64,000 nucleotides of DNA. Source: Thermoleophilia bacterium (GTDB lineage: Bacteria; Actinomycetota; Thermoleophilia; RBG-16-64-13). Position numbers and translations under genes: made by a program. Shown here piece after piece: positions 1-64,000 of this stretch. How positions within the stretch are numbered: the stretch's first letter is position 1; every line of letters begins with the position of its first letter. The stretch is from NCBI GenBank assembly GCA_027493445.1, contig JAOSKU010000001.1:620001-684000 (forward strand), in the 5' to 3' direction. The notes below the pieces were generated by a model, which did not search any database, was not told the DNA's origin, and saw nothing but the letters and a program-made list of their open reading frames with translations.

Positions 1-188
1 AGTCCGGTCTGGGGGACCTTCGCGTGGCCCGCCTGCTTCAGGACAAGAGGCTCTTGCTGGCCGCCCGGAGCGCAGCCTCCCATCTGCTGCAGCTGGATCC
101 GGAGCTGAGGGAGCCCCTCCACAACCTGCTCGGTCAGGCTGTGGAGGAGCGCTTCGGCGAGGTGGTCCACTGGCTCGACAAGGCGTGA
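1..188 (+). CDS. recG: ATP-dependent DNA helicase RecG, C-terminal end (partial)
   Basis: The gene enters from the left edge and its last 61 residues are visible, in the frame beginning at base 3, up to the TGA at 186-188. The peptide starts SGLGDLRVARLLQDKRLL and ends in HWLDKA, which resembles the extreme C-terminus of RecG, where a GxxDLRxA(D/R)L motif is followed by a helical tail. RecG is a superfamily-2 helicase that remodels stalled forks and branched DNA. Placement directly before rsmD and coaD is a common actinobacterial and firmicute order. The helicase motifs lie outside the window, so the call rests on the tail and on context. Confidence 0.75.
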   Translation, partial: SGLGDLRVARLLQDKRLLLAARSAASHLLQLDPELREPLHNLLGQAVEERFGEVVHWLDKA

Positions 189-778
189 GCGACATGGCGG
201 GCGCGAAGCAGAAGCCGCCCGGCAGGATACGCATTGTCGGCGGCTCTCGGCGGGGACACCGGCTCAAAGTGCCCCGGGAGGGGAGCGTGCGGCCCACCAG
301 CGAGCGGGTACGCGAGGCGCTCTTCGATATCTTGGGCCCTGTGGACGGTCTGACGGTCCTCGACCTCTTCGCCGGCAGCGGTGCTCTTGGCCTGGAGGCC
401 CTTTCCCGGGGTGCGGCCCACTGCACTTTCGTGGAGGCCGACAACGGGGTCGCCCGAACCCTGGGCGAGAACATCGATACGCTTGGTCTGAGCGATCGCA
501 GCGAGGTCCTGGTCATGCCGTACGCTCGGGCCCTGGCCCGTCTGGGTTTTCGCGGAGAGGCCTATCATTTGCTCTTTGTAGACCCTCCCTATACAATGCT
601 CCCTGAAGTAGAACTGGCGCTGAGACCGGCTCTCCCCGCGTTGCTTCGCCCCGGCGGGGTGATCGTCATCGAAGGACCTCCGACTCTCGAGCTCGACGCG
701 GGGTTGGAGGTCGTTTTCCGGAGGCGCTACGGCAGCACCGTTGTGACAATAGTCAAGGAGGGAGCGGGACGCCGGTGA
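185..778 (+). CDS. rsmD: 16S rRNA (guanine(966)-N2)-methyltransferase RsmD
   Basis: A 197-residue class I SAM-dependent methyltransferase that modifies G966 of 16S rRNA in assembled 30S particles. The SAM-binding loop FAGSGALGLE lies at residues 62-71, and the (D/N)PP(Y/F) catalytic motif appears as VDPPY at 132-136. The N-terminal segment IVGGSRRGHRLKVP and the RPTSERVREALFDIL segment are RsmD hallmarks. The GTG start at 185 overlaps the recG stop (GTGA), indicating translational coupling. The stop overlaps the coaD start in the same way. Length is normal for the family. Confidence 0.95.
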   Translation: MSDMAGAKQKPPGRIRIVGGSRRGHRLKVPREGSVRPTSERVREALFDILGPVDGLTVLDLFAGSGALGLEALSRGAAHCTFVEADNGVARTLGENIDTLGLSDRSEVLVMPYARALARLGFRGEAYHLLFVDPPYTMLPEVELALRPALPALLRPGGVIVIEGPPTLELDAGLEVVFRRRYGSTVVTIVKEGAGRR

Positions 779-1266
779 GGACCGCGCTTTGCCCAGGTAC
801 ATACGACCCGGTCACCGTGGGTCACCTCGATATCATCACCCGCTGCGCGAAGAAGTTCGAGAACGTCGTGGTCGCCGTCGTCAACGACGCCTTTCGCAAG
901 CAGCCGCTCTTCTCCATCGAGGAGAGGGTCTTCTTCCTGGAGGAGTCTACCCGGGAAATACCGAACATATCGGTGACCGTGCTGGACGGCCTCGTCGTGG
1001 AGCTTGCCCGGGCGGTTGGCGCCGACGCCCTGGTCAAGGGCCTGCGGGCGGTCACCGACTTCGAATACGAGTTCCAGATGGCTCAGCTCAACAAGAAGCT
1101 CGATCCCGAGCTTGAGACCGTCTACCTCATGGCTTCGCCCTCGTACAGCTTCCTGAGTTCCAGTGGCGTGAAGGAGATCGCGCGGTTCGGGGGTTGCGTC
1201 GATGACCTCGTGCCTGAGATCGTGGCGAAGCGGCTCACCGAGATCTACCAGTCCGTGGAGGCCTAG
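775..1266 (+). CDS. coaD: Pantetheine-phosphate adenylyltransferase (PPAT)
   Basis: A 163-residue enzyme of coenzyme A synthesis, converting 4'-phosphopantetheine and ATP to dephospho-CoA. The nucleotidyltransferase signature is PGTYDPVTVGHLD at the N-terminus, with the TxGH motif at residues 14-17, and the second ATP-binding loop is SSSGVKEIA near residues 126-134. Start is a GTG at 775 overlapping the rsmD stop by 4 nt. The rsmD-coaD pair followed by a coiled-coil gene and a DUF177 gene matches the mycobacterial order. Length is typical. Confidence 0.97.
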   Translation: MRTALCPGTYDPVTVGHLDIITRCAKKFENVVVAVVNDAFRKQPLFSIEERVFFLEESTREIPNISVTVLDGLVVELARAVGADALVKGLRAVTDFEYEFQMAQLNKKLDPELETVYLMASPSYSFLSSSGVKEIARFGGCVDDLVPEIVAKRLTEIYQSVEA

Positions 1267-1269
1267 CAG

Positions 1270-1728
1270 ATGGACGTACTCGTTCTCATCGACAAACTGG
1301 ACGATCTCGTCCACAGCGCGAGCACGTTTCCCATGACCGACAAGGTCATGATCGATCGCGACCAGATCTACGATCTGCTCGATCAGATGCGGGCCACCAT
1401 CCCCGAGGAGATCAAACAGGCCCGATGGATCGTCAAGGAGCGGCAGGAGATGCTCGCCGAGGCCAAGGAGGAGGCCGAGCGCCTGCTGGCCGAGGCTCGG
1501 GAGGAGTCGGCTCGGCTGGCCAGCGAGCAGGAGATAGTCAAGCGGGCCGAGCGACAGGCTGAGGAGATTGTCCGTGACGCCGAGGCCCGTGACCGTGAGA
1601 TCCGCTTCGGGGCGGAGGACTACGCCGACGAGGTGCTCAGCACCCTGGAGAACAGCCTGGACAAGTTCTTGGCCGCGGTGCAACGCGGGCGGGAGCGCCT
1701 GCAGGGTCGGGAGCGCCGCGAAGCCTGA
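1270..1728 (+). CDS. sepIVA: SepIVA-like DivIVA-domain coiled-coil protein
   Basis: A 152-residue protein. The N-terminus MDVLVLIDKLDDLVHSAS is followed by a P(M/L)TDKVMIDRDQIYDLLDQMR segment. From residue 45 it is a continuous charged heptad coiled coil rich in E, A and R (AEEAERLLAEAREES type). It starts 3 nt after coaD and lies just before the DUF177 gene. This is the position of mycobacterial SepIVA (Rv2927c), a DivIVA-domain protein that affects septum placement and cell-wall synthesis at the poles and cytoplasmic membrane. Database tools often label such proteins as ATP synthase subunit B/E-like because of the coiled coil. The SepIVA assignment is from synteny plus architecture, not from a search. 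Confidence 0.65.
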   Translation: MDVLVLIDKLDDLVHSASTFPMTDKVMIDRDQIYDLLDQMRATIPEEIKQARWIVKERQEMLAEAKEEAERLLAEAREESARLASEQEIVKRAERQAEEIVRDAEARDREIRFGAEDYADEVLSTLENSLDKFLAAVQRGRERLQGRERREA

Positions 1729-1801
1729 CGCTGGCGGCCGTCACGGCCCTGTTCCCCGGCTTCCGCATCGAGCCCGACTTTCATCGGAGTGACTGATAAT
1801 C

Positions 1802-2335
1802 ATGCAGCCCGGCGACGCAACCATTGCGCTCCGCGAGCTTTCCCTCCGCGGTGGGGAGACCACCATTCTCACCGTCGACGTCGAGGTGGCCCCACTTCTC
1901 TTGGGAGGCCATCGGTACGACGTAGCCGTCGAGGAAGGACAGGCCGAGGTGCAGGTCAGGCGGGTCGCCGGCGGATATATGGTGAAGCTACGCCTGCGGG
2001 CCACGGTCTACGGTCCCTGCTACCGGTGTCTGCGTGAGGTCGTGCTGCCGGTGGAGGCGGAGCAGGAGGAGTTCGTTCCTCAGGAGCCGCAGTCATGGGA
2101 CGACGAAGTTTCGCCGTTTGTCCAGGACCTGGTCGTCGACGCGGCCGGTTTGGCCCGGGAGGCTGTCGTCCTCGGCCTGCCGGACAAGATACTGTGCTCC
2201 GAGGATTGCCCGGGTATCTGCCCGCGGTGCGGCACGGATCTCTCCGTTGCCGGCTGCTCCTGCCCTCCCGAGGAACTCGATCCCCGTTGGGCCAAGCTGC
2301 AAGAGCTGGTGGAGCGTCCCCCTGGTGAAGACTGA
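1802..2335 (+). CDS. YceD/DUF177 family protein (23S rRNA accumulation)
   Basis: A 177-residue DUF177 protein. The central part GYMVKLRLRATVYGPCYRCL is typical, with a CYRC pair, and the C-terminal block CSEDCPGICPRCGTDL supplies further cysteines, as in the zinc-binding actinobacterial and cyanobacterial forms. In plants and E. coli the family is needed for 23S rRNA accumulation, and the gene is almost always linked to rpmF, as here (rpmF is 174 nt downstream). ATG at 1802 follows TGACTGATAATC, without a strong ribosome binding site; other starts fit the family less well. Confidence 0.85.
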   Translation: MQPGDATIALRELSLRGGETTILTVDVEVAPLLLGGHRYDVAVEEGQAEVQVRRVAGGYMVKLRLRATVYGPCYRCLREVVLPVEAEQEEFVPQEPQSWDDEVSPFVQDLVVDAAGLAREAVVLGLPDKILCSEDCPGICPRCGTDLSVAGCSCPPEELDPRWAKLQELVERPPGED

Positions 2336-2442
2336 TCCCCTGAGGTGCCCACGCCGCTTCCGCGCCGCCTCGCGCAGCGCAGCCGCCGCAGCCGAGACCT
2401 CGCCTGAAACAAGCTCCAAGCGGCGCGGGATCAGCCGTATCC

Positions 2443-2471
2443 TTGAAAAGGCCCGCGGTTTGCGGTACAAC
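2443..2471 (+). promoter_or_regulatory. Sigma-70-type promoter for rpmF
   Basis: The -35 hexamer TTGAAA (2443-2448) and -10 hexamer TACAAC (2466-2471) are separated by exactly 17 nt. A start site near 2478 would give a leader of about 32 nt containing the rpmF Shine-Dalgarno sequence. Confidence 0.55.
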
Positions 2472-2509
2472 ATGTCGGCTTCACTCATTGGTTGAAGAAA
2501 GGGGCCTCT

Positions 2510-2689
2510 GTGGCCGTACCCAAGAAGAAGACGTCCAAGCAGCGCAGGGACACTCGGCGGGCGACCCATCGCATCGACGGCCCCACCGTGTCCGAATGCC
2601 CGCAGTGTCACGCCCCCAGACTGCCACACCGAGTGTGCCCGCATTGCGGCAGCTACCGGGGACGGCAGGCGGTGGAGATCGCCGAATAG
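2510..2689 (+). CDS. rpmF: 50S ribosomal protein bL32
   Basis: A 59-residue protein beginning (M)AVPKKKTSKQRRDTRRATH, the standard L32 N-terminus. Two CxxC pairs (CPQCHAP and CPHCGSYRG) form the zinc ribbon of the C+ type. The GTG at 2510 is chosen because MAVPKKK is the conserved start and the Shine-Dalgarno sequence AGAAAGGGG sits 5-7 nt upstream. An in-frame TTG at 2492 would add six residues that the family lacks. L32 is part of the large ribosomal subunit near the peptidyl transferase centre. Zinc-dependent C+ forms often have a C- paralogue elsewhere; none is seen here. Confidence 0.95.
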   Translation: MAVPKKKTSKQRRDTRRATHRIDGPTVSECPQCHAPRLPHRVCPHCGSYRGRQAVEIAE

Positions 2690-2799
2690 GGTACGGGGGC
2701 GGCGCCTGACGACCGCCATTCCGAGTACTCTCCTCGTGCCCGCGCCAGCGGGCATGTGTCCTTCCGGACAGAGGAGGCGTTTCTCCCGCACTTCGTTCA

Positions 2800-2901
2800 C
2801 CCACAGCGAGCCGGTCGGCGCGGCCGCCGTGGGGACCGAGGACACCGCCTCGGACCGCCCAGTGCGGCCGCGGCGGCCGGGGCTTCGTTTCGAGACGAGC
2901 C
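2800..2901 (-). repeat. Dispersed palindromic repeat, partial copy 1
   Basis: This intergenic stretch shares the core ACCGAGGACACCGCxTCG followed by CCGCCCAGTGCGGCCGCGGCGGCC and ends in GAGACGAGC, a decayed form of the terminal repeat GAAACGAGCTC found in the better copies at 29609-29770, 44289-44450 and 55895-56057. The strand given is relative to the copy at 55895, taken as plus. The left half is missing or unrecognisable. The rest of the 2690-2969 gap contains nothing I can identify. Confidence 0.65.
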
Positions 2902-2969
2902 CTAAAGGACCCTCCCCGCTTCGCCGATACCGGGGTAGGCGGATACACAGTGACGCCTCGGAGGGCGGC

Positions 2970-3257
2970 ATGGGCGAGTCGACGACCTTTCAATGCGGCG
3001 AGTGCGGGTACGAATCCAGACAGATCCGCTGGGGCGTGAGCGTCCTCGATCCCCGCAAGCGGTTCATACCGGCCCGCTGCCTGCAGTGCAGGTCCTATGT
3101 CGAGGTGGACCTGACCGGCGCCGACATCCTGGTCGACGAGTTCACCTGTCCGTTCTGCGGCTCGGAGGTCTTTTTCGTGGAGAGGGCCGATTCGTACGGT
3201 TGCCCCAAGTGTGGAACCCCCCATGTCAGAATGCGTCAGGGGCCGACATACTGGTAG
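2970..3257 (+). CDS. Small zinc-ribbon protein of unknown function
   Basis: A 95-residue protein. ATG at 2970 is preceded by GGAGGG at 2960-2965. Upstream in-frame codons run through the repeat copy at 2800-2901 and are not coding. Eight cysteines occur as four pairs: CGECG near the N-terminus, CLQC in the middle, CPFCG, and CPKCG near the end. This spacing suggests two zinc knuckles or rubredoxin-like ribbons. The last residues are HVRMRQGPTYW. No family is recognised. Small zinc ribbons commonly bind nucleic acid or protein, but nothing more specific can be argued. The neighbours (rpmF, an EF-G-like GTPase) hint at a translation context. Confidence 0.7.
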   Translation: MGESTTFQCGECGYESRQIRWGVSVLDPRKRFIPARCLQCRSYVEVDLTGADILVDEFTCPFCGSEVFFVERADSYGCPKCGTPHVRMRQGPTYW

Positions 3258-3326
3258 CCTGCTCGGAACACGTCCTTCGTATCGGGCTCTCCGGGCGGAA
3301 GGACTTTCCATTGAGGGAGGAGAGGC

Positions 3327-3572
3327 ATGCAGATCATCGTCCAGGAAGGCCGGGCCATGTTGAGTCTCGTGTCGCCCATGCAGGCGCACGACGATGCGCT
3401 TCGCACGACCACGATTCACGAGATGACCGACGACGTGCGTGTCTTCTACCAGGACTACGCTCTCGTGCGGGTGGAGGCGAAGAACGGCGACATCGAACTG
3501 AACGGTTCTGCCATAGCCGGCATCTTCTGGATCGAGAAGGGCCGCCGCTATCAGCTCAAGACGGGGGAGTGA
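3327..3572 (+). CDS. Hypothetical protein, 81 residues
   Basis: ATG at 3327 follows a strong ribosome binding site (GGGAGGAGAGG, 3315-3325). The product has no transmembrane segment or cysteine. The first third is MQIIVQEGRAMLSLVSPM, and the second half alternates hydrophobic and charged residues (VRVFYQDYALVRVEAKNGDI), suggesting a small beta-rich fold. It is not a family I recognise. Composition and GC match the neighbours, so it is probably a native gene and could be cotranscribed with the zinc-ribbon gene 69 nt upstream. Confidence 0.6.
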   Translation: MQIIVQEGRAMLSLVSPMQAHDDALRTTTIHEMTDDVRVFYQDYALVRVEAKNGDIELNGSAIAGIFWIEKGRRYQLKTGE

Positions 3573-3649
3573 CCCGGATCTCGACGGGCGGCCCCTTTGC
3601 GGCTGCGGGGCCACCGGGCCGCGGTCTTATCTTCCCAGCCGGCGTCGGG

Positions 3650-3655
3650 TAGAAT
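3650..3655 (+). promoter_or_regulatory. Possible -10 element upstream of the EF-G-like gene
   Basis: TAGAAT, in the context GTCGGGTAGAATACTAG, resembles a -10 hexamer. The matching -35 (TTATCT, 17 nt upstream) is poor. The 303-nt gap 3573-3875 otherwise holds a possible 50-codon leader frame (3724-3876). Confidence 0.3.
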
Positions 3656-3723
3656 ACTAGCCCTGTCGGTTGGGCTAACGCGACGACCGTCGCCCGGAAC
3701 CGAGAAACGAGGTGATCAGGCCT

Positions 3724-3876
3724 ATGGGCCGTCACAGCGTCGGGAATGAGTCTCATGAGAGTGCGCCTGCGAGGACGCTGCCTCCGGTTGGAGCGGCGTC
3801 CTTTGTTATGGTCCCGGGGGACCACAGCCCACTTCCGGAAGAGAAGGCAAACCTGAACAGGGGTGAGGAGGACTGA
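3724..3876 (+). CDS. Possible 50-codon leader ORF overlapping the EF-G-like start
   Basis: The frame starts at ATG 3724, preceded by GAGGTG at 3709-3714, and ends with TGA at 3874-3876. This TGA shares its A with the ATG of the EF-G-like gene (TGATG). The peptide begins MGRHSVGNESHESAPARTL and ends EKANLNRGEED. It has no recognised domain. The stop/start overlap is the arrangement used for translational coupling, so this may be an upstream coupling peptide. It may equally be a chance open frame in GC-rich DNA. Confidence 0.3.
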   Translation: MGRHSVGNESHESAPARTLPPVGAASFVMVPGDHSPLPEEKANLNRGEED

Positions 3877-5957
3877 TGGCTCTGGTAGATCCGGCCAAGA
3901 TCAGGAACGTGGCGGTGGTGGGGCACCGAGGGGCCGGCAAGACCTCGCTCGTCGAGGCGATCCTGCATACCGCGGGCGCCAAGAACAGGTTGGGCAGTGT
4001 TGCCGAGGGCACCTCGACCATGGACCACGACGAGGACGAGATCAAGCGCCAGATGACTATTTCGTCGGCTCCGGCTCACGTCGACTGGGACAAACGGCGC
4101 ATCAACCTGATCGACACGCCCGGAGAAGCCTCCTTCATCAACGAAGCCATGGGCGGTTTGAGCGTGGTCGAAGGCGCTCTGGTTGTCATCAACGCCGTCA
4201 ACAAGGTCGAGGTCCAGACCGAGCGCGTGTGGAAGCGGGCTGCCGATCTGGGGGTGGCCCGCCTGGTGGCCATCAACATGATGGATCGGGAGCGGGCCAG
4301 CTTCAACGAGGCTCTCGACGCCGCGAGGGAGCGCTTCGAAGGAAGCGTCGTGGCCGTCGCCATTCCCATCGGCACGGAGCAGGCGTTCCGCGGCGTGGTC
4401 GACGTGCTCCAGATGAAGGCCTACACCTACGACGACACATCGGGCAGGGGCAAGGAAGCTCCCATCCCCGACGAGCTGGCCGGCGAGGCCGAAGCGGCCC
4501 ACGAGAAGCTGATCGAAGCGGTGGCCGAGGCCGACGACGAGCTCATCGAGAGATACCTCGAGGGCGAGGAGATTACCCTCGAGCAGGCTCTGCCCGCGCT
4601 GAAGACGGCCGTGGCTCAGGGTTTGGTGTTCCCCGCCCTTCCCGTCTGCGCCACCAAGAACATCGGGGTAGACCGGCTTCTCAGCATGATCGAGTTTGCA
4701 CTGCCTTCCCCCGCTCGCGCGGGCGCGCGCACCGTGCCTACGGCCGACGGCTCGGACCAGGTGAGCCTGGAGCCCGACCCCGAGGCGCCTGTGGCCCTGT
4801 TCGTGTTCAAGACCATCTCCGACCAGTTCTCGGGGCGCATCAACCTGGCCCGCATCTTCTCGGGGACCATCGCCGGGGACACGCAGCTCACGAACGTCCG
4901 CACCGGAGACAAGGAGCGCACGGGGAACATCCTGGCCATGCAGGGAAAGGAGAGCAAGGGACTCGCGGGCGCGGGCGCGGGCGACATCGTGGCTCTGGCC
5001 AAGCTCAAAGACACGGCCACCGGTGACACCCTGGTCGACCCCGCCCGAGCGGTGCGCTTCCCGGCCTACGAGTTCCCGCCGCCGGCCATCTCCTTCGCCA
5101 TCACGCCTAAGGTGAAAGGGGAAGAGGACAAGGCCTCCAGTGCGCTCAAGAGGTTGTCGGAAGAGGATCCGGCCATGCAGTTTCGGATGGACTCCCAGAC
5201 GCACGAGATGATCATCTCGGGCACCAGCCAGGTGCACGTGGAGGTCATCCTCGACAAAATGAAGCGCCGGTTCGGCGTGGAGGTCGACCTGCACCCGCCC
5301 CGGGTGCCCTACCGCGAAACAATTCGCGGATCGGCGAAAGCCCAGGGGCGCCACAAGAAACAAACCGGCGGCCGCGGCCAGTTCGGGGACTGCTGGATAG
5401 AGATGGAGCCGGCGCCCACCGGCAGCGGTTTCGAGTTCGTGGACGCCATCGTTGGGGGGGCCATCCCCCGGGGCTTCATCCCCGCTGTGGAGAAGGGCGT
5501 CGTCGAGGCCATGGAGAAGGGCGTCGTGGCCGGGTACCCGGTGGTCGACGTGAAGGTCAGGCTCTACGACGGTTCCTATCACACGGTTGACTCCTCGGAA
5601 ATGGCCTTCAAGATCGCGGGGAGCCTGGCCTTCCAGAAGGCCATGCAGCAGGCCGGTCCGGTCCTTCTCGAGCCGGTGATGAACGTCGAGGTCATCGCTC
5701 CCGAAGAGAGCATGGGCGACATCATGGGTGACCTGTCCAGCCGCCGCGGCCGGCCGCAAGGCAGCGAGAGCCTGGGTGAGATGCATGTGATCCGGGCTCA
5801 GGTCCCGCTGGCTGAGACGCTCTCGTACGCCCCGCAGCTACGATCGATGACCGGTGGTCGGGGATCGTATACCATGGAGTTCGACCACTACGAAGAGGTG
5901 CCCGCGCACCTGACCGATAAGATCATCGAGGAAGCAGCTGAGCGCAAGGAAGACTAG
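3876..5957 (+). CDS. EF-G-like translational GTPase (EF-G2 type)
   Basis: A 693-residue protein with the full EF-G layout: GTPase domain (1-280), beta-barrel domain II (300-390), and domains III-V to the end, including the RGQFGDCW and RRGRPQG segments. The P-loop is GHRGAGKT at 16-23 rather than the canonical GHxDxGKT, G3 is DTPGE, and the guanine-specificity motif reads NMMD where NKxD is expected. The switch I region is also divergent. These features match the EF-G-like paralogues of actinobacteria and other bacteria rather than the essential FusA in the str operon. Function of such paralogues is uncertain: auxiliary translocation, ribosome rescue and tetracycline-resistance-like roles have been suggested for relatives. 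Confidence 0.85.
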   Translation: MALVDPAKIRNVAVVGHRGAGKTSLVEAILHTAGAKNRLGSVAEGTSTMDHDEDEIKRQMTISSAPAHVDWDKRRINLIDTPGEASFINEAMGGLSVVEGALVVINAVNKVEVQTERVWKRAADLGVARLVAINMMDRERASFNEALDAARERFEGSVVAVAIPIGTEQAFRGVVDVLQMKAYTYDDTSGRGKEAPIPDELAGEAEAAHEKLIEAVAEADDELIERYLEGEEITLEQALPALKTAVAQGLVFPALPVCATKNIGVDRLLSMIEFALPSPARAGARTVPTADGSDQVSLEPDPEAPVALFVFKTISDQFSGRINLARIFSGTIAGDTQLTNVRTGDKERTGNILAMQGKESKGLAGAGAGDIVALAKLKDTATGDTLVDPARAVRFPAYEFPPPAISFAITPKVKGEEDKASSALKRLSEEDPAMQFRMDSQTHEMIISGTSQVHVEVILDKMKRRFGVEVDLHPPRVPYRETIRGSAKAQGRHKKQTGGRGQFGDCWIEMEPAPTGSGFEFVDAIVGGAIPRGFIPAVEKGVVEAMEKGVVAGYPVVDVKVRLYDGSYHTVDSSEMAFKIAGSLAFQKAMQQAGPVLLEPVMNVEVIAPEESMGDIMGDLSSRRGRPQGSESLGEMHVIRAQVPLAETLSYAPQLRSMTGGRGSYTMEFDHYEEVPAHLTDKIIEEAAERKED

Positions 5958-5964
5958 CCTGATA

Positions 5965-6456
5965 GTGGCCGCACTGGCCGGCCTGGGGCTGGCCGGCGGT
6001 GCGGCTGCGGGGGCGCTGGTCGCCCACCGGCGCGGGGGCGGCCGCGGTTCGAGCGCGCAAGGATCCCGGCCCACGAATTCCGCGGTGAGCCCCGGGGGGT
6101 GGGAGCCGGCGATGCAGCCTGCCTCCGGCGAGGCATTTCGCCACTACCGAGCCGGCCTCGAGTTGCTCGAGTCGGGCAACCCTGCCCAAGCCGCTGTGCG
6201 GTTGGAGAAGGCCCGTCATCGGGAGCCGGCCAAGGGCAGCATCCGCGAGGCCTTGGGCCGGGCTTACTACATGCTGGGGCGCTGGCCGGAGGCGGAATGG
6301 GAGTTCCGACACCTTCTGGAGATCGCCCCCACGAACGATTATGGTCATTACTGCCTGTCTCGCGTGCTCAAGAAGCTCGGACGGCACGACGAGGCCGTTG
6401 CCCATTTGAAGCTGGCCCGGGCCATGCGGCCCGGGCTCCTACCATACGGATTGTAA
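5965..6456 (+). CDS. TPR-repeat protein with N-terminal membrane anchor
   Basis: A 163-residue product from GTG 5965, with AAGGAAGA 11 nt upstream inside the end of the preceding gene. Residues 1-20 are small and hydrophobic (AALAGLGLAGGAAAGALVA) followed by HRRGGGRG, a signal-anchor pattern. Residues 55-160 hold about three tetratricopeptide repeats (AFRHYRAGLELLESGNPAQA; ALGRAYYMLGRWPEAEWEF; HYCLSRVLKKLGRHDEAVAHL). TPRs mediate protein-protein contact. A shorter product from ATG 6112, lacking the anchor, is possible. The gene is 7 nt from the EF-G-like gene and is probably cotranscribed with it. Confidence 0.75.
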   Translation: MAALAGLGLAGGAAAGALVAHRRGGGRGSSAQGSRPTNSAVSPGGWEPAMQPASGEAFRHYRAGLELLESGNPAQAAVRLEKARHREPAKGSIREALGRAYYMLGRWPEAEWEFRHLLEIAPTNDYGHYCLSRVLKKLGRHDEAVAHLKLARAMRPGLLPYGL

Positions 6457-6556
6457 GCCCGGCCGATCCCGGAACGCACTGGCCGGCGCCATGGCTCCTT
6501 GGTCGCACCTAGAGCCCGGACTCTCGCACCTTCCCCCCTGCCGGAGTGAAGGATAC

Positions 6557-6577
6557 TTGCAACGATTGTTGTATTAT
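6557..6577 (+). promoter_or_regulatory. -10 element and dyad at the rpiR-type gene (probable leaderless start)
   Basis: The -10 hexamer TATTAT (6572-6577) ends 7 nt before the ATG at 6585, so transcription would begin at or next to the start codon. The inverted repeat TTGCAAC-GATT-GTTGTA (6557-6573) overlaps the -10 and is a plausible autoregulatory operator. Confidence 0.45.
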
Positions 6578-6584
6578 GTAGGAG

Positions 6585-7481
6585 ATGCAATCGCAGTCCG
6601 GAGATAGGGGTGCTGTAGACGAGCCCAAGCCGAGGCGGGTCACGGATCTGCTTCGCGAAGGATTCGACTCGTTTTCCCGCTCGCAGAAGGCGATCGCGCG
6701 GTACATCATCGATCACCTCGAAGAGACCGGCTACCTGAGCGCCGAGGAGCTCGCGCGCAAGGGCAACACCTCGAGCTCGACGGTGGTGCGGTTCGCGCAG
6801 TCCCTCGGCTTCAGCGGATACCCCGACATGCAGAAAGCCGCCCGCGACGAGTATCGTCTGGGACGAGGCACGGCTCGGCCCGTGGTCCACGACGATCAGC
6901 TGCTGTTCGTCGTGGCCGAGGATGTGCTCACCCGGGCCCTGCGCACGGACGGGCTGAGTCTTGATGAGACCCTGGCCAAGAACACCCTGGCCCGCTTCAA
7001 CCAGGCCGTCGATCTCCTGGCGGGAGCTGCGACGCTGCTGGTGGTGGGCATGCACGAAGCGGCCTCGATCGTCCAACACACCACCTACCTTTTCGAGCTT
7101 CTGGGAACGCCCACCTTCGCTGTCACCGACAGCTCCGAGGCGAATGTGGCCCGGCTGACCCGCCTGGGGGCAAACGACGTCCTGCTGGCAATCGGTTTTC
7201 GCCGGGCTCACCCCATGACCATCTCTTTCACAGCCCGAGCGGCCCAGGCCGGGGCTGCCACGGTGGTCATCACCGACAACTCCCTCTCGGAGCTGGCCGG
7301 ACGGGGGGAGATCACCCTGTACGCGGACATCGACTCCACCTTCTTCGCCCACTCGCTGGTGGGCCCCCTCAGCCTGGTGAGCGCGCTAGCCTCGGCCGTG
7401 TACGCCCGCGAACCCGACACCTACGATGCCCGCATCAAGGCGGTTCGCGAACAGGTGGACGAGTCGGGCTGGCTGAAGTGA
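6585..7481 (+). CDS. MurR/RpiR family transcriptional regulator
   Basis: A 298-residue protein. Residues 18-95 form the HTH_6 domain (FDSFSRSQKAIARYIIDHLE; AEELARKGNTSSSTVVRFAQ), whose second part is the classic RpiR recognition helix. Residues 125-260 form a SIS sugar-isomerase domain (LLVVGMHEAASIVQHTTYLF; LLAIGFRRAHPMTISFTARA), which senses phosphosugars. Regulators of this family control sugar, amino sugar or nucleoside use. No sugar gene lies beside it, so the effector cannot be inferred. The gene stands alone with its own promoter and an inverted repeat over the -10. Confidence 0.9.
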   Translation: MQSQSGDRGAVDEPKPRRVTDLLREGFDSFSRSQKAIARYIIDHLEETGYLSAEELARKGNTSSSTVVRFAQSLGFSGYPDMQKAARDEYRLGRGTARPVVHDDQLLFVVAEDVLTRALRTDGLSLDETLAKNTLARFNQAVDLLAGAATLLVVGMHEAASIVQHTTYLFELLGTPTFAVTDSSEANVARLTRLGANDVLLAIGFRRAHPMTISFTARAAQAGAATVVITDNSLSELAGRGEITLYADIDSTFFAHSLVGPLSLVSALASAVYAREPDTYDARIKAVREQVDESGWLK

Positions 7482-7523
7482 GGCGGCCGGGCACTCCAGT
7501 CGAATCTGGCGCCGTCACCCGCG

Positions 7524-7552
7524 TTGAAGGGGTGTGAGGGGTCGGCTAAACT
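7524..7552 (+). promoter_or_regulatory. Sigma-70-type promoter for yebC-ruvCAB
   Basis: TTGAAG (7524-7529) and TAAACT (7547-7552) are 17 nt apart. Predicted transcription begins near 7559, giving a leader of about 105 nt before yebC. Confidence 0.55.
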
Positions 7553-7664
7553 ACGGATGACGGCGCCACGGGGCGGCGCTGTGGCCGTGCGACCTCACAG
7601 ATGAACCGGGGCGGAGCCTCGCGACCGATCCGGGGCACGCGAGCAGAGACGAGGAGCGAGGAGC

Positions 7665-8417
7665 ATGTCAGGGCATTCCAAGTGGGCGGGCATCAAGCAC
7701 AAGAAGGCTCTGGTCGACGCCAAGCGGGGCAAGGAGTTCGGCAAGCTGTCCCGCGCTATCACGGTGGCCGCCCGGGAAGGCGGCGGGGACCCCGAGCACA
7801 ATGCGACCCTGGCCACAGCTATCCAGAAGGCCAAGGACGCCAACATGCCCAACGACAACATCGAACGGGCCATCAAGAAGGGCACAGGCGAAGGATCCGA
7901 TGCCGAGAGCTTCCAACACCTCACGTATGAGGGGTACGGGCCAAACGGGGTGGCCATCTACGTGACTGTGCTCACCGACAACAAGAACCGCTCGGCCGCC
8001 GACGTTCGCCACATCTTCGATCGCGCGGGCGGCAAGCTGGGCACCGATGGTTCCGTGAGCTGGATCTTCGAGCGCAAGGGCGTCATCTTCGTCGATGCAT
8101 CCGCCTATGACGAGGACGCGATCATGCTGGCCGCCATCGAGGCCGGCGCCGAAGACGTGGTGGTCGAAGGCGACACCTACGAGGTACGCACGGACCCGAC
8201 GCAGTTCATGGCCGTACGCGAGGAGCTGAACGAAGCCGGGGTCGAGTACACGTCAGCTGAGCTCACCATGATCCCCAAGACCACCGTCGAGCTCGACGAG
8301 GTCGACGCCAAGAAGACATTGCGCCTGCTGGACGCTCTCGAGGACAACGACGACGTCCAGGAAGTCTACGCCAACTTCGATATCGCCGACGAGATCATGC
8401 AGTCCCTGGCCGGCTAG
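7665..8417 (+). CDS. yebC: YebC/PmpR family protein (TACO1-like)
   Basis: A 250-residue member of the YebC/TACO1 family, beginning MSGHSKWAGIKHKKALVDAK, the invariant family start, with the motif YEGYGPNGVAIYV in the middle. Ribosome binding site GAGGAGC lies just upstream. YebC proteins were described as transcription regulators and more recently as factors that relieve ribosome stalling at polyproline. It precedes ruvC-ruvA-ruvB, a very common order, including that in E. coli. Length is normal. Confidence 0.96.
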   Translation: MSGHSKWAGIKHKKALVDAKRGKEFGKLSRAITVAAREGGGDPEHNATLATAIQKAKDANMPNDNIERAIKKGTGEGSDAESFQHLTYEGYGPNGVAIYVTVLTDNKNRSAADVRHIFDRAGGKLGTDGSVSWIFERKGVIFVDASAYDEDAIMLAAIEAGAEDVVVEGDTYEVRTDPTQFMAVREELNEAGVEYTSAELTMIPKTTVELDEVDAKKTLRLLDALEDNDDVQEVYANFDIADEIMQSLAG

Positions 8418-8440
8418 CCTGAGGGCCTTGGGCCTCAGGC
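8417..8440 (+). terminator. Hairpin between yebC and ruvC
   Basis: GCCTGAGG (8417-8424) pairs with CCTCAGGC (8433-8440) just after the yebC stop. There is no T-tract, so this may be an attenuator, an RNA-stability hairpin or a Rho-assisted stop. Confidence 0.4.
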
Positions 8441-8456
8441 GCCAAGGGGTGGGCTG

Positions 8457-9008
8457 GTGACGGTCCGGGGACGCATCATTCTCGGCATCGATCCGGGTAC
8501 GGCCGCCACCGGCTACGGGGTCATCGAGCAGCGGGGCAACCGCCTGGAGATGATCCACCACGGGGTCGTCGAAACTTCGGCCGGCGAGGAGCCGCACCAT
8601 CGGCTGGCGCATATCTACGACGAGATCGCCGAGGTGCTGGCTCACCATCAGCCGGACGCTGCGGCCGTCGAGTCTCTCTTCTTCAACGTGAACGTGCGCA
8701 CCGCGCTCGCCGTGGGCCAGTCGCGGGGAGTGGCCCTGTTGGCCTGCTCCCGTTCGGGCTGCGCCCTCTTCGAGTACACTCCCCAGCAGGTCAAGCAGGC
8801 GGTAGTGGGGTACGGCAAGGCCGAGAAGCGGCAGGTGCAAGAGATGGTGAGGGTGTTGCTGGGGCTCAAGGACATCCCCCGGCCCGATCACGCGGCCGAT
8901 GCCCTGGCGGTGGCCGTCTGCCATGCTCATTCGCACGGCGTCCAACTTCGGGCCGAAGCTGCGCTCGCCCGGGTGCGCGGCGATCGACGGAAGGCGAAGC
9001 AGAGGTGA
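8457..9008 (+). CDS. ruvC: Crossover junction endodeoxyribonuclease RuvC
   Basis: A 183-residue Holliday junction resolvase. The first catalytic aspartate lies in ILGIDPGTAATGYGVI (D in IDPG), the glutamate in AVESLFFNVN, and the last acidic pair in RPDHAADALAVAV. The enzyme nicks junctions after RuvAB-driven migration. Start is GTG 8457. The stop overlaps the ruvA start by 4 nt, consistent with an operon. Length is typical (about 170-190). Confidence 0.96.
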   Translation: MTVRGRIILGIDPGTAATGYGVIEQRGNRLEMIHHGVVETSAGEEPHHRLAHIYDEIAEVLAHHQPDAAAVESLFFNVNVRTALAVGQSRGVALLACSRSGCALFEYTPQQVKQAVVGYGKAEKRQVQEMVRVLLGLKDIPRPDHAADALAVAVCHAHSHGVQLRAEAALARVRGDRRKAKQR

Positions 9009-9596
9009 TCGACAGGCTCACCGGGACGGTGGTTGCCAAAGACGCCGATGGGGTCGTGGTCGACGTGGTCGGGGTTGGCTTCCGCCTCGAAACGTCGGTG
9101 CACACCCTGCGGCAGCTGCCCGACGTGGGGGAGAGGGCCGCACTCTTTACCCACCTACACGTGCGAGAGGACGCCCTGCAGCTTTTCGGATTCTCGAGCG
9201 AAGAGGAGCGGACGCTCTTCCTCATGCTCATCGGCGTGAGCAAGATCGGACCACGGCTGGCCATGGCCGCGCTTTCAGCCCGCCGGCCGGCCGAGCTGCG
9301 GAGGGCCATCGCCACCGGGGATGTGGCCCTCTTTCAGTCGGTGCCCGGCATCGGCCGGAAAACGGCGGAGCGGCTCATCCTGGAGCTGCGGGAACGGGTG
9401 GGAGACCTGGGTGCGGCCGACCTGGCCGCCGTGAGCGGCGCAAGGCCGTCCGCACGGGATGGTAATCTCTCGCTGGCCCGCGAGGCCCTTTTTGGAGCTG
9501 GGGCTCACCACTGCCGAGGTCGAGCACCTGCTCCGCGACGCCAACCCGGAGACCCCGGTGCAGGAGCTCGTGCGGAAGGCCCTGAGGGCACGCTGA
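9005..9596 (+). CDS. ruvA: Holliday junction DNA helicase subunit RuvA, with apparent +1 frameshift
   Basis: RuvA binds the four-way junction and recruits RuvB. Domain I (MIDRLTGTVV...) and the two helix-hairpin-helix motifs (LIGVSKIGPRLAMAALS; VPGIGRKTAERLILEL) read correctly from GTG 9005. In the linker before domain III the frame breaks in a T5 run at 9489-9493. With one T removed the sequence continues EALLELGLTTAEVEHLL and DANPETPVQELVRKALRAR, stopping at 9594-9596, a normal domain III of a protein of about 196 residues. Unrepaired, translation runs in the wrong frame to 9631. The homopolymer context points to an assembly error. Confidence 0.88.
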
Positions 9597-9627
9597 AACC
9601 GGATGACGAACGGGGACGACCGAGACC

Positions 9628-10653
9628 GTGACTGACGAAGGCCGCGACGTACTACCCGAGGAACGGCTGGCCGACCCGGAGGAGCTCACTGACGACCAGG
9701 AGATCGAAGGCTCCCTCCGGCCACGGTCCCTGGCCAACTTCACGGGTCAGGCCTTGCTGCGCGAACAGCTTTCCATCTTCATTCAAGCGGCCCGCAATCG
9801 AGGCGAACCTTTGGACCACATCCTCCTGGCCGGACCCCCGGGCCTGGGCAAGACCACTCTGGCCAACATCATCGCCGTCGAGATGGGCGTGCACATCGTC
9901 ACCACATCGGGGCCGGCTCTGGAGCGCAAGGCAGACATGGCCGCCATCCTTACGAACCTGGAGGAGGGAGATGTCCTTTTCATCGACGAGATCCATCGGC
10001 TGAATCGAGCCATCGAGGAGATCCTCTATCCGGCCATGGAGGACTTCGAGATCGATATCGTCATCGGTCAGGGCCCGAGCGCTCGCAGCATCCGGCTCGA
10101 CCTGCCCCGCTTCACGCTGATCGGCGCGACCACTCGCTCCGGGCTCATCACCACCCCTCTGAGGGACCGCTTCGGCTTCTCGCACCGTTTGGAGTACTAC
10201 ACTGATGAGGAGCTGACCGGCATCATCGGGCGCTCGGCCGGCATTTTGGACGTGGAGATAGAACCGGAAGGAGCCCACGAGCTGGCCCTGCGCTCCCGCG
10301 GCACCCCCGCGCATCGCGAACCGACTCCTGAAACGAGTGCGCGACTACGCTCAGGTGCGCCACGAGGGGCGCGTCACCGCCCAGGTGGCCGGAGAGGCTT
10401 TGCGTCTCTTTCAAGTGGACGACGAGGGGCTCGACCGAGTGGACCGCGAGATCCTGACCCTGATCCTCGAGAAGTTCGACGGGGGTCCCGTGGGTCTCTC
10501 TACCTTGGCGGTGGCCATTGGCGAGGAGCCCGATACCATCGAGGACGTTTACGAGCCCTATCTCCTGCAGCGTGGATTCCTCAAGAGGACGCCCAGAGGC
10601 AGGGTCTTGACTCGTCTGGGGTATAGACATTGTGGAGGCACGCCTCGGGATGA
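9628..10653 (+). CDS. ruvB: Holliday junction branch-migration ATPase RuvB, with apparent +1 frameshift
   Basis: RuvB is the hexameric AAA+ motor that drives branch migration. Walker A is GPPGLGKTT, Walker B is [13 protein letters not shown], and sensor 1 is in LIGATTRSG. The frame breaks at a C5 run (10304-10308) within the RGTP(R)[15 protein letters not shown] segment; removing one C joins the two halves into a complete RuvB with its winged-helix C-terminus ([15 protein letters not shown]). The end is uncertain: in the rejoined frame no stop occurs before queH, and the TGA at 10651-10653 is one frame off, so another missing base nearby is possible. The given end assumes that TGA. Confidence 0.85.
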
Positions 10654-10714
10654 GGGGGGCGGTTGTTCGAATGACGGTGACCGCCACGGTGCCCTCGAGA
10701 TACGTGCAGCGACC

Positions 10715-11239
10715 ATGAGCATGCTCCTCCACATCTGCTGCGGCCCCTGTGCCACCGCCACGGTCGATCATTGGCGGGTCCGGGGGGTGGATGTCGTTGG
10801 TTTCTTCTTCAACCCGAACATCCATCCCCTGCTCGAGTTCCGGCGCCGGTTGACCGGCGTGCGCGAGTTGGCCGGTCAGGTCGCGCTGCAGGTGAGCGAG
10901 GATCTCACCTACGACCCCGCATGGTGGTTCGAGGAGGTGGGCTCTCGTGGCGAGATTCGCTGCCGAGCCTGCATCGCCATGCGGCTGGAGCGCACGGCCC
11001 GCGAGGCGGCCGGCAGCGGTCACCAGGCGTTCGGTACGACCTTGGCCATCAGCCCCTGGCAAGACCACGAGGCGATCATGGATGCAGGAAAAGCGGCGGC
11101 GGGCAGGCACGGGGTGCAGTTCGTCTACGAGGATCTGCGCGGTCTGTACCGGGCGTCGCGGAGCCTCAGCAAGAATCTCGGATTGTACCGGCAGAAATAC
11201 TGCGGGTGCCTGCTTTCGGAATGGGAGCGCTACCGATGA
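10715..11239 (+). CDS. queH: Epoxyqueuosine reductase QueH
   Basis: A 174-residue DUF208/QueH protein reducing epoxyqueuosine to queuosine in tRNA wobble positions. It is the non-orthologous replacement of QueG. The signature [17 protein letters not shown] at the N-terminus carries the adjacent cysteines that, with [13 protein letters not shown] and [14 protein letters not shown], bind the Fe-S cluster and a catalytic iron. The ATG at 10715 is chosen because M(S)MLLHxCCGPC is the usual start; the open frame extends upstream into ruvB without a stop. It is followed by queA and tgt, completing three consecutive queuosine steps. Confidence 0.93.
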
Positions 11240-11314
11240 ATCTGCCTGTGGGTCTATCCATTCCGATGGGCTTCGGGCCCACCATTGGTGTCGGCTCGGT
11301 CTTCCGGCGCTGAC

Positions 11315-12391
11315 GTGCTCGTAGCCGACCTCGATTTCGATTTCCCGGCGGAGCTGATCGCCCAAAGGCCCTGCGATCCGCGCGACGCGTGCCGCCTGCT
11401 GGTGCTCGACCACCGGACGGGGGCGATGGCGCACCGCGTGTTCCGCGAGCTCCCTGAGCTGCTGGCACCCGGAGATGTGCTTGTACTCAACGACTCACGC
11501 GTGCTCCCCGCACGCCTGCAGGCCACCAAAGAGACCGGGGGGCGCGTGGAATTGCTCTTCGTGAGACCTCCGGCCGCCCAGCCCAACGGGACCGGGCAGG
11601 CTTGGGAGGCCCTGGCCCGGCCGTCCCATCGGCTGCGCCCAGGCATGGCCCTGCGTCTGCCCGGCGGCGAGTCCGTCGGCCTGGCGCGCAACCTGGGGCA
11701 GGGGCGCTGGCTGGTCGAGCCCGCCGAGAACGTGGACCTGTTCGAGGTCATGCGGCGCTGGGGGGAGATGCCGCTCCCTCCGTACGTCAGGACGGCCCTG
11801 CGCGACCGCTCGGAATACCAGACCGTGTATGCCGCCGCGCCCGGCTCGGTCGCCGCCCCCACCGCCGGTCTGCACTTCACCGAGCAGCTTCTTCGCCGCT
11901 TGCGCGAGGTGGGTGTCGAGACGGTCACCGTGACCCTGCACGTCGGCCTTGACACCTTCCGACCCATCAAGGCGGCGCGCATTGAGAACCATATGATCCA
12001 CACGGAGGCCTATCAGGTCGAGCCGAGCGCACGCGCGACTCTCGACGCTGCTCGGGCGCAGGGACGGCGCTTGGTGGCGGTGGGTACGACCGCTGTCCGG
12101 GTTCTCGAGACCTTGTATGCCGGGGCGCAATGCCAGGGTCCCGCCCTCCGGCCGGGCACGGGCCACAGCGATATCTTCATCACGCCGGGCTACCGGTTCC
12201 AGGCGGTCGACGCGCTCATCACCAACTTCCACCTGCCTCGCACCTCCCTGCTGGCGCTGGTCATGGCGTTCGCCGGGGTGGACAGGATCCGCCGATCCTA
12301 CGCCGAGGCCGTCTCCCACGGTTACCGCTTCTTCAGCTTCGGCGACGCCATGCTCATCCAGGGCGCCGAACCGGCGAAGGCTGGGCGATGA
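11315..12391 (+). CDS. queA: S-adenosylmethionine:tRNA ribosyltransferase-isomerase QueA
   Basis: QueA transfers and isomerises the ribosyl group of SAM onto preQ1-tRNA to make epoxyqueuosine. Family motifs include FPAELIAQRPxxPRDACRLLV, VLNDSRVLPARL, PLPPYV, AAPTAGLHFT, HVGLDTFRPI and ITNFHLPRTSLLALV. GTG 11315 (MLVADLDFDF) agrees best with the family N-terminus; in-frame TTG 11285 and GTG 11288 would add about ten residues, and none of the starts has a good ribosome binding site. The product has about 358 residues. The stop overlaps the tgt ATG (ATGA). Confidence 0.94.
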   Translation: MLVADLDFDFPAELIAQRPCDPRDACRLLVLDHRTGAMAHRVFRELPELLAPGDVLVLNDSRVLPARLQATKETGGRVELLFVRPPAAQPNGTGQAWEALARPSHRLRPGMALRLPGGESVGLARNLGQGRWLVEPAENVDLFEVMRRWGEMPLPPYVRTALRDRSEYQTVYAAAPGSVAAPTAGLHFTEQLLRRLREVGVETVTVTLHVGLDTFRPIKAARIENHMIHTEAYQVEPSARATLDAARAQGRRLVAVGTTAVRVLETLYAGAQCQGPALRPGTGHSDIFITPGYRFQAVDALITNFHLPRTSLLALVMAFAGVDRIRRSYAEAVSHGYRFFSFGDAMLIQGAEPAKAGR

Positions 12392-13530
12392 TCGATCCTG
12401 AACCGACCGTTCCCGACTTCCCCTTTGCGGTCGAGGCCGTGGATGGCCAAGCCCGGGCGGGGCGACTCGACACCCCGCGCGGACCGGTGCTCACCCCCTG
12501 CTTCATGCCCGTGGGAACCAAGGGTACGGTCAAGGCCACCAACCCCTTGCGGCTGCGGCAGATGGGGGCTCAAGTGCTGCTGGCCAACACGTACCATCTG
12601 GCACTGCGGCCCGGAAGCGACACCATCCGCGAGCTGGGGGGCCTTCACGCCTTCATGGGGTGGTCCGGTCCTTTGCTCACGGACAGCGGCGGCTTCCAGG
12701 TGTTCAGCCTAAAGGACGCGGCCCACATCGATGACAGTGGGGTCGCCTTCCGTTCCGTGTACGATGGCTCACGCCACGAGTTCACACCTGAAAGGGCCAT
12801 CGCCGAGCAGCAGAGCCTGGGGGCCGATATCATCATGAGCTTCGACGAGTGCCCGCCGGCGGGCGCCTCACGGGATGCAGTGGCTCGGGCCGTGGAGCGC
12901 ACCCACCGTTGGGCGCAGCGCAGCAAGGCCGCCCACCGGGCCTCGGGCGGCAGGGGAACGGACGGGCCACAGATGCTCCTCGGTATCGTCCAGGGTGGAA
13001 TCGACAGCGACCTGCGCCGGGAAAGCGTCCAGGGGTTGCTGGAGGTCGGTTTCCCCGGCTACGCCATCGGGGGCCTGAGCGTGGGGGAGGAGCGGGCGGC
13101 CATGCTGGCCACCACCGAGCATACCGCTCGACAGCTCCCTTGGAACCGCCTTCGGTACTTCATGGGCATCGGTGATCCCGCCGGCCTCCTCGAGGTGATC
13201 GAGCGGGGTATCGACGTCTTCGATTGCGTGCTGCCCACCCGGACGGCCCGCATGGGCACGGCCTTCGTTTCACAGGGCAGGCTCAATCTGAAGAACGCCG
13301 CCCACGCCCGGTCCCGCGCGCCCCTGGAGGAGGGGTGCCCCTGTCCGGCCTGCACCAGCTTCTCACGCGGGGCTATCCGGCACTTCGTTATGCAGCGGGA
13401 GATCCTGGGCCTGCAGCTCCTCACCGAGCACAACCTGACCTACCTCTTCCGGCTGGTTGCCGAAGCCAGGCGGGCCATCGTGGAGGGGCGATTCTCCGCT
13501 TACAAAAGGGCATGTGAGGACGCGTGGTAA
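12388..13530 (+). CDS. tgt: tRNA-guanine transglycosylase (queuine tRNA-ribosyltransferase)
   Basis: A 380-residue bacterial TGT, exchanging guanine-34 for preQ1 in tRNAs with GUN anticodons. The catalytic aspartates lie in LLTDSGGFQVFSL and GIDVFDCVLPTR, the substrate loop is GGLSVGE, and the zinc site is CPCPACTSFSR...H near the C-terminus. ATG 12388 overlaps the queA stop by 4 nt; upstream codons in this frame lie inside queA. The tgt-yajC-secD-secF order that follows is conserved across many bacteria. Confidence 0.97.
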   Translation: MIDPEPTVPDFPFAVEAVDGQARAGRLDTPRGPVLTPCFMPVGTKGTVKATNPLRLRQMGAQVLLANTYHLALRPGSDTIRELGGLHAFMGWSGPLLTDSGGFQVFSLKDAAHIDDSGVAFRSVYDGSRHEFTPERAIAEQQSLGADIIMSFDECPPAGASRDAVARAVERTHRWAQRSKAAHRASGGRGTDGPQMLLGIVQGGIDSDLRRESVQGLLEVGFPGYAIGGLSVGEERAAMLATTEHTARQLPWNRLRYFMGIGDPAGLLEVIERGIDVFDCVLPTRTARMGTAFVSQGRLNLKNAAHARSRAPLEEGCPCPACTSFSRGAIRHFVMQREILGLQLLTEHNLTYLFRLVAEARRAIVEGRFSAYKRACEDAW

Positions 13531-13594
13531 GATAACCGGGACAGCGCCGCGGACCACCGCATGGGCGTACGAGGGGAACGAGAAGGAGGATCGC

Positions 13595-13933
13595 TTGGGC
13601 GGCAACATCGGGCTACTCGCACTCTACGTGCTGGGCTTTATCGCCATCTTCTACTTCATGGCCATTCGGCCGCAGCAAAGGCAGAAGAAGGCGCACGAGG
13701 CCCTTGTCGCCTCGGTACGTCGAGGTGACAAGGTCATCACCGCCGGTGGCATCCACGGCACCATCAAACGCGTCGAGGACGGCGTCGTGACCCTCGAGGT
13801 GGCCAAGGGCGTCACTATCAAGCTGGCGAGGCGGGCCATAGCCGAGGTCTTGCGTGATACCGCCGAGACCCAGGCACCGGCCGAGATCGAAGCTCCGGAC
13901 AACGAGCCTCCGGAGGACGACGACACCGTGTAG
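13595..13933 (+). CDS. yajC: Sec translocon accessory protein YajC
   Basis: A 112-residue protein with one N-terminal transmembrane helix (NIGLLALYVLGFIAIFYFM), the AIRPQQRQKKAHE motif, and the GDKVITAGGIHGTI domain typical of YajC. It associates with SecDF. The TTG at 13595 is used because AAGGAGGA lies 4-8 nt upstream (13583-13590) and the family starts directly with the helix. A longer upstream frame reads back into tgt. The acidic tail rich in P, E and D is usual. Confidence 0.93.
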   Translation: MGGNIGLLALYVLGFIAIFYFMAIRPQQRQKKAHEALVASVRRGDKVITAGGIHGTIKRVEDGVVTLEVAKGVTIKLARRAIAEVLRDTAETQAPAEIEAPDNEPPEDDDTV

Positions 13934-13990
13934 CCCCGCACCGCCCGCGCACGCCTCTTTCGAGCCGTTGCAGCGCGGGAGCGATCTTCC

Positions 13991-14722
13991 ATGCAGATCG
14001 ACCTGGTCGTTCTGAAGACAGCCAAATACGGGGTCTCCGAAGGTGGGGACACGGTGGAGGTCGTGGAGCGACCGGCCGGTGGACTGACGGCGGTGATGGT
14101 CGACGGGCAGGGATCGGGCCCGGCCGCCAAGAACATATCGAGCTCGGTGGCCACCAAGGCCGCCGGGCTCATCGCGGAGGGGGTGCGGGACGGAGCGGCC
14201 GCCCGCGCTGTGCACGACTATCTGCGGACCCACCGGCGGGCAAAGGTCCAAGCCTCTCTGACTATCATCTCGGCCGACCTCGCCGAGCGGACCCTGGTGA
14301 CCTCGAGGAACTCGCCGTGTCCGGTGCTCGTGGTCGGCCCCGAGGGGCAGGTTACCATCGAGGACGTCGAGGCTCTCACAATAGGCGTCCACCGCATGGT
14401 GCGCCCGGTGGTCACCCAACATCCGCTTCTCCCCTGCGGGGGCGCAGTCACCTTCACCGACGGGGTCCTCAACGCCGGGAAGCGGCTTGCGAGCGCCTTG
14501 GATCTCGACCGGCTGGTGAACCTGGTGGAGGCCAACTGGCTCGAGGGAGCCAGAGCCACCGCGCACGCCGTACTCGAAGCCGCTCTGGGCGCCTACGAGG
14601 GACCCCCAGGAGACGACGTCACAGTCGTGGTTCTCAAGATCGCCGCTGACGGCGATCGCACGGTCAGAGAGATGCATGTCACCTACCCCCTGGCAGGATT
14701 CCCCGGCGAAGGAGCCCGCTGA
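13991..14722 (+). CDS. SpoIIE-like PP2C phosphatase-domain protein
   Basis: A 243-residue protein resembling a stand-alone SpoIIE/RsbU-type PPM phosphatase domain. The first metal motif appears as AVMVDGQGSGPAA near residue 40, and the C-terminal motif is GDDVTVVVLKI. There is no sensor, GAF or membrane region. Such phosphatases usually dephosphorylate anti-anti-sigma factors, but no RsbV-type gene adjoins. An RsbW-SigB pair lies 19 kb downstream. The gene overlaps a small P-loop gene by 47 nt, and the two sit inside a yajC-secDF block, so they may act together. Substrate unknown. Confidence 0.65.
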   Translation: MQIDLVVLKTAKYGVSEGGDTVEVVERPAGGLTAVMVDGQGSGPAAKNISSSVATKAAGLIAEGVRDGAAARAVHDYLRTHRRAKVQASLTIISADLAERTLVTSRNSPCPVLVVGPEGQVTIEDVEALTIGVHRMVRPVVTQHPLLPCGGAVTFTDGVLNAGKRLASALDLDRLVNLVEANWLEGARATAHAVLEAALGAYEGPPGDDVTVVVLKIAADGDRTVREMHVTYPLAGFPGEGAR

Positions 14723-15083
14723 GGGCAAGCCCGCCCCACTCCCGCGCCTGGTTCTGATCGGCCCGTGCGCGTCGGGCAAGAGCGTCGTGAGCGCGGCCCT
14801 GCGCGCGCGGGGGATCGACGCGCGCTCGGTTGCCCAGGAGCACACGGTGATCCCCGATCTGTGGCGCCACGCGCGCCCCGACATTCTGGTCTACCTGGAT
14901 GTCTCCTACGAGGTCGTGCGCCGGCGAAGGGCGGTTTCCTGGGGCCCGCAGAGGCTGGCGGCCCAGAAGGAGGCCCTGGGACCGGCCCGCCGAGTGGCCG
15001 CACTCGTCATCGACACCGACGATCTCAGCGTCGGCGAGGTGGTCAGCCGCATCCTGGAGCACCTGCACGACCATCTCACATGA
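14676..15083 (+). CDS. Small P-loop protein, nucleotide-kinase-like, function unknown
   Basis: A 135-residue protein. Walker A is LVLIGPCASGKSVV near residue 30. Later segments are HTVIPDLWRHARPDILVYLDVS, similar to the lid and strand of small NMP or shikimate-type kinases, and a VIDTDDLSV segment. There is no classical substrate-binding signature. ATG 14676 overlaps the upstream phosphatase-like gene by 47 nt; a shorter product starting inside the overlap is possible. Coupling to that gene suggests a shared role, but I cannot name it. Confidence 0.55.
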   Translation: MSPTPWQDSPAKEPAEGKPAPLPRLVLIGPCASGKSVVSAALRARGIDARSVAQEHTVIPDLWRHARPDILVYLDVSYEVVRRRRAVSWGPQRLAAQKEALGPARRVAALVIDTDDLSVGEVVSRILEHLHDHLT

Positions 15084-15117
15084 GTTCGAATGCGCGTGTG
15101 ATCCGGCCGCCCTCATT

Positions 15118-15144
15118 TGACTTTGGCTCCGGCTTGGCATAATC
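15118..15144 (+). promoter_or_regulatory. Possible promoter upstream of secDF
   Basis: TTGACT and CATAAT are spaced about 15 nt apart in the 142-nt gap before secD. A second perfect -35 TTGACA at 15192-15197 has only a weak -10 candidate 17-18 nt later, right at the secD start. Either could drive secDF separately from yajC. Confidence 0.3.
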
Positions 15145-15225
15145 TGCCGCATTGTGGCCTGCGGCCGCTTCCGTTCGGCCGTGCGGGATTCTTGACAAAA
15201 ACCGACACCTCAGGATGGTACTTCC

Positions 15226-16623
15226 TTGTCCACGCTGCGGCAGAACCTGGTGATCCTCGCGGTTGTCGCCGTGCTCCTGGCGGTCGCCGTCTTCTTCATC
15301 TACCCGCCGGGTTCCAGCACCAGGCTGGGTCTCGACCTGCAGGGAGGCCTGGCGGTCATCCTGGAAGCGCAGGACACGGCAAAGGCGCCTCGCAGCGACG
15401 AGTCTATGCAGCAGGCCATTCAGATCATCAACGACCGCACCAACCGGTTGGGTGTCACCGAGCCCGAGGTCCAGCGGCAGGGCGAGTGGAAGATCAGCGT
15501 GCAGCTGCCCGGCATTCAAAACCCGGAGGAAGCTCTCAGCATCATTGGCAAGACAGCCGTGCTGGAGTTCTACGACACGAACCAGTTTGGCACGGTGTAC
15601 GCGAGCGAGGCCGACGCTCTGGCGCAAGCCGGCGTCGACTCGGCCACCAAGCTCCCTGCGACCACCCATCTCATCCATTGGCCGGCCGAATCGGGCGCCA
15701 CCGACCGCTGGTACCTGGTCGACAGCGAGCCTCTGCTCACGGGTTCCGAGCTGTCCGGCGCCCAGGTAGGTTTTGACCAGAACAATCGACCCAAGGTCGA
15801 CATGCAGTTCAAGAGCGCGGGAGCCGACACGTTCGCACAGGTTACCGCGAACATGGCGCAGAAGGCTCAGATAACCGGGCAGGATCAGCTGCTGGCCATC
15901 GTGCTGGACGGCATCGTGGAGTCCGCTCCCCGGGTGAGCGAGGAGATTGGTGGCGGCCGGGCCGAGATCACGGGCCGCTTCACCCTGGAGGAGGCGAAGA
16001 ACCTGGCTCTCGTCCTGCAGACGGGCGCCTTGCCCGTGGATCTGGCCGTGATCGACCAGCGCAGCATCGGCGCCACGCTGGGTCAGGCTTCGCTGAACCA
16101 GGCTCTATACGCCGGTCTGGTGGGGCTCGTCCTGGTGATGGCCTTCATGCTCGTCTATTACCGGCTTCTGGGCCTGGTGGCGGACATCGCGCTGATCATC
16201 TACGGCCTCCTTCTGTGGGGGACTCTAAACGCCATCAGCGCCACCTTGACCCTCCCAGGCATCGCCGGCATCATCCTCACCCTGGGCATGGCGGTCGACG
16301 CCAACGTGATCATCTTCGCCCGCATCCGGGAAGAGGTGCAGGCCGGCAAGACCGTCCGCACGGCCATCCAGTCCGGATTCCGCAAGGCCCTCAGCGCCAT
16401 CCTCGACGCCAACGTGACCACCCTCATCACCGCCGGCGTGCTCTTCTGGGCCGCGACTGGGGGCGTGCGCGGGTTCGCGTTGACCCTGGGCCTCGGAGTG
16501 CTCCTGTCCATGTTCACCGCCATCCTGGTCACCAGAGCTTTGCTCATCGTGTTTGGGGAGCTCAGGCTCCTCCGCCACAAGACTCTGCTCGGCCTGAAAG
16601 CTCGAACGGAGAAGTCGGCATGA
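15226..16623 (+). CDS. secD: Protein translocase subunit SecD
   Basis: A 465-residue inner-membrane RND-type protein that uses proton motive force to pull preproteins through SecYEG. The N-terminal helix (LVILAVVAVLLAVAVFFIY) is followed by LGLDLQGGLAVIL, the conserved SecD motif, a periplasmic domain, then five membrane helices from residue 285 (SIGATLGQASLNQALYAG; LTLGMAVDANVIIFARIREE). TTG 15226 is preceded by AGGATGG. The stop overlaps the secF ATG. It is shorter than E. coli SecD, as usual for actinobacteria. Confidence 0.96.
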   Translation: MSTLRQNLVILAVVAVLLAVAVFFIYPPGSSTRLGLDLQGGLAVILEAQDTAKAPRSDESMQQAIQIINDRTNRLGVTEPEVQRQGEWKISVQLPGIQNPEEALSIIGKTAVLEFYDTNQFGTVYASEADALAQAGVDSATKLPATTHLIHWPAESGATDRWYLVDSEPLLTGSELSGAQVGFDQNNRPKVDMQFKSAGADTFAQVTANMAQKAQITGQDQLLAIVLDGIVESAPRVSEEIGGGRAEITGRFTLEEAKNLALVLQTGALPVDLAVIDQRSIGATLGQASLNQALYAGLVGLVLVMAFMLVYYRLLGLVADIALIIYGLLLWGTLNAISATLTLPGIAGIILTLGMAVDANVIIFARIREEVQAGKTVRTAIQSGFRKALSAILDANVTTLITAGVLFWAATGGVRGFALTLGLGVLLSMFTAILVTRALLIVFGELRLLRHKTLLGLKARTEKSA

Positions 16624-17510
16624 CTGTCTACCCCTTGATGCGCTACAAGCTGTACTTCGCCGCCGTCCTCGGCGCGGTGACGGTGTTCGCCTTCGTGGCC
16701 GTTTTCATTCTCGGACTCAACTTCGGTATCGAGTTCGAAGGGGGCGTGCGGGCGGAGATCAAGTTGAACGAGTCCGCTACCGCATCCGACGTGCGCCGGA
16801 CCGTTGCCGACGCCGGCGTGGCCGATTCGGTGATCCAACCGGCCGGGGAGGGCGTGTTCGTGATCACGGCGGCCGAGATGACCGACGCGCAGTTCGATCA
16901 GATCGTGGCTGCCTTGAACACGGAGTTCGGAGCCGAGAAGACGGCCACGGGGATCGAGCGGGTCGGCCCGAGCTTCGGAGCCGAGACTGGACAGAAGGCC
17001 CTCATCGCCATCCTGGTCTCGATCGCGGTGATCATCATCTACATCTCGTGGCGTTTCGAGTACAAGTTCGCTTTCCCGGCCATCGTCGCCCTCGTGCACG
17101 ACGTGGGGCTGACGCTGGGTGTTTACGCGGCGACCGGAAGGCTCGTGACCACGGCGACCGTGGCCGCGCTCCTCACCATCCTTGGATACTCGGTGAATGA
17201 CACCATCATCGTCTTCGACCGCATCCGCGAGAACACGCTCTACATGAAGAAGGAGAGCTACGGGTCGATGGTAGACCTCTCCATCCGCCAGACCCTGGCC
17301 CGTTCCTTGAACACCGCTCTGACCACCCTCCTGCCCATCGGTGCGATCCTGCTGTTCGGCGGAGCGACCCTGAAGGATTTCGCTTTCGCCCTCTTCATCG
17401 GCATCGCCTCCGGGGGGTACTCATCGATGTTCGTGGCTTCGCCCTTGCTGGTGATGTGGAAAGAGAGGGAACCTCGCTACCGCAAGCGGGCCCTGGCCGA
17501 AAGATCCTGA
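16620..17510 (+). CDS. secF: Protein translocase subunit SecF
   Basis: A 296-residue partner of SecD. After a first helix (LYFAAVLGAVTVFAFVAVF) comes LGLNFGIEFEGGV, the SecF counterpart of the SecD motif, then a small periplasmic domain and five helices with LGYSVNDTIIVFDRIREN, the conserved SecF signature. ATG 16620 overlaps the secD stop (ATGA). Length is typical of actinobacterial SecF. Confidence 0.96.
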   Translation: MTVYPLMRYKLYFAAVLGAVTVFAFVAVFILGLNFGIEFEGGVRAEIKLNESATASDVRRTVADAGVADSVIQPAGEGVFVITAAEMTDAQFDQIVAALNTEFGAEKTATGIERVGPSFGAETGQKALIAILVSIAVIIIYISWRFEYKFAFPAIVALVHDVGLTLGVYAATGRLVTTATVAALLTILGYSVNDTIIVFDRIRENTLYMKKESYGSMVDLSIRQTLARSLNTALTTLLPIGAILLFGGATLKDFAFALFIGIASGGYSSMFVASPLLVMWKEREPRYRKRALAERS

Positions 17511-17517
17511 GGGACAC

Positions 17518-17543
17518 ACCCGGGTTTCGCGGCCTTCCCGGGT
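17518..17543 (+). terminator. GC-rich hairpin after secF
   Basis: ACCCGGG (17518-17524) pairs with CCCGGGT (17537-17543) across a 12-nt loop, 8 nt after the secF stop. No T-tract follows, so the terminator call is tentative. Confidence 0.4.
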
Positions 17544-17584
17544 CGGGAACAGTCTCCAACGCACACGTCGGAGAGGAGTGAGCG

Positions 17585-17983
17585 ATGACAGAGACGTCCG
17601 AGACCACGTCGGGCGGCCCTCAATCGGGGGGGCCGGGGGGTATTCGCGAGATCATCGAGCGGACGCTGATGCTAGGTTTGGGTGCCGCCGCCCTCACCCG
17701 CGAACGCGTCCAGACCGTGGTGGACGAGTTCGTGCGCCGGGGTCAGCTGACCCGAGAGGAAGGCAAGGAGATGGTCGAATCGGTAGCCGCCCGCAGCAAG
17801 GACGAGGCCCGCTCGGCCCTCAAGCAAATCGACGCCACCTTGCAGGGCGCTTACTCGGAGGTGGGGCTGGCCACCCGGCGCGACTTCGAAGACCTGGATT
17901 TCCGGCTCAAGCAGGTGGAGCACCGCCTGACACTGCTCGAAACCCAGGCAGACGAATCTTCGCCTCCCGGCGTGGAGGGCTGA
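17585..17983 (+). CDS. Phasin-like / PhaF-type coiled-coil protein
   Basis: A 132-residue protein. After a flexible Ser/Gly-rich N-terminus there is IIERTLMLGLGAAALTRERVQTVVDEFVRRGQLTREEGKEMV, the pattern of the polyhydroxyalkanoate granule-associated/phasin-like family, followed by a coiled coil ending FRLKQVEHRLTLLETQ. The pairing with a UbiB/ABC1 kinase gene 58 nt downstream is widespread in actinobacteria and firmicutes. No PHA synthase is visible here, so a granule role is not supported; regulation or lipid-associated functions with UbiB are equally possible. Confidence 0.7.
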   Translation: MTETSETTSGGPQSGGPGGIREIIERTLMLGLGAAALTRERVQTVVDEFVRRGQLTREEGKEMVESVAARSKDEARSALKQIDATLQGAYSEVGLATRRDFEDLDFRLKQVEHRLTLLETQADESSPPGVEG

Positions 17984-18041
17984 ACGCGCGCGCCGCCGCA
18001 CGTCACGATCACGCCCCACGGCTGCGCCGGAGGATGACCGC

Positions 18042-19721
18042 GTGAGCCCGCTCCGGCCCTATACCATTGTCTCGCGGGCCCGCAACCTCGAGCGGATCCG
18101 GCAGATCTCCGAGGTCGCCGTGCGGCACGGCTTCGGGTACTTCTTCGAGAGGCACAACCTGTGGCAGGTGCTCCGCCTGCGCCGGGCTCGGCCGGGCCCG
18201 CCTCCTCCGCACCTGGGGGTGCACGTGCGGCAGATGCTGGAGGAGCTAGGCCCCACCTTCGTAAAGTTCGGGCAGCTCCTGAGCACGCGGCCCGACCTCC
18301 TCCCGGCGGAGATCATCGTCGAGCTCGTGCGCCTGCAGGATGCCGTGCCGCCTTTCCCCGCGGAGACGGCCAGGGAGGTCATCCAGCAGGAGCTGGGCCG
18401 CACGGTGGAGCGGCTGTTCGAGTCCTTCGATCCGGAGCCCATCGCCGCGGCCTCCATCGGCCAGGTGCATCGTGCGGTTCTGCCCGGAGGTACGCCGGTC
18501 ATCGTGAAGGTACAGAGGCCGGAGGCCGCCCGCCAGATCCAAAGGGACATCGATCTGCTCTACCAAGTGGCCGGCATGGCGCGCGACCACCTGGGGGGCC
18601 TCACGGTAGCCGACCCGCGGAACGTGGTGCAAGAGTTCGCTCGCTCCATAACCAGAGAGCTCGACTACGTGCTCGAAGGTCGCAACGCCGAGCGGTTCGC
18701 CGAGGTCTTCGCCGGCGACGCGAGCGTGGTCATCCCTCGGGTCCATTGGAGCTACTCGACCCGGCGGGTCCTCACCCTCGAGCACCTGCAGGGGCGCACG
18801 CTCAACACCTTGGATTTCGAGACCTTCGATCCGGCCGAGAGGCTGCGCTTGGCGGAGATCCTCGCCCGGGCCTGGTTCAAACAGATACTTCAGGATGGAT
18901 TCTTCCACGGCGATCCACACCCGGCGAACATCCTCTACATGTCGCCCGGGCGCATAGCCCTGCTCGACTTCGGCACCGCCGGCACGCTCGCCCGTTCCGA
19001 CCTGGAAGACGGCGCGTACCTCTTCCTGAGCATCATGAACCACGACATCCCGGGTGTGAAGCGCCGCCTGAAGCGGTTGGGCGTACGCTGGTCGAAGGAG
19101 AAAGACAGGGAGATGACCGAGGCCGTGGAGGACGCCTTCAACCGCTACTTCGGAGCCAGCCTGTCCCAGGTCGACCCAGGAGCGGTCATCCGCGAAGTCT
19201 TGAACATCATCTACTCTCTCCACTTGGAGCTACCCACGCGCTTCCTCCTGCTCGACAAGTCCCTGGTGACCATCGAGGGCGTCGTCTCCCGCGTATATCC
19301 CGATTTCAACGTCTTCGAGGAGGCCAAGCCCTACGCTCAGCGGCTGCTGAGGCAGCGGTTCGAGCCAAAGAATCTGGCCGACACGGTGGCTCGCACCCTG
19401 GGGACGTACCGGGAGATCTTCCGCGACTATCCCTTCCAGGTGCACGACATGCTCGACGAGCTCAGAGACGGCGAGCTCGAGATCAAGTTCGTCCACACCG
19501 GACTGGACGGCTTCATCCACAAGCTCGACATCCTCACGAACCGCCTGGTCGTGGCCCTGGTCGCCTCCGCTCTGGGAGTAGCCGGTTCCATCGTGGCGGT
19601 TTTCGTCACCGAAGGGCCGCACATCCTGGGGGTGAGCATCTGGGGGATCCCGGGCTTCGTGGTCGCCCTCTTCTTCGGCGTCTGGCTCATGTGGGCAATC
19701 GTGCGCTCGGGCCGACTGTAG
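18042..19721 (+). CDS. UbiB/ABC1/AarF family atypical kinase
   Basis: A 559-residue member of the UbiB family of protein-kinase-like ATPases. The KxGQ motif is in FVKFGQLLSTRPDLLP (residues 73-88), the alanine-rich loop is AAASIGQVH, the catalytic-loop region is FHGDPHPANIL, and the metal site is LLDFGTAG. Two hydrophobic segments at the C-terminus (LVVALVASALGVAGSIVAV and FVVALFFGVWLMWAIV) anchor it. In quinone-making bacteria UbiB aids lipid-head extraction; in actinobacteria without ubiquinone the target is unknown. The TAG stop is directly followed by a copy of the dispersed repeat. Confidence 0.9.
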   Translation: MSPLRPYTIVSRARNLERIRQISEVAVRHGFGYFFERHNLWQVLRLRRARPGPPPPHLGVHVRQMLEELGPTFVKFGQLLSTRPDLLPAEIIVELVRLQDAVPPFPAETAREVIQQELGRTVERLFESFDPEPIAAASIGQVHRAVLPGGTPVIVKVQRPEAARQIQRDIDLLYQVAGMARDHLGGLTVADPRNVVQEFARSITRELDYVLEGRNAERFAEVFAGDASVVIPRVHWSYSTRRVLTLEHLQGRTLNTLDFETFDPAERLRLAEILARAWFKQILQDGFFHGDPHPANILYMSPGRIALLDFGTAGTLARSDLEDGAYLFLSIMNHDIPGVKRRLKRLGVRWSKEKDREMTEAVEDAFNRYFGASLSQVDPGAVIREVLNIIYSLHLELPTRFLLLDKSLVTIEGVVSRVYPDFNVFEEAKPYAQRLLRQRFEPKNLADTVARTLGTYREIFRDYPFQVHDMLDELRDGELEIKFVHTGLDGFIHKLDILTNRLVVALVASALGVAGSIVAVFVTEGPHILGVSIWGIPGFVVALFFGVWLMWAIVRSGRL

Positions 19722-19811
19722 AGCTCGGCTCGGAACGAAGCCCCGGCCCCCAGGCCGCCCTGGGCGGTGCGATGCGGTGTCCTCGGTCACGTCCGTAGCG
19801 CTGCGCTCTTG
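19721..19811 (+). repeat. Dispersed palindromic repeat, partial copy 2
   Basis: The copy starts with GAGCTCGGCTCGGAACGAAG overlapping the last base of the ubiB stop codon. The core reads CCGCCCTGGGCGGTGCGATG then CGGTGTCCTCGGTCACGTCC, followed by the central GTAGCGCTGC. The right third, with the second terminal repeat, is absent. Orientation is the same as the copy at 55895. Confidence 0.7.
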
Positions 19812-19828
19812 CCGTCCGAGAGGACCGC

Positions 19829-19834
19829 TATACT
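19829..19834 (+). promoter_or_regulatory. -10 element of recJ (probable leaderless start)
   Basis: TATACT ends 6 nt before the recJ ATG at 19841, placing transcription at the start codon. No Shine-Dalgarno sequence is present, consistent with a leaderless mRNA. The -35 is weak. The element sits just past the repeat copy. Confidence 0.5.
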
Positions 19835-19840
19835 CTGCTC

Positions 19841-22350
19841 ATGGATTCTTCCGCCTGGACAGCCACCCCCTTCTCGTGGGAGCTCGCCGAGCGCTTTCAT
19901 CGGGAGCTGAACGTCCCCCTGGTAGTGGGGATCGTGCTGGCCGCCAGGGGCTTCCGCACCGCCGGCGAGATTCAAGCTTTCATCGACGTCGACCCCGACG
20001 TGCCCGACCCTTTCCTCTTCGCTCACATGGAGCAGGTCACGGCCCTGCTCAGGGATGCCGTGGATAGTGGGCGGCGGGTTGTCGTGCACGGCGACTACGA
20101 CGTTGACGGCATCTCGGCCGCGGCCCTGATGGTGCGAGGGCTCGCCGACCTGGGCTTGGAAGCCGAGGCCTACCTGCCCAGCCGGTTCGCGCAGGGGTAC
20201 GGTCTGTCGCGAACGGCCGTAGAGGAGATCGCCGCCGCCGGTGACGCCTTGCTGGTCACGGTCGATTGCGGCGTCAACTACCCGGAGGAGGTGGCGCTCG
20301 CCCGATCGCTGGGCCTCGACGTGGTGGTGACCGACCATCACCAGCTTGCCGGCCCCCGCCCGAGTGCCCGACCATCCATCCAAGTGTGGGTGACTACCCG
20401 GGCACGCATCTGTGCGGGGTGGGCCTGGCCCTCAAGGTTCTCCACGCACTGCACATCACCGGCCATGGCGATCCGCGCGACCGGGTTCCACCCGATCTGC
20501 GCGAGCATCTCGATCTGGTGGCTCTGGGCACCGTGGCCGATCTGGTGCCCCTGACGGGCGAGAACCGGGCCTACGTCACCGAAGGGCTCACCTGGCTTGC
20601 CCAGGGCCGCAAGACCGGCCTGCGTGCCCTCGTGGAGGTGGCGGGGGCCCAGGGTCGCATCGACTCCCACACCATCGGCTACCGGCTGGCTCCCCGTCTC
20701 AACGCGGCCGGCCGTCTGGACGACCCGCGCAAGCCCCTACGCCTGCTCTTGACCGACGACGAAGGCGAGGCGCTGGCCCTGGCAGAGGAGCTCGACTGCC
20801 TCAACCGGCAGCGGCGGGAGGTCGAGAGTCACATCGTGAGGCAGGCCGTCGACCTGGTCGAGGGTCTGGACGAATTGCCGGCCGCCCTGGTCTTGGCGGC
20901 CGAAAACTGGCACGAGGGGGTCATCGGCATTGTTGCCTCCCGCATGGTCGAGCGCTATCATCGGCCCACGGTATTGCTCGCCATCAAGGGTGACACGGCG
21001 AAAGGCTCCGGCCGGAGCATCCCCGCCTACGACCTCATGGCAGGACTCGAGGCGTGCAGGGATCTCCTGAGCGTGTACGGCGGCCATCACCAAGCGGCGG
21101 GCATGACTCTCCCCACCCTCGACATCGAAGCTTTCTCTGGGCGGCTTGCCGCTCATGCCGGCGCGGTCCTCAGCCCGGCCGATCTCGTTCGCCGCTACCT
21201 GCCCGACGCTCTGGTCCGCGGGGAGGAGCTCACTCTCGAGACCGCCGATTTCCTGGAGTACCTGGCCCCCTTCGGCATGGGCAACCCGCGTATCCGTCTT
21301 CTGGCCCTGGATGCCCGGCTGGAGGATGCCGCTACCACCCGCACGGGGGACCATCTGCGCTGCACCGTCGTGCTCGACGGCGTGCGCACCCGGGGCATCG
21401 GTTTCGGCATGGGGGCCGCTCTGCCGGCCCTCGTGGAGAACGACCTGCGCGCCCACGCAGGATTGCGTCTCGAGATCAGCGAGTGGCAGGGGACCAGCCG
21501 GGCCGAGGTTCAACTGCACAGTTTGTACAGTCGCCGGGGGTTGGGAGAGGAGTCACTGGGCTGCACCCAGGCCTGCCCTTATCGCGATGCCCTCGACGCG
21601 CCGGCGCCGTGCCGAAGATGCACCGGGCCCCACGGCCGCCTGAGCCGACCGCCCGCGCTGGTTGGACGTGATCTGCGCGATACCAGGGAACCTCTGGGCA
21701 ACGTGGCGCAGATCCTGTCTTGCGGGGAACCGGCCGCCATCGTGGGTGACCCGATCGCGCCGCTGCTGCGCAAGGTTGCCGGGAACCTGCCGCTCCGGGA
21801 GCTCGGCGTCGTGGGTGTTGACTGCGTCAGCCGGCTGTGCTGGCGTACGCGCCTGGCCGAGCTGAGGCCGGAGGCACTGCTATTCGTCGACTGGACGGCA
21901 GCGGAGAGACGGTCGGACCTTCTGCGCCAGAAACGACACCTCATCGTGCTGGGCCCGCCGTACGAGGCCGCACACACAGGCCTCGTCGCCGAGCTGGCCG
22001 AGCATGGGCTGCGAGTGCACCTGCTCTACGGCGCCGCCGAGCGGGAAGCATCCGCGGAGAGCCTGCAGCTGACAGTGCACCCCCGATACTGGATGATGAC
22101 CGTCCTGCGCGCCTGGCGCGACGGGTTCTGCGATGGGGCGATGCCCGGCGAAGTGGCCCGCCGTGCCCTGTGCGAGCACGGGGTCCTGCCGGCCGCAGAG
22201 GACTTGGAGCGGGCGGTCTCGCTGCTCCACGGGCTTGGCCTCGGCGCTGCCGCTACGGAAAACGCTACAATGAAGGCAGAAGAAAACCCAGCGTACGCCC
22301 AGGCCGTCATGGCCTATAAGGAGGCGGTCGACCTGTGTCGGAAGATCTGA
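19841..22350 (+). CDS. recJ: Single-stranded-DNA-specific exonuclease RecJ, with apparent -1 frameshift
   Basis: RecJ degrades 5'-ended single strands in recombination and repair. DHH-domain motifs are VVVHGDYDVDGISAAALM and VTVDCGVN, followed by VVTDHHQLAG; the DHHA1 domain contains YGGHHQAAGMTL. The frame breaks around 20353-20362 in a C-rich run: restoring one C gives GPRPECPTIHPSVGDYPG and joins both halves. The full product has about 836 residues, with a 250-residue C-terminal extension beyond the OB fold (from about residue 580), comparable to the long firmicute RecJ. The gene precedes relA/spoT and overlaps it by 16 nt. Confidence 0.88.
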
Positions 22351-24578
22351 CCCAGCAGACCCAGAGCGCCGGCGCCTCCGCCCGCGTCGCTCACCCGCGC
22401 TTGCTCGATGACCTGTTCAGGCAGATCGTCCGCTACAACCCTACTTTCGATCGGGACCTGATCAGCCGAGCCTTCCAGGTGGCCGTTTCGCAGCACCAGA
22501 ACCAGTTTCGGGCGAGCGGGGAGGACTACATTCTTCATCCTTTGGGCACGGCCACCATCTGCGCTGACCTGAGACTCGACTCCGCCACCATCGCCGCCGC
22601 CCTGCTTCACGACGTGGTGGAGGACACGTCTCTCAACATCGAAGAGGTCCGCGCCCAATTCGGCGACGAGGTCGCCCTCCTGGTCGACGGCGTGACGAAG
22701 CTGACCCAGATGAGCTTCCGCAGCGTCGAAGAGGAGCAGGCCGAGAACTACCGAAAGATGATCATCGCGATGGCCAAGGACATCCGAGTCATCCTGATCA
22801 AGCTGGCCGACCGGCTGCACAACATGCGTACCCTCTGCTATCTGGGCAAGGAGAAGCAGATCCTCAAGGCCCAGGAGACCTTGGAGATCTATGCCCCGTT
22901 GGCGCACCGCCTGGGGATCGAGTCCATCCGCTGGGAGCTCGAGGACCTGGCCTTCGCCACCCTGCACCCGCGCAAGTACGCAGAGATCCAGCAGATGGTC
23001 GCTCAACGCCGGGCGGATCGCGAGGAGTATCTGGAGGAGGCCCGCACCTACCTCAAGCGGGAGCTCGAGAAGGTCAAGATCGACGTCGACATCTCCGGAC
23101 GCGCCAAGCACTTCCACTCCATCTACGACAAGATGACGCGCAAAGGCAAGGAGTTCAACGAGATCTACGACCTCACAGCCATGCGCGTCCTAGTGAACTC
23201 GGTACGCGACTGCTACGCGGCACTGGGCATCATCCACTCTCTGTGGAAGCCCTTGCCAGGGCGCTTCAAGGACTACATCGCCATGCCGAAGTTCAACATG
23301 TACCAATCGTTGCATACCACTGTCATCGGTCCCCAGGGTAAGCCGCTCGAGATTCAGATCCGTACGAGAGAGATGCACGACACGGCCGAGTACGGCATCG
23401 CCGCGCACTGGATCTACAAGGACCGGGGGGGCGCCAAGGACGGCGGCCGGCCTGAAGATCCCGACCGACTCCAGTGGCTGCGGCAGATGATGGAATGGCA
23501 GTCCGAGACCAAGGATGCCACCGAGTTCATGGAGTCGCTGCGCATTGATCTTTTCGGCGACGAGGTCTACGTCTTCACCCCCAAGGGCGAGGTGAAGAGC
23601 CTGCCCGCGGGTGCCACCCCGGTCGACTTCGCCTACGCCATCCATACCGACGTCGGCCATCGTTGCGTCGGTGCCAAGGTGAACGGCCGTATCGTGCCCC
23701 TGACCTACCGGCTGCAATCGGGCGACATCGTCGAGGTCCTCACCTCGAAATCAGCGCAGGGACCGTCACGCGACTGGCTGAACTTCGTCAAGAGCTCGTC
23801 GGCACGCAACAAGATCCGCCAGTGGTTCAAACGGGAGCGACGGGAGGATTCGGAGCATCTGGGCAAGGAAGCCCTGCTGGAAGTGTTCCGCAAGAACGGC
23901 CTGCCGGCCCAGAAGCTTATGGGCTCCGATACCTTGTCCCAGGTGATGAAGGAACTGAGTTTCCAGAAGCGTGAGGATTTCTTCGTGAGCATCGGCGCGG
24001 GCAAGACCAGCCCGCAGCAGGTGCTGACCAAGGTCATGCAGAAGCTCAACCAAGACGTGGCCGACGTGAAGCAGGACCTGCCCACGGGCACGACCTCCCT
24101 CGCCCCCAGCCACACGGTCTCCACCAGCGACCTGGGCATCAGGGTGGAAGGCATCAGCGACGTGGCCATCCGTATCCCGCAATGCTGCCGGCCGGTGCCG
24201 GGCGATGACGTGGTGGGCTACATCTCGCTGGGAAGGGGGATTACCATCCATCGTCGCGACTGTCCGAACGTGCGTTCGCTGGAGAAGAATCCGGAGCGGT
24301 TCACGCCCGTGCACTGGGACACGGCAGCTCGGGCTCCCTTCAGAGTGGAGATCCAGGTGGAGGCCTACGATCGCAGCCGGCTCCTGGAGGACATCTCGCG
24401 CACGCTGTCGGAAAGCGGGGTGAACATTCTGGCCGCCCAGATCCACACGACCGAGGACAACATGGTGCGCGACCGCTTCGTCTTCGAGGTGCCCGCAGTG
24501 GACTATCTGGAGACCGTGCTGCAGCGCATCCGGCGCATCGATACCGTGTATGACGCTTACCGCGTGATCCCGCACTGA
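22335..24578 (+). CDS. rel: Bifunctional (p)ppGpp synthetase/hydrolase Rel
   Basis: A 747-residue RelA/SpoT homologue. The HD hydrolase domain includes LLHDVVEDT (H92-D93) and IKLADRLHNMRTL. The synthetase domain includes YDLTAMRVLV and KPLPGRFKDYIAMPKFNMYQSLHTTV. A TGS domain (VYVFTPKGEVKSLPAGATPVDF) and a C-terminal ACT domain (RVEIQVEAYDRSRLLEDISR) complete it. Both active sites appear intact, so it should make and degrade the stringent alarmone. GTG 22335 has GGAGG 10 nt upstream within the end of recJ. Confidence 0.97.
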   Translation: MSEDLTQQTQSAGASARVAHPRLLDDLFRQIVRYNPTFDRDLISRAFQVAVSQHQNQFRASGEDYILHPLGTATICADLRLDSATIAAALLHDVVEDTSLNIEEVRAQFGDEVALLVDGVTKLTQMSFRSVEEEQAENYRKMIIAMAKDIRVILIKLADRLHNMRTLCYLGKEKQILKAQETLEIYAPLAHRLGIESIRWELEDLAFATLHPRKYAEIQQMVAQRRADREEYLEEARTYLKRELEKVKIDVDISGRAKHFHSIYDKMTRKGKEFNEIYDLTAMRVLVNSVRDCYAALGIIHSLWKPLPGRFKDYIAMPKFNMYQSLHTTVIGPQGKPLEIQIRTREMHDTAEYGIAAHWIYKDRGGAKDGGRPEDPDRLQWLRQMMEWQSETKDATEFMESLRIDLFGDEVYVFTPKGEVKSLPAGATPVDFAYAIHTDVGHRCVGAKVNGRIVPLTYRLQSGDIVEVLTSKSAQGPSRDWLNFVKSSSARNKIRQWFKRERREDSEHLGKEALLEVFRKNGLPAQKLMGSDTLSQVMKELSFQKREDFFVSIGAGKTSPQQVLTKVMQKLNQDVADVKQDLPTGTTSLAPSHTVSTSDLGIRVEGISDVAIRIPQCCRPVPGDDVVGYISLGRGITIHRRDCPNVRSLEKNPERFTPVHWDTAARAPFRVEIQVEAYDRSRLLEDISRTLSESGVNILAAQIHTTEDNMVRDRFVFEVPAVDYLETVLQRIRRIDTVYDAYRVIPH

Positions 24579-24583
24579 CCGGC

Positions 24584-25549
24584 ATGGGCCGCAGGATACT
24601 GATCGTGGAGGACGATCCCGGTTTGCGTGAGCTGCTGGCCGGCGTGCTCGAGCGAGGTGAGTACGCGGTGGAGAGCGCTTCCGACGGCCTGGAGGGCCTG
24701 CGAAAGGTCACCGACCAAGCCCCGGATCTGATCCTCTCCGACGTTCTCATGCCCACCATGACCGGACTCGAGCTGTGCGCTCTGCTCAAGGACAGCCCCC
24801 ATACGTCCCACATCCCCTTCATCTTCCTGACCTGTGTCGACGACCCGGTTGAGGGGTTCGACGTGGGGGCCGACGACTATCTCGTGAAGCCGTTCCGTCC
24901 CCGGGAGCTCCTCGCGCGCGTTCGGGTCGTCATCCGGCGCGCACACTCCGTTCCGCCCGAACTGGCGAGCGAGGGGCTCCGCGGCAACCTGAGCGAGCTC
25001 CTGCTCCCCGAGGTGCTGCAAGTCCTGCACAACGGTGGCGCGTCGGGATGTCTGACGGTGGTCGCCTCTGACGCTCAGCGCCGGGCCCGATTCTGGCTGG
25101 AGCAGGGGGAGCTGGTGGCCGCCCGCCTCGACGGAGCCGAAGAGGCCCAGGGGGAGGATGCCTTCTTCCTCGCCTTCGCCTGGGACGACGGCACCTTCGC
25201 CTTCGACTGCACCCATCGCGCCGAGAGCTGGACCGTGCAGGGCACCATGGAGCAGCTTCTTCTCGAGGCGACCCGCCGGCTGGACGAGGCTCAGGCAGAC
25301 GAGGTCGAGTCATCAGCCGGCCCGCGCGCGCCCCAGAGTGCCGCCCCATCCGAGGTCGACTTCCAGGCTCTCGTCCTGCGAATCGACGAGATCCGCAACA
25401 GGCTCAAGCTCAAGGCATACGAGGCCCTCCAGGAAGGCCGCACCCTCGTCCACCCTGGCTGTGCCGGCGAGGTGCAGGAACCCGCTGCCGGGGTCACCTT
25501 GCCCGAGGAGCTCGACGGCCTCATCGACGAGATGCTCCGCCCGGAGTAG
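24584..25549 (+). CDS. Response regulator with DUF4388/PATAN output domain
   Basis: A 321-residue protein. Residues 1-120 form a receiver domain: acidic pair in ILIVEDDPG, phospho-acceptor in LILSDVLMPTMTG, and conserved lysine in DDYLVKPFRP. Residues 128-235 form a DUF4388 (PATAN) domain (LRGNLSELLLPEVLQVLHNG; RRARFWLEQGELVAARL), a fold linked to GTPase and roadblock signalling in pilus and gliding systems. The C-terminal 80 residues are predicted disordered plus one helix. There is no DNA-binding domain. It starts 5 nt after rel. A second PATAN protein occurs at 47484-47816 beside mglA. No histidine kinase is in the window. Confidence 0.85.
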   Translation: MGRRILIVEDDPGLRELLAGVLERGEYAVESASDGLEGLRKVTDQAPDLILSDVLMPTMTGLELCALLKDSPHTSHIPFIFLTCVDDPVEGFDVGADDYLVKPFRPRELLARVRVVIRRAHSVPPELASEGLRGNLSELLLPEVLQVLHNGGASGCLTVVASDAQRRARFWLEQGELVAARLDGAEEAQGEDAFFLAFAWDDGTFAFDCTHRAESWTVQGTMEQLLLEATRRLDEAQADEVESSAGPRAPQSAAPSEVDFQALVLRIDEIRNRLKLKAYEALQEGRTLVHPGCAGEVQEPAAGVTLPEELDGLIDEMLRPE

Positions 25550-25650
25550 CCGTTCCTTGAAGGGCGGGAACATCGTCTTTGGCCCGCGGCACGTGGTGCG
25601 TGGCCTCGGTTGCCACCGGGTCTGGGGACGGAAGACCCGTCCAGACCCTC

Positions 25651-25659
25651 TGCTACAAT
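25651..25659 (+). promoter_or_regulatory. Extended -10 promoter upstream of the MBL gene
   Basis: TGCTACAAT combines a TGn extension with -10 TACAAT (25654-25659). The -35 region is poor, as expected for an extended -10 promoter. It lies in the 152-nt gap before the MBL-hisS-aspS cluster. Confidence 0.45.
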
Positions 25660-25701
25660 TAACGCTCTGCCCTCCGCCCAATCGAGAGGTCGAAGCCAAC
25701 G

Positions 25702-26337
25702 ATGAAGATCTTGTGCGTCCCCGTGGGCCCCTTGCAGGCCAACTGCTACCTGGTCTCCGACGACCGGGGAGTCACCTGCGCCATCGATCCAGGGGGTGAG
25801 CCTGAACGCCTGGCGGGCATTCTGAACGAGCGGGGTCTCCAGCTCACGCACGTCCTCCTCACGCACGGACACATCGATCACCTGGGTGGAGCAGCCGAGC
25901 TCGCGCGGCTCACGGGCGCCCTCGTGGGGTGCGCCGACGCCACGGCGGTTCTGCTCCGCGACCCACTCAGCTTCATGCCGTTTCCCGGGTTCGGGGAGGT
26001 TCCGGGGAGAGACCCTGACCTGATTCTGGAGGAGGGGGACGTGGTAGAGGTGGGCGACCTGTCCATCGACGTGATCGAGACACCGGGGCACTCGCCCGGC
26101 TGTCTCACCTATGAGGTCGGGGGAACGCTGTTCGTTGGGGACCTGCTCTTTTATCGGTCCATCGGCCGCACCGACTTCCCGGGAGGCGATTTCGACACGC
26201 TCGTGGCCTCCGTACAGAAGCTGGTCAACCGCTATCCGCCCTCCACTCAGGTGCTGCCTGGGCATATGGAGCCGACGACGCTGGGCGACGAGGCTCGGGA
26301 AAACCCCTTCTTGAGGGGACTGAGCCCTCGTGGCTGA
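25702..26337 (+). CDS. MBL-fold metal-dependent hydrolase (glyoxalase II-like, YcbL type)
   Basis: A 211-residue metallo-beta-lactamase-fold protein. The metal motif is LLTHGHIDHLGG; further ligands are ETPGHSPGC, FVGDLLFYRSIGRTDFPGG and LPGHMEPTT. The opening MKILCVPVGPLQANCYLV is characteristic of the YcbL/glyoxalase II-like subgroup found near relA, dtd and hisS in many Gram-positive bacteria. The actual substrate is not known. It overlaps the hisS start by 8 nt. Confidence 0.9.
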   Translation: MKILCVPVGPLQANCYLVSDDRGVTCAIDPGGEPERLAGILNERGLQLTHVLLTHGHIDHLGGAAELARLTGALVGCADATAVLLRDPLSFMPFPGFGEVPGRDPDLILEEGDVVEVGDLSIDVIETPGHSPGCLTYEVGGTLFVGDLLFYRSIGRTDFPGGDFDTLVASVQKLVNRYPPSTQVLPGHMEPTTLGDEARENPFLRGLSPRG

Positions 26338-27608
26338 GAAGATCTCCGCCCCTAAGGGCACGTACGACATCCTACCCCGGGATCAGCCCGTCCGGCTCTG
26401 GGTCGAGGGACGGGCGGCCGATGTCTTCAGGCGTTACGGCTACGGCCGGCTCGACACGCCCATGTTCGAGGAGACTCGCCTGTTCGCCCGGGGGGTGGGG
26501 GAGTCCACCGACATCGTCCGCAAGGAGATGTACACCTTCCAGGACATGGGCGGCCGCAGCATGACCCTCCGACCGGAGGGCACGGCGCCGGCCGCTCGTG
26601 CCTACGTCGAGCACGGCATGCACACCTGGCCTCAGCCGGTGAAGCTTTGGTACCACTGGCCGATGTTCCGCTACGAGAGCCCGCAGTCGGGTCGGTACCG
26701 CCAGCACTGGCAGTTCGGCATCGAGGCCTTCGGCTCCGACTCGCCTGTGCTCGACGCCGAGGTCATCGGCGTGCTGGCCACCCTCTACGACGACATCGGC
26801 CTGGCTCAAGTCGAGCTGCGCCTGAACTCCATGGGCTGCCGGGAATGCCGGCCCGACTACGTCGCCCGGTTGCGCGCCTTCCTCGAGGACCGCAAGGGCG
26901 AGCTGTGCAAGGACTGTCGCGAACGCGCGACGCTCAATCCCCTGCGTACCTTCGACTGCAAGGTGGAAGGGTGCCGGGCGGTCATGGAGCAGGCGCCTCG
27001 CCTGATCGACTGGCTGTGCCCCGCCTGCGCCGAACACCACGCTGTCGTGCAGCGTCACCTCGAGCTCCAGGGCATCGCCTACCTGCCAGACCATCGGTTG
27101 GTGCGCGGCATGGACTACTATACCCGCACGACCTTCGAGTTTCAGTCGGCTGTGCTCGGAGCTCAGTCGGGTGTGGGTGGCGGGGGACGCTACGACGACC
27201 TGGTCGAGACCATCGGGGGACCGCCCACCCCGGGCGTGGGCTTCCGGAACGGGAGTAGAACGCATCCTTCTGGCATTGGAGCGTTCCCGCGAAGACCTGC
27301 CCACGGCCGGGGGACCGACCGCCTACCTAGTCGCCCTCACCGGCGAGGCCCGGGAACCGGTCTTCCTGCTGGCCCACGAGCTCCGCCGGCAGGGGGCCGC
27401 GGCGGAGCTTGACCTTCTCGGCCGGAGCGTCAAAGGGCAGATGAAGCAGGCAGGCCGCAGCGGAGCCCGCTATGCCGTCATCGTTGGCGACGACGAGTTG
27501 GCAACCGGCACCCTCACTCTGAAGGAGCTCGCGACCGGGCGGGAGAAACGCCTGCCCCGTATCGATGCTATGGCGCGGATCGTTGAAGCGGAAAAGGACG
27601 GCGGATGA
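26330..27608 (+). CDS. hisS: Histidyl-tRNA synthetase, with apparent +1 frameshift
   Basis: A class II synthetase of about 425 residues. Motif 1 lies in DTPMFEETRLFARGVGEST, motif 2 in WYHWPMFRYESPQSGRYRQHWQFG, the histidine motif A in RGMDYYTRTTFEF, and motif 3 is GVGFGTGVERILLALE. The frame breaks inside motif 3 at 27243-27247 (TTCCGG where TTCGG is expected). Past it, the anticodon-binding domain (AYLVALTGEAREPVFLLAHE...) is intact to the TGA at 27606-27608. Since the enzyme is essential and a break in motif 3 would inactivate it, an assembly error is more likely than a pseudogene. Confidence 0.92.
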
Positions 27609-29358
27609 GCTACAGGACACACTGGTGTGGTGACGTTGGAGATATACTGGTTGGCGAGAGGGTCCAGGTCGCGGGTTGGGTGCACCGCCGTCGCGACCAT
27701 GGCGGCCTGGTCTTCGTGGACCTGCGCGACCGCACCGGCCTCCTGCAGCTCGTTTTCGATCCGGAAGCCGAGCCGAAGGCACACGAGCAGGCCCATGCGC
27801 TGCGCAACGAGTTCGTGGTCTCCGCCTCCGGCATCGTGCGTTCCCGCGGCGAGGAGCAGGTGAACCCTAACATCGCCACAGGCACCGTCGAGATCGCGAT
27901 CGACGAGCTCGAAATCCTGGCGCGCGCCAAGACCCCTCCTTTCTATCCCGAGGAGCGCGTCGAGGTTGACGAGACCTTGCGCCTGAGGTACCGCTACATC
28001 GACTTACGCCGCCGGCGGATGCAGGGCAATCTGCTGCTGCGCGACCGGGTGGTGCAAGGCGTGCGTCGCTACCTGGAAGCGCGAGGCTTCGTCGAGATCG
28101 AGACCCCCATCCTGACCAAGAGCACGCCCGAGGGCGCCCGCGATTTCCTGGTACCCAGCCGGCTCCGAGCGGGGGAATTCTACGCTTTGCCGCAGTCCCC
28201 TCAGCTCTTCAAGCAACTGCTGATGGTCGCCGGCTTCGAGCGGTACTACCAGATCGCCCGGGCCTTCCGCGACGAGGACCTGCGGGCGGATCGCCAGCCG
28301 GAGCACACCCAGATCGACGTGGAGGCCAGCTTCCTCGACGAGGTCGAGATCCAGGACATCATCGAGGGCATGGTGGTCGAGGTCTTCGCTCAGACCCTCG
28401 GGATCGAGCTGGAGCGCCCGTTCCCGCGGATGAGCTACGCCGAGGCCATGCACCGGTTCGGCTCCGACAAGCCCGACGCGCGATTCGGCATGGAGATCGT
28501 CGACGTGTCCGATCTGGTGGGGGAGTCGACTTCAAGGTCTTCGCCGAGGCCCTCGCCCATGGAGGGGCCGTCCGCGGAATCCGGGTGGAGGGCGGAGGCG
28601 GCTTCTCCCGCAAGGACGTCGACGATCTGACGACTCAAGCGGCCGTCTTCGGAGCCAAAGGCGTAGCTCCCATCTGGGTCGAGGAGAACGGCGTCCGCTC
28701 ACCTATCGCCAAGTTCCTGGGTGATGAGATCCTCAGCGATGTCCAGGCCCGGATGGAAGGACGGCCGGGTGATCTCCTGCTCTTCGTGGCTGACCGTCTT
28801 CCAGTCGTCGAAGCCAGCCTGGGCGCCCTGCGCCTGGCGCTCGCGGAGAAGGTCGAGCTTCCCCGCAGCGGCTGGCGCTTCCTCTGGATCGTCGATCCGC
28901 CCATGTTCGAATACGACGACAAGGAGGGCCGGCTGAAGGCCCAACATCATCCGTTCACTAAACCCCGCGTCGAGCGCCCCGAGCAGCTGCGGGAGAGGCC
29001 CCTATCTTTGGGAACCCATGCCTATGACTTGGTTCTCAACGGAGTGGAACTCGGCAGCGGGTCCATCCGTATCTCCGACCCGCTCCTCCAGGAGGCTGTG
29101 TTCCGGGTTCTCGGGTTGGGCGAGGAGGAGATTCGGGCGAAGTTCGGTTTCCTGGTGGAAGCCATGGACTACGGCATCCCGCCTCACGGCGGCATGGCAC
29201 TGGGACTCGACCGTCTGGTGATGCTCATGGCGGGCGAGTCGTCGATCAGAGACGTGATCGCCTTCCCCAAGACTCAGAGCGGGTCGTGTCCAATGACCGA
29301 CGCACCCTCGCCGGTCTCTGCCGATCAGCTCAGGGAGCTGAGACTCGAGATCCGATGA
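27605..29358 (+). CDS. aspS: Aspartyl-tRNA synthetase, with apparent -1 frameshift
   Basis: A class II synthetase of about 584 residues. The N-terminal OB fold (VQVAGWVHRRRDHGGLVFVDLRDRTG) binds the anticodon. The core has motif 1 (FVEIETPILTKSTPEGARDF), motif 2 (FRDEDLRADRQPEHTQIDVE) and motif 3 (GMALGLDRLVMLM). In the GAD insertion domain the frame breaks in a G5 run (28519-28523); adding one G gives LVGGVDFKVFAEALAHGGAV and joins both parts. It starts at ATG 27605, overlapping the hisS stop. Presence of a GAD domain is normal for bacterial AspRS. Discriminating or non-discriminating character cannot be told here. Confidence 0.93.
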
Positions 29359-29382
29359 GGTCCGGGAGGGAGCCGGGCCGCG

Positions 29383-29411
29383 TTGTCGAAGGTAGGTTGG
29401 TGTGGTACTGT
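29383..29411 (+). promoter_or_regulatory. Promoter of the probable 6S RNA
   Basis: TTGTCG (29383-29388) and TACTGT (29406-29411) lie exactly 17 nt apart, 25 nt after the aspS stop. Predicted transcription start is near 29416-29418, which is also the 5' end of the closing stem of the RNA. Confidence 0.5.
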
Positions 29412-29415
29412 TGAA

Positions 29416-29576
29416 GCGCTCGACCTTGTGCGTGATTTGCCTCAATCTTGAGCCAACACATTTCTCTTGGGAGGTCGGCTCGATCGGGCGGCTGCACAGC
29501 TCTCCGATGGCCGCCACCCACCTGCTTACGCAGGTTCAAGAGCCTGGCGGACACGGCAAGGTGGAGCATTTCCTTT
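29416..29576 (+). ncRNA. ssrS: Probable 6S RNA (RNA polymerase regulator)
   Basis: No protein frame fits this 232-nt gap. The RNA would fold as a long rod: closing stem GCTCGACCTTG (from 29418) with GCAAGGTGGAGC (ending 29567), inner stem TCTTGAGCC (29446-29454) with GGTTCAAGA (29533-29541), a large central bubble, and an apical part. A small hairpin CCTGC-TTAC-GCAGG (29521-29534) lies on the 3' side of the bubble, as in many 6S RNAs. Position directly after aspS is the same as for B. subtilis 6S-1 RNA (bsrA). 6S RNA mimics an open promoter and binds sigma-70 holoenzyme. No covariance search was run. Confidence 0.6.
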
Positions 29577-29591
29577 GCGCGGAGGGATATC

Positions 29592-30278
29592 ATGGCGCGA
29601 ATCCCTAAGAGCTCGTTTCTGAATGACGTTTCGCCGTCAGGCCGCGATAGGTCCGGGCGAGGCAGGGACGCAGCGAGCGCTCATAGCGGCGCTGCGGCCG
29701 CGATAGAGAACGCTGCATCGCGACGACCAGTGCGGCTGCGGCGGCCAAGGCTTCGTTTTGAAACGCGCTCAAAATGGGTTCCTGCAGTCTTCGTGGGTCT
29801 ACTGGCCCTGGCGGCGCTCGCCCTGGCGGTCGGATGCGGCGGCGGCGAGGAGACGACGACCACCGTCTCGACCGTGCCTCCAATCACGCCCCCCGCGAGC
29901 GAGCAAGGTTCAGTCGATCCATTCGCTGCGATCGTCGGCACCCCGCTGCAGCCCACCAGCGATACTCCGGCCGAGGTGAAATCGGCTGTGGAGCAGCACC
30001 GGCCCGTGGTGATGGCGTTCTATGTGACCGGCGGCACTGACGACGCCAAGGTGATCGACGCGCTGAAGACCCTGCAGGGCACCTATACCGATGTGACGTT
30101 CGTATACTACGACTACAAGGCCCCCGCCACCTACGGCGACCTGTCGATACTGGTGCCGGTCGACTACCCGCCTCAGGTCATCTTCGTCGACACCAATGGT
30201 ACGATCCGCCAGATCACAACCGGGTACGTCGACGAGGGAACCTTCAACCAGCTGGTGGTGAACATCCGCCAGGGATGA
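29592..30278 (+). CDS. Lipoprotein with thioredoxin-like fold; signal region carries a repeat insertion
   Basis: ATG 29592 is preceded by GGAGGG (29581-29586). The reading is MARIP(K), then 54 codons contributed by a 162-bp repeat copy (29609-29770), then KWVPAVFVGLLALAALALAV-GCGGG, a lipoprotein signal peptide with lipobox AVGC. Without the insert the N-terminus would be a normal lipoprotein signal (MARIPKKWVP...). The mature part has a Thr/Pro/Ser linker and a thioredoxin-like domain (HRPVVMAFYVTGGTDDAKVIDAL; VDYPPQVIFVDTNGTIRQIT) without a CxxC. A GTG at 29793 after the insert could still allow a shorter product but has no good ribosome binding site. Confidence 0.75.
   Translation: MARIPKSSFLNDVSPSGRDRSGRGRDAASAHSGAAAAIENAASRRPVRLRRPRLRFETRSKWVPAVFVGLLALAALALAVGCGGGEETTTTVSTVPPITPPASEQGSVDPFAAIVGTPLQPTSDTPAEVKSAVEQHRPVVMAFYVTGGTDDAKVIDALKTLQGTYTDVTFVYYDYKAPATYGDLSILVPVDYPPQVIFVDTNGTIRQITTGYVDEGTFNQLVVNIRQG
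29609..29770 (-). repeat. Dispersed palindromic repeat, full-length copy 3 (in-frame in a CDS)
   Basis: This copy starts GAGCTCGTTTC and ends GAAACGCGCTC, a near-perfect terminal inverted repeat, and is 162 bp long (54 codons). Its left end matches the reverse complement of the right end of the copy at 55895-56057 (GAATGACG...TCGCCGTCAGG). Orientation is opposite to that copy. No clear target duplication flanks it beyond a few A residues. Confidence 0.8.
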
Positions 30279-30306
30279 GGCGTCGATCTCACGCAGCAGG
30301 CTACGG

Positions 30307-30336
30307 GGGCCGGCGCTGCGCCGGCCCTTCGTCTTT
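30307..30336 (+). terminator. Intrinsic-type terminator after the lipoprotein gene
   Basis: GGGCCGGC (30307-30314) pairs with GCCGGCCC (30320-30327) around a 5-nt loop, followed by TTCGTCTTT. It lies 29 nt after the lipoprotein stop and just before the mnmA start. Confidence 0.6.
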
Positions 30337-30347
30337 CGAGGACGTCC

Positions 30348-31851
30348 ATGAGCACTGAAGACACGCGATCCGGAGTTCCGGTCCCACCCCTTTCTCCCTT
30401 ACGGTGATGCTGTGCGCCGGCACCTCGCCGCCCCGACAGGCGTAGGCCGGCTCGCCGACCCGAGTGGGGTAGGCAGCGCCGGCAGCGCCTCCTGCGGCGA
30501 TCTGGTGCGCATCGAGATCGATGTGGACCGCGGCATCCTGAGGGAGGCGCGGTTTCAGGCTTACGGCTGTCCGGCCACCATCGCCGGGGCTTCCGAGCTC
30601 ATCGGCCGGATCGAAGGCCGGCCTGTGCTGGAGGCGGCCGCTCTCTCCGAGGCATCGATCGCCCGCAGCCTGGGCCTCTCGGCGCGCAAGCGGGCCTGTT
30701 CGAACCTGGCGGTCGACGCCCTGCATGGGGCTTTGGAAGCCGCCACCGGCCGGTATCCCGCCTTGGTCCCGGAGCAGGAGCGAGGGATCGACGAACGCGG
30801 CGTGCTGGTTGGCATGAGCGGCGGAGTGGATAGTGCGACGGCTGCCCTGCGCTTGCGCGAAGCTGGCTACCGAGTGGTGGGAGTCACCTTTCGATTGTGG
30901 AGCGACCCTACCTGCGCGAGCGGGCGAGGGTGCTGCTCTCCAGAGACAATCCAATCCGCCAGACGCACGGCCCACGCCCTGGGCCTCCCGCACTTGACCG
31001 TGGACCTGGGTGCCCGCTTCGTCGAGGAAGTCGTGGACCCCTTCGTACGAGAGTATGCCGCCGGGCGCACCCCGAACCCCTGCGTACGCTGCAATGCGGG
31101 CCTGCGGTTCGCCGAGCTGGCGGGCGTGGCCGATAGATTAGGTCTGCGCTGGATCTCCACCGGTCATTACGCGCGCATGGCCGGCGTGCCCCCGCGGCTC
31201 CGACGGGGCCTCGACCAAGCAAAGGATCAGTCCTACGTGCTGGCCCAGGTGCATCCGCGACTTCTGGAGCGGGCCCGCTTCCCTCTGGGAGAGCTCACCA
31301 AGGCTCAGACCAGAGCGCTCGCTCGGGAAGCCGGTCTCGATGTCCACGATTCCGCCGAGAGCCAGGAGATCTGCTTCATCCCCGACAACGACTACCGGCG
31401 TTTCCTGCGCGAGCGGCTGGGGGAGAGGCCTGGGGCGATCGTGGACTTGGAAGGTGCGGAGATCGGACGCCACAAGGGGACCTATAACTACACAGTGGGG
31501 CAGCGTCGCGGCCTGGGTATCGCCGCCCCGGAGCCCCTGTACGTGCGCGCGACCGTTCCTTCCGAACGCGTGGTGGTGGTGGGGTCGGCCGAGGCGCTGC
31601 AAGTAGCCACCGTGGTGGCCAACGAGGTCGTGGTGCACCGTCACCCTATCCCCTACGAAGGCAGCCTCCAGCTACGCTCCTCCGGGCTGGTGGCGACAGC
31701 GCAGGTTCACTTCGACGAGTCGGAGGGCGCGGCCACCTTCGCGCTGGCCGCGCCGATGAGCGGCGTGGCTGCCGGGCAGGCTGCCGTGCTCTACGACCGC
31801 GACGCGGTCGTTCTGGCCGGTACCATCTGTGCCACAGGGAAGACTAGGTAG
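30348..31851 (+). CDS. mnmA: Fusion of IscU/NifU-type Fe-S scaffold domain with tRNA 2-thiouridylase MnmA
   Basis: Numbered from the GTG at 30412: residues 1-112 form an IscU-like domain with its three cysteines (SCGD at C28, YGCPATIAGASELIG at C53, RACSNLAVDAL at C96), and residues 130-480 form MnmA, which thiolates U34 of tRNA. The MnmA part has the PP-loop GMSGGVDS (134-141), NPCVRCN with C224 and C227, and C321 in SQEICFIPDNDYRRF. The CxxC plus distal cysteine resembles MnmA enzymes that need a [4Fe-4S] cluster. The best start is ATG 30348 (GAGGA upstream): with one T removed at 30399-30400 it reads MSTEDTRSGVPVPPLSPYG into the IscU domain. Otherwise GTG 30412 starts a slightly short domain. 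Confidence 0.88.
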
Positions 31852-31935
31852 GAGCTCGGCTCGAAACGAAGCCCCGGCCCCCAGGCCGCCCTGGCCGGGG
31901 CGATGCGGTGTCCTCGGTCACGTCTGCGGCGGCCG
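31852..31935 (+). repeat. Dispersed palindromic repeat, partial copy 4
   Basis: GAGCTCGGCTCGAAACGAAG begins immediately after the mnmA TAG, then CCCGGCCCCCAGGCCGCCCT, then GCGATGCGGTGTCCTCGGTC. It is nearly identical to copy 2 (19721-19811), which also abuts a stop codon. The right half is missing. Same orientation as the copy at 55895. Confidence 0.72.
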
Positions 31936-31955
31936 GCGGGGAGAGGCCCCTATGG

Positions 31956-31961
31956 TATAGT
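31956..31961 (+). promoter_or_regulatory. -10 element upstream of the DUF948 gene
   Basis: TATAGT in the context CCTATGGTATAGTTGACG, 66 nt before the ATG at 32028. No good -35 is seen. A ribosome binding site AAGGAGAGG lies at the start codon. Confidence 0.35.
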
Positions 31962-32027
31962 TGACGAGGGTTTGTACGGTGTTCTGGCTGCCCCTGGCAG
32001 CCCTGGGGAGGACAAGGAGAGGCGAGC

Positions 32028-32402
32028 ATGGAGTGGGATGCGGGCGCAATCATGAAGATCGCCATCGGCATTTTCTTCTTCCTGGTCGCCATCGGCCTCA
32101 CGTATGCCCTGTTTCGTCTGGCCGGCTTCCTTGAGCAACTCACGACCATGCTTCACGACGTGAACCAGGAGGTCGTGCCGATCCTCACTCGGGTGCAGAC
32201 AACGGTGGATGAGGTCAACTCCGAGCTTGGCAAGGTCGACGAGATCACCGGCTCCGTGGTCGCGGTCACCGACAGGATCGAGACGACTGCCGCCGCGATC
32301 CAGAGCGCCATAGGCACTCCGGTGAAGAAGATGGCCGCTTTCTCCGCTGGGGTCACCGAAGCGGTGTCGACCTTCATCTCGCAACGCCGCAAGGAGGCGT
32401 GA
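32028..32402 (+). CDS. DUF948 membrane-anchored coiled-coil protein
   Basis: A 124-residue protein with an N-terminal transmembrane helix (IAIGIFFFLVAIGLTYALF) and a long amphipathic helical region (QLTTMLHDVNQEVVPILTRV; TVDEVNSELGKVDEITGSV) typical of DUF948/YtxG, a general stress protein family of firmicutes and actinobacteria. ATG 32028 follows AAGGAGAGGCGAGC. It overlaps the next gene (YtxH-like) at TGATG, the same partner as in Bacillus. Function unknown; possibly envelope-associated. Confidence 0.85.
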   Translation: MEWDAGAIMKIAIGIFFFLVAIGLTYALFRLAGFLEQLTTMLHDVNQEVVPILTRVQTTVDEVNSELGKVDEITGSVVAVTDRIETTAAAIQSAIGTPVKKMAAFSAGVTEAVSTFISQRRKEA

Positions 32403-32649
32403 TGGGCAAGATCCGTTTCGGTTTCACAACGGTGGTCGGCGCCACCGTCGGGGCGGCCGCATATCTTGCACTCAAGATATCCCGCGAGACGGGCAAAGGG
32501 TTCGTCGAAGCGCTCTCCGAGGTGCCGGCTGAGGCCGAACGCTACTGGGAAGAGGTTCGTGCCCGGGGGTGGAGGCCTTCGCGGCCGGCCGCGAAGCTGC
32601 TTCCCAGAAGCAGGCGGAGGTCGAGGAACGACTACGCGGCCGGGACTGA
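32402..32649 (+). CDS. YtxH-like membrane protein, with apparent -1 frameshift
   Basis: A short protein with an N-terminal hydrophobic segment (GFTTVVGATVGAAAYLAL) then a helical part (GFVEALSEVPAEAERYWEEV). The frame breaks in a G5 run at 32575-32579. Adding one G gives RARGVEAFAAGREAASQKQA and continues EVEERLRGRD to the TGA at 32647-32649, so the intact product would have about 82 residues with an acidic/basic helical tail. ATG 32402 overlaps the DUF948 stop. Partnership with DUF948 recalls the ytxGH pair, part of the general stress regulon in Bacillus. Confidence 0.65.
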
Positions 32650-32687
32650 CAGACGGCGGTGGCGAAGCCAAAGATGGAGCGTTCGCG

Positions 32688-33080
32688 ATGGATACCGTGA
32701 GCTTGCGGGTCCCCCGCGAGGCTGGGTTTCTGTCGTTGCTGCACCTGGTGTTGGGCGGAATCGGCCTGCGTCACAACCTGTCTTTCGACGCCCTCGACGA
32801 TCTTCAGCTGGCCGTGGACAGCATCCTGGCGGAAGACTCGGAGACTCTTGACGACCTCTCCATGGGCGTAGGCATTGGAGCGGATAGTCTCCTCATCACC
32901 CTCGAGCCCCTGCGCGACCGTGACTTGAGGTCCACTCTCGAGCATGGCCAGGTGCCGGCAGGCGCCGAGTCGCGTTGCATCGACGTGTGCATCCTACTCC
33001 GATCTCTGGTCGACGGCTATTCGGTGAGCGAGCTAGAGGACGGCGCTTACAGGGTCGAGCTGCGCAAGCGGGCGGGGTGA
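32688..33080 (+). CDS. rsbW: RsbW-type anti-sigma factor / serine kinase (HATPase)
   Basis: A 130-residue protein. Its features, MDTVSLRVPREAGFLSLLHL at the start, FDALDDLQLAVDSILAED (N-box region) in the middle and a C-terminal segment YRVELRKRAG, match small RsbW/SpoIIAB-like ATPases. The usual N-box asparagine appears replaced (QLAVDSI, where E-x-x-x-N is expected), so kinase activity is doubtful. It lies directly before a SigB/SigF-type gene, as in sigB operons. No RsbV anti-anti-sigma gene adjoins. GGAG at 32675-32678 precedes ATG 32688. Confidence 0.7.
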   Translation: MDTVSLRVPREAGFLSLLHLVLGGIGLRHNLSFDALDDLQLAVDSILAEDSETLDDLSMGVGIGADSLLITLEPLRDRDLRSTLEHGQVPAGAESRCIDVCILLRSLVDGYSVSELEDGAYRVELRKRAG

Positions 33081-33085
33081 CAAGC

Positions 33086-33901
33086 ATGATCCACGAAGGA
33101 TCGGAGAACCGCCAGGCTTCCGACGACTACGGTGTGCGCCTCTCAGATATCTCGGAGCGCGATCTCTTGCACCGCATCCACGACGAGGGTGACCAAGCCG
33201 CCCGCGAAGAGCTGATCACCCGCTACCTCCCCTTGGTGCGGAGCCTGGCCCGCCGATTCTCGTCACGCGGCCAGTCCATCGACGACCTGGTCCAAGTGGG
33301 CTCGATCGGCCTGATCAAGGCGATCGATCGTTTCGACACCTCCCGGGGAGTGGAGCTCTCGACCTACGCCACGCCGACGATCCTGGGGGAGATCAAACGC
33401 TACTTCCGTGACAAGGGTTGGGCGGTCAAGGTGCCTCGCGCCCTGCAGGATCTCAACATCCGCCTGAACAAGGTCATCGAACAGCTCACGGTCGAGCTGA
33501 ACCGCTCGCCCACGATCTCCGAAATGGCGGTCGCCTGCGACGTTAGCGAGGAGGAGGTGCTGGAAGCCCTGGAAAGCGGCCGGGCCTACAACTCGCTCTC
33601 CATCTACTCGAGCGGGGCCTCGGAGGACGAGGACTCCCTGGAGCTTCTCGACTATTTGGGCAAGGATGAGGAGGAGTACGAGCTCGTCGAACAGCGGCGC
33701 TACCTGGCGCCGGCCATGAACCGGCTCGATGAGCGCGAGCGTTTGATCCTACACCTCCGGTTCTTCGAGGGCATGACCCAGACGCAGATCGCCGCGCGGG
33801 TGGGCATCTCGCAAATGCATGTCTCCCGGCTGATCCGTAAGTCCATCGAGGTCCTTCGCCAGCACATGGTCGAGGAGGAGAAGCTCTCCGCCGGCAGTTG
33901 A
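33086..33901 (+). CDS. sigB: SigB/SigF-family RNA polymerase sigma factor
   Basis: A 271-residue group 3 sigma factor. Region 2 includes LVRSLARRFSSRGQSIDDLVQVGSIGLIKAIDRFD and STYATPTILGEIKRYFRDKGW, region 3 follows, and region 4 contains ERERLILHLRFFEGMTQTQI and GISQMHVSRLIRKS. The GEIKRYFRDKGW motif is characteristic of SigB/SigF rather than WhiG/FliA. ATG 33086 has GGGG 7 nt upstream; an in-frame GTG at 33077 overlaps the rsbW stop and is possible. Neighbouring rsbW, DUF948 and YtxH-like genes make this a stress-response locus. Confidence 0.9.
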   Translation: MIHEGSENRQASDDYGVRLSDISERDLLHRIHDEGDQAAREELITRYLPLVRSLARRFSSRGQSIDDLVQVGSIGLIKAIDRFDTSRGVELSTYATPTILGEIKRYFRDKGWAVKVPRALQDLNIRLNKVIEQLTVELNRSPTISEMAVACDVSEEEVLEALESGRAYNSLSIYSSGASEDEDSLELLDYLGKDEEEYELVEQRRYLAPAMNRLDERERLILHLRFFEGMTQTQIAARVGISQMHVSRLIRKSIEVLRQHMVEEEKLSAGS

Positions 33902-33956
33902 CGCGGGGCCGCCTGCCGCGGTCACGATGGGGCCATACCGAACAAGGGGTTACTGC

Positions 33957-36568
<2,612 letters not shown>

Positions 36569-36572
<4 letters not shown>

Positions 36573-37021
36573 CCGGGACGGCGGACCCGGGACGGCGTAT
36601 CCTGGGCGTGGACCCCGGCTCGATACGTACCGGCTTGGCCCTCTCCGATCCGCTGCACATCACCTGCAGTCCGCTGGAGGTGATCACCGAGGCGGAGACG
36701 CAGCGACTGATCGAGCGCATCCTCCAGGTAGCCGAGGCGCATGATGTAACCGAGATCGTGGTTGGCCTCCCCGTCCCCCTGAGCGGCGGTACGAACGCTC
36801 AGCTCGAATCGGTGCAGCGGTTTGCCGCCGAACTGGCGCACCGCACCTCCATCCTGGTGACCACCTGGGACGAGCGTTTCACCTCCAAGCTGGCTGAGCG
36901 GGGGCGCAAGGATAGGAGTCCGGCGGACGCCGTGGCCGCCTGTCACATGCTTCAAAGCTACCTCGACGCGGCCCATCTGCGCCGCACTCGCAACGACACT
37001 CCGCCCGAGGCCTCGGCGTGA
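36569..37021 (+). CDS. ruvX: YqgF/RuvX family Holliday junction resolvase-like protein
   Basis: A 150-residue RNase H-fold protein. Catalytic region: ILGVDPGSIRTGLALSD at the N-terminus, VVGLPVPLSGG in the middle, and WDERFTSKLAE with an acidic residue later in DAVAACHMLQSYLD. YqgF is linked to 16S rRNA 5' processing and to anti-termination in other bacteria. The position alaS-ruvX-mltG is conserved in many Gram-positive genomes. It overlaps both neighbours by 4 nt. Confidence 0.93.
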
Positions 37022-38076
37022 CACGCCGGCACCGATTGACCCGGCGGGGGCGGCGCCTGCTGGTGGTGACCGGTTTCGCCATCTTCGTGGCCGCCATCGC
37101 CGGGATCGTGCTGACCTACACGTGGCACGGCGGCGACCGAGATCCCCAACCTCCCACCGCCCCCGGGGAGGTGCGTCGCGTGCAGATCCCCCCGCAACTT
37201 GCCGCTCAGGACGTGGCGAAGATCCTGGAGCGGGAAGGCATCATCGGTTCGACCTCTGGCTTCTTGTTGCAGGTGCGCTTGGAGGGAGCAGACGACTCGC
37301 TGCGCCCGGGTGCGTACGACTTTCGGGTGGGGCAGGAGTACGGGGAGATCATCGCTCAGCTGCAACAGGGAGGAGCGTCCAGCACCGTCAAGCTAACCAT
37401 CCCCGAAGGTCTCTCCGTTGACCAGACAGGGGAACGCCTCGACTCCGGCAAGACAATCAAGGGTTCGGATTACCTTGAACTGGCGGCCGCTCCCGCCCGC
37501 TTCCAGCTCCCGTCCGTTGGGGGCGAGCAACCGGATGTCACGGATCTCGAAGGACTTTTGTTCCCGAGTACGTATTTTCTCGGGGAAGATGATGGGGCCG
37601 CCGAGCTCATCCGTCTCCAGCTGGAGGCTTTCGCGAGCAAGACCGCCGCTCTGCCTTGGGCCAACACCAAGAACCTGGGAGTCTCGCCGTATCAGGTGGT
37701 GGTTGTGGCCTCCCTCATCGAGAAGGAAGCCCGGGTGGCAGAGGAGCGGCCTCGAGTGGCGGCCGTGATCTACAATCGGATGAAGAAGAAGATGCCCCTC
37801 GGCATCGACGCCACCGTCCGCTTCGCCCTCAAGAAATGGACGGGCGCTCTCACGAAGAGTGACCTAGAGGTCGACTCTCCGTATAACACACGTAGGTACG
37901 AAGGGCTCCCACCGGGGCCGATTGCAAGTCCCGGCCTGGCGGCCTTGAAGGCGGCACTGGAGCCGGAGAAGGTCGACTTTCTGTACTACGTGCTCATCGA
38001 CGAGGCCGGGCACCATTTCTTCACAAGCTCCTACGCCGAGTTCCTGGAGGCGAAGGAGCGGGCCCCTGGGGACTGA
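37018..38076 (+). CDS. mltG: Endolytic peptidoglycan transglycosylase MltG
   Basis: A 352-residue YceG/MltG family protein. One N-terminal membrane helix (LLVVTGFAIFVAAIAGIVLTY) anchors a periplasmic LysM-like region and the catalytic domain. The catalytic glutamate is E235 in VVVASLIEKEA. Conserved motifs LEGLLFPSTYFL, RVAAVIYNRM, YNTRRYEGLPPGPIASPGLAAL and GHHFF are all present. It cuts nascent glycan strands and sets their length. GTG 37018 overlaps the ruvX stop. Confidence 0.95.
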   Translation: MTRRHRLTRRGRRLLVVTGFAIFVAAIAGIVLTYTWHGGDRDPQPPTAPGEVRRVQIPPQLAAQDVAKILEREGIIGSTSGFLLQVRLEGADDSLRPGAYDFRVGQEYGEIIAQLQQGGASSTVKLTIPEGLSVDQTGERLDSGKTIKGSDYLELAAAPARFQLPSVGGEQPDVTDLEGLLFPSTYFLGEDDGAAELIRLQLEAFASKTAALPWANTKNLGVSPYQVVVVASLIEKEARVAEERPRVAAVIYNRMKKKMPLGIDATVRFALKKWTGALTKSDLEVDSPYNTRRYEGLPPGPIASPGLAALKAALEPEKVDFLYYVLIDEAGHHFFTSSYAEFLEAKERAPGD

Positions 38077-38096
38077 GCGGTTCCTGCGCTCCGCCG

Positions 38097-38125
38097 GTCT
38101 CCACCCAAGGGCGTATGGTGGAGAC
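38097..38125 (+). terminator. Hairpin between mltG and aroE
   Basis: GTCTCCACC (38097-38105) is perfectly complementary to GGTGGAGAC (38117-38125) across an 11-nt loop. No T-tract follows. It separates the alaS-ruvX-mltG unit from aroE-pil. Confidence 0.45.
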
Positions 38126-38181
38126 GCAGACCGACCGGTAGGTTGAATGCGCTACAGATCGCGGCAGGAGCGGAAGGAACG

Positions 38182-39039
38182 ATGGACGTACGAGAACAGC
38201 TCACCTCGTGCACCCGTTTGGTGGCCATCTTGGGACACCCGGTGCGGCACTCACGGTCCCCGGCGCTGCACAACGCCGCCTTCGCGGCCCAGGGGCTGGA
38301 TATGGTCTATCTGGCGTTCGACGTGCCCGGGGAGCAGCTCACCGCAGCCGTGGCCGGGCTCAAGGCGCTGGGTGTGGTGGGGGCCAACATCACCGTGCCG
38401 CACAAGGAGACCGTGGTTCCCTTGCTCGACACCTTGGATTCCACAGCCCAGAAAGTAGGCGCTGTCAATACCGTGGTCTATCGTGATGGCGCTCTCGTCG
38501 GGTACAACACCGACGTCTACGGCTTCCTCATGGCGCTGCAGCGCGGGTGGGGGAGGGGGCCTCGCGACGCCACCTGTCTGGTACTGGGTGCCGGAGGGGC
38601 CGCCCGAGCGGTGGTGGCCGGGCTGCTGGCCGAGAATGCGGCCCAGGTGCTCGTCTACAATCGCACCCTTGCCCGGGCCCGCGACCTATGTACGGCCGCA
38701 GCCGCGTGGGGGACCACCCCGTGCCGCGTGGTCACCGACAATGACCTGCCCGCGCTGGCCGATCGCGTGGACCTCATCGTCAACTGCACCGCGATCGGTC
38801 TGGAGGAGGGGGTCAAGGTCTCGCCCGTACCTGTCGATATCCTGAGGGGACACCACATGGTCCTGGATCTCGTTTACGGGAGGGAACCTACGACCTTGCT
38901 TCAAGCGGCCCGACAAAGAGGGTGCACCGTCATGGACGGCCTGGAGATGCTCGTTCAGCAGGCTGCCCGCGCTTTCGAGATCTGGACGGATCGCGCCGCC
39001 CCGATCGAACTCATGCGTGAAACGGTGATGAGCGTCTGA
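38182..39039 (+). CDS. aroE: Shikimate dehydrogenase
   Basis: A 285-residue NADP-dependent enzyme reducing 3-dehydroshikimate to shikimate. The substrate loop is VAILGHPVRHSRSPALHNAA, the catalytic Lys is in NITVPHKETV, and the nucleotide-binding loop is VLGAGGAARAV. ATG 38182 is chosen over TTG 38143 because GGAAGGA lies just upstream and the family starts close to the LIGxP motif. Stop overlaps the pilB ATG (TGATG). aroE next to pilB is common in actinobacteria and firmicutes. Confidence 0.95.
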   Translation: MDVREQLTSCTRLVAILGHPVRHSRSPALHNAAFAAQGLDMVYLAFDVPGEQLTAAVAGLKALGVVGANITVPHKETVVPLLDTLDSTAQKVGAVNTVVYRDGALVGYNTDVYGFLMALQRGWGRGPRDATCLVLGAGGAARAVVAGLLAENAAQVLVYNRTLARARDLCTAAAAWGTTPCRVVTDNDLPALADRVDLIVNCTAIGLEEGVKVSPVPVDILRGHHMVLDLVYGREPTTLLQAARQRGCTVMDGLEMLVQQAARAFEIWTDRAAPIELMRETVMSV

Positions 39040-40760
39040 TGCAGATGCCCAAGGAAGAGATCCCGCGGAAACGAGTGACCAAGAAGCGCACGGGGGAGAT
39101 CCTCGTGGAGATCGGGTTGCTCACACCCCACCAGCTCGAGGAGGCCCTCGAGGAGCAGAAGACCAGCCATCACCGGATCGGCGAGATCCTGGTGTCCAAA
39201 GGCTGGATCACCAATGCCGAATTGACCCAGGCGCTGGCCCACCGTCTGAACGTGACATTCCTCGACCTGGCTGAGACCAAGGTCGACGCTTCGGCGGCCG
39301 ACCTCATCAGTGAGAAAGACGCCCGCCGATACGCGGCTATCCCGGTCAAGTACGTGGACGACCACACCCTCTTGGTGGCCATGGTCGATCCGGCGAACAT
39401 CTTCGCTGTTGACGACCTGCGCATTCTGACCGGTTACGACATCGAGCCCGCCATCGCCACCGAGGAAGACATATTCAACCAGATCACCAAGATGCGCCGC
39501 CTCGACGACAAGGTGGCAGCCAATCTCGAAGAGCACGTCGACTCGGGCGAGATCAGCGCCGATGAAGTCCGCGACATCCGCGAGCAGATCGACGAAGCGC
39601 CTATCGTCAAGCTTGTGAACAGCATCCTGGCTCAGGCCGTCGACGATGGCGCCTCCGACATCCACTTCGAGCCCCAGGCCAAGGAACTCGTCGTCCGCTT
39701 CCGCAACGACGGCGTGCTGCATGAGATCATGTCGGTCCCCCGGCGGATGCAGTCGGGCGTCCTCTCCCGGCTCAAGATCATGGCCGACCTCGACATCGCC
39801 GAGCGCCGGATCCCGCAAGACGGCCGCATCGGTCTCATGGTGGGGGGAAAGCCCATCGATATGCGGGTCGCGTCGCTGCCCACCGTCTACGGCGAGAAGA
39901 TTGTCATACGTCTGCTCGACCGCTCGAACGTCATGCTCAAGCTCGAGGACCTCGGCTTCTCGGCTAAGGCCCTGCTGCGCTACAGCAAGTCCTTCAACAA
40001 GCCTTACGGCGCCATCCTGGTGACGGGACCCACGGGTTCGGGCAAGTCGACCACGCTCTACGCCACGTTGAACATCCTGAACAGCCCTGAGAAGAACATC
40101 ATCACGGTGGAGGACCCGGTGGAGTACCGGCTGGCCGGAATCAACCAGGTGCAGACCAACTCCAAGGCCGGACTCACCTTCGCCACCGGCCTCAAGTCCA
40201 TCCTGCGCTGTGACCCTGACATCGTCATGATAGGTGAGATCCGCGACAGAGACACGGCTCAGATCGCCATCGAGTCCGCCCTCACCGGCCACCTCGTGCT
40301 TTCGACTCTGCATACCAACGACGCGCCTGGTGCCCTCTCCCGACTCACCGAGATGGGCATCGAACCTTTCCTCACGGCCTCGGCTGTCGACTGCGTGCTC
40401 GCTCAGCGGCTTGCCCGGAAGCTGTGTGAGGCCTGCAAGGAGCCCTACAAGCCCACCCAAGAGATGCTCAAGCGCAACGACTTCCCCATGGAGGCGGTGG
40501 AGGACTGGGAGAACGTGACCCTTCACAAACCGAAGGGCTGCCCGCGTTGCAACGGCACCGGCTACAAGGGACGGCTTGGCATCTACGAGGTCATGCTCGT
40601 CACCGAGGCCATCGAACGGCTCACGGTGGAACGCAAGAGCGCGGATGAGCTTGGCCGGGTGGCTCAGGCCGAGGGCATGAAGTGCCTTCGCGAGGACGGC
40701 ATCGACAAGGTCCTCGAAGGACGCACCAGCATCGAGGAGATCGCTCGGGTGATCGTATGA
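39039..40760 (+). CDS. pilB: Type IV pilus assembly ATPase PilB (GspE family)
   Basis: A 573-residue hexameric extension ATPase. The N-terminal GspE/MshEN domain (RTGEILVEIGLLTPHQLEEAL; RIGEILVSKGWITNAELTQAL) is followed by the ATPase core: Walker A GPTGSGKST, Asp box IITVEDPVEYR, Walker B and His box (DPDIVMIGEIRDRDTAQIAIE; LSTLHTNDA). The tetracysteine zinc region is LCEACKEP and CPRCNGTGYKGRLGIYEV. MshEN domains in related ATPases bind c-di-GMP, but whether the required residues are present here was not tested. It precedes pilT and pilC. Confidence 0.95.
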   Translation: MQMPKEEIPRKRVTKKRTGEILVEIGLLTPHQLEEALEEQKTSHHRIGEILVSKGWITNAELTQALAHRLNVTFLDLAETKVDASAADLISEKDARRYAAIPVKYVDDHTLLVAMVDPANIFAVDDLRILTGYDIEPAIATEEDIFNQITKMRRLDDKVAANLEEHVDSGEISADEVRDIREQIDEAPIVKLVNSILAQAVDDGASDIHFEPQAKELVVRFRNDGVLHEIMSVPRRMQSGVLSRLKIMADLDIAERRIPQDGRIGLMVGGKPIDMRVASLPTVYGEKIVIRLLDRSNVMLKLEDLGFSAKALLRYSKSFNKPYGAILVTGPTGSGKSTTLYATLNILNSPEKNIITVEDPVEYRLAGINQVQTNSKAGLTFATGLKSILRCDPDIVMIGEIRDRDTAQIAIESALTGHLVLSTLHTNDAPGALSRLTEMGIEPFLTASAVDCVLAQRLARKLCEACKEPYKPTQEMLKRNDFPMEAVEDWENVTLHKPKGCPRCNGTGYKGRLGIYEVMLVTEAIERLTVERKSADELGRVAQAEGMKCLREDGIDKVLEGRTSIEEIARVIV

Positions 40761-40826
40761 GTGTGACCGGCGGGAGCGGAAAGACGTGCGCGCCGCCTGT
40801 GCGGTGGACATGGCAGGGAGGTTGAC

Positions 40827-41891
40827 GTGGAGCTGGTAGACATCCTGGTCGAGGTTCTCGATACACATGCCTCGGACCTGCACCTGGCGGTCGGAGTGCC
40901 ACCGGCCATTCGGGTGAACGGCAAGCTGACCCACCTGGATTACCCGCGCCTGATGCCCAATGACGTACGGGACCTGATCTACAGCATCCTGACCCAGGAT
41001 CAGAGACAGAAGCTCGAGACCGATTGGGAGATCGATTTCTCCTACTCGGTGCCGGGGCGGGCACGCTTTCGGGTCAACACGTTCTTCCAGCGCAACAGCC
41101 TGGGCGCCGCCTTTCGGCTCATCCCGGTGGATATCCTGAACATCGACGAGCTTGGCCTGCCCAAGGTGATGCACTCCTTTGCCCAGAGACCACGCGGATT
41201 CATCCTCATCACCGGCCCGACGGGATCGGGCAAGTCGACCACGCTGGCCGCCATCATCGATGAGATCAATGAGACTCGTGAAGAGCACATCATGACCATC
41301 GAGGACCCCATCGAGTTCCTGCACCGCCACAAGAAGTGCATCGTCAACCAGCGAGAGGTGGGGGCCGACACCAAGTCGTTCAACCGAGCCCTGAAATCCG
41401 TGCTGCGCCAGGACCCAGACGTGATCCTGGTGGGCGAGATGCGCGACCTGGAGACGATCCAGACGGCTCTGACGGCCGCGGAAACGGGACACCTGGTCTT
41501 TGCCACTCTCCATACCCAAGACTGCCCCCAGACCATCGACCGGATGATCGATGTCTTCCCGCCGCACCAGCAGGAGCAGATCCGGGTGCAGATCGCATCG
41601 GCCATCCAGGGCATCGTGACCCAGCAACTGCTGCCGCGTCGCGACGGGCGGGGGCGATGCGTGGCCACCGAGATCCTCATCCCCACGCCTGCCGTGCGCA
41701 ACCTCATCCGCGAGGGCAAGACGCATCAGATCTACACCGTCATGCAGACAGGCACGAAGCACGGCATGCAGACCATGGACACCTCCCTGGCCGACCTCGT
41801 GCGCCGCAACATGATTACCAAGGAGCTCGCGGAACGGCGCTCCTCCAACCCGGAGGACCTGAACCGCCTGCTCATCAGCGGGGCCGCGTGA
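40827..41891 (+). CDS. pilT: Type IV pilus retraction ATPase PilT
   Basis: A 354-residue retraction ATPase. Motifs: HASDLHLAVGVPPAIRVNG at the N-terminus, Walker A GPTGSGKSTT, Asp box IMTIEDPIEFLH, Walker B VILVGEMRDLETI, His box FATLHTQD, and the retraction-associated C-terminal block AIQGIVTQQLLPRRDGRGR with AxxxLP-like EIL IPTPAVRNLIREGK. Start GTG 40827 has GGGAGGTT 4-10 nt upstream. Presence of PilT implies dynamic pili able to power twitching or DNA uptake. Confidence 0.95.
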   Translation: MELVDILVEVLDTHASDLHLAVGVPPAIRVNGKLTHLDYPRLMPNDVRDLIYSILTQDQRQKLETDWEIDFSYSVPGRARFRVNTFFQRNSLGAAFRLIPVDILNIDELGLPKVMHSFAQRPRGFILITGPTGSGKSTTLAAIIDEINETREEHIMTIEDPIEFLHRHKKCIVNQREVGADTKSFNRALKSVLRQDPDVILVGEMRDLETIQTALTAAETGHLVFATLHTQDCPQTIDRMIDVFPPHQQEQIRVQIASAIQGIVTQQLLPRRDGRGRCVATEILIPTPAVRNLIREGKTHQIYTVMQTGTKHGMQTMDTSLADLVRRNMITKELAERRSSNPEDLNRLLISGAA

Positions 41892-41929
41892 TCTCGGCTG
41901 ACGCGGTCCAGACTTGAAAGGAAGTCAAA

Positions 41930-43144
41930 GTGGCCACCTATACGTACACCGCGAGACTTGAGCGAGGGGCCCCCGTTACCGGCACCGTGGCGGGTGACTC
42001 GAAGGCGGCCGCGGCGGCTGAGTTGCGGCGCAAGGGACTCACCGTCCTGGCCCTTGACGAGAAGAAGGGGCTGGGAGATCTCAACGAACTGCTCGAAGGA
42101 CTCACCAAGGTCAAGCTTCACGACAAGGTGGTGTTCTCCCGGCAGTTCGCCACCATGATCAACGCCGGCCTGGCTCTTCTACGCGCCCTCTTCATCCTGG
42201 AGGAGCAGACCCAGAACCCCCGGTTCCGCAAGATCATCACGGCGGTCCGTCAGGACGTCGAGGCCGGCATGCCGCTCTCCGACGCCATCGAGAAGCACCC
42301 GGCCGCGTTCGACAGGCTCTACGTGTCAATGGTGCGCGCCGGGGAGATAGGCGGTGTGCTCGATCAGACCCTGGAGCGACTGGCCACCCAACTCGAGAAG
42401 GACGACAGCCTGCGGCGCTCCGTCAAGTCGGCCATGACCTACCCGATCCTGATCGGGGTCTTCGCCCTGCTCGTGCTCTTCGGACTCATCGTCTTCGTGA
42501 TCCCGATCTTCGCCGGCATGTACAACGACCTGGGTGGGCAGCTTCCCTTGCTCACCAGGATCATGGTGGGAGCGAGCGACTTCATGCGCTCCTTCTGGTT
42601 CATCGTGGTCCCGGCCTTCTTCCTCTTCATATACGGCCTGCGGCGGCTCAGGCGTACTCCACAGGGTACGGCGGCCTGGGACCGAGCCAAGCTGCGCCTC
42701 CCCATGAAGCTCGGTCCGATCATCCAGAAGATCGCGGTGGCCCGTTTCAGCCGCACCCTGGCTACGCTGGTCAGCTCGGGAGTACCCATTCTGCAGGCCA
42801 TCGAGATCACCGGAAAGACGTCGGGGAACACGGTCATCGAGAACGCCATGAACGAGGTGCGGGAGCAGATCAAAGGAGGCGAGTCCATCGCCCGGCCGCT
42901 GGAGAAGGTTCCGGTTTTCCCTCCCATGGTGACCCAGATGATCGCCATCGGGGAAGAAACAGGTGCCCTCGACACCATGCTCCACAAGGTGGCGGACTTC
43001 TACGAAGATGAGGTCGATGCGGCCATCAAGTCGCTCACCTCGATCCTGGAACCGATCATGATGATCTTCATCGGCGGTATCGTCGGCCTCGTGGTGGTCT
43101 CCATGTACCTTCCGATCTTCAACCTGTTCCAGCTGGTGCAGTAG
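41930..43144 (+). CDS. pilC: Type IV pilus inner-membrane platform protein PilC
   Basis: A 404-residue GspF/PilC protein with two T2SF domains (VVFSRQFATMINAGLALLRA and VARFSRTLATLVSSGVPILQA) and three membrane segments (ILIGVFALLVLFGLIVFVIP; SFWFIVVPAFFLFIYG; PIMMIFIGGIVGLVVVSMYLPIF), each domain followed by a VRAGEIGGVLD- or IGEETGALDTM-type motif. GTG 41930 follows AAAGGAAG. The stop is 6 nt before the sigma-factor gene, so these are probably cotranscribed. No pilin, prepilin peptidase or PilMNOQ genes are in the window. Confidence 0.95.
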   Translation: MATYTYTARLERGAPVTGTVAGDSKAAAAAELRRKGLTVLALDEKKGLGDLNELLEGLTKVKLHDKVVFSRQFATMINAGLALLRALFILEEQTQNPRFRKIITAVRQDVEAGMPLSDAIEKHPAAFDRLYVSMVRAGEIGGVLDQTLERLATQLEKDDSLRRSVKSAMTYPILIGVFALLVLFGLIVFVIPIFAGMYNDLGGQLPLLTRIMVGASDFMRSFWFIVVPAFFLFIYGLRRLRRTPQGTAAWDRAKLRLPMKLGPIIQKIAVARFSRTLATLVSSGVPILQAIEITGKTSGNTVIENAMNEVREQIKGGESIARPLEKVPVFPPMVTQMIAIGEETGALDTMLHKVADFYEDEVDAAIKSLTSILEPIMMIFIGGIVGLVVVSMYLPIFNLFQLVQ

Positions 43145-43150
43145 CGCATC

Positions 43151-43975
43151 ATGGACGCGGGCGACGGGGCGCACCCCGAGACCGGTCCGCGACCGGCGAG
43201 CCGGCCGGACGCGGCCGAGACCGAAAGGGCAGTCGAGGAGGACAACGAAAGCCTCGTTGCCCGCTACCAGCAGGGCCTCTGCGTGGAGTGCCTGGATGCG
43301 CTCATGCAACGCAATGAGGGTCTCCTGCACCACATTCTCAAGCGATTCTCTTACGCACAGGAGCCGTACGAGGATCTGTTCCAGGTCGCCCGTCTGGGCG
43401 TGATCAAGGCGGCGCAACGCTTCGATCCTGCGAAGGGCAACGCCTTTACCACGTACGCCGTGGCGGTGGCCGACGGCGAGGTGCGCCACTACTTGCGTGA
43501 CTCCCTACTTGTGCGGCAGCCTCGATGGGCCCGGGCCCTCTACAAGAAGATACGGGACACACAAAGTGACTTCTATCACAAGCACCACCGATCGCCGACC
43601 GTCTCTGAGCTCGCCAACCTGGTGAATGTGCAAGAGGAAGGGATCCTGGAGATCATTCGCGCCACCGGGGCGACCGCCCTTCATTCCCTGGACGAGCCCT
43701 TCGACGAGCAGCCGTCAACTCAGCCCGACCGGGCGCTCATGCGCTCGCTGCGTCAAGAGACGTTCTCGCTGCCGATCGAGGATCGTGTGCTGCTCTATGA
43801 AGCGGTCTCGGCTCTTTCCGAGATGCACCGGAAGATCATCTACTTACTGTTCTTTCGTGACTTCACCCAGCAGGAAGTGGCCAACGAGATGGGTCTGACC
43901 CAGAGAACTGTGTCCCGTGAGCAGAGCAAGGCGCTTGACCGCCTCAAGGCGGTCCTGAGCAAGAAGATCCTCTAG
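43151..43975 (+). CDS. Group 3 sigma factor linked to pilBTC
   Basis: A 274-residue sigma factor with regions 2 (LLHHILKRFSYAQEPYEDLF; RLGVIKAAQRFDPAKGNAF), 3 (PTVSELANLVNVQEEGILEI) and 4 (MHRKIIYLLFFRDFTQQEVA; GLTQRTVSREQSKALDRLK). The region 2-3 junction reads GEVRHYLRDSLLVRQPRW, nearer SigB/SigF than the RxRGAxIDELR pattern of WhiG/FliA. Its gene starts 6 nt after pilC, so it is probably made with the pilus motors. An RsiG-like gene lies 2.6 kb away. Its partner anti-sigma factor and its regulon are unknown. Confidence 0.88.
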   Translation: MDAGDGAHPETGPRPASRPDAAETERAVEEDNESLVARYQQGLCVECLDALMQRNEGLLHHILKRFSYAQEPYEDLFQVARLGVIKAAQRFDPAKGNAFTTYAVAVADGEVRHYLRDSLLVRQPRWARALYKKIRDTQSDFYHKHHRSPTVSELANLVNVQEEGILEIIRATGATALHSLDEPFDEQPSTQPDRALMRSLRQETFSLPIEDRVLLYEAVSALSEMHRKIIYLLFFRDFTQQEVANEMGLTQRTVSREQSKALDRLKAVLSKKIL

Positions 43976-43993
43976 CGTGCCGTCACCTCCCGC

Positions 43994-44047
43994 CGGTCTT
44001 CGCTGCAACGCACGATAATATGCATTATGTCAAGTGCGAGAAGACCG
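43994..44047 (+). other. Compound hairpin downstream of the sigma gene
   Basis: CGGTCTTC (43994-44001) pairs with GAAGACCG (44040-44047), CGCAC (44009-44013) with GTGCG (44034-44038), and within the loop ATAAT (44015-44019) with ATTAT (44024-44028). The AT-rich loop in GC-rich DNA is striking. It may be a terminator or a cruciform/protein site. Confidence 0.4.
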
Positions 44048-44076
44048 CGGCCGCCGGAGGCTTCCTGGGTTCGCTC

Positions 44077-44105
44077 TTGGCAGACAGCCCTCCGCCCTGT
44101 ACAGT
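44077..44105 (+). promoter_or_regulatory. Promoter of a probable small RNA
   Basis: TTGGCA (44077-44082) and TACAGT (44100-44105) are separated by 17 nt. Predicted start near 44112, about 8 nt before an unusually long Shine-Dalgarno-like sequence. Confidence 0.5.
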
Positions 44106-44111
44106 AACCAC

Positions 44112-44290
44112 AAGCGTCGAAAGGAGGTGGTCCAGATAGACAGTTCGCCTTGTGGGCGTAGCGACACCAGGACCGGGGGTGGCATCCGCCTATAGTCGCT
44201 GGCTACCCGACGGACGCCGCTGGCGGCGCTCCCGGGGGTCGCATACGCCTGATATGTACGCGAAGGCCGCCCCCAGGGCGGCCTTCGCCG
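44112..44290 (+). ncRNA. Candidate small structured RNA with extended anti-SD complementarity
   Basis: No convincing gene lies in 43976-44469. From the promoter at 44077-44105 a transcript would contain AAAGGAGGTGGTCC (44120-44133), complementary over 14 nt (one G-U) to the 3' end of 16S rRNA, without an ATG at normal distance. It would continue with a GTAGCGAC...GTCGCTGGCTAC pairing and end at a 13-bp hairpin GCGAAGGCCGCCC/GGGCGGCCTTCGC (44260-44288). A frame of about 20 codons following the SD (from ATA at 44136 or GTG at 44127) ends at a TAG. Function unknown; a GTG-started frame at 44152 runs on through the hairpin and is judged not real. Confidence 0.4.
44260..44288 (+). terminator. Strong hairpin at the end of the candidate RNA
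   Basis: A 13-bp stem with a 3-nt loop (CCA) at 44273-44275. It is GC-rich and lacks a T-tract. Being symmetrical, it could also act on transcripts from the minus-strand apt gene that run into this region. Confidence 0.45.
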
Positions 44291-44450
44291 TTCTACGCCC
44301 CAGAGACACTTCGCCACCAGGGTGCACTGGGTGCGGGCGAGGCACGGACGCAGGGAGCGCGCGTAGCAGAGCTACGGACGTGATCGAGGACACCGCATCG
44401 CACCGCCCAGGGCGGCCGCGGCGGCCAAGGCTTCCTTTTGAAACGAGCTC
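44289..44450 (-). repeat. Dispersed palindromic repeat, full-length copy 5 with decayed left end
   Basis: The right end is a perfect GAAACGAGCTC (44440-44450). The core GATCGAGGACACCGCATCGC and ACCGCCCAGGGCGGCCGCGG match the other copies. The central hairpin CGTAGC-AGA-GCTACG (44362-44376) differs from that of copy 6 (CGTAGCC-GGA-GGCTACG) by compensatory pairs. Aligned length is about 162 bp. The left terminal repeat is degraded. Confidence 0.72.
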
Positions 44451-44469
44451 CTATCGGCCCGCGGCGGCC

Positions 44470-44982
44470 TCAATATTTAATCAGGCTGCCAACGTCGTAG
44501 CCCCCGAGCCTGCTGCGGCCCTTCAAGAACTCCAACTCGATGACGAAGATCAGGCCCACCACTACGCCGCCCGCCGCCTCGACCAGCTTGACCTTGGCGT
44601 CGGCCGTGCCGCCCGTGGCCAGCAGGTCGTCATGAATGATCACTCGCTGGCCCGGCTTGATCGCATCGACGTGCATCTCCAGCGAGTCGACTCCGTACTC
44701 GAGCTGGTACTCGGCCCGAGCCGTCTGCCAGGGAAGCTTGCCCGGCTTGCGGGCGGCCACGAACCCTGCGCCCAGTGCGTAGGCCAGGGCCGCCCCCAGA
44801 ATAAAGCCCCGGGCCTCCGCGCCCAGAACCACGTTAGGCTTGCGCGGGGAGCCAAACTCCACCAGTTGATCGACCGTGTAGCGCAGGGCCAGCGGGTCCT
44901 GAAGAAGCGGCATGATGTCTTTGAAGACGATGCCCTCCTTGGGGAAATCGGGCACATCCCTGACGAACGTTCGCAGATCCAT
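44470..44982 (-). CDS. apt: Adenine phosphoribosyltransferase
   Basis: A 170-residue purine salvage enzyme making AMP from adenine and PRPP. The PRPP-binding motif VIIHDDLLATGGT is at residues 114-126, and the base-binding segments include FPKEGIVFKDIMPLL and VVLGAEARGFILGAALAYAL. Length and motifs match the standard bacterial Apt. It is the last gene of the minus-strand run that begins at the rsiG-like promoter. In many Gram-positives apt lies near rel and recJ; here it is separated. Confidence 0.96.
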   Translation of the reverse strand: MDLRTFVRDVPDFPKEGIVFKDIMPLLQDPLALRYTVDQLVEFGSPRKPNVVLGAEARGFILGAALAYALGAGFVAARKPGKLPWQTARAEYQLEYGVDSLEMHVDAIKPGQRVIIHDDLLATGGTADAKVKLVEAAGGVVVGLIFVIELEFLKGRSRLGGYDVGSLIKY

Positions 44983-45052
44983 TTCTCACCTGATGCTGTC
45001 GTCGTTTCCGTGATGAGGGGCCGCTGCATGGCCCCCCGGGCGATGCCGGCCG

Positions 45053-45817
45053 CTAGCCCACAAGCCGGCGCAACTCTTTGTACAGCAAGAGATCGAGCAG
45101 GCGGGCCAGCAAGGAGCCCAGCGCCTGCAACGTCTTCTCGGCCTCGGCCCGTCTCTCCTCGTGAGACGAGCGCAGCGTCGGCGCCACGATTTGCTGGACC
45201 ATGGCTGCTTCGCGCTCGGCCGAGGATCGCAACAGTCGCAGATTGCGGGGCTCGACGCCGTAGCGAGCCAGTAGATCGCAGATGCGGGTGATCTCCACGT
45301 CGGTCTCGCTGAGGGTGGGCCCCACCTCGGTGGCCGAGCCCTTCTCGACGAGACCGAACTCAGCGAGCCGCCGCAGGAAGTCACCGCCAACGCCGGTCAG
45401 ATCCTGAACCTCGTCCCAGGCGTACAGAGCTTCCTCGCGGTGAAGGATGTCGGGCGCGTCGAGGGGCGAGGCGGTCACCAGAGCCCGGCCCACCGTCGAG
45501 GCGGTGCCCTGGCTCATCCTCTCGCGGATCACTTCCAAGGGCAGGAACTCGTCTCGCTGCAGGTGCAGGATGGTCCTGAGTCGCTGGACCTCACTCCTGG
45601 AGTACTTGCGGTAGCCTCCGGGAGTACGTTGGGGGGCTATGAGATCCCGGTCTTCCAAGTAGCGCACCTTGCTGATGCTGAGATCCTCGAACTCCGGCCG
45701 TAACAAGTCCACCACCTGACCGATGGTGAGCAGGCCGTCGGAGCCGGTCCTCTCCCCCGCCTCAACGCCCCGCGCAGCGGAGGCCCCACTTCCGGCCGGC
45801 CGCAGCGGATCGGTCAT
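45053..45817 (-). CDS. ftsR: MerR-family regulator, FtsR-like
   Basis: A 254-residue MerR-family protein. Residues 29-98 form the HTH and wing (LLTIGQVVDLLRPEFEDLSI; SKVRYLEDRDLIAPQRTPGG; YRKYSRSEVQRLRTILHL). The C-terminal 150 residues include a second winged-helix-like part (DEVQDLTGVGGDFLRRLAEF). This double architecture and the position just after a garA-like gene match mycobacterial Rv1828 and corynebacterial FtsR, an activator of ftsZ. No cysteine metal site is seen. An inverted repeat at the promoter of the upstream gene cluster is a plausible target. Confidence 0.8.
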   Translation of the reverse strand: MTDPLRPAGSGASAARGVEAGERTGSDGLLTIGQVVDLLRPEFEDLSISKVRYLEDRDLIAPQRTPGGYRKYSRSEVQRLRTILHLQRDEFLPLEVIRERMSQGTASTVGRALVTASPLDAPDILHREEALYAWDEVQDLTGVGGDFLRRLAEFGLVEKGSATEVGPTLSETDVEITRICDLLARYGVEPRNLRLLRSSAEREAAMVQQIVAPTLRSSHEERRAEAEKTLQALGSLLARLLDLLLYKELRRLVG

Positions 45818-45824
45818 GACCGCA

Positions 45825-46295
45825 TCACTCCTCCAGAGGCTCCAGATACGCTAGCTTGAACTTGCCGATCTGCACCTCGTCCCCATCGCTGAGATGGTGG
45901 CGTTCGACCCGGCGGCGGTTCACATAGGTCCCGTTCAGGCTGTTCAGGTCTTCGACCACAAAGCCCGTGGCGTCCCTGATCACCCGGGCGTGGTGCCGGG
46001 AGACCGTTACGTCGTCGAGAAAGAGATGGCTCTCCGGGTTGCGGCCGATGGTCAACAGGTCCGCGTCCAGAGGAATCTCCTCGCCCTCGCGGCCCCCGCC
46101 GGCACGGATGAGAAGGGTGGGGATGAAACGCGGTGCCTCCACGCGCGGCCCCGCAGCTGCGGCCTCCTCAGTGGACGCGGGAGCGTAGGTGACCGTCGTC
46201 TCCGCCGGGTCGGCGTGAACCAGGCGGCTACCGCAGCGGCTGCAGAAGTTGGCGTCCACATGGTTCTCGAAGCCGCACTTGGCGCAGACGATCAT
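45825..46295 (-). CDS. garA: GarA/OdhI-like FHA protein with N-terminal zinc ribbon
   Basis: A 156-residue protein. Residues 1-25 form a zinc ribbon (CAKCG and CSRCG). Residues 32-34 are ETT, in AETTVTYAPAST, echoing the phosphorylated ETTS motif of mycobacterial GarA. Residues 70-150 form an FHA domain (LTIGRNPESHLFLDDVTVSR; HHARVIRD; LNSLNGTYVNRRRV). GarA/OdhI, when unphosphorylated, bind 2-oxoglutarate dehydrogenase and glutamate metabolism enzymes; phosphorylation by a Ser/Thr kinase closes the FHA domain on its own tail. The zinc ribbon is not in GarA itself. It overlaps the preceding gene by 4 nt and precedes ftsR by 7 nt. Confidence 0.82.
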   Translation of the reverse strand: MIVCAKCGFENHVDANFCSRCGSRLVHADPAETTVTYAPASTEEAAAAGPRVEAPRFIPTLLIRAGGGREGEEIPLDADLLTIGRNPESHLFLDDVTVSRHHARVIRDATGFVVEDLNSLNGTYVNRRRVERHHLSDGDEVQIGKFKLAYLEPLEE

Positions 46296-46582
46296 GCGTC
46301 GTCCCTTCCGGGAAGGCCTGTCAGCCGGCGGTAGTCCTCGAATTCAGCGGCGATCTCGTCTTCGATCTTGCGGATGGTCTCGGGGTTCTCGAGAAGCCGG
46401 GCGCGATCGTCCGCGTCGGTATTGTTGCGCACGTACGGATCGTTCAAGACGTCGTCGAAGTCTCGGCCTTTCTGAAGCTCTGTCACCAGGTACCGCACGA
46501 CCCGCTCCTCACGCACGCCTTCCGAGAGATCCTGGAAAAGGGCCTGCACTCCCCGCACTACACGATCGATCCTCTCACCCAT
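46292..46582 (-). CDS. Hypothetical protein between rsiG-like and garA-like genes
   Basis: A 96-residue acidic, all-helical protein, starting MGERIDRVVRGVQALFQDLS and containing ELQKGRDFDDVLNDPYVRNN. No cysteines, membrane segment or motif that I recognise. The start lies 18 nt after the rsiG-like gene, and the stop overlaps the garA-like ATG (ATGA). Tight coupling with two signalling genes suggests a regulatory partner, but no function can be assigned. Confidence 0.75.
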   Translation of the reverse strand: MGERIDRVVRGVQALFQDLSEGVREERVVRYLVTELQKGRDFDDVLNDPYVRNNTDADDRARLLENPETIRKIEDEIAAEFEDYRRLTGLPGRDDA

Positions 46583-46600
46583 GACGACCCCTTTTCCGCT

Positions 46601-46882
46601 CTACTCCTGCTCTTCCGCCGGGAGCCCACGCGAACTCAAGATCGCGCTCAGCCTCTCCACGTCTCCTTCCCCGAACAGACTCTGCCCTGAACCATGCTTG
46701 TCGCGGAGCCGGCGGACCATCTCGGCCCTTAGGATGTCGAGCTTGGCATGGATAATGCGTCGCTTCTTTGAGATCTCGTGCTCCTCCACCCGCAAGGAGT
46801 CGGCGAGCGCTTTCAGCTCGTTGTCGGTGTAGGATTGGATGTCGACCAGAAGATCGAACGAAGTGTCATGATGCCCGTCCAT
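46601..46882 (-). CDS. rsiG: RsiG-like putative c-di-GMP-responsive anti-sigma factor (single-motif)
   Basis: A 93-residue helical protein. Residues 34-49 fit the RsiG c-di-GMP-binding pattern E-x3-S-x2-R-x3-Q-x3-D at every spacing: E34, S38, R41, H45, D49, with H in place of Q. The segment continues ILRAEMVRRLRDKHG. RsiG of Streptomyces holds two such motifs, whereas Rubrobacter RsiG is a small single-motif protein that dimerises, binds c-di-GMP and controls a WhiG sigma factor governing type IV pili. The size and motif here match the small type. The gene has a strong promoter with a leaderless start. The name is from motif and length only. Confidence 0.65.
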   Translation of the reverse strand: MDGHHDTSFDLLVDIQSYTDNELKALADSLRVEEHEISKKRRIIHAKLDILRAEMVRRLRDKHGSGQSLFGEGDVERLSAILSSRGLPAEEQE

Positions 46883-46888
46883 GATGCC

Positions 46889-46930
46889 AGTATATCCCCC
46901 TCGGGTTGAACCTTCAACCTCAACTAGAGG
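46889..46930 (-). promoter_or_regulatory. Promoter and inverted-repeat operator of the rsiG-garA-ftsR-apt run
   Basis: On the minus strand TTGAAG, a 17-nt spacer and TATACT (46889-46894) precede the rsiG-like ATG (46880-46882) by 6 nt, predicting a leaderless mRNA. The palindrome GGTTGAA-CC-TTCAACC (46904-46919) covers the -35, and a partial dyad CCTCAACTAGAGG lies next to it. This is a good candidate operator, possibly for the MerR-type protein in the same run. Confidence 0.6.
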
Positions 46931-46954
46931 TATGTTTCGATTATCCCATCAAAA

Positions 46955-46989
46955 CCATGAGAGCAGGCCCGACGAGCCTGCTCTCATGG
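46955..46989 (-). terminator. Rho-independent terminator of gcvH
   Basis: A perfect 14-bp stem, CCATGAGAGCAGGC with GCCTGCTCTCATGG, loop of 7 nt, followed on the minus strand by TTTT. It lies 28 nt after the gcvH stop and just upstream of the rsiG-like promoter. Confidence 0.85.
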
Positions 46990-47017
46990 TCAACTCGAGG
47001 TTGTGGGCAGCGAAGGA

Positions 47018-47404
47018 CTAGTCCTCCTCCCCCGCCACCATCTCCTCGTAGTCTTCCGCCGACATGAGGTCGTCGATCTCGGAGGGATCGCTGAGCTTCA
47101 CCTTGATCAGCCAGCCGTTCTCGTACGGGCTCTCGTTGATGGTCTCAGGAGCGTCGATGACCTCCTCGTTGACCTCGACGATGGCCCCACTGAGGGGAGC
47201 GTAGACGTCCGAGACGGCCTTCACCGACTCGACCTCAGCGTACGAAGCACCTGCCGACACCTCGGTGCCCACTTCAGGGAGCTCGATGTAGACGATGTCA
47301 CCGAGGGACTCCTGTGCATAGTCCGTGATGCCGAAGACGGCGACCTCGCCCTCGATCCGCGCCCAGTCATGCTCCTTGTGGTACTTCAGACTCTTGGGAT
47401 TCAC
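47018..47404 (-). CDS. gcvH: Glycine cleavage system H protein
   Basis: A 128-residue lipoyl carrier. The lipoylation site is K62 in YAEVESVKAVSDVYAP, preceded by LGDIVYIELPEVGTEV, and the C-terminus GWLIKVKLSDPSEIDDL is standard. Start GTG 47404 has AAAGGAGCG on the minus strand. The protein shuttles the aminomethyl group between P, T and L proteins; none of these is in the window. The gcvH-garA-ftsR proximity is an actinobacterial hallmark. Confidence 0.97.
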   Translation of the reverse strand: MNPKSLKYHKEHDWARIEGEVAVFGITDYAQESLGDIVYIELPEVGTEVSAGASYAEVESVKAVSDVYAPLSGAIVEVNEEVIDAPETINESPYENGWLIKVKLSDPSEIDDLMSAEDYEEMVAGEED

Positions 47405-47439
47405 GTCCGCTCCTTTCTCGCCAGGCGTGGCTGGCAGTC

Positions 47440-47448
47440 ACTATAGCA
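47440..47448 (-). promoter_or_regulatory. Extended -10 promoter of gcvH
   Basis: On the minus strand TGCTATAGT contains TATAGT (47440-47445) with a TGn extension, about 36 nt upstream of the gcvH GTG. Confidence 0.45.
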
Positions 47449-47483
47449 CAGGGTCTACTGCCCTCATTCGGGCCCGTGGGCTC

Positions 47484-47816
47484 TCAACTTCCCTCGTGTG
47501 CGCAGCCGTAATGCGCCTCCAGCAGCAGCCCTTCGACGCTACGTGTGATGGTGGTGGGGAAGCCGGCCGTTTCCTCGTCGCGGCCGCCATGGAAGGTAAA
47601 AAGTCCGCTCGAGATGTGCAGCATCTCGAAGAAGGCCGGTTCACCTTCCGCCCCGCCTTCCATCGCCGCATGTGTGAGCCGTCCGTCGCTGAGCACGAGC
47701 ACCCCACCTGGAGTCAGACCCCGGTCGAGCATCAGTACGCCCGATTTCTTGCCCATGACCAGGACCTGCAGCAACTCCGCCAGCCCGAACTCCTCCAGAT
47801 CGCCCGACAGACCCAC
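47484..47816 (-). CDS. DUF4388/PATAN domain protein
   Basis: A 110-residue single-domain PATAN protein: MGLSGDLEEFGLAELLQVLV at the start, then SGVLMLDRGLTPGGVLVLSDGRLTHA, the beta-rich core seen in DUF4388, then FFEMLHISSGLFTFHGG. GTG 47816 follows GGAGGAG on the minus strand. It faces away from the roadblock gene (47966), with which it shares a 149-nt intergenic region. PATAN domains in Myxococcus and cyanobacteria act with Mgl-type GTPases and pilus-control regulators. Confidence 0.8.
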   Translation of the reverse strand: MGLSGDLEEFGLAELLQVLVMGKKSGVLMLDRGLTPGGVLVLSDGRLTHAAMEGGAEGEPAFFEMLHISSGLFTFHGGRDEETAGFPTTITRSVEGLLLEAHYGCAHEGS

Positions 47817-47917
47817 CGTGCTCTTCTCCTCCCCTCGACGGCCGGACGGATTCTACCAACCCCCGTCCGCCCTGGAAAGCCCCTGGGCGTCCATGGCGCG
47901 GGGCGATGTCGCTTTGT

Positions 47918-47923
47918 TATACT
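47918..47923 (+). promoter_or_regulatory. -10 element of the roadblock-mglA pair
   Basis: TATACT, 43 nt before the TTG start, between divergent genes. No clear -35. Confidence 0.4.
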
Positions 47924-47965
47924 TCGCGGTACGCCTCGGGCTTACTGCAGCGCTAGGAGGGCATC

Positions 47966-48457
47966 TTGGCTCGTCGGAAGGGGCTCGTGATCAGTGACCG
48001 CCAGATGCGGCTGGTCGACGAGATCCTGAACAAGCTCCGAGAGGTGAGCGGCTCGCGCTTCATCGCCCTCGTCTCCACGAGCGGGCAACCGATCACCACC
48101 TCGGCGGCTGAGGAACATCCCGATACGTTGTCGCTGGCCTCGCTCGCCGCGGGTTCTTTCGCTGCCACCCAGCAGCTGGCCGAGGTTCTGGAAGAGCGGG
48201 AGTTCACCCTCCTCTTCCACGAAGGCCGGGAGTCGAACCTGCACGTGGCCCAGGTGACCGACCAGGTGCTCCTCGTCATCACCTTCGGGCGCGAGACCCA
48301 GGTGGGCAAGGTAAGGCTCTACACGGGGCGGGCGGTCGAGGTGCTCAAGCCCGTCTTCTCGGCCGTGGACGAAGAGGAGGAGGCCCTCATCATCGACGAC
48401 GACTACTCGTTGCTCGCCGACGAAGCCATCGACGATCTGTTCGCCGGCATGGAGTGA
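47966..48457 (+). CDS. mglB: Roadblock/LC7 domain protein (MglB-like)
   Basis: A 163-residue protein starting at TTG 47966, with TAGGAGG 6 nt upstream. Residues 15-120 are a roadblock/LC7 fold (LVDEILNKLREVSGSRFIAL; VSTSGQPITTSAAEEHPDTL; SLASLAAGSFAATQQLAEVL). The acidic tail (VDEEEEALIIDDDYSLLADE) is unusually long. MglB-type roadblock dimers are the GAPs of MglA. The gene is 4 nt upstream of mglA. The name is given from the pairing. Confidence 0.85.
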   Translation: MARRKGLVISDRQMRLVDEILNKLREVSGSRFIALVSTSGQPITTSAAEEHPDTLSLASLAAGSFAATQQLAEVLEEREFTLLFHEGRESNLHVAQVTDQVLLVITFGRETQVGKVRLYTGRAVEVLKPVFSAVDEEEEALIIDDDYSLLADEAIDDLFAGME

Positions 48458-48461
48458 CGCG

Positions 48462-49046
48462 GTGCCACTGATCAACTTCGCCGCTCGGGAGATCAACTAC
48501 AAGATCGTGTACTACGGTTGCGGGTTGTGCGGCAAGACCACAAACATCCAGTACATCCACAAGAAGGTCAACCCCACCGCCCGCGGCAAGCTGGTCAGCA
48601 TCGCCACGGAGGAGGAGCGAACCCTCTACTTCGACTTCCTGCCTCTGTCCTTGGGCACCGTCAAGGGGATGAAGACCCGCTTCCACCTGTACACGGTCCC
48701 GGGGCAGTCCTACTACAACGCTTCCCGCAGGCTGGTGCTGCAAGGCGTCGACGGTGTTGTCTTCGTGGCCGATAGCCAGGTCACCAGGCTCGATGAGAAC
48801 GTGGAGAGCTACCTGAACCTCTGGGATAACCTCATCGAGCAGGGTGACGACCTGACCAAGTTGGGCTTCGTGATCCAGCTCAACAAACGCGACCTCACCG
48901 ACATCTTCTCGGCCGAGGATCTCAAGGATCTCCTGAACCACACGTCGTCTCCGGTGACCGAGGCCTGCGCCCTCACTGGCATGGGAGTCTTCGAGAGCCT
49001 CAAGATCATCTGCAAACAGGTGATCGCCAAGACCGGTCAGAGCTGA
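48462..49046 (+). CDS. mglA: MglA-like small Ras-family GTPase
   Basis: A 194-residue bacterial small GTPase. The P-loop is YYGCGLCGKTTN (residues 19-26), the switch region includes RTLYFDFLPLSLG, with the MglA-type intervening beta strand, G3 is HLYTVPGQSYYN, and the guanine specificity motif is QLNKRDL. MglA sets front-rear polarity for type IV pili and gliding in Myxococcus and pilus function in Thermus. GTG 48462. T4P motor genes are 5 kb away on the same strand. Confidence 0.93.
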   Translation: MPLINFAAREINYKIVYYGCGLCGKTTNIQYIHKKVNPTARGKLVSIATEEERTLYFDFLPLSLGTVKGMKTRFHLYTVPGQSYYNASRRLVLQGVDGVVFVADSQVTRLDENVESYLNLWDNLIEQGDDLTKLGFVIQLNKRDLTDIFSAEDLKDLLNHTSSPVTEACALTGMGVFESLKIICKQVIAKTGQS

Positions 49047-49077
49047 CTCCGGCGCCGCCGGGCGGCCGTGCCTAACT

Positions 49078-49101
49078 CGAAGTTTTCGACCGAAAACTTC
49101 G
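49078..49101 (+). terminator. Bidirectional hairpin between mglA and vanW
   Basis: CGAAGTTTTCG-AC-CGAAAACTTCG is a perfect 11-bp palindrome lying 31 nt after the mglA stop and 2 nt from the convergent vanW stop. Its T4/A4 runs lie inside the stem. Confidence 0.6.
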
Positions 49102-49103
49102 GC

Positions 49104-50843
49104 CTAGCCTCCCACGCGCACGATGTAGTCCTTGGGCTCGTACCGACTCTCGAACGAGTCCCGGAACAGCACGGCTCCACCGGCCTGTGAGACGGTGCGG
49201 GTCACCTCCACAGCTCGTCCGCTGACGCCCGCCTCGAGGGGCGAGGTCGTACCTGAGGCCATGGCCGGGTCACGCAAGCGCCGGGGCCTTTCGGCTGTGC
49301 TGGGTGGCCCGACGAAGTCGTGGAAGGACGTGGTCTGGTAGGTCACCACGCGGTCCCACTCGGCGGCGGCCAGCGATACGGTCACCGAGCGCTCGTCGGC
49401 GCGAACGGTGACCAGGAGCATCTCACCGGAATCGTTGCGGAACTTGAGGTCAGTGGTTCCGTAGGAGACGGTGGCGTCACGGCCCACCGGGTAGTGGTCG
49501 ATGTAGAAGGAGTGGGGCTTTCGCTCGACCACGGGCAGGCCGGCGAAGAACACCGCGTTGAAGAGCGTCGTCGAGACCTGACAGATCCCCCCGCCCACGC
49601 CCGGGGTGAGGGCGCCGTCGCGGATGACCGGAGCCTCGTCGAACCCGGCCGCCTTGGTGCGCGGCCCCACGGTTTGGTTGAATGAGAACGTCTGCCCCGG
49701 CCGGACGATGGTGCCGTCGAGGATGGCGGCCACCTGCTGGATATTGTGCACCCGCGCCTGGTTCGCCGGGCTGAAGTAGGTTGTGAAGCTGGCGATTTCA
49801 TGGCGCACACCCAACTGCTCCGCGTCCTCGGTGCTCAGCTTGGGAGCGGCCCGGGTGGTCGCGAGCGCGACGTAGCGGCGGGAAGGGTCGACTGCGGCTC
49901 GGGCCAACCCGGTGAGCACCGCGTCCCACTCGAGCTGGGTGCCGTCCCGGCTCGGCTCCACCGTGAAGCTCTTGTCCCCCACCGCCGGCACGATAACCGC
50001 ATCCACGGCCGGCTCCTGGACGGGGGCCAGCACCTTCTCAAGCAGTTCGCGGGCCTCGGGAGTGTCGAAAGTCAGGGGCAGACCGGAAGCGAGGCCGTTT
50101 GGGTTCACCGCAGCCACGGCGCTCAGTTGCTCGGGGATGAGCGTGAAGCGGTGCTCCTGGTACCCGAGGGTCACCGGCGCGCCGAAAGCCACTCGGGCCA
50201 ATCGGAGGGCGCGCAGGGCGTCCTCGGTGGTCACGGCGGGAGGAATCTCGCGCAGGGGAACCTCCACTCGGGACTCGCCCGCCTGGACTGCCCGTAGCAC
50301 AGCCGCGGCGAAGGTTTCCCGGTCGAGCACCAGCCCGGTCTCGGCGGCCACCGCCTTGGGTCCGTCGACCGTCAGTGTGAGTCGGGCATCCCGCGCGAGC
50401 CGCTCGTAGCGCAGGGCCACCTCGTCAGCGAAGGAGGACCAGACGGCCTCGTCCAGGTAGAACACGGCCTCCACCTGCCTGCGCGCCCTCCACAAGCTGA
50501 GCCGTTGGCGAACCCGATCCGGCCAGGACCCGCTGCGACCCTGCGCCCAGGCGGCTGCAACCGTGGCCTCCACGTCGGCGATGACACCCGTCTCGGCTGG
50601 GACCGCCTCCAAGAGGATCTTGCTCGCTCCCGACGTCACCGACAGGGGGGCCATTATCAGGTCCGTGATCCGCGAGCGGAGCACGTCCGTGGCTGCCGTG
50701 CGATCGAGCCCGCCGAGGTCGACGCCCAGGGCGCCGACGCCCCGGTGGATCACACCTCTGGAAAGCAGGAGGTCGGCCATCGGAGCGGAACCCAGCGCAA
50801 GCAGCGCGAGGACCGCTACGAGAACGAAGGCTCTCCGCCGCAT
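49104..50843 (-). CDS. VanW-family protein with peptidoglycan-binding-like domains
   Basis: A 579-residue exported protein. The start ATG 50843 (RRRAFVLVAVLALLALGSAP) gives a signal or anchor helix, with AAGGAGAA on the minus strand. Residues 80-320 contain two PG_binding_4 (YoaR-like) domains. Residues 365-500 hold the VanW domain with PGQTFSFNQTVGPRT and GVGGGICQVSTTLFNAVFFA, its cysteine motif. A C-terminal G5-like or beta region follows. Function is unknown beyond envelope association; despite the name it does not imply vancomycin resistance. Confidence 0.88.
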   Translation of the reverse strand: MRRRAFVLVAVLALLALGSAPMADLLLSRGVIHRGVGALGVDLGGLDRTAATDVLRSRITDLIMAPLSVTSGASKILLEAVPAETGVIADVEATVAAAWAQGRSGSWPDRVRQRLSLWRARRQVEAVFYLDEAVWSSFADEVALRYERLARDARLTLTVDGPKAVAAETGLVLDRETFAAAVLRAVQAGESRVEVPLREIPPAVTTEDALRALRLARVAFGAPVTLGYQEHRFTLIPEQLSAVAAVNPNGLASGLPLTFDTPEARELLEKVLAPVQEPAVDAVIVPAVGDKSFTVEPSRDGTQLEWDAVLTGLARAAVDPSRRYVALATTRAAPKLSTEDAEQLGVRHEIASFTTYFSPANQARVHNIQQVAAILDGTIVRPGQTFSFNQTVGPRTKAAGFDEAPVIRDGALTPGVGGGICQVSTTLFNAVFFAGLPVVERKPHSFYIDHYPVGRDATVSYGTTDLKFRNDSGEMLLVTVRADERSVTVSLAAAEWDRVVTYQTTSFHDFVGPPSTAERPRRLRDPAMASGTTSPLEAGVSGRAVEVTRTVSQAGGAVLFRDSFESRYEPKDYIVRVGG

Positions 50844-50868
50844 CGCTCGATTCTCCTTGCCGTTCAGA

Positions 50869-51555
50869 TCACTCGGCCTTCGCTGCGTAGATGAACCGGG
50901 GATTCGTCTGCGCGGGAGGGGCACTTACTGAATCGACGCTTTGGATCTCGACCTTGACTCCCGGTCGCTGCTCCAGGCTGGGGACCACGCCTCCGGCCAT
51001 GACCAGAGACGAGATCAGATCCGACGGAGAGCCTACCACCTCGATCGTGTACGGTAGGGTCAACGGGACCCCGGACAAGGTCATCCCGTCCGATGCGTTG
51101 CCGAAAGCCGTGCGGAGGCCGGCGCGGAGGCCATTCACGACCACGGCCTCTCCCCCGGCCGAACGCAGCTCGTTGATGAGCTGGGTCAGGTCGTAGGCCT
51201 CGAGCTCACCATTGACGTCGTGCACGGTGAGCCGCACGCCCGGACCCTGGGCGGGCACGACGCCGGTGACCACCCGCAGCTCTTCGAGCATGCGCTTCTG
51301 CTCGGCGATCATGGAGACGTCAGACTCGCCCGTGTAACGGCCGGACATGAGTCGCAGACTGAGATCGGCCCACTCCTCCTGCAGGCGGTCGGTCTCCTGG
51401 TTCAGATGGCCTACCAGGGCGGTCAACTCTTCGAGGCTGCGCGCTTCCAAGTCGCCAGGGAGCCCGTCCTGCACACGCAGTTGCGTAGCCAGCAGGAAGC
51501 CCAGGATGGCGAACGTGATGAAGAGACCCCAGGTCGGACGAACACGAAGCGTCAT
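50869..51555 (-). CDS. DUF881 protein, second of pair
   Basis: A 228-residue protein with an N-terminal membrane helix (GLFITFAILGFLLATQL), a coiled coil (VGHLNQETDRLQEEWADLSL), and the DUF881 domain (GPGVRLTVHDVNGELEAYDL; TQLINELRSAGGEAVVVNGL). ATG 51555 lies 1 nt after the sbp stop. DUF881-sbp-DUF881 occurs in most Gram-positive spore-formers and actinobacteria, near division or phospholipid genes. Function unknown. Confidence 0.9.
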   Translation of the reverse strand: MTLRVRPTWGLFITFAILGFLLATQLRVQDGLPGDLEARSLEELTALVGHLNQETDRLQEEWADLSLRLMSGRYTGESDVSMIAEQKRMLEELRVVTGVVPAQGPGVRLTVHDVNGELEAYDLTQLINELRSAGGEAVVVNGLRAGLRTAFGNASDGMTLSGVPLTLPYTIEVVGSPSDLISSLVMAGGVVPSLEQRPGVKVEIQSVDSVSAPPAQTNPRFIYAAKAE

Positions 51556-51556
51556 G

Positions 51557-51886
51557 TCACTTGAAGACGAGCCGCCGGATGATGGCCAGATTCTGGAAGA
51601 GGCGCACACCGAAAGCGATGACGGCGGCCAGGTAGAGGTTCACTCCCAGCCTGTCTCCGAAGAAGGTGATCAAGGCCGCCAAGATGGTGTTCGACAGGAA
51701 CCCGGTGATGAACAGCCGATCGTTGAAAGTGCGCTCCAGGAGCGCGCGCACGCCGCCCAGGGTGGAGTCGAGCGCCGCCAGCACGGCGATCGAGAGGTAG
51801 CGCGCATACTCCGGAGGCACGTCGTAGCGGATGAGATAGCCGCCCAACACGCCCAGGAGGAGTCCGATCAAGGGAAAATAGATCAT
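51557..51886 (-). CDS. sbp: Small basic protein Sbp (DUF1290)
   Basis: A 109-residue membrane protein with three helices (FPLIGLLLGVLGGYLI; YLSIAVLAALDSTLGGVRAL; FITGFLSNTILAALITFF). The sequence YARYLSIAVLAALDSTLGG is the DUF1290 signature. Its ATG overlaps the stop of the upstream DUF881 gene (ATGA). Linked to DUF881 genes as in mycobacteria (Rv1823-Rv1825) and Bacillus. Role unknown. Confidence 0.93.
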   Translation of the reverse strand: MIYFPLIGLLLGVLGGYLIRYDVPPEYARYLSIAVLAALDSTLGGVRALLERTFNDRLFITGFLSNTILAALITFFGDRLGVNLYLAAVIAFGVRLFQNLAIIRRLVFK

Positions 51887-52665
51887 CCACCGCCCCCTGG
51901 GACGGGGTTCTGATCGATCGACCGCAGCACGCGGGGCGATAGGCTGCCCCGGTAGGCGGGGATCAGCATTTCGTCGGCCGGCGAGGCCGATACTTTCAGA
52001 CCCAGCGTCTTCACGTACTCGTGCAGGAGTAGGGCGGCATCCTGGTCGGCGTCGAGCGCGGCCAGCAGGGCATTGGGGTCGCCCACGGCCGAGATCACGA
52101 AGGGCGAACCCACCCGGGTGCTGTTGACCAGCACCGTCGTCCCCACGCAGCGGATGGCCGACGATTGGACCAGGCGCTCCTCGTTGATGCCGATAGCTTC
52201 GGCGCCTCCCAGCCACAAGGCGTTGGCGATGGCCCGCACGTCGTAGTCGTGGATGATGTAGTTATTGGGGTCGATGGCCCCGTCGGGCGGATGCTGGTTG
52301 TCCGCCAGGGTGACCACCACGCCGGGACCCTTGACGGACACCAGCCCCGCCAGCATGCGCAAACGCTCGAGCTCGGCCGTGTAGCTCTGCGACAACCCGC
52401 GCCGGGCCGCATCCAGGCGTTCCTGGTCGGCGATTTCCTCCCGCAATCGCTGCAGCTCGCCCTCGAGCGCGCCCTTCTTCTGCTCGAGGTTCTCGACGAT
52501 CTGCACCAGCTGCTCGTGTCGGTCACCCGTCGCGGTGGCCGTGCCAACGGTTACGTTCGAGCGGTAGGCGAGGGCCCCCAGGAAGCCGAAAACGAAGAGC
52601 ACGACCGTCAGCGCAAGGTAGTGGGAGCGGAGCGCGGCCAAGACCCCTCCGGAAAGACGCGGCAT
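51883..52665 (-). CDS. DUF881 protein, first of pair
   Basis: A 260-residue protein with one membrane helix (YLALTVVLFVFGFLGALAY), a coiled coil (QLVQIVENLEQKKGALEGEL), and the DUF881 domain (GPGVVVTLADNQHPPDGAID; YDVRAIANALWLGGAEAIGI). The ATG at 52665 precedes it without a strong ribosome binding site. It is separated from the upstream nucleotidyltransferase gene by 93 nt. Confidence 0.9.
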   Translation of the reverse strand: MPRLSGGVLAALRSHYLALTVVLFVFGFLGALAYRSNVTVGTATATGDRHEQLVQIVENLEQKKGALEGELQRLREEIADQERLDAARRGLSQSYTAELERLRMLAGLVSVKGPGVVVTLADNQHPPDGAIDPNNYIIHDYDVRAIANALWLGGAEAIGINEERLVQSSAIRCVGTTVLVNSTRVGSPFVISAVGDPNALLAALDADQDAALLLHEYVKTLGLKVSASPADEMLIPAYRGSLSPRVLRSIDQNPVPGGGG

Positions 52666-52758
52666 TCTGTGAAGAGCTAGGATAGCACGGCCCCCGAAGG
52701 ATCGAAGGAAGGCGTGGGTCTCCGCGTGTGGCGGGCGGGCGACCCGGGGCCCGCTCGC

Positions 52759-55284
52759 TCATGAAGCGCGCGCTTCATCATCCTCTCGCTCCCGGACGAG
52801 CCGGCGGACCCGCTCCCGGTAGCCGGCAAGAAGGTCCTCGGCCGCCGCATCGGATTCCGCTTCCGCCCAGACGTGGAACAGGGGCAGGCCGGCGTCGGGG
52901 ACGATCTGTACCCAATCGCCGATGCCCACCGATACATTGATGCCGTCGATCAACGAGACCCGCTCGCGTTTCAGCTCCTGTACCAGGCGGCGCATTACCC
53001 CACCCTTGACCTGCCAGGGGCAGGGAACCGACTCGTGAGCCACATGCGACGGAGGAGCGGCCGCCACCAGAGCCGAGAGCGGGGCGTCCCCCTGAGCCAG
53101 CAGCTCAAGCACCTTTCCGAGGCTGAAGGCGGCGTCGGGCGAGGGCAGGAAGCGCGGAAAGACGTAGAGGCCACCCAAGGTGCCGGCGAAGATCGTGCGC
53201 GGGCGGGCCGCTTCGGCGAGGAGATAGGCTGGAGCGATCTTGGTCCTGACGACGCCGATGCCACACGCCTCGGCCAGCGCCTCCGCGCGCCGGGTGATGT
53301 GCACGGGCAGGGCGGCCACGCCTGGGCCTTCGGTGGCGCAGGCGTGGCCCATGAGCAGCAGCAGGACGGTGCTGTCGGGCACCCGGCTACCTCGCTCGTC
53401 AAGGACGACCAGGCTTTCGGCCGAAGGGTCGAAGACTACCCCCAGGTCGGCTTCCATGGCCTGGACAAGGCGGCTCACCCTCGCTTCGGCCAAAGCGGCG
53501 TCGGGCAGCGGAGCCGCCAGGGACGACTCGGCCACGTGGGCATTCACCGACACGGCTTCGATTCCCAAATGGTCCAGAGCCCCGGACAGGACCCCGAAAG
53601 CCGGGGAGTACCCGTAGTCGAGCACGACGCGGAAACGTCGCTGACCGATGCGCTCGACGTCCCAGCTCTCCAAGAGTGAGGTGGTGTAGGCTTCGACGAC
53701 GCGCGCGGGATAGCTGACCGACCCCATCTCGTCGTGGAAAGCGCGGCGATAGTCCTCGCGAAAGAAGGTGTTCTCGATGCTCCGCTCAGTCTTGCCCGAA
53801 ACGGGGATGCCGGGCGGCTCCGCGAAGAGAATCTCGACCTCCTCCGCGTTGTCGGAAGCGATGCGCACGTGGATGCCTCCCGCCGAGCTCCCGGTCTTGA
53901 GGTCGAACCGGTTGAGGGCCACCGGGGCGACGCGCAGATCGCGAACGAACACTCCGGTGGCGTTCAAACCAGCGGTGACGGCCCGCTTGAGCACCCGGCT
54001 GGCCGGATGGGCGTCGCGGCTTGTCGTGACAACCGCCCCTTTGCTCAGCAGCGTGCCGTACGACATGGCCAGCCGCAGAGCCATCTCCGGTGTGATGTCC
54101 ACATTGATGAGCCCTCGCACGCCGTGGGTCCCGAAAAGAGAGCTCATGCCCCGCGTTTCCCAAATGAGGCTGGAGCGGATAGAAGAGCCGGGCTCGACTG
54201 TCTTGAACGGGTAGATCTTCACGTGGTTGCCCACCAGGGCGTTCTCGCCGACTGAACACTGGTCCCCCACCACGGCCCCTTCGGCTACCACGGCGTTGGC
54301 GCGCAGGTCGACCGAGTTGCCCAGAACCGCGGCCCGCACGCGACTGCCCGGGCCCAAGTAGCTGCTCTCGCCCACCACGGACCCGGCCACGTGAGATCCA
54401 GCGCGCATGACCACGTTGTTCCCGAGGACGGTGTGCGCGCCGATGGTGGCCGAGGCATCGATCTTGGCGTAGTTGCCGATGAGGGCCGGGCCCTCCACGT
54501 TGGCCAGACTGTCCAGGTTGACCCCCTCCCCCACCCACACGTTGCCCCGCAGACGCACCCCCGGCATCTGCAGTCTGACCTTGCCGTCGAGCGCGTCCCG
54601 GTTCGCCCGGAGGTACTGGTCGAAGTTGCCGATGTCTTGCCAATAGCCCTCGCAGAGCATCCCGTAGAGGGGCTTGTGCATGTCGAAGAGCTTGGGGAAG
54701 AGCTCATGGCTGAAATCGTAGGCGGTACCCTCCGGCACGTGGTCGAGCACCTCGGGTTCCAGCACGTAGATGCCGGTGTTGATGGTATCGGAGAAGACCT
54801 GTCCCCACCCGGGCTTCTCCAGGAAGCGCTCGATACGTCCCTCTCCGTCGACGATGACCACCCCGAACTCGAGCGGATTGTCCACGCTCTTCAAGGCGAT
54901 GGTGACTGCGGCCTGCCGTTCCCGGTGGAACTTCACGATGCCGGTGAGATCGAAATCCGTGAGAGCGTCGCCGCTGATCACCAAGAAGGTCTCGTCGAGG
55001 CCGGCCCGAGCGTGTTTCACGGAGCCGGCCGTCCCCAGGGGCGACTCCTCCACGCTGTACTCGATGCGCATGCCGAAGGTGGAGCCGTCGCCGAAGTGAT
55101 TGCGAATCAGCTGGGGAAGGAAGGACACAGTCATGATCACATCGTGAATACCGTGGCGCGAGAGCAGCTCCAAGATGTGCAAGGCCGTGGGCTTGTTGGC
55201 GATCGGCACCATCGGCTTGGGTTGATTCGACGTCAGGGGGCGCAGACGCGTGCCCTGCCCCCCGGCCATGACGACCGCCTTCAC
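52759..55284 (-). CDS. Sugar nucleotidyltransferase / degenerate phosphomannomutase fusion
   Basis: An 841-residue protein. Residues 1-235 form a NTP_transferase domain ([35 protein letters not shown]), as in GDP-mannose or GlmU-type enzymes. Residues 250-370 are left-handed beta-helix hexapeptide repeats. Residues 385-830 are phosphohexomutase-like, starting [20 protein letters not shown]. The catalytic TASHNP loop is replaced by IASDN, and the metal loop DGDADR by DPSAES, so mutase activity is doubtful. It starts 22 nt after pgsA. Such fusions are annotated as mannose-1-phosphate guanylyltransferase; the true sugar is not known. Confidence 0.85.
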
Positions 55285-55306
55285 TGGAAGCCTCCTGGCG
55301 CGCGGG

Positions 55307-55837
55307 TCATGAGCCGGCTATTACCCCCGCCCGCGGACGGCGAAACTGGCGGATACCCCGGGTCGTGTAGACCGCCGCCGAGGCCAGAGACAGCACCACA
55401 CCCATCCAGAAGACGTACACCCCAGCCGCGATTCCCAGGATGGCCAACAACAGTCCGAGCATGAGCCCCGCGGTGCTGAGCTTCCCCAACAGGATCACCG
55501 GCAAGACGATGTCCCGCCGGCGCAGTACGTAGAAACCGGCCATGATGTACGCGTCACGCACAAGCACGGCCATGAGCGCGGGCGTAGGCAGTCGATGCTG
55601 GACGAGCAGGATGACAAGAGCGCTGCCGATGAGAAGCCGATCGGCCAGCGGATCGGCCAGCTTGCCGAACTCAGTTACCGAGTCGGTGCGGCGTGCGATC
55701 TGTCCGTCGAGCCAGTCGGTTGCCGTGGCCAGCGCGAAGAGGACGCCGGCCACGGTGGAGCCGTCCTGGGAGCGCGCGAGAAAGTAGATGAAAACGGGGA
55801 TTATGAGCAGCCGAAGCATTGTGAGCACATTGGCCAC
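55307..55837 (-). CDS. pgsA: CDP-alcohol phosphatidyltransferase (PgsA-like)
   Basis: A 176-residue membrane enzyme. The CDP-alcohol signature is complete: D44-G45-x2-A48-R49-x8-G58-x3-D62-x3-D66, within [20 protein letters not shown]. At least four hydrophobic helices follow. Members make phosphatidylglycerolphosphate, phosphatidylinositol phosphate or cardiolipin. Position before a DUF881-sbp-DUF881 block matches mycobacterial Rv1822 (pgsA2). Substrate is not determined here. GTG 55837 has GGGAGG on the minus strand. Confidence 0.88.
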
Positions 55838-55894
55838 TCAGTCACCTCCCTGCCGGCCGACCGTCCGCGAAGTCCGGCGACGGCACCCAGATGA

Positions 55895-56057
55895 GAGCTC
55901 GTTTCCGGACGAAGCCTCGGCCCCTAGAGCGCACTGGACGGCACGATGCTTCGTCCTCAGTCGCGTCCGTAGCCTCCGGCTACGCCCGCTCCCTGCGTCC
56001 TCGCCTCGCACTCGCCCATCGCACCCTGACGGCGAGGCGTCATTCCGAAACGAGCTC
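55895..56057 (+). repeat. Dispersed palindromic repeat, full-length copy 6 (reference)
   Basis: 163 bp with perfect 11-bp terminal inverted repeats GAGCTCGTTTC (55895-55905) and GAAACGAGCTC (56047-56057), and a central hairpin GTAGCC-TCC-GGCTAC. It lies between pgsA and tRNA-Pro. It has no coding capacity, like a miniature inverted-repeat element. Confidence 0.85.
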
Positions 56058-56068
56058 CACGCAAAAAG

Positions 56069-56142
56069 TCGGGACGGCCAGATTTGAACTGGCGACCTCC
56101 CGGCCCCCAGCCGGATGCGCTACCAGGCTGCGCCACGTCCCG
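56069..56142 (-). tRNA. tRNA-Pro (anticodon GGG)
   Basis: On the minus strand a 74-nt cloverleaf: acceptor CGGGACG/CGTCCCG, D arm GCGC AGCCTGGTA GCGC, anticodon stem TCCGG/CCGGG with loop CTGGGGG giving anticodon GGG, T arm GCCAG-TTCAAAT-CTGGC. The CCA end is not encoded (CTTTTT follows). It reads proline codons CCC and CCU. A -10-like TATACT lies about 12 nt upstream. Confidence 0.95.
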
Positions 56143-56153
56143 ACGCAGGCCCC

Positions 56154-56159
56154 AGTATA
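56154..56159 (-). promoter_or_regulatory. Possible -10 element of tRNA-Pro
   Basis: TATACT on the minus strand, within GTGCTATACTGGGG, about 12 nt before the tRNA 5' end; -35 weak. Confidence 0.4.
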
Positions 56160-56195
56160 GCACGCACCCCAGCCGGGATAGGCTCGTGGCCGCGC

Positions 56196-56262
56196 CATGG
56201 ACGCGACCGAGGACACCCCATCGGCCGCCCCCGGTGCGGCCTGGCGGCCGGCCCGCACCAGG
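56196..56262 (-). repeat. Dispersed palindromic repeat, partial copy 7
   Basis: GACGCGACCGAGGACACCCC followed by CGCCCCCGGTGCGGCCTGGC matches the repeat core in the orientation opposite to copy 6. Both ends are missing. It lies 54 nt upstream of tRNA-Pro, so two copies flank the tRNA gene. Confidence 0.55.
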
Positions 56263-56278
56263 CGGTGCCAGAGCGCGG

Positions 56279-57358
56279 TCAGTGATGCTCTGAGCGGGGC
56301 TCGCGCAGCATGAGGTCGCGCACGCTGTCGCGTACCTCCTTCTGACCCCTGATGATTGCCACCACGTTCTCGGTAATGGGCATGTCCACCCCCAGAGTGC
56401 GGGCCAGCTGCAGGATGGCCGGTGCGGCGGTCAGGCCCTCGGCCACCATACCCATCTCTCGCTCCACATCGGCCGGCGAGTGCCCGAGTGCTATGAGCTC
56501 TCCGGCCAGGCGGTTGCGGCTGTGCCGGGAGGTGCAGGTGGCTACCAAGTCGCCCATGCCGGCAAGGCCGGCGAACGTGAGGGGCTGAGCGCCCAGCGCC
56601 AAACCGAGGCGGGCCATCTCGGCGATGCCCCGGGTCATCAGGGCCGCCCGAGCGTTGTCGCCGTGGCCCAAGCCGTCGCTCATGCCGGTGGCCAGGGCGA
56701 TGATGTTCTTGACGGCGCTGGCCAGCTCCACGCCCACTAGATCGGTGTTGACGTAGAGCCGGAAGGTCTCACTGCTCAACAGCTGCTGCAGCGCCTCAGC
56801 AAACACCTGATCGCAAGAAGCGATCACGCCGGCGGTTGGCTGATCGAGGGACACCTCCTCGGCGTGGTTGGGGCCGGCCAGGACGGCCAAGCGGGGATGC
56901 AGGGGCGCCCAAAGGTCAGCCACTACCTCGCTGAGGCGGCGCAGAGTACCTGGCTCCACGCCCTTGGCCAGACTGAGCACTCCGATCCTTGCCGGCAGGC
57001 GCGACGCGAGCTGCCCGGCTGCCTCCGCGTACCCTTTGCTGGGGACGGCCATTACGACCAGATCGACGCGCGAGAGGTCGTGCCCGGGATAGACCCCCAC
57101 CTTCAGCTCGGCCGGCAGGCGTAGCTGCCGCAGATAGTCAGGGTTGTAGCCGGTGGCGGCGATGATCTCGGCCTGATCGCGCCGCCGGCAGAGTAGGACG
57201 GTCTCCAAGCCCTGCAGCGTCACGTGACGGGCGAAGGCCGTCCCCCAGCTGCCTGCTCCTACCACCGCCACCCGATACACATCACCCCAGCGAGGGGCCC
57301 AGGACTCCCGGACCTCGGCCTCGGGGGAGCACTGTTCCGGCTTACTGGTCTTGCTCAC
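56279..57358 (-). CDS. gpsA: Glycerol-3-phosphate dehydrogenase [NAD(P)+]
   Basis: A 359-residue dehydrogenase making sn-glycerol-3-phosphate for phospholipids. The dinucleotide loop is VAVVGAGSWGTAFARH, the substrate region is VLAGPNHAEEV, the catalytic lysine is in ASAVKNIIALATGMSDGL, and GLAGMGDLVATCTS, with the downstream RN, is typical. GTG 57358 overlaps the plsY stop (GTGA); a start close to VYRVAVVG at GTG 57280 would remove a nonconserved leader of 26 residues. Confidence 0.95.
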   Translation of the reverse strand: MSKTSKPEQCSPEAEVRESWAPRWGDVYRVAVVGAGSWGTAFARHVTLQGLETVLLCRRRDQAEIIAATGYNPDYLRQLRLPAELKVGVYPGHDLSRVDLVVMAVPSKGYAEAAGQLASRLPARIGVLSLAKGVEPGTLRRLSEVVADLWAPLHPRLAVLAGPNHAEEVSLDQPTAGVIASCDQVFAEALQQLLSSETFRLYVNTDLVGVELASAVKNIIALATGMSDGLGHGDNARAALMTRGIAEMARLGLALGAQPLTFAGLAGMGDLVATCTSRHSRNRLAGELIALGHSPADVEREMGMVAEGLTAAPAILQLARTLGVDMPITENVVAIIRGQKEVRDSVRDLMLREPRSEHH

Positions 57359-57972
57359 GAGGGGGGCTCGTGGTCGATCCATCTGTGCCAGGGCATGCTC
57401 GTGCGCCGCTCCTTGCGGCGGACGAGCCGGACGATGTTCCCCCGATGCGCGAACATCACGACCGCCGAAGCGACCAGTGAAAAGACCACGTATGGCGCCG
57501 ACCTCCCCGCCAAGATGACGAATGCAGGGAACAGGACCACCGCGGTGAGCGAAGCCAGGGAGACGAACCTGGTGAGGACCAGGACCGCCAGGAAGACCGC
57601 CACGAGAGCGGCCAGGATAAGGGGGGTCATGGCCAGGAGCGTGCCGGCGCCGGTCGCCACCCCCTTGCCTCCTTTGCCCCGCAGGAATACCGACCAGTTG
57701 TGCCCGCCGATGGCCGCGAGGGCCGCCAGAACCGTGGCCAGCGGGGTGGAGATCTCCCGGGCCAGGAGCACGGGCAGGAACCCCTTGAGGACGTCCCCGG
57801 CGAGCACCGCGATGCCCAGTCCCGTGCCCAGCACCCGAAAGGCGTTCGTCGTACCCGCATTGCCGCTTCCGTGGTCGCGCACATCGATCCCTTTAACGAG
57901 CTTGCCCAGGAACACGCTGGGTGAGAGGGAGCCCACCAGATAGGCCAGCACAACCAGAGCGACCATGGTCAC
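57355..57972 (-). CDS. plsY: Glycerol-3-phosphate acyltransferase PlsY
   Basis: A 205-residue integral membrane enzyme that acylates glycerol-3-phosphate using acyl-phosphate. Motifs: GSLSPSVFLGKLVKGIDVRDHGSGNAGTTNAFR, HNWSVFLRGKGGKGVATGAG, and hydrophobic helices. GTG 57972 overlaps the der stop. gpsA and plsY are adjacent, as in many bacteria, supplying substrate and product of one step. Confidence 0.96.
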   Translation of the reverse strand: MTMVALVVLAYLVGSLSPSVFLGKLVKGIDVRDHGSGNAGTTNAFRVLGTGLGIAVLAGDVLKGFLPVLLAREISTPLATVLAALAAIGGHNWSVFLRGKGGKGVATGAGTLLAMTPLILAALVAVFLAVLVLTRFVSLASLTAVVLFPAFVILAGRSAPYVVFSLVASAVVMFAHRGNIVRLVRRKERRTSMPWHRWIDHEPPS

Positions 57973-59300
57973 GAGTAGCGCTCCTCCTTGCCTTCGAAGT
58001 CGATGACCAGGGGAACACCCCAGAGTCCGTAGGCGTCACGCAGCCGGTTCTCGAAGAAGTAGGCGTAGCTGCGCGTGAGGAGGGCCCGCGCGTTCACCTG
58101 CACTTTGAACCGCAGCGGGGAGTGGTCGTACTGCACGATGTAAAAAAGCTTCAGTGATTTGCCCGCCTTCTGCGGCGGGTCGCGCCGACCCTTGATCTCC
58201 TCCAGCCAGCGGTTGAGGTCAGCCGTGGGAATACGGGCGCTGTAGCGTTCGTAGAGGTCGAGTGCCAGCGGCAGGACCTCGCCCAGCTTGCGCCCGGTAA
58301 CTGCCGACACCGTGAGCCAGGGAGGCCGCATCTGCACCTTGCCGTAGATGCGGGCGGTGGCTGTCTGCAGATCCGTGGTAGTGATGTCCCACTTGTTGAA
58401 GAGGATGGCCGTAGCGCAGGCGGCCCGCTGAGCCTCGTAGGCCACTTGCAGGTCGAGATCCACCAATCCCTCGGAAGCGTCGACCACTACCAGGGCGACG
58501 TCGCTTCGTTCCAGTGCCTTGATCGTGCGCAGCGTGCTGTAGTACTCGACGTCCGTCGTCGTGCGCCGGCCTTTGCGGCGAAGTCCGGCAGTGTCCACCA
58601 GGTTGACGTGCCGGCCCCGATACTCGATCAGGGTGTCGATGGCATCGCGTGTAGTCCCCGGGATGGGCGAGACGATGACCCGCTCGTCCCCCAAGAGGGC
58701 GTTCACCAGCGAGCTCTTGCCGACGTTGGGCCGCCCTACGATGGCCACGTCGACTACGGCCGATCCGTCCTCCTCCTGCTCCCCTTCCTGGAGCGGAAGA
58801 GCTCGCACCACGGCGTCCAGCAGATCACCAATGCCCAGGCCGTGCTCGGCCGAGACGCCAGTGGGCTCGCCCAGACCCAGCTGCCAGAAATCGTGCAGCT
58901 TCTCCTCGGCGAGCCGGGTGTCGATCTTGTTCACGGCCAGCACCACCGGCACCCGGCTGCGGCGCAGAAGATCGGCGATCTCATGCTCCTGGGGGCCGAT
59001 GTCCACTTTGCCGTCGACCACAAACACCACCACGGCGGCTTCGGCGATGGCCAGGCGCGCCTGGCCGCGCACCTGGTCGGAGAGCGGTTCCTCCCCCTGC
59101 AAGTCGATGCCGCCGGTGTCCACCACGGTGAACCAACGGCCCACCCACTCCGCCCGCCCTTCCTTGCGGTCGCGGGTCACTCCGGACTCAGGCGCCACCA
59201 CCGCGTCCCGCGTGCCGGTCAGCCTGTTGAACAGGGTCGACTTGCCCACGTTCGGGTAGCCCACCACCGCCACCCGAGGCAGAGTGCTCACCCGGGTCAT
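57969..59300 (-). CDS. der: Ribosome biogenesis GTPase Der (EngA)
   Basis: A 443-residue protein with two tandem GTPase domains: first P-loop GYPNVGKST (residues 14-22), second GRPNVGKSS, each followed by DT(A/G)G motifs and NKxD motifs (VNKIDT; FNKWDI). The C-terminal KH-like domain contains PTADLNRWLEEI. It is needed for 50S subunit assembly. It overlaps plsY and ispH by 4 nt. Confidence 0.97.
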   Translation of the reverse strand: MTRVSTLPRVAVVGYPNVGKSTLFNRLTGTRDAVVAPESGVTRDRKEGRAEWVGRWFTVVDTGGIDLQGEEPLSDQVRGQARLAIAEAAVVVFVVDGKVDIGPQEHEIADLLRRSRVPVVLAVNKIDTRLAEEKLHDFWQLGLGEPTGVSAEHGLGIGDLLDAVVRALPLQEGEQEEDGSAVVDVAIVGRPNVGKSSLVNALLGDERVIVSPIPGTTRDAIDTLIEYRGRHVNLVDTAGLRRKGRRTTTDVEYYSTLRTIKALERSDVALVVVDASEGLVDLDLQVAYEAQRAACATAILFNKWDITTTDLQTATARIYGKVQMRPPWLTVSAVTGRKLGEVLPLALDLYERYSARIPTADLNRWLEEIKGRRDPPQKAGKSLKLFYIVQYDHSPLRFKVQVNARALLTRSYAYFFENRLRDAYGLWGVPLVIDFEGKEERYS

Positions 59301-60145
59301 CTCACCATCTCCCTCAACCGGGTGACGGCCGCCTCGATTTGCTCAGGTGGCGTGGAGGCACCGGCGGTGACGCCCACCGCCATGACGTTCCTCAGCCACT
59401 CGGATCGGATCTCATCAGCCGATTCGATGTGGTAGGTGCGCGGCTGAACGGCGGCACAGAGCTCAGCCAATCGCGTGGTGTTCCCTGAGTTCTTGCCCCC
59501 CACTACCAGCACGACGTCGACCGCTCGGGCCATGGCCACAGCCGCCGTTTGCCGCTGCTCGGTGGCGCTGCAGATGGTGTTGTACACTCGCATCTCCCGA
59601 ACCCGCGGGGCCAGCGCGGCCGACAGAGCGGCCAACCTCTCATGCGACTGGGTGGTCTGCACGACCACGCCCACCCGCTGCTTCTCCAGCTCGGGAGGCA
59701 GGTCCTCGGGACCCTCCACCACCAAGGAGTCGGGTCCGGCGTACGAGCGGATACCGAGAACCTCGGGATGGGCCGGTTCGCCCAGTATCACCACCTGATA
59801 GCCTTCCTCCCGCAGCCGAGCGGCCTTGTCCTGAGCCGCTTTGACGAAGGTGCAGGTGGCGTCAACAACGGCCACGGCACGGGCCGCCAGCTCGTCCATC
59901 ACCTGCCGCGGCACGCCGTGTGATCGGATGATCATCGTGCCCGCCGTCTTCGCCCGGGAGTCCTCCAGCACCTCGATGCCCTGCTGCGCCAGGGCGGAGA
60001 TGACGGTCGGGTTGTGGATGAGAGGTCCGAGGGTGTGGATGGGCCCTCGGGCCTCGGCGGCAGCCTGCCGGGCCAGCTTCAGAGCCCGCTCGACCCCCCA
60101 GCAGTAGCCGGCGTACTCGCTGATGCGGATCTCCACCGGGGTCAC
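59297..60145 (-). CDS. ispH: 4-hydroxy-3-methylbut-2-enyl diphosphate reductase
   Basis: A 282-residue Fe-S enzyme, the last step of the MEP isoprenoid pathway. The three cluster cysteines are C15 (YAGYCWGVERAL), C98 (VDATCTFVK) and C192 (NTICSATEQRQ). Substrate-binding histidines lie in IRSHGVP (H76) and GEPAHPEV (H126), and SGNTTRL is present. Position next to der and cmk is common in Gram-positive bacteria. Confidence 0.97.
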   Translation of the reverse strand: MTPVEIRISEYAGYCWGVERALKLARQAAAEARGPIHTLGPLIHNPTVISALAQQGIEVLEDSRAKTAGTMIIRSHGVPRQVMDELAARAVAVVDATCTFVKAAQDKAARLREEGYQVVILGEPAHPEVLGIRSYAGPDSLVVEGPEDLPPELEKQRVGVVVQTTQSHERLAALSAALAPRVREMRVYNTICSATEQRQTAAVAMARAVDVVLVVGGKNSGNTTRLAELCAAVQPRTYHIESADEIRSEWLRNVMAVGVTAGASTPPEQIEAAVTRLREMVR

Positions 60146-60822
60146 GATCTCTCCTCCGCCCGCTGCCAGTCCTGCCCGAGAAGGTCGGCCAGCGCCTGCA
60201 TGACGCGCGTGCTGATCTCCATGTGTCGCTGGGCCTTGGTGGCCCCCGCGTCCTCCGGCGAGACGGGAGGCCCGAAACTCACGGTCACGCGCGGCAGGCG
60301 CAGGCGTCCGTTCGCCAGGATGCGGTTCGTTCCGGTGAGAGCGACTGGGACGGTGGTCACCCCCGGCTGGAGGGCCAGCAAAGCGGCCCCAGCTTGGGGC
60401 TGCCCAAGGCAGCCTTCAGGCTGGCGGTGTCCCTCCGGGAAAACACCCACTACGGCTCCCCGCTTGAGGTAGCCCAGGGCCTGCCGGATCGACTCCCGAT
60501 CGGCTTCGCCGCGGCGAACCGCGAAACCACCCAGGGCCTCTACCGCCCGTCCGAGGGCGCCCACCTTCCACAGCTCTGCCTTGGCCATGAAGTGCACCTG
60601 CCGGGGGCAGGCGACTCCTATGAAAAACGGGTCGATGTTCGAAAGGTGATTGGAGGCCAGGAGAACGGCGCCCTCCCGCGGCAGGTGCTCCACACCGCTG
60701 ACCCTCATGCGGAAGAGCGGGCGAAAGACCAGGGGCACGAGGACGTGGAGCGTCCGGTAAAGGGGGTATCGCCGGGACTCCTCAGCACGGCGTGCCTTCC
60801 CCCGGCTCGTTGGCCGCTGCAT
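60142..60822 (-). CDS. plsC: 1-acyl-sn-glycerol-3-phosphate acyltransferase PlsC
   Basis: A 226-residue acyltransferase. The catalytic HX4D box is in SNHLSNIDPFFIG, the substrate motif is FPEGHRQ, in place of the more usual FPEGTRS, and a C-terminal VSFGPPV follows. A hydrophobic N-terminal segment suggests membrane association. It overlaps the 3' end of cmk by 41 nt, so a slightly later start is possible. Works after PlsY to form phosphatidic acid. Confidence 0.92.
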   Translation of the reverse strand: MQRPTSRGKARRAEESRRYPLYRTLHVLVPLVFRPLFRMRVSGVEHLPREGAVLLASNHLSNIDPFFIGVACPRQVHFMAKAELWKVGALGRAVEALGGFAVRRGEADRESIRQALGYLKRGAVVGVFPEGHRQPEGCLGQPQAGAALLALQPGVTTVPVALTGTNRILANGRLRLPRVTVSFGPPVSPEDAGATKAQRHMEISTRVMQALADLLGQDWQRAEERS

Positions 60823-61465
60823 GTTCGACGATCAGGTCGAGCACCTGATCGACCGTGAGCGCACTCGTGTCGATCTCCACGGCGTCGCGGGCCTTGCGCA
60901 GTGGTGCCAGCACGCGACCCGAGTCCCGGCTGTCCCGCAGCAAGAGCTCGCGCTCCAGGGCATTCTGGGAGATGCACACCCCCTGCTCTTCGAGCTGCTG
61001 CCGGCGGCGGGTGGCCCGTACCTCGGCCGACGCGGTCAGGTAGACCTTGAGTTCGGCCCGGGGACAGACGACGGTGCCGATGTCCCGACCCTCGAGGACC
61101 ATGTCGCCCTGTTCAGCCAACTGCCGTTGCCTCCTCAGCAGCGCCTGGCGCACCTGCCGATGAGCGGCCACCAGGGACACCTTCTGCGAGACCAGCGGAT
61201 TCCGGATGGCATCGGTCACATCACGGTCGCCTACGAGCACCCGGGCCGTCTCGTCCGGGGTGTCCACGAAGCGCACGTCCATCTCGCGCGCCAGACAACC
61301 CAGGCGGCTGTCGGACTCGAGAGGCACGTCCTGCTCCAAAGCCAGGAGCGTCACCACGCGATACATGGCGCCCGTATCCAGGTAGGTCAGGCCCAGCCTT
61401 CGAGCCAAGGCCCGGGCAATGGTGCTCTTGCCGGAGCCCGCCGGGCCGTCGATCGCGACTATCAC
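60782..61465 (-). CDS. cmk: Cytidylate kinase
   Basis: A 227-residue CMP/dCMP kinase. P-loop GPAGSGKST (residues 7-15), CMP-binding region LDTGAMYR, and the motif VLEGRDIGTVV with the lid RRRQQL are all present. It overlaps aroA and plsC. cmk-plsC-ispH-der is conserved in many Gram-positive bacteria. Confidence 0.96.
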   Translation of the reverse strand: MIVAIDGPAGSGKSTIARALARRLGLTYLDTGAMYRVVTLLALEQDVPLESDSRLGCLAREMDVRFVDTPDETARVLVGDRDVTDAIRNPLVSQKVSLVAAHRQVRQALLRRQRQLAEQGDMVLEGRDIGTVVCPRAELKVYLTASAEVRATRRRQQLEEQGVCISQNALERELLLRDSRDSGRVLAPLRKARDAVEIDTSALTVDQVLDLIVEHAAANEPGEGTPC

Positions 61466-62868
61466 ACCGACCTCCCACTCCCGGTCAACTTCTTCATGGT
61501 ATCAACGAAGCCGGGGAAAGAGACATTCGTGCAGGTGACGTCGTCGACGGTCACGCCGCGACGTGAAGCCAACCCGGCCACCGCTCCCACCATGGACAGG
61601 CGGTGGTCGTGGTGGGTCTCGATGCGGCCAGATGCCCAGCCCTCGGGACGGCCCTCGATGTCCAGCCCATCGTCATACTCCTGTACCCGTACGCCCAGGG
61701 CGCGCAGCAAGGTGGCCAGCGCCGAGAGGCGGTCGCTCTCCTTGACCCGGAGCTCTCCGGCCTCGCGCAGGCGCGAAACCCCTTCGGCCCGCGCGGCGGC
61801 CAGCGCCCAGATAGGAAGCTCGTCGATCATGAGCGATACGTGCGCCGCCCCGATGTCCACCGCTTTCAGGTCGCTGCTGCCGGCCGTGACGGAACCGGTG
61901 GACTCCCCCACTCCCTCAGCGCCCGGAGCTCCCGCGTCGACCATCACCGCGAGCCGGGCGCCCATCGCCCGCAAGACATCGAGCAAACCGGTGCGGGTGG
62001 GGTTCAAGCCCACGCCCTCGACGGTCAGCTCCGAATCGGGTACCAGCAAAGCGGCCACCAGAGGGAAGGCAGCCGAACTGAAATCGCCGGGAACCGCCAG
62101 ATCGGGCAGGCGCAAGGTCTCCGCCGGGTACACCCGCACCAGGCCGGGACCAGTCGGCGACCCTTCCCTCTCCACGGAAGCGCCGCCCATCCGGATCATT
62201 CGCTCGGTGTGGTCGCGGGAAGGGCCGGGCTCGATCACCTCGGTAGTCCCACTGGCCCGCAGACCGGCCAGGAGAAGGCAGGACTTCACCTGGGCCGAGG
62301 ACACGGTCATCTCGTGCCTGACGCCCCGCAGAGCCCCGCCGCGGATGCCCACCGGAGGCAGCTGGTCGCCGGCGCGGGCCCAGACGGTGGCTCCCATGGC
62401 GGCCAGGGGTTCGAGGACCCGGCCCATGGGGCGGCGGCGGATGCTGGCGTCGCCGGTCAGCACCACGAGAAAGGGGCAGGCGGCCACCAGGCCGGGCAGC
62501 AGGCGCATGAGGGTGCCCGCGTTGTGAACGTCGACCACGTTGTCAGGCTCGACCAACCCCGCCCAGCCCCGGCCGTGGACGGTGAGACGCCCGTGGCCGT
62601 GGTCCTCAACGGCGACGCCAAGGGCCTGGACTGCGGCCAAAGTGGCCAGCGTATCGGCCGAATGCAGGAAGCCTTCTACCTGGACGCTGCGGTCGCTGAC
62701 CGCACCCAGGAGGACCGCGCGGTGTGAAATAGACTTGTCGCCCGGCACTCGCAGGTGGCCGCGCAGGCCGCCGTTGGCCGGGAAGAAGGTGCAGCCGGCA
62801 AGGCCTCTCCCCGATGGGACACTCGAGCGGGCTCCACCGGGGGAGGCTCCTCGGGTCGTGTCAACCAC
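61462..62868 (-). CDS. aroA: 3-phosphoshikimate 1-carboxyvinyltransferase (EPSP synthase)
   Basis: A 468-residue shikimate pathway enzyme. Substrate loop VPGDKSISHRA (K45), PEP-site NAGTLMRLLPG, SSAQVKSCLLLAG, and C-terminal LRVKESDRLSAL and HDHRLSM are conserved. The first 25 residues are a nonconserved, Ser/Gly-rich extension, so a later start may be used. It overlaps tyrA by 8 nt and cmk by 4 nt. Confidence 0.96.
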   Translation of the reverse strand: MVDTTRGASPGGARSSVPSGRGLAGCTFFPANGGLRGHLRVPGDKSISHRAVLLGAVSDRSVQVEGFLHSADTLATLAAVQALGVAVEDHGHGRLTVHGRGWAGLVEPDNVVDVHNAGTLMRLLPGLVAACPFLVVLTGDASIRRRPMGRVLEPLAAMGATVWARAGDQLPPVGIRGGALRGVRHEMTVSSAQVKSCLLLAGLRASGTTEVIEPGPSRDHTERMIRMGGASVEREGSPTGPGLVRVYPAETLRLPDLAVPGDFSSAAFPLVAALLVPDSELTVEGVGLNPTRTGLLDVLRAMGARLAVMVDAGAPGAEGVGESTGSVTAGSSDLKAVDIGAAHVSLMIDELPIWALAAARAEGVSRLREAGELRVKESDRLSALATLLRALGVRVQEYDDGLDIEGRPEGWASGRIETHHDHRLSMVGAVAGLASRRGVTVDDVTCTNVSFPGFVDTMKKLTGSGRSV

Positions 62869-63991
62869 CGGACTCCCCCGAGAAGACCGTTGGGTAGCCC
62901 AACCGCTCCACCAGATCCCGAGCGGTGGTGGCCGCCTCCTCTCCCGCGACGTACACGATCAGGTCGCCGCCCACCTCGCGATTGAAGTGGTGCAGGGTGA
63001 GGTCTTCGATGTTGATGTTGGCGTCGCCGAGCGCGGTCATAACGCGCGACAGCACACCGGGTTCATCGGGGATGCGCACCGTCACCCGGAACAGGGTCTC
63101 AGGCACGATGTCCTCGAACTGCAGCAGCTCCTGCCGGAAGGTGGCCGCTACCCCGATGGACGCGAGAACGTTTTCTTCGTCTCCATCCCCGAGGAGATCG
63201 CAGAACGCGTCGATTCGTCCGGCCAGACCCCGCAGGGAATCCACCAGGGCCGGCCGATTCTCGAAGAAGATGTCGCGCCACATGGGCGGGTTGGCGCCGG
63301 CTACTCGGGTCAGGTCCTTGAAGCTTGGCCCAACCGAGTAGAGAGCCCGGCGGCCGGAGGCTTCGAGCCGGCCGACCTCGGTCATGAGGAGATTCGCCAG
63401 CACATGCGGAACGTGACTGACCAGAGCCATGATGCTGTCGTGAGCCTCGGCCCCGATGGCCACTGGCCGCGCTCCCACGGCGGCGACGAAGGCGTGCAGC
63501 TGCTCGTGGGCTTCGGCCCGCACTTCGGGAGGCGAGCAGAGGAAGTAGGTGGCCCGCTGGAAGAGGTCGCTTCGCGCGAAACGCACCCCGCTGGTCTCCG
63601 CGCCGCAGATGGGGTGGCCGCCGATGAAACACTTGCGGGCCGCCGGCGAAAGGTCCGTCATGACCCGGGCCTTGGTGCTGCCGATGTCACTGATCAAACG
63701 GGGCGGCCGCGTGGCGGCCAGAGCCTCCTCCACCAGCGCGGGGATGCTGCGCACCGGGGTGCAGACCACGACCAGATCGGCGTCCTCGACTGCTTCGGAC
63801 ACGCTGCCGCAGCGATGAGTGAGTACGCCCAGGGCTAGGGCCTCGTCTAGGGCGCGCGGATCGGCGTCGTAGCCCCGGATCTCGGTTACACCCGCATACC
63901 GCCCGGCCGCCAGGGCCAAGCTGCCGCCCATCAGACCGACGCCAAGAATGGTCAGGCGCCTAATGGGCGCCGTCTGGCTGGTAGGAACCAT
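62861..63991 (-). CDS. tyrA: Prephenate dehydrogenase with C-terminal ACT domain
   Basis: A 376-residue enzyme of tyrosine synthesis. The NAD loop is ILGVGLMGGSLALAAG, active-site motifs are ISDIGSTKARV and FIGGHPICGAETSGV, and the catalytic histidine is in VSHVPHVLANL. Residues 295-370 form an ACT domain (FRVTVRIPDEPGVLSRVMTA), which in relatives gives feedback control by tyrosine. The start at 63991 lies 9 nt from the right edge; the family start is close. Confidence 0.94.
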   Translation of the reverse strand: MVPTSQTAPIRRLTILGVGLMGGSLALAAGRYAGVTEIRGYDADPRALDEALALGVLTHRCGSVSEAVEDADLVVVCTPVRSIPALVEEALAATRPPRLISDIGSTKARVMTDLSPAARKCFIGGHPICGAETSGVRFARSDLFQRATYFLCSPPEVRAEAHEQLHAFVAAVGARPVAIGAEAHDSIMALVSHVPHVLANLLMTEVGRLEASGRRALYSVGPSFKDLTRVAGANPPMWRDIFFENRPALVDSLRGLAGRIDAFCDLLGDGDEENVLASIGVAATFRQELLQFEDIVPETLFRVTVRIPDEPGVLSRVMTALGDANINIEDLTLHHFNREVGGDLIVYVAGEEAATTARDLVERLGYPTVFSGESGG

Positions 63992-64000
63992 GGGAGACCT

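Follow-up and report, generated by a model that had tools for sequence, protein, structure and literature searches.

Does a member of the Actinomycetota carry a canonical 6S RNA, the small RNA that blocks RNA polymerase by mimicking an open promoter? Actinobacteria have been named as the one group without 6S RNA (PMC9130861; PMC11077062), and a first-pass annotation of the stretch of DNA analyzed here (64,000 nucleotides, hereafter the window) had proposed a candidate 6S RNA downstream of aspS in an actinobacterium. Sequence comparison shows the locus to be a true 6S RNA gene. It adds a new member to a known family, and does so in the phylum that the literature singles out as the exception. 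The window almost certainly encodes one canonical RNA of this kind, ~155 nt long, with its own sigma-70-type promoter, flanked by aspS upstream and a thioredoxin-like lipoprotein gene downstream. This call is based on family membership, fold, covariation, the conserved promoter and template letters, and the gene neighborhood.

Identity, fold, and promoter

The first-pass annotation had called for a search with the Rfam 6S model. That model, RF00013, matched positions 29415–29571 of the forward strand with 72.3 bits (E 2.5e-12), well above its curated cut-off of 46.4 bits, and the match was complete, covering model positions 1–187 of 187. The matched RNA is 157 nt long against the 187 positions of the model, with deletions mostly in the terminal arm, and it is the only RF00013 match genome-wide in the window's genome. 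A class-specific covariance model, R1, which we built from 40 members of the window's class, scored the window RNA at 141.4 bits, the window being among the building sequences. The originally proposed extent, 29383–29576, does hold both a promoter and the rod, but the RNA itself is better bounded by the Rfam match. The predicted folding energy of the rod is −77.6 kcal/mol, compared with −55.3 ± 4.3 kcal/mol for shuffled sequences (z −5.2), and 0 of 200 shuffles folded as well. A chance origin of the rod at 29383–29576 and of its RF00013 match is excluded.

Covariation among relatives had been set as a test that could refute the candidate, and it is present. In an alignment of 40 relatives from the class, the consensus structure has 35 pairs, 15 of which changed on both sides, and 97.8% of cells hold standard pairs; none of 500 shuffles reached any of five covariation measures, and in slid controls only 38–45% of cells were paired. 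The closing stem, inner stem, bubble, and 3′-strand hairpin drawn earlier are all backed by the Rfam alignment as well as by the relatives, and the arrangement typical of 6S RNA, a closing stem, central bubble, and terminal arm, has been retained by covariation (Table 1).

Table 1. Coordinates of the 6S RNA locus and its parts (window positions)
Feature	Position	Strand	Basis or remarks
aspS, frameshift-split in the assembly	27605–29358	+	ORFs 27605–28630 and 28585–29358; relatives align to both in one frame
−35 box, TTGTCG	29383–29388	+	Sequence; TTG columns 1.3–1.8 bits (17 family members)
−10 box, TACTGT, extended, TGTG before	29406–29411	+	T, A, T columns 2.1–2.7 bits (17 family members)
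6S RNA gene	29415–29571	+	RF00013, 72.3 bits; predicted 5′ end ~G29418
Closing stem, 5′ strand	29418–29438	+	Pairs with 29549–29567; 17 pairs, 7 changed on both sides, 97.8% paired
Inner part of closing arm, CUUGAGCC	29447–29454	+	Pairs with 29533–29540; 8 pairs, 3 changed on both sides, 99.1% paired
Central bubble, 5′ strand	29455–29468	+	AACA unpaired at 29455–29458
Terminal arm	29469–29519	+	7 consensus pairs, 4 changed on both sides, 95.3% paired
Small hairpin, 3′ strand of central bubble	29523–29532	+	3 pairs, 100% paired
Closing stem, 3′ strand	29549–29567	+	Pairs with 29418–29438
Thioredoxin-fold lipoprotein gene	29592–30278	+	ATG ~20 nt past 6S; Shine-Dalgarno GGAGG between

The promoter, proposed as TTGTCG/TACTGT with a 17-nt spacer, lies exactly where claimed, and the predicted start also coincides with the first base of the rod: pairing in the closing stem begins at G29418, 7 nt past the −10 box, with C29567 as its partner. 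A generic promoter scan of the window did not flag this promoter, so its support is drawn from conservation. When the upstream regions of 17 members of the window's family were aligned at the RNA start, with no gaps, the most informative columns included TTG (−32 to −30) and T, A, and T (−9, −8, and −4), and the conserved TTG and T-A----T stood exactly 17 nt apart in these 17 genomes. Conservation thus points to a sigma-70-type promoter at the 5′ end of the rod, while the match to consensus in the window itself is weak, with agreement at 7 of 12 positions and a weak −10 box.

We also note that aspS is not the only interrupted gene here. The adjacent hisS (26330–27608) is likewise split by a frameshift, into 26330–27412 and 27171–27608, and relatives read through it; two neighboring essential genes broken in this way suggest assembly indel errors rather than pseudogenes.

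Template, downstream gene, and 3′ end

Within the closing arm, the letters GAGCC are invariant in the 40 relatives, and in the unpaired AACA that follows (29455–29458) each letter is identical in 39 of 40, indicating a conserved bubble template. A pRNA start region would be expected to show such near-invariance, and we take the position to correspond to the pRNA start in E. coli, by register with E. coli 6S. By this analogy, pRNA synthesis is predicted to begin opposite C29457, giving a product that would begin GUUGGCUCAAG and for which CUUGAGCC (29447–29454) would be the template of the body. Like its E. coli and B. subtilis counterparts, the RNA folds into a mimic of an open promoter; once nutrients are exhausted, it would bind the holoenzyme carrying the housekeeping sigma factor. 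The polymerase would then copy a short pRNA, reading 5′-GUUGGCUCAAGA, starting in the central bubble and running on into the closing stem, upon which the 6S RNA would be released. We infer all four aspects for the window RNA: expression, polymerase binding, pRNA synthesis, and a growth-phase role.

The gene that follows encodes a lipoprotein-like product of 228 aa, and 38 of 50 class loci have a homolog in this position. A profile of eight homologs matched solved thioredoxins (best E 4.7e-7); the window protein lacks a CxxC motif and matched no Pfam family above cut-off. A generic terminator scan found no terminator between the 6S RNA and this gene. Because of this, the mature 3′ end probably arises by processing of a longer transcript, and given the short distance to the start codon, co-transcription of the two with processing at the 3′ end of the RNA is likely. 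In B. subtilis, RIP-seq showed 6S-1 extending into the neighboring mRNA (PMC11077062).

The same close spacing, with a Shine-Dalgarno sequence but no detected terminator before the start codon, and the recurrence of the lipoprotein gene across the class could also be read as signs of a cis-acting leader that controls the lipoprotein gene, rather than of a trans-acting 6S RNA. We regard this as very improbable, as the RNA aligns over its whole length with the trans-acting 6S family, and the same RNA with the same fold occurs in other settings: in one family of the class (f4) the next gene is mnmA or another one, and elsewhere in the phylum alaS is often found downstream.

Further downstream, we observed that MnmA (tRNA 2-thiouridine synthase; 30412–31851) is fused behind an IscU/NifU-like scaffold domain (residues ~3–109; NCBIfam E 5.6e-22), and the neighboring mnmA at two other loci (L036 and L040) apparently encodes the same N-terminal domain. 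A gene for a SigB/SigF/SigG-family sigma factor (32978–33901) lies between mnmA and alaS and is kept in several relatives.

Distribution in the phylum and age of the site

RF00013 matched in 50 of 61 genomes, comprising the window's own and its relatives, and R1 found 6S RNA in five that Rfam had missed (G028, G030, G033, G035, and G058). In one family of the class, f7, neither model found a 6S RNA genome-wide in any of the five sampled members (G026, G031, G036, G046, and G056), and a search around aspS for a degenerate copy with filters off found none. This family therefore appears to have lost 6S without having RbpA, although close families carry the RNA. Across 296 sampled genomes of the phylum, 97 had an Rfam match and 79 an R1 match, 108 when combined.

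The position of the gene is shared as well. Within the class, 48 of 50 loci have aspS upstream in the same orientation, at most 250 nt away (measured from the end of the AspRS match) in 37 and at most 2.7 kb in 11 more; for the remaining two, aspS was not found within the stretch of sequence examined. In other classes of the phylum, aspS lies within 250 nt upstream at 40 of 58 loci and within 1.2 kb at 7 more. No aspS lies close to the weakest 6S matches, which come from families that group with Coriobacteriia, and in a Coriobacteriia MAG the RNA sits 3.4 kb downstream of aspS on the same strand. Family f12 (L137, L141, L150, and others) shows the order aspS–6S–alaS, with the RNA between two tRNA synthetase genes.

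The same arrangement occurs outside the phylum. Among the 20 named AspRS matches listed and scanned with Rfam, at least five Firmicutes (Thermosyntropha, Syntrophothermus, a Syntrophomonadaceae MAG, a Clostridia MAG, and Bhargavaea) carry 6S RNA 77–121 nt past the AspRS match; the remaining named loci among these matches had no Rfam 6S within 3 kb. In B. subtilis, bsrA (6S-1) sits between aspS and yrvM (PMC11077062). Since 6S RNA follows aspS both in Firmicutes and across many families of the phylum, and in view of the AspRS tree, the aspS site is probably older than the split between Actinomycetota and Firmicutes, as the first-pass annotation had suggested from synteny.

The shared position could instead reflect horizontal transfer of an aspS-6S block from Firmicutes, which would leave the identity of the RNA unaffected. 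The arrangement does occur in both Bacilli and Syntrophomonas-like Firmicutes, and the AspRS of some other classes of the phylum falls nearer to Firmicutes in the midpoint-rooted tree. However, in that tree the window's class falls together with Coriobacteriia and RbpA-bearing Actinomycetota (support 0.987), the clade that holds Firmicutes is separate from it (support 0.999), and the arrangement is spread over many families in the phylum. We consider transfer unlikely and allow it some weight because the tree was built from one short protein fragment.

The AspRS tree also bears on the phylum itself. In it, the window's class stands apart from a clade of Firmicutes and Proteobacteria, and named Coriobacteriia (L088 and L120) group with genomes of the same phylum. 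The window's class is distinct both from the class holding these Coriobacteriia and from the RbpA-bearing class, since the genomes of both are listed under its phylum but not under its class. RbpA stabilizes the sigma-A holoenzyme. We searched for it as PF13397 and found it in 29 of the 296 phylum genomes, with high scores in 25. Of the 14 control genomes, Corynebacterium glutamicum alone had it, and it was absent from the 61 genomes of the window's class. RbpA is known from Actinobacteria (PMC4191392), and its distribution, along with the AspRS tree, places the window in Actinomycetota, which supports the original assignment indirectly.

None of the 25 high-score RbpA genomes has a 6S RNA (Fisher p 1.1e-5 with genomes treated as independent), though these genomes form approximately one clade and the exclusion thus amounts to about one evolutionary event. 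In family f21, where RbpA matches are weak and partial, two of three RbpA-positive genomes (G073 and G100) do have 6S. The pattern fits, but does not prove, the proposal that mycobacteria differ in how RNA polymerase and sigma-A are held together (PMC4191392). In our sample, the published statement that Actinobacteria have no 6S RNA is true of the RbpA-bearing class. It does not extend to the phylum in the sense of genome taxonomy, and the presence of canonical, conserved 6S RNA in several deep-branching classes of Actinomycetota changes it.

A fuller history can be offered as a tentative scenario that we hold to be possible rather than probable. Here, 6S RNA at the aspS site would be ancestral to Actinomycetota, would have been lost once toward the class Actinomycetes, where RbpA and Ms1 took over, and separately in family f7, and in the window's class would have become the co-transcribed leader of the thioredoxin-fold lipoprotein mRNA. 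With 6S RNA present in several classes, the reason why mycobacteria and streptomycetes rely on Ms1 and RbpA becomes testable as loss and replacement inside one phylum, and the site directly after aspS is a conserved place to seek divergent 6S genes that the Rfam model misses.

Comparison with known polymerase-binding RNAs

The window RNA matches the family model of E. coli 6S (ssrS), RF00013, over its full length. In E. coli 6S, too, GAGCC precedes the bubble template in the same register; ssrS adjoins ygfA and not aspS. The predicted window pRNA starts with G, whereas the E. coli pRNA starts with A.

Ms1 is a polymerase-binding RNA of Actinomycetota such as mycobacteria and Streptomyces. It replaces 6S in many Actinobacteria and is also rod-shaped, with a central bubble (PMC9130861, PMC4191392), resemblances that could make the window RNA an Ms1-type molecule that binds core polymerase without sigma. 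Ms1 is, however, ~300 nt long with extra hairpins at both ends and has another gene neighborhood (PMC9130861, PMC4191392), compared with ~155 nt for the window RNA, which matches the full 6S model and keeps the block of GAGCC and bubble template. We judge an Ms1-type identity to be extremely improbable. When assessed against the length, terminal hairpins, and gene neighborhood of Ms1, the window locus did not fit, as the RNA is 157 nt long and lies between aspS and the lipoprotein gene and mnmA. Ms1 differs from 6S RNA in binding core polymerase without sigma and in its locus.

Another close counterpart to the window 6S RNA is B. subtilis 6S-1 (bsrA), which shares its family, its overall fold, and its site directly after aspS (PMC11077062). 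The window RNA is ~30 nt shorter, with most of the difference in the terminal arm. Its downstream neighbors are the thioredoxin-like lipoprotein gene and mnmA, in place of the yrvM that follows 6S-1.

Follow-up and report, generated by a model that had tools for sequence, protein, structure and literature searches.

In the 64,000-nt stretch of DNA analysed here (the window) an intergenic gap of 494 bp (43976-44469) separates a sigma-70 family gene on the plus strand (43151-43975) from apt on the minus strand (44470-44982). A DNA search in 61 genomes split the gap into two unrelated pieces. The first, at about 44075-44300, carries a small RNA gene and is conserved across the same genus and family. 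The second is a dispersed repeat of about 147 bp (44305-44451, no strand assigned), which is unrelated to the RNA; numerous copies of it, 84-91% identical and some of them in tandem, are present in the same genome, and related genomes have copies too. Because the 3' third of the gap is this repeat, the 494 bp were rejected as one continuous feature.

The gap also holds the dif-like site of the chromosome at the replication terminus (44008-44035, +), i.e. a site for resolution of chromosome dimers by XerCD. It is identical to the dif site of Frankia alni (sequence from PMC3025954) at 20 of 28 positions, the dif-like pattern has a single match in the genome, and the GC skew changes sign at the site, with a second change near 3.0 Mb, about half a chromosome off. 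The site lies about 100 bp upstream of the RNA and outside it. It was overlooked in the first-pass annotation, as was the repeat. The distance between RNA and dif was 103-319 nt in 7 of 14 loci and the RNA lies near dif in genome G012, too. Because dif and RNA are on separate contigs in six family genomes, the link is not a strict one. A 6S RNA is located elsewhere in the window (29415-29571, +; 72.3 bits).

The small RNA gene is preceded by a promoter on the plus strand (44077-44105), which consists of a -35 box TTGGCA (44077-44082), a 17-nt spacer and a -10 box TACAGT (44100-44105). In the region 43500-45000 this was the one promoter-like site, against 0.2 expected. The position of the -10 box is conserved in the wider family, where 130 of 171 distinct upstream regions have a TANNNT box with its end 12-15 nt upstream of AAAGG; the distance is 14 nt at the locus in the window. 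This places the extended Shine-Dalgarno sequence SD1 (AAAGGAGGTGGTCC, 44120-44133, +) near the 5' end of the RNA, within some 6-8 nt of the start predicted from the -10 box. SD1 pairs with the organism's own 16S rRNA 3' end, GGATCACCTCCTTT (complement read at locus L002), at 14 positions by 13 Watson-Crick pairs and one G.U pair. The sequence AAAGGAGGTGRTCC has two exact occurrences in the 4.7 Mb genome, SD1 itself and the complement of the 16S 3' end. The second AAAGGAGGTGATCC in the genome was rejected as another copy of the RNA, since it is that complement. Downstream, a 13-bp hairpin (44260-44288, +; helix 8) resembles a terminator with a poor T run; no plus-strand terminator with a good T run was found at this locus, and a crude terminator test was passed by 60 of 171 loci of the wider family. 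With the start set by the -10 box and the end by the hairpin, the gene would span 44112-44290 (+), about 180 nt. The promoter, the 14-nt complementarity and the hairpin had all been read from the bare sequence by the first-pass annotation, and all three were borne out, the complementarity with the organism's own 16S rRNA.

That annotation had also named beforehand a lack of conservation of the SD block in relatives as what would speak against it. Searches by pattern and by covariance model R1 located the RNA with its SD block in 15 of the 18 genomes of the family, with one gene copy per genome; it was not found in G002, G009 and G013, each of which is 96-99% complete. MAFFT alignments of the family contain the invariant sequence GAAAGGAGGTGGTC, three bases and then AT(A/C)GA. 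Elsewhere in the class R1 gave weak matches with the parts in the same order and different start codons, several of these matches being plainly due to chance. The pattern AAAGGRGGTGGTCC-N18-46-GGRGGT-N8-14-TAG occurred in 28 of 396 genomes of the phylum, while the reversed control gave 0 of 396. A pattern scan of named genomes yielded at least 119 stretches, mostly from Actinomycetota (Acidimicrobiia, Thermoleophilia, Streptomyces). Among the matches listed are single MAG contigs labelled Eisenbacteria, Acidobacteriota, Omnitrophota, KSB1 and Sphingomonas, labels that may reflect mis-binning, and a few of these odd matches may be due to chance. Thus, the comparative data confirm the predicted stand-alone RNA gene at 44112-44290 as a conserved one, and the initial observation as more than chance.

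The surroundings of the gene differ between relatives, and no fixed neighbourhood was seen among 148 loci. A special link to pilus and sigma genes, as suggested initially, was therefore dropped. The same data bear on the possibility that the RNA acts in cis on a gene downstream of it, as a leader peptide or attenuator. Its short ORF (see below), structure and hairpin look like those of an attenuator, but the next gene, apt, is convergent on the minus strand, and the nearest downstream genes of the 148 loci come from different families, of which the one shared most often is on the opposite strand. Because the next gene is convergent and the neighbours differ, we concluded that the RNA gene is not a leader, and we regard this explanation as highly improbable. 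The earlier suggestion of an abandoned leader fails on other grounds, as conservation extends to the promoter position, the SD, the frame and the fold. Among loci L082-L228 there are 29 matches to a gyrA-like gene, named by eye from the sequence, that lies upstream on the strand of the RNA. It is the commonest nameable neighbour, and the RNA is thus located beside gyrA in part of the phylum. In an Eisenbacteria MAG (L169, 6859-6999 and 7040-7195, minus) the RNA is directly followed on the same strand by an FMN riboswitch, and by eye the arrangement at L156 is similar.

Downstream of SD1 comparative frame analysis identified a short frame of 19 codons (IDSSPCGRSDTRTGGGIRL) that starts with ATA 8 nt after GGAGG and ends with TAG (44193-44195; whole frame 44136-44195, +). 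As pointed out in the first-pass annotation, there is no ATG at a proper distance. A frame of about 20 codons with a GTG or ATA start had been among its proposals, and the comparative evidence strongly favors the version with ATA. GTG within SD1 was excluded as a start, since in locus L029 it is followed by TAG two codons later. All 16 loci of the family have an AT(A/C) codon 8 nt downstream of GGAGG, and the frame that begins with it runs for 18 or 19 codons to a stop, which is TAG in 15 loci and TGA in one. An in-frame deletion of 3 nt in L013 and L014 leaves the frame intact. In L010 an insertion of 1 nt falls at the stop, which becomes TGA, and the frame is kept.

The frame was followed in two further sets of loci. 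The first comprised the best-scoring 30 of 82 matches to the Rfam family RF02471 (Ms_IGR-5, an actinobacterial sRNA), which were picked by the covariance model alone with frames ignored. The second was the pattern set, for which SD1, SD2 (a second SD-like motif, see below) and TAG were required but a frame was not, and which includes a few loci of the own family. All loci are related, so that counts of loci are not counts of independent events. Exactly one frame with a start, open through SD2 and closed by a stop within 14 nt was present in 30 of 30 RF02471 loci; the same layout was found in 16 of 16 loci of the own family and in 125 of 129 pattern loci, one of which has a second such frame. 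The remaining four pattern loci have ACG at the start position. The other two frames were open in 0 of 60 (RF02471), 2 of 32 (own family) and 15 of 258 cases (pattern set). In the RF02471 set the frames have 12-13 codons with a near-cognate start and a stop just past SD2, which is TAG in 26, TAA in 2 and TGA in 2 loci; the preference for TAG in the pattern set is built in, because the pattern required it. Start codons were ATG, GTG, TTG, CTG, ATT, ATC and ATA, i.e. at most one base away from AUG. AUA is among the weakest of the near-cognate starts. Between SD1 and the start lie 7 to 13 nt, most commonly 8 nt, with the phase of the frame kept.

These data weigh against a small RNA that is not translated and pairs with its targets through its 3' part, with the 5' SD serving for stability only. 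A 30S subunit bound at a 5' SD, termed STAB-SD, protects an RNA from 5' nucleases, and the location of SD1 close to the predicted 5' end would suit such a role. Yet, a near-cognate start and a stop are kept in phase in 171 of 175 loci, with ACG in the rest, for which there is no reason without translation. Thus we consider an untranslated RNA quite unlikely.

If the frame is translated, its peptide of 11-19 residues might be the active product and the remainder of the RNA an mRNA with a stable 3' end. The strict preservation of the frame and C-termini that are partly alike within a taxon (EVAAR, EVTGR, TGGGxRL) would agree with a gene for a microprotein. On the other hand, heterozygosity was flat over the three codon positions in all three sets (0.32/0.22/0.24, 0.20/0.18/0.25 and 0.34/0.35/0.32), and the excess of third-position, synonymous changes expected of a small-protein mRNA was absent from each of them. 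Furthermore, SD2 encodes Glu-Val in most taxa and Gly-Gly in the own family, which indicates that the encoded residues follow the RNA motif. Because of the flat diversity and the reading of SD2 in different frames the peptide is an improbable product, and we rate a microprotein gene as rather unlikely. The best reading of the comparative data is that translation itself, rather than the peptide, is what is used.

SD2 has the sequence GGGGGT (44175-44180, +) and lies 10 nt before the last sense codon. The distance from the end of SD2 to the last sense codon, which would be the P-site codon of a terminating ribosome, is 10 nt in 16 of 16 loci of the own family, 8 nt in 29 of 30 RF02471 loci and 7-8 nt in 124 of 129 pattern loci. 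These distances are close to the 8 nt that is most frequent for SD1. SD2 is sequestered by a helix (helix 3) between 44173-44180 and 44228-44235 (both +), in which an A-U pair is replaced by G-C in 4 of 14 loci. All cells of this helix are paired in the own family. The consensus fold of the family has 49 pairs, 16 of which are changed on both sides, and 96.3% of its cells pair. Its covariation score was reached by 0 of 500 shuffles, a test that favors the fold because the fold was derived from the same sequences that were used to score it. The 3' hairpin had most of the pairs changed on both sides, 11 of its 14, compared with 3 of 9 pairs in the inner stem and 1 of 8 in the SD2 helix. The folding z-score of the RNA in the window was -3.0 versus 200 shuffles.

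Two long-range pairings were examined in the wider set. With the own word of each locus GGTGnWWWW and WWWWnCACC fitted in full in 75 of 125 loci, which remained after loci with short regions and near-duplicates had been dropped; shuffling gave a mean of 23.4 and a maximum of 36 in 300 shuffles. The second pairing, GGAC with GTCC, was present in 109 of 109 loci and GGAC:GTCC was the most frequent of all 256 4-mers. Variants of it were TGAC, which was accompanied by GTCA in 3 of 4 cases, and GGAT, accompanied by ATCC in 3 of 5. The last codons of the frame take part in both long-range pairings, with compensatory changes. In the Rfam consensus structure of RF02471 part of SD1 is paired with GCUGCC; the covariation seen here instead supports pairing of SD2 with the 3' CACC strand and of GGAC with GUCC.

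The same elements could be arranged as a plain trap that titrates 30S subunits, where SD1 captures the ribosome, a weak start delays it and SD2 holds it at the stop, with no switch involved. The 14-nt SD1, the weak starts (ATG in only 15 of 125 scored pattern loci) and the spacing of SD2 to the P-site are as such a trap would have them. It would, however, render the long-range helices and their compensatory changes superfluous, and with a single gene per genome in the own family the RNA would have to be very abundant. We therefore regard a mere trap as unlikely.

We then asked how the RNA relates to known families. At gathering level Rfam named no family for the locus in the window. RF02471 (gathering cut-off 45 bits) had 0 matches at E <= 1 in the whole genome and was unlisted for locus L098. 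RF01867 (CC2171, a Caulobacter sRNA) scored 28 bits against a cut-off of 75, with an E-value of 4e-4 in the 494 bp, and the locus was the best of 8 RF01867 matches in its genome. Because the cut-offs were missed, membership in either family by score was rejected. The RF02471 cut-off was passed by two Streptomyces loci and by L082, and matches above it occurred in 78 of the 118 genomes sampled from the class to which G320 belongs; L104, L169 and L084 stayed below it, and L104 and L169 were matched by RF01867 as well. Model R2, built from 38 relatives with the own family left out, had the own-family RNA as its best match in 15 of 18 genomes at E-values from 4.7e-4 to 0.15; for the locus in the window E was 0.15 in the genome and 0.002 in the window. 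The R2 matches together with the missed Rfam cut-offs speak for distant homology rather than membership by score.

The RNA shares its layout with Ms_IGR-5, i.e. a 5' SD1 (AAGGAGGTGGTCC in Ms_IGR-5), a short in-frame ORF, SD2, a stop and an SD2 helix, and both share the long-range GGAC:GTCC pairing and a -10 box at the same place. In contrast to Ms_IGR-5, the RNA is not recognised by the RF02471 model, has 19 instead of 12 codons and an ATA start, and SD2 is paired over its whole length. We concluded that it is a distant homolog, a divergent relative of Ms_IGR-5. It is probably a relative of CC2171 as well, with which it shares the CAA...GAAAGGAGGTGATCCAG 5' end and the 3' hairpin; much of the 28-bit score comes from SD1 and this hairpin, and the single locus with an alphaproteobacterial label covered in the comparison (L135) is a MAG.

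Ribo-seq reads cover MS_IGR-5 homologs in M. abscessus and M. smegmatis (PMC4974804). In the part of that paper available to us the authors list them among ribosome-protected RNAs without obvious coding and caution that ribonucleoproteins leave footprints and that classical non-coding RNAs also give them. The accessible parts of further reports describe RNA-seq support for RF02471 in S. lividans (PMC8079986), an sRNA unit matching RF02471 in S. avermitilis (PMC8780764) and an overlap of M. smegmatis IGR-5 with ncMSMEG15794c (PMC10454040). The accessible text of papers that name Ms_IGR-5 contained no mention of a short ORF, the literature searched yielded no function for it, and the term IGR-5 is absent from the main text of Tsai 2013 (PMC3828370) as far as available. 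A literature search with the SD block sequence gave no match related by title among those listed, and a keyword search no paper on this RNA by title and abstract.

Taken together, we lean slightly towards a stand-alone RNA with an extended SD and a weakly started short frame, whose translation, not its peptide, would switch its fold between closed and open. From its own promoter an RNA of about 180 nt would be made that begins a few bases before the extended SD. With up to 14 base pairs SD1 would capture 30S subunits, and initiation would occur 8 nt downstream at a weak near-cognate codon, presumably ATA in this organism. The ribosome would translate 19 codons and terminate at TAG. Without a ribosome, SD2 and bases in the last codons would pair with the 3' half of the RNA, whereas a ribosome at the stop codon would have to melt the SD2 and long-range helices. 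It may dwell there, because SD2 then lies roughly as far from the P site as the SD does during initiation. Either the freed 3' half or the ribosome held on the RNA would be the output, and the RNA would act as a regulatory RNA whose fold is gated by ribosomes. As in leader peptides and translational attenuators, movement of a ribosome on a short ORF would change the folding of the RNA; unlike in these, the downstream gene, apt, is on the opposite strand and no regulated gene follows. Of the initial interpretation, contact of the RNA with ribosomes through its extended SD and a frame of about 20 codons are thus supported, while the abandoned leader and the connection with pilus and sigma genes are not.

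More tentatively, and with somewhat less than even confidence, we suggest that Ms_IGR-5, CC2171 and the RNA described here may form one ancient class spread over several phyla. Its members would be stand-alone RNAs with a short non-AUG frame that is fed by a maximal SD, ended over a second SD and threaded through long-range helices. With translation as the input and the fold as the output they might be trans-acting sensors or effectors of ribosome availability, initiation fidelity or termination. If Ms_IGR-5 is translated and gated by ribosomes, what has been classified as an ordinary sRNA is a housekeeping-like element of the Actinomycetota, and its Rfam structure would need revision. Its natural start codon, which wanders over the near-cognates, would then be a direct test bed for initiation fidelity.
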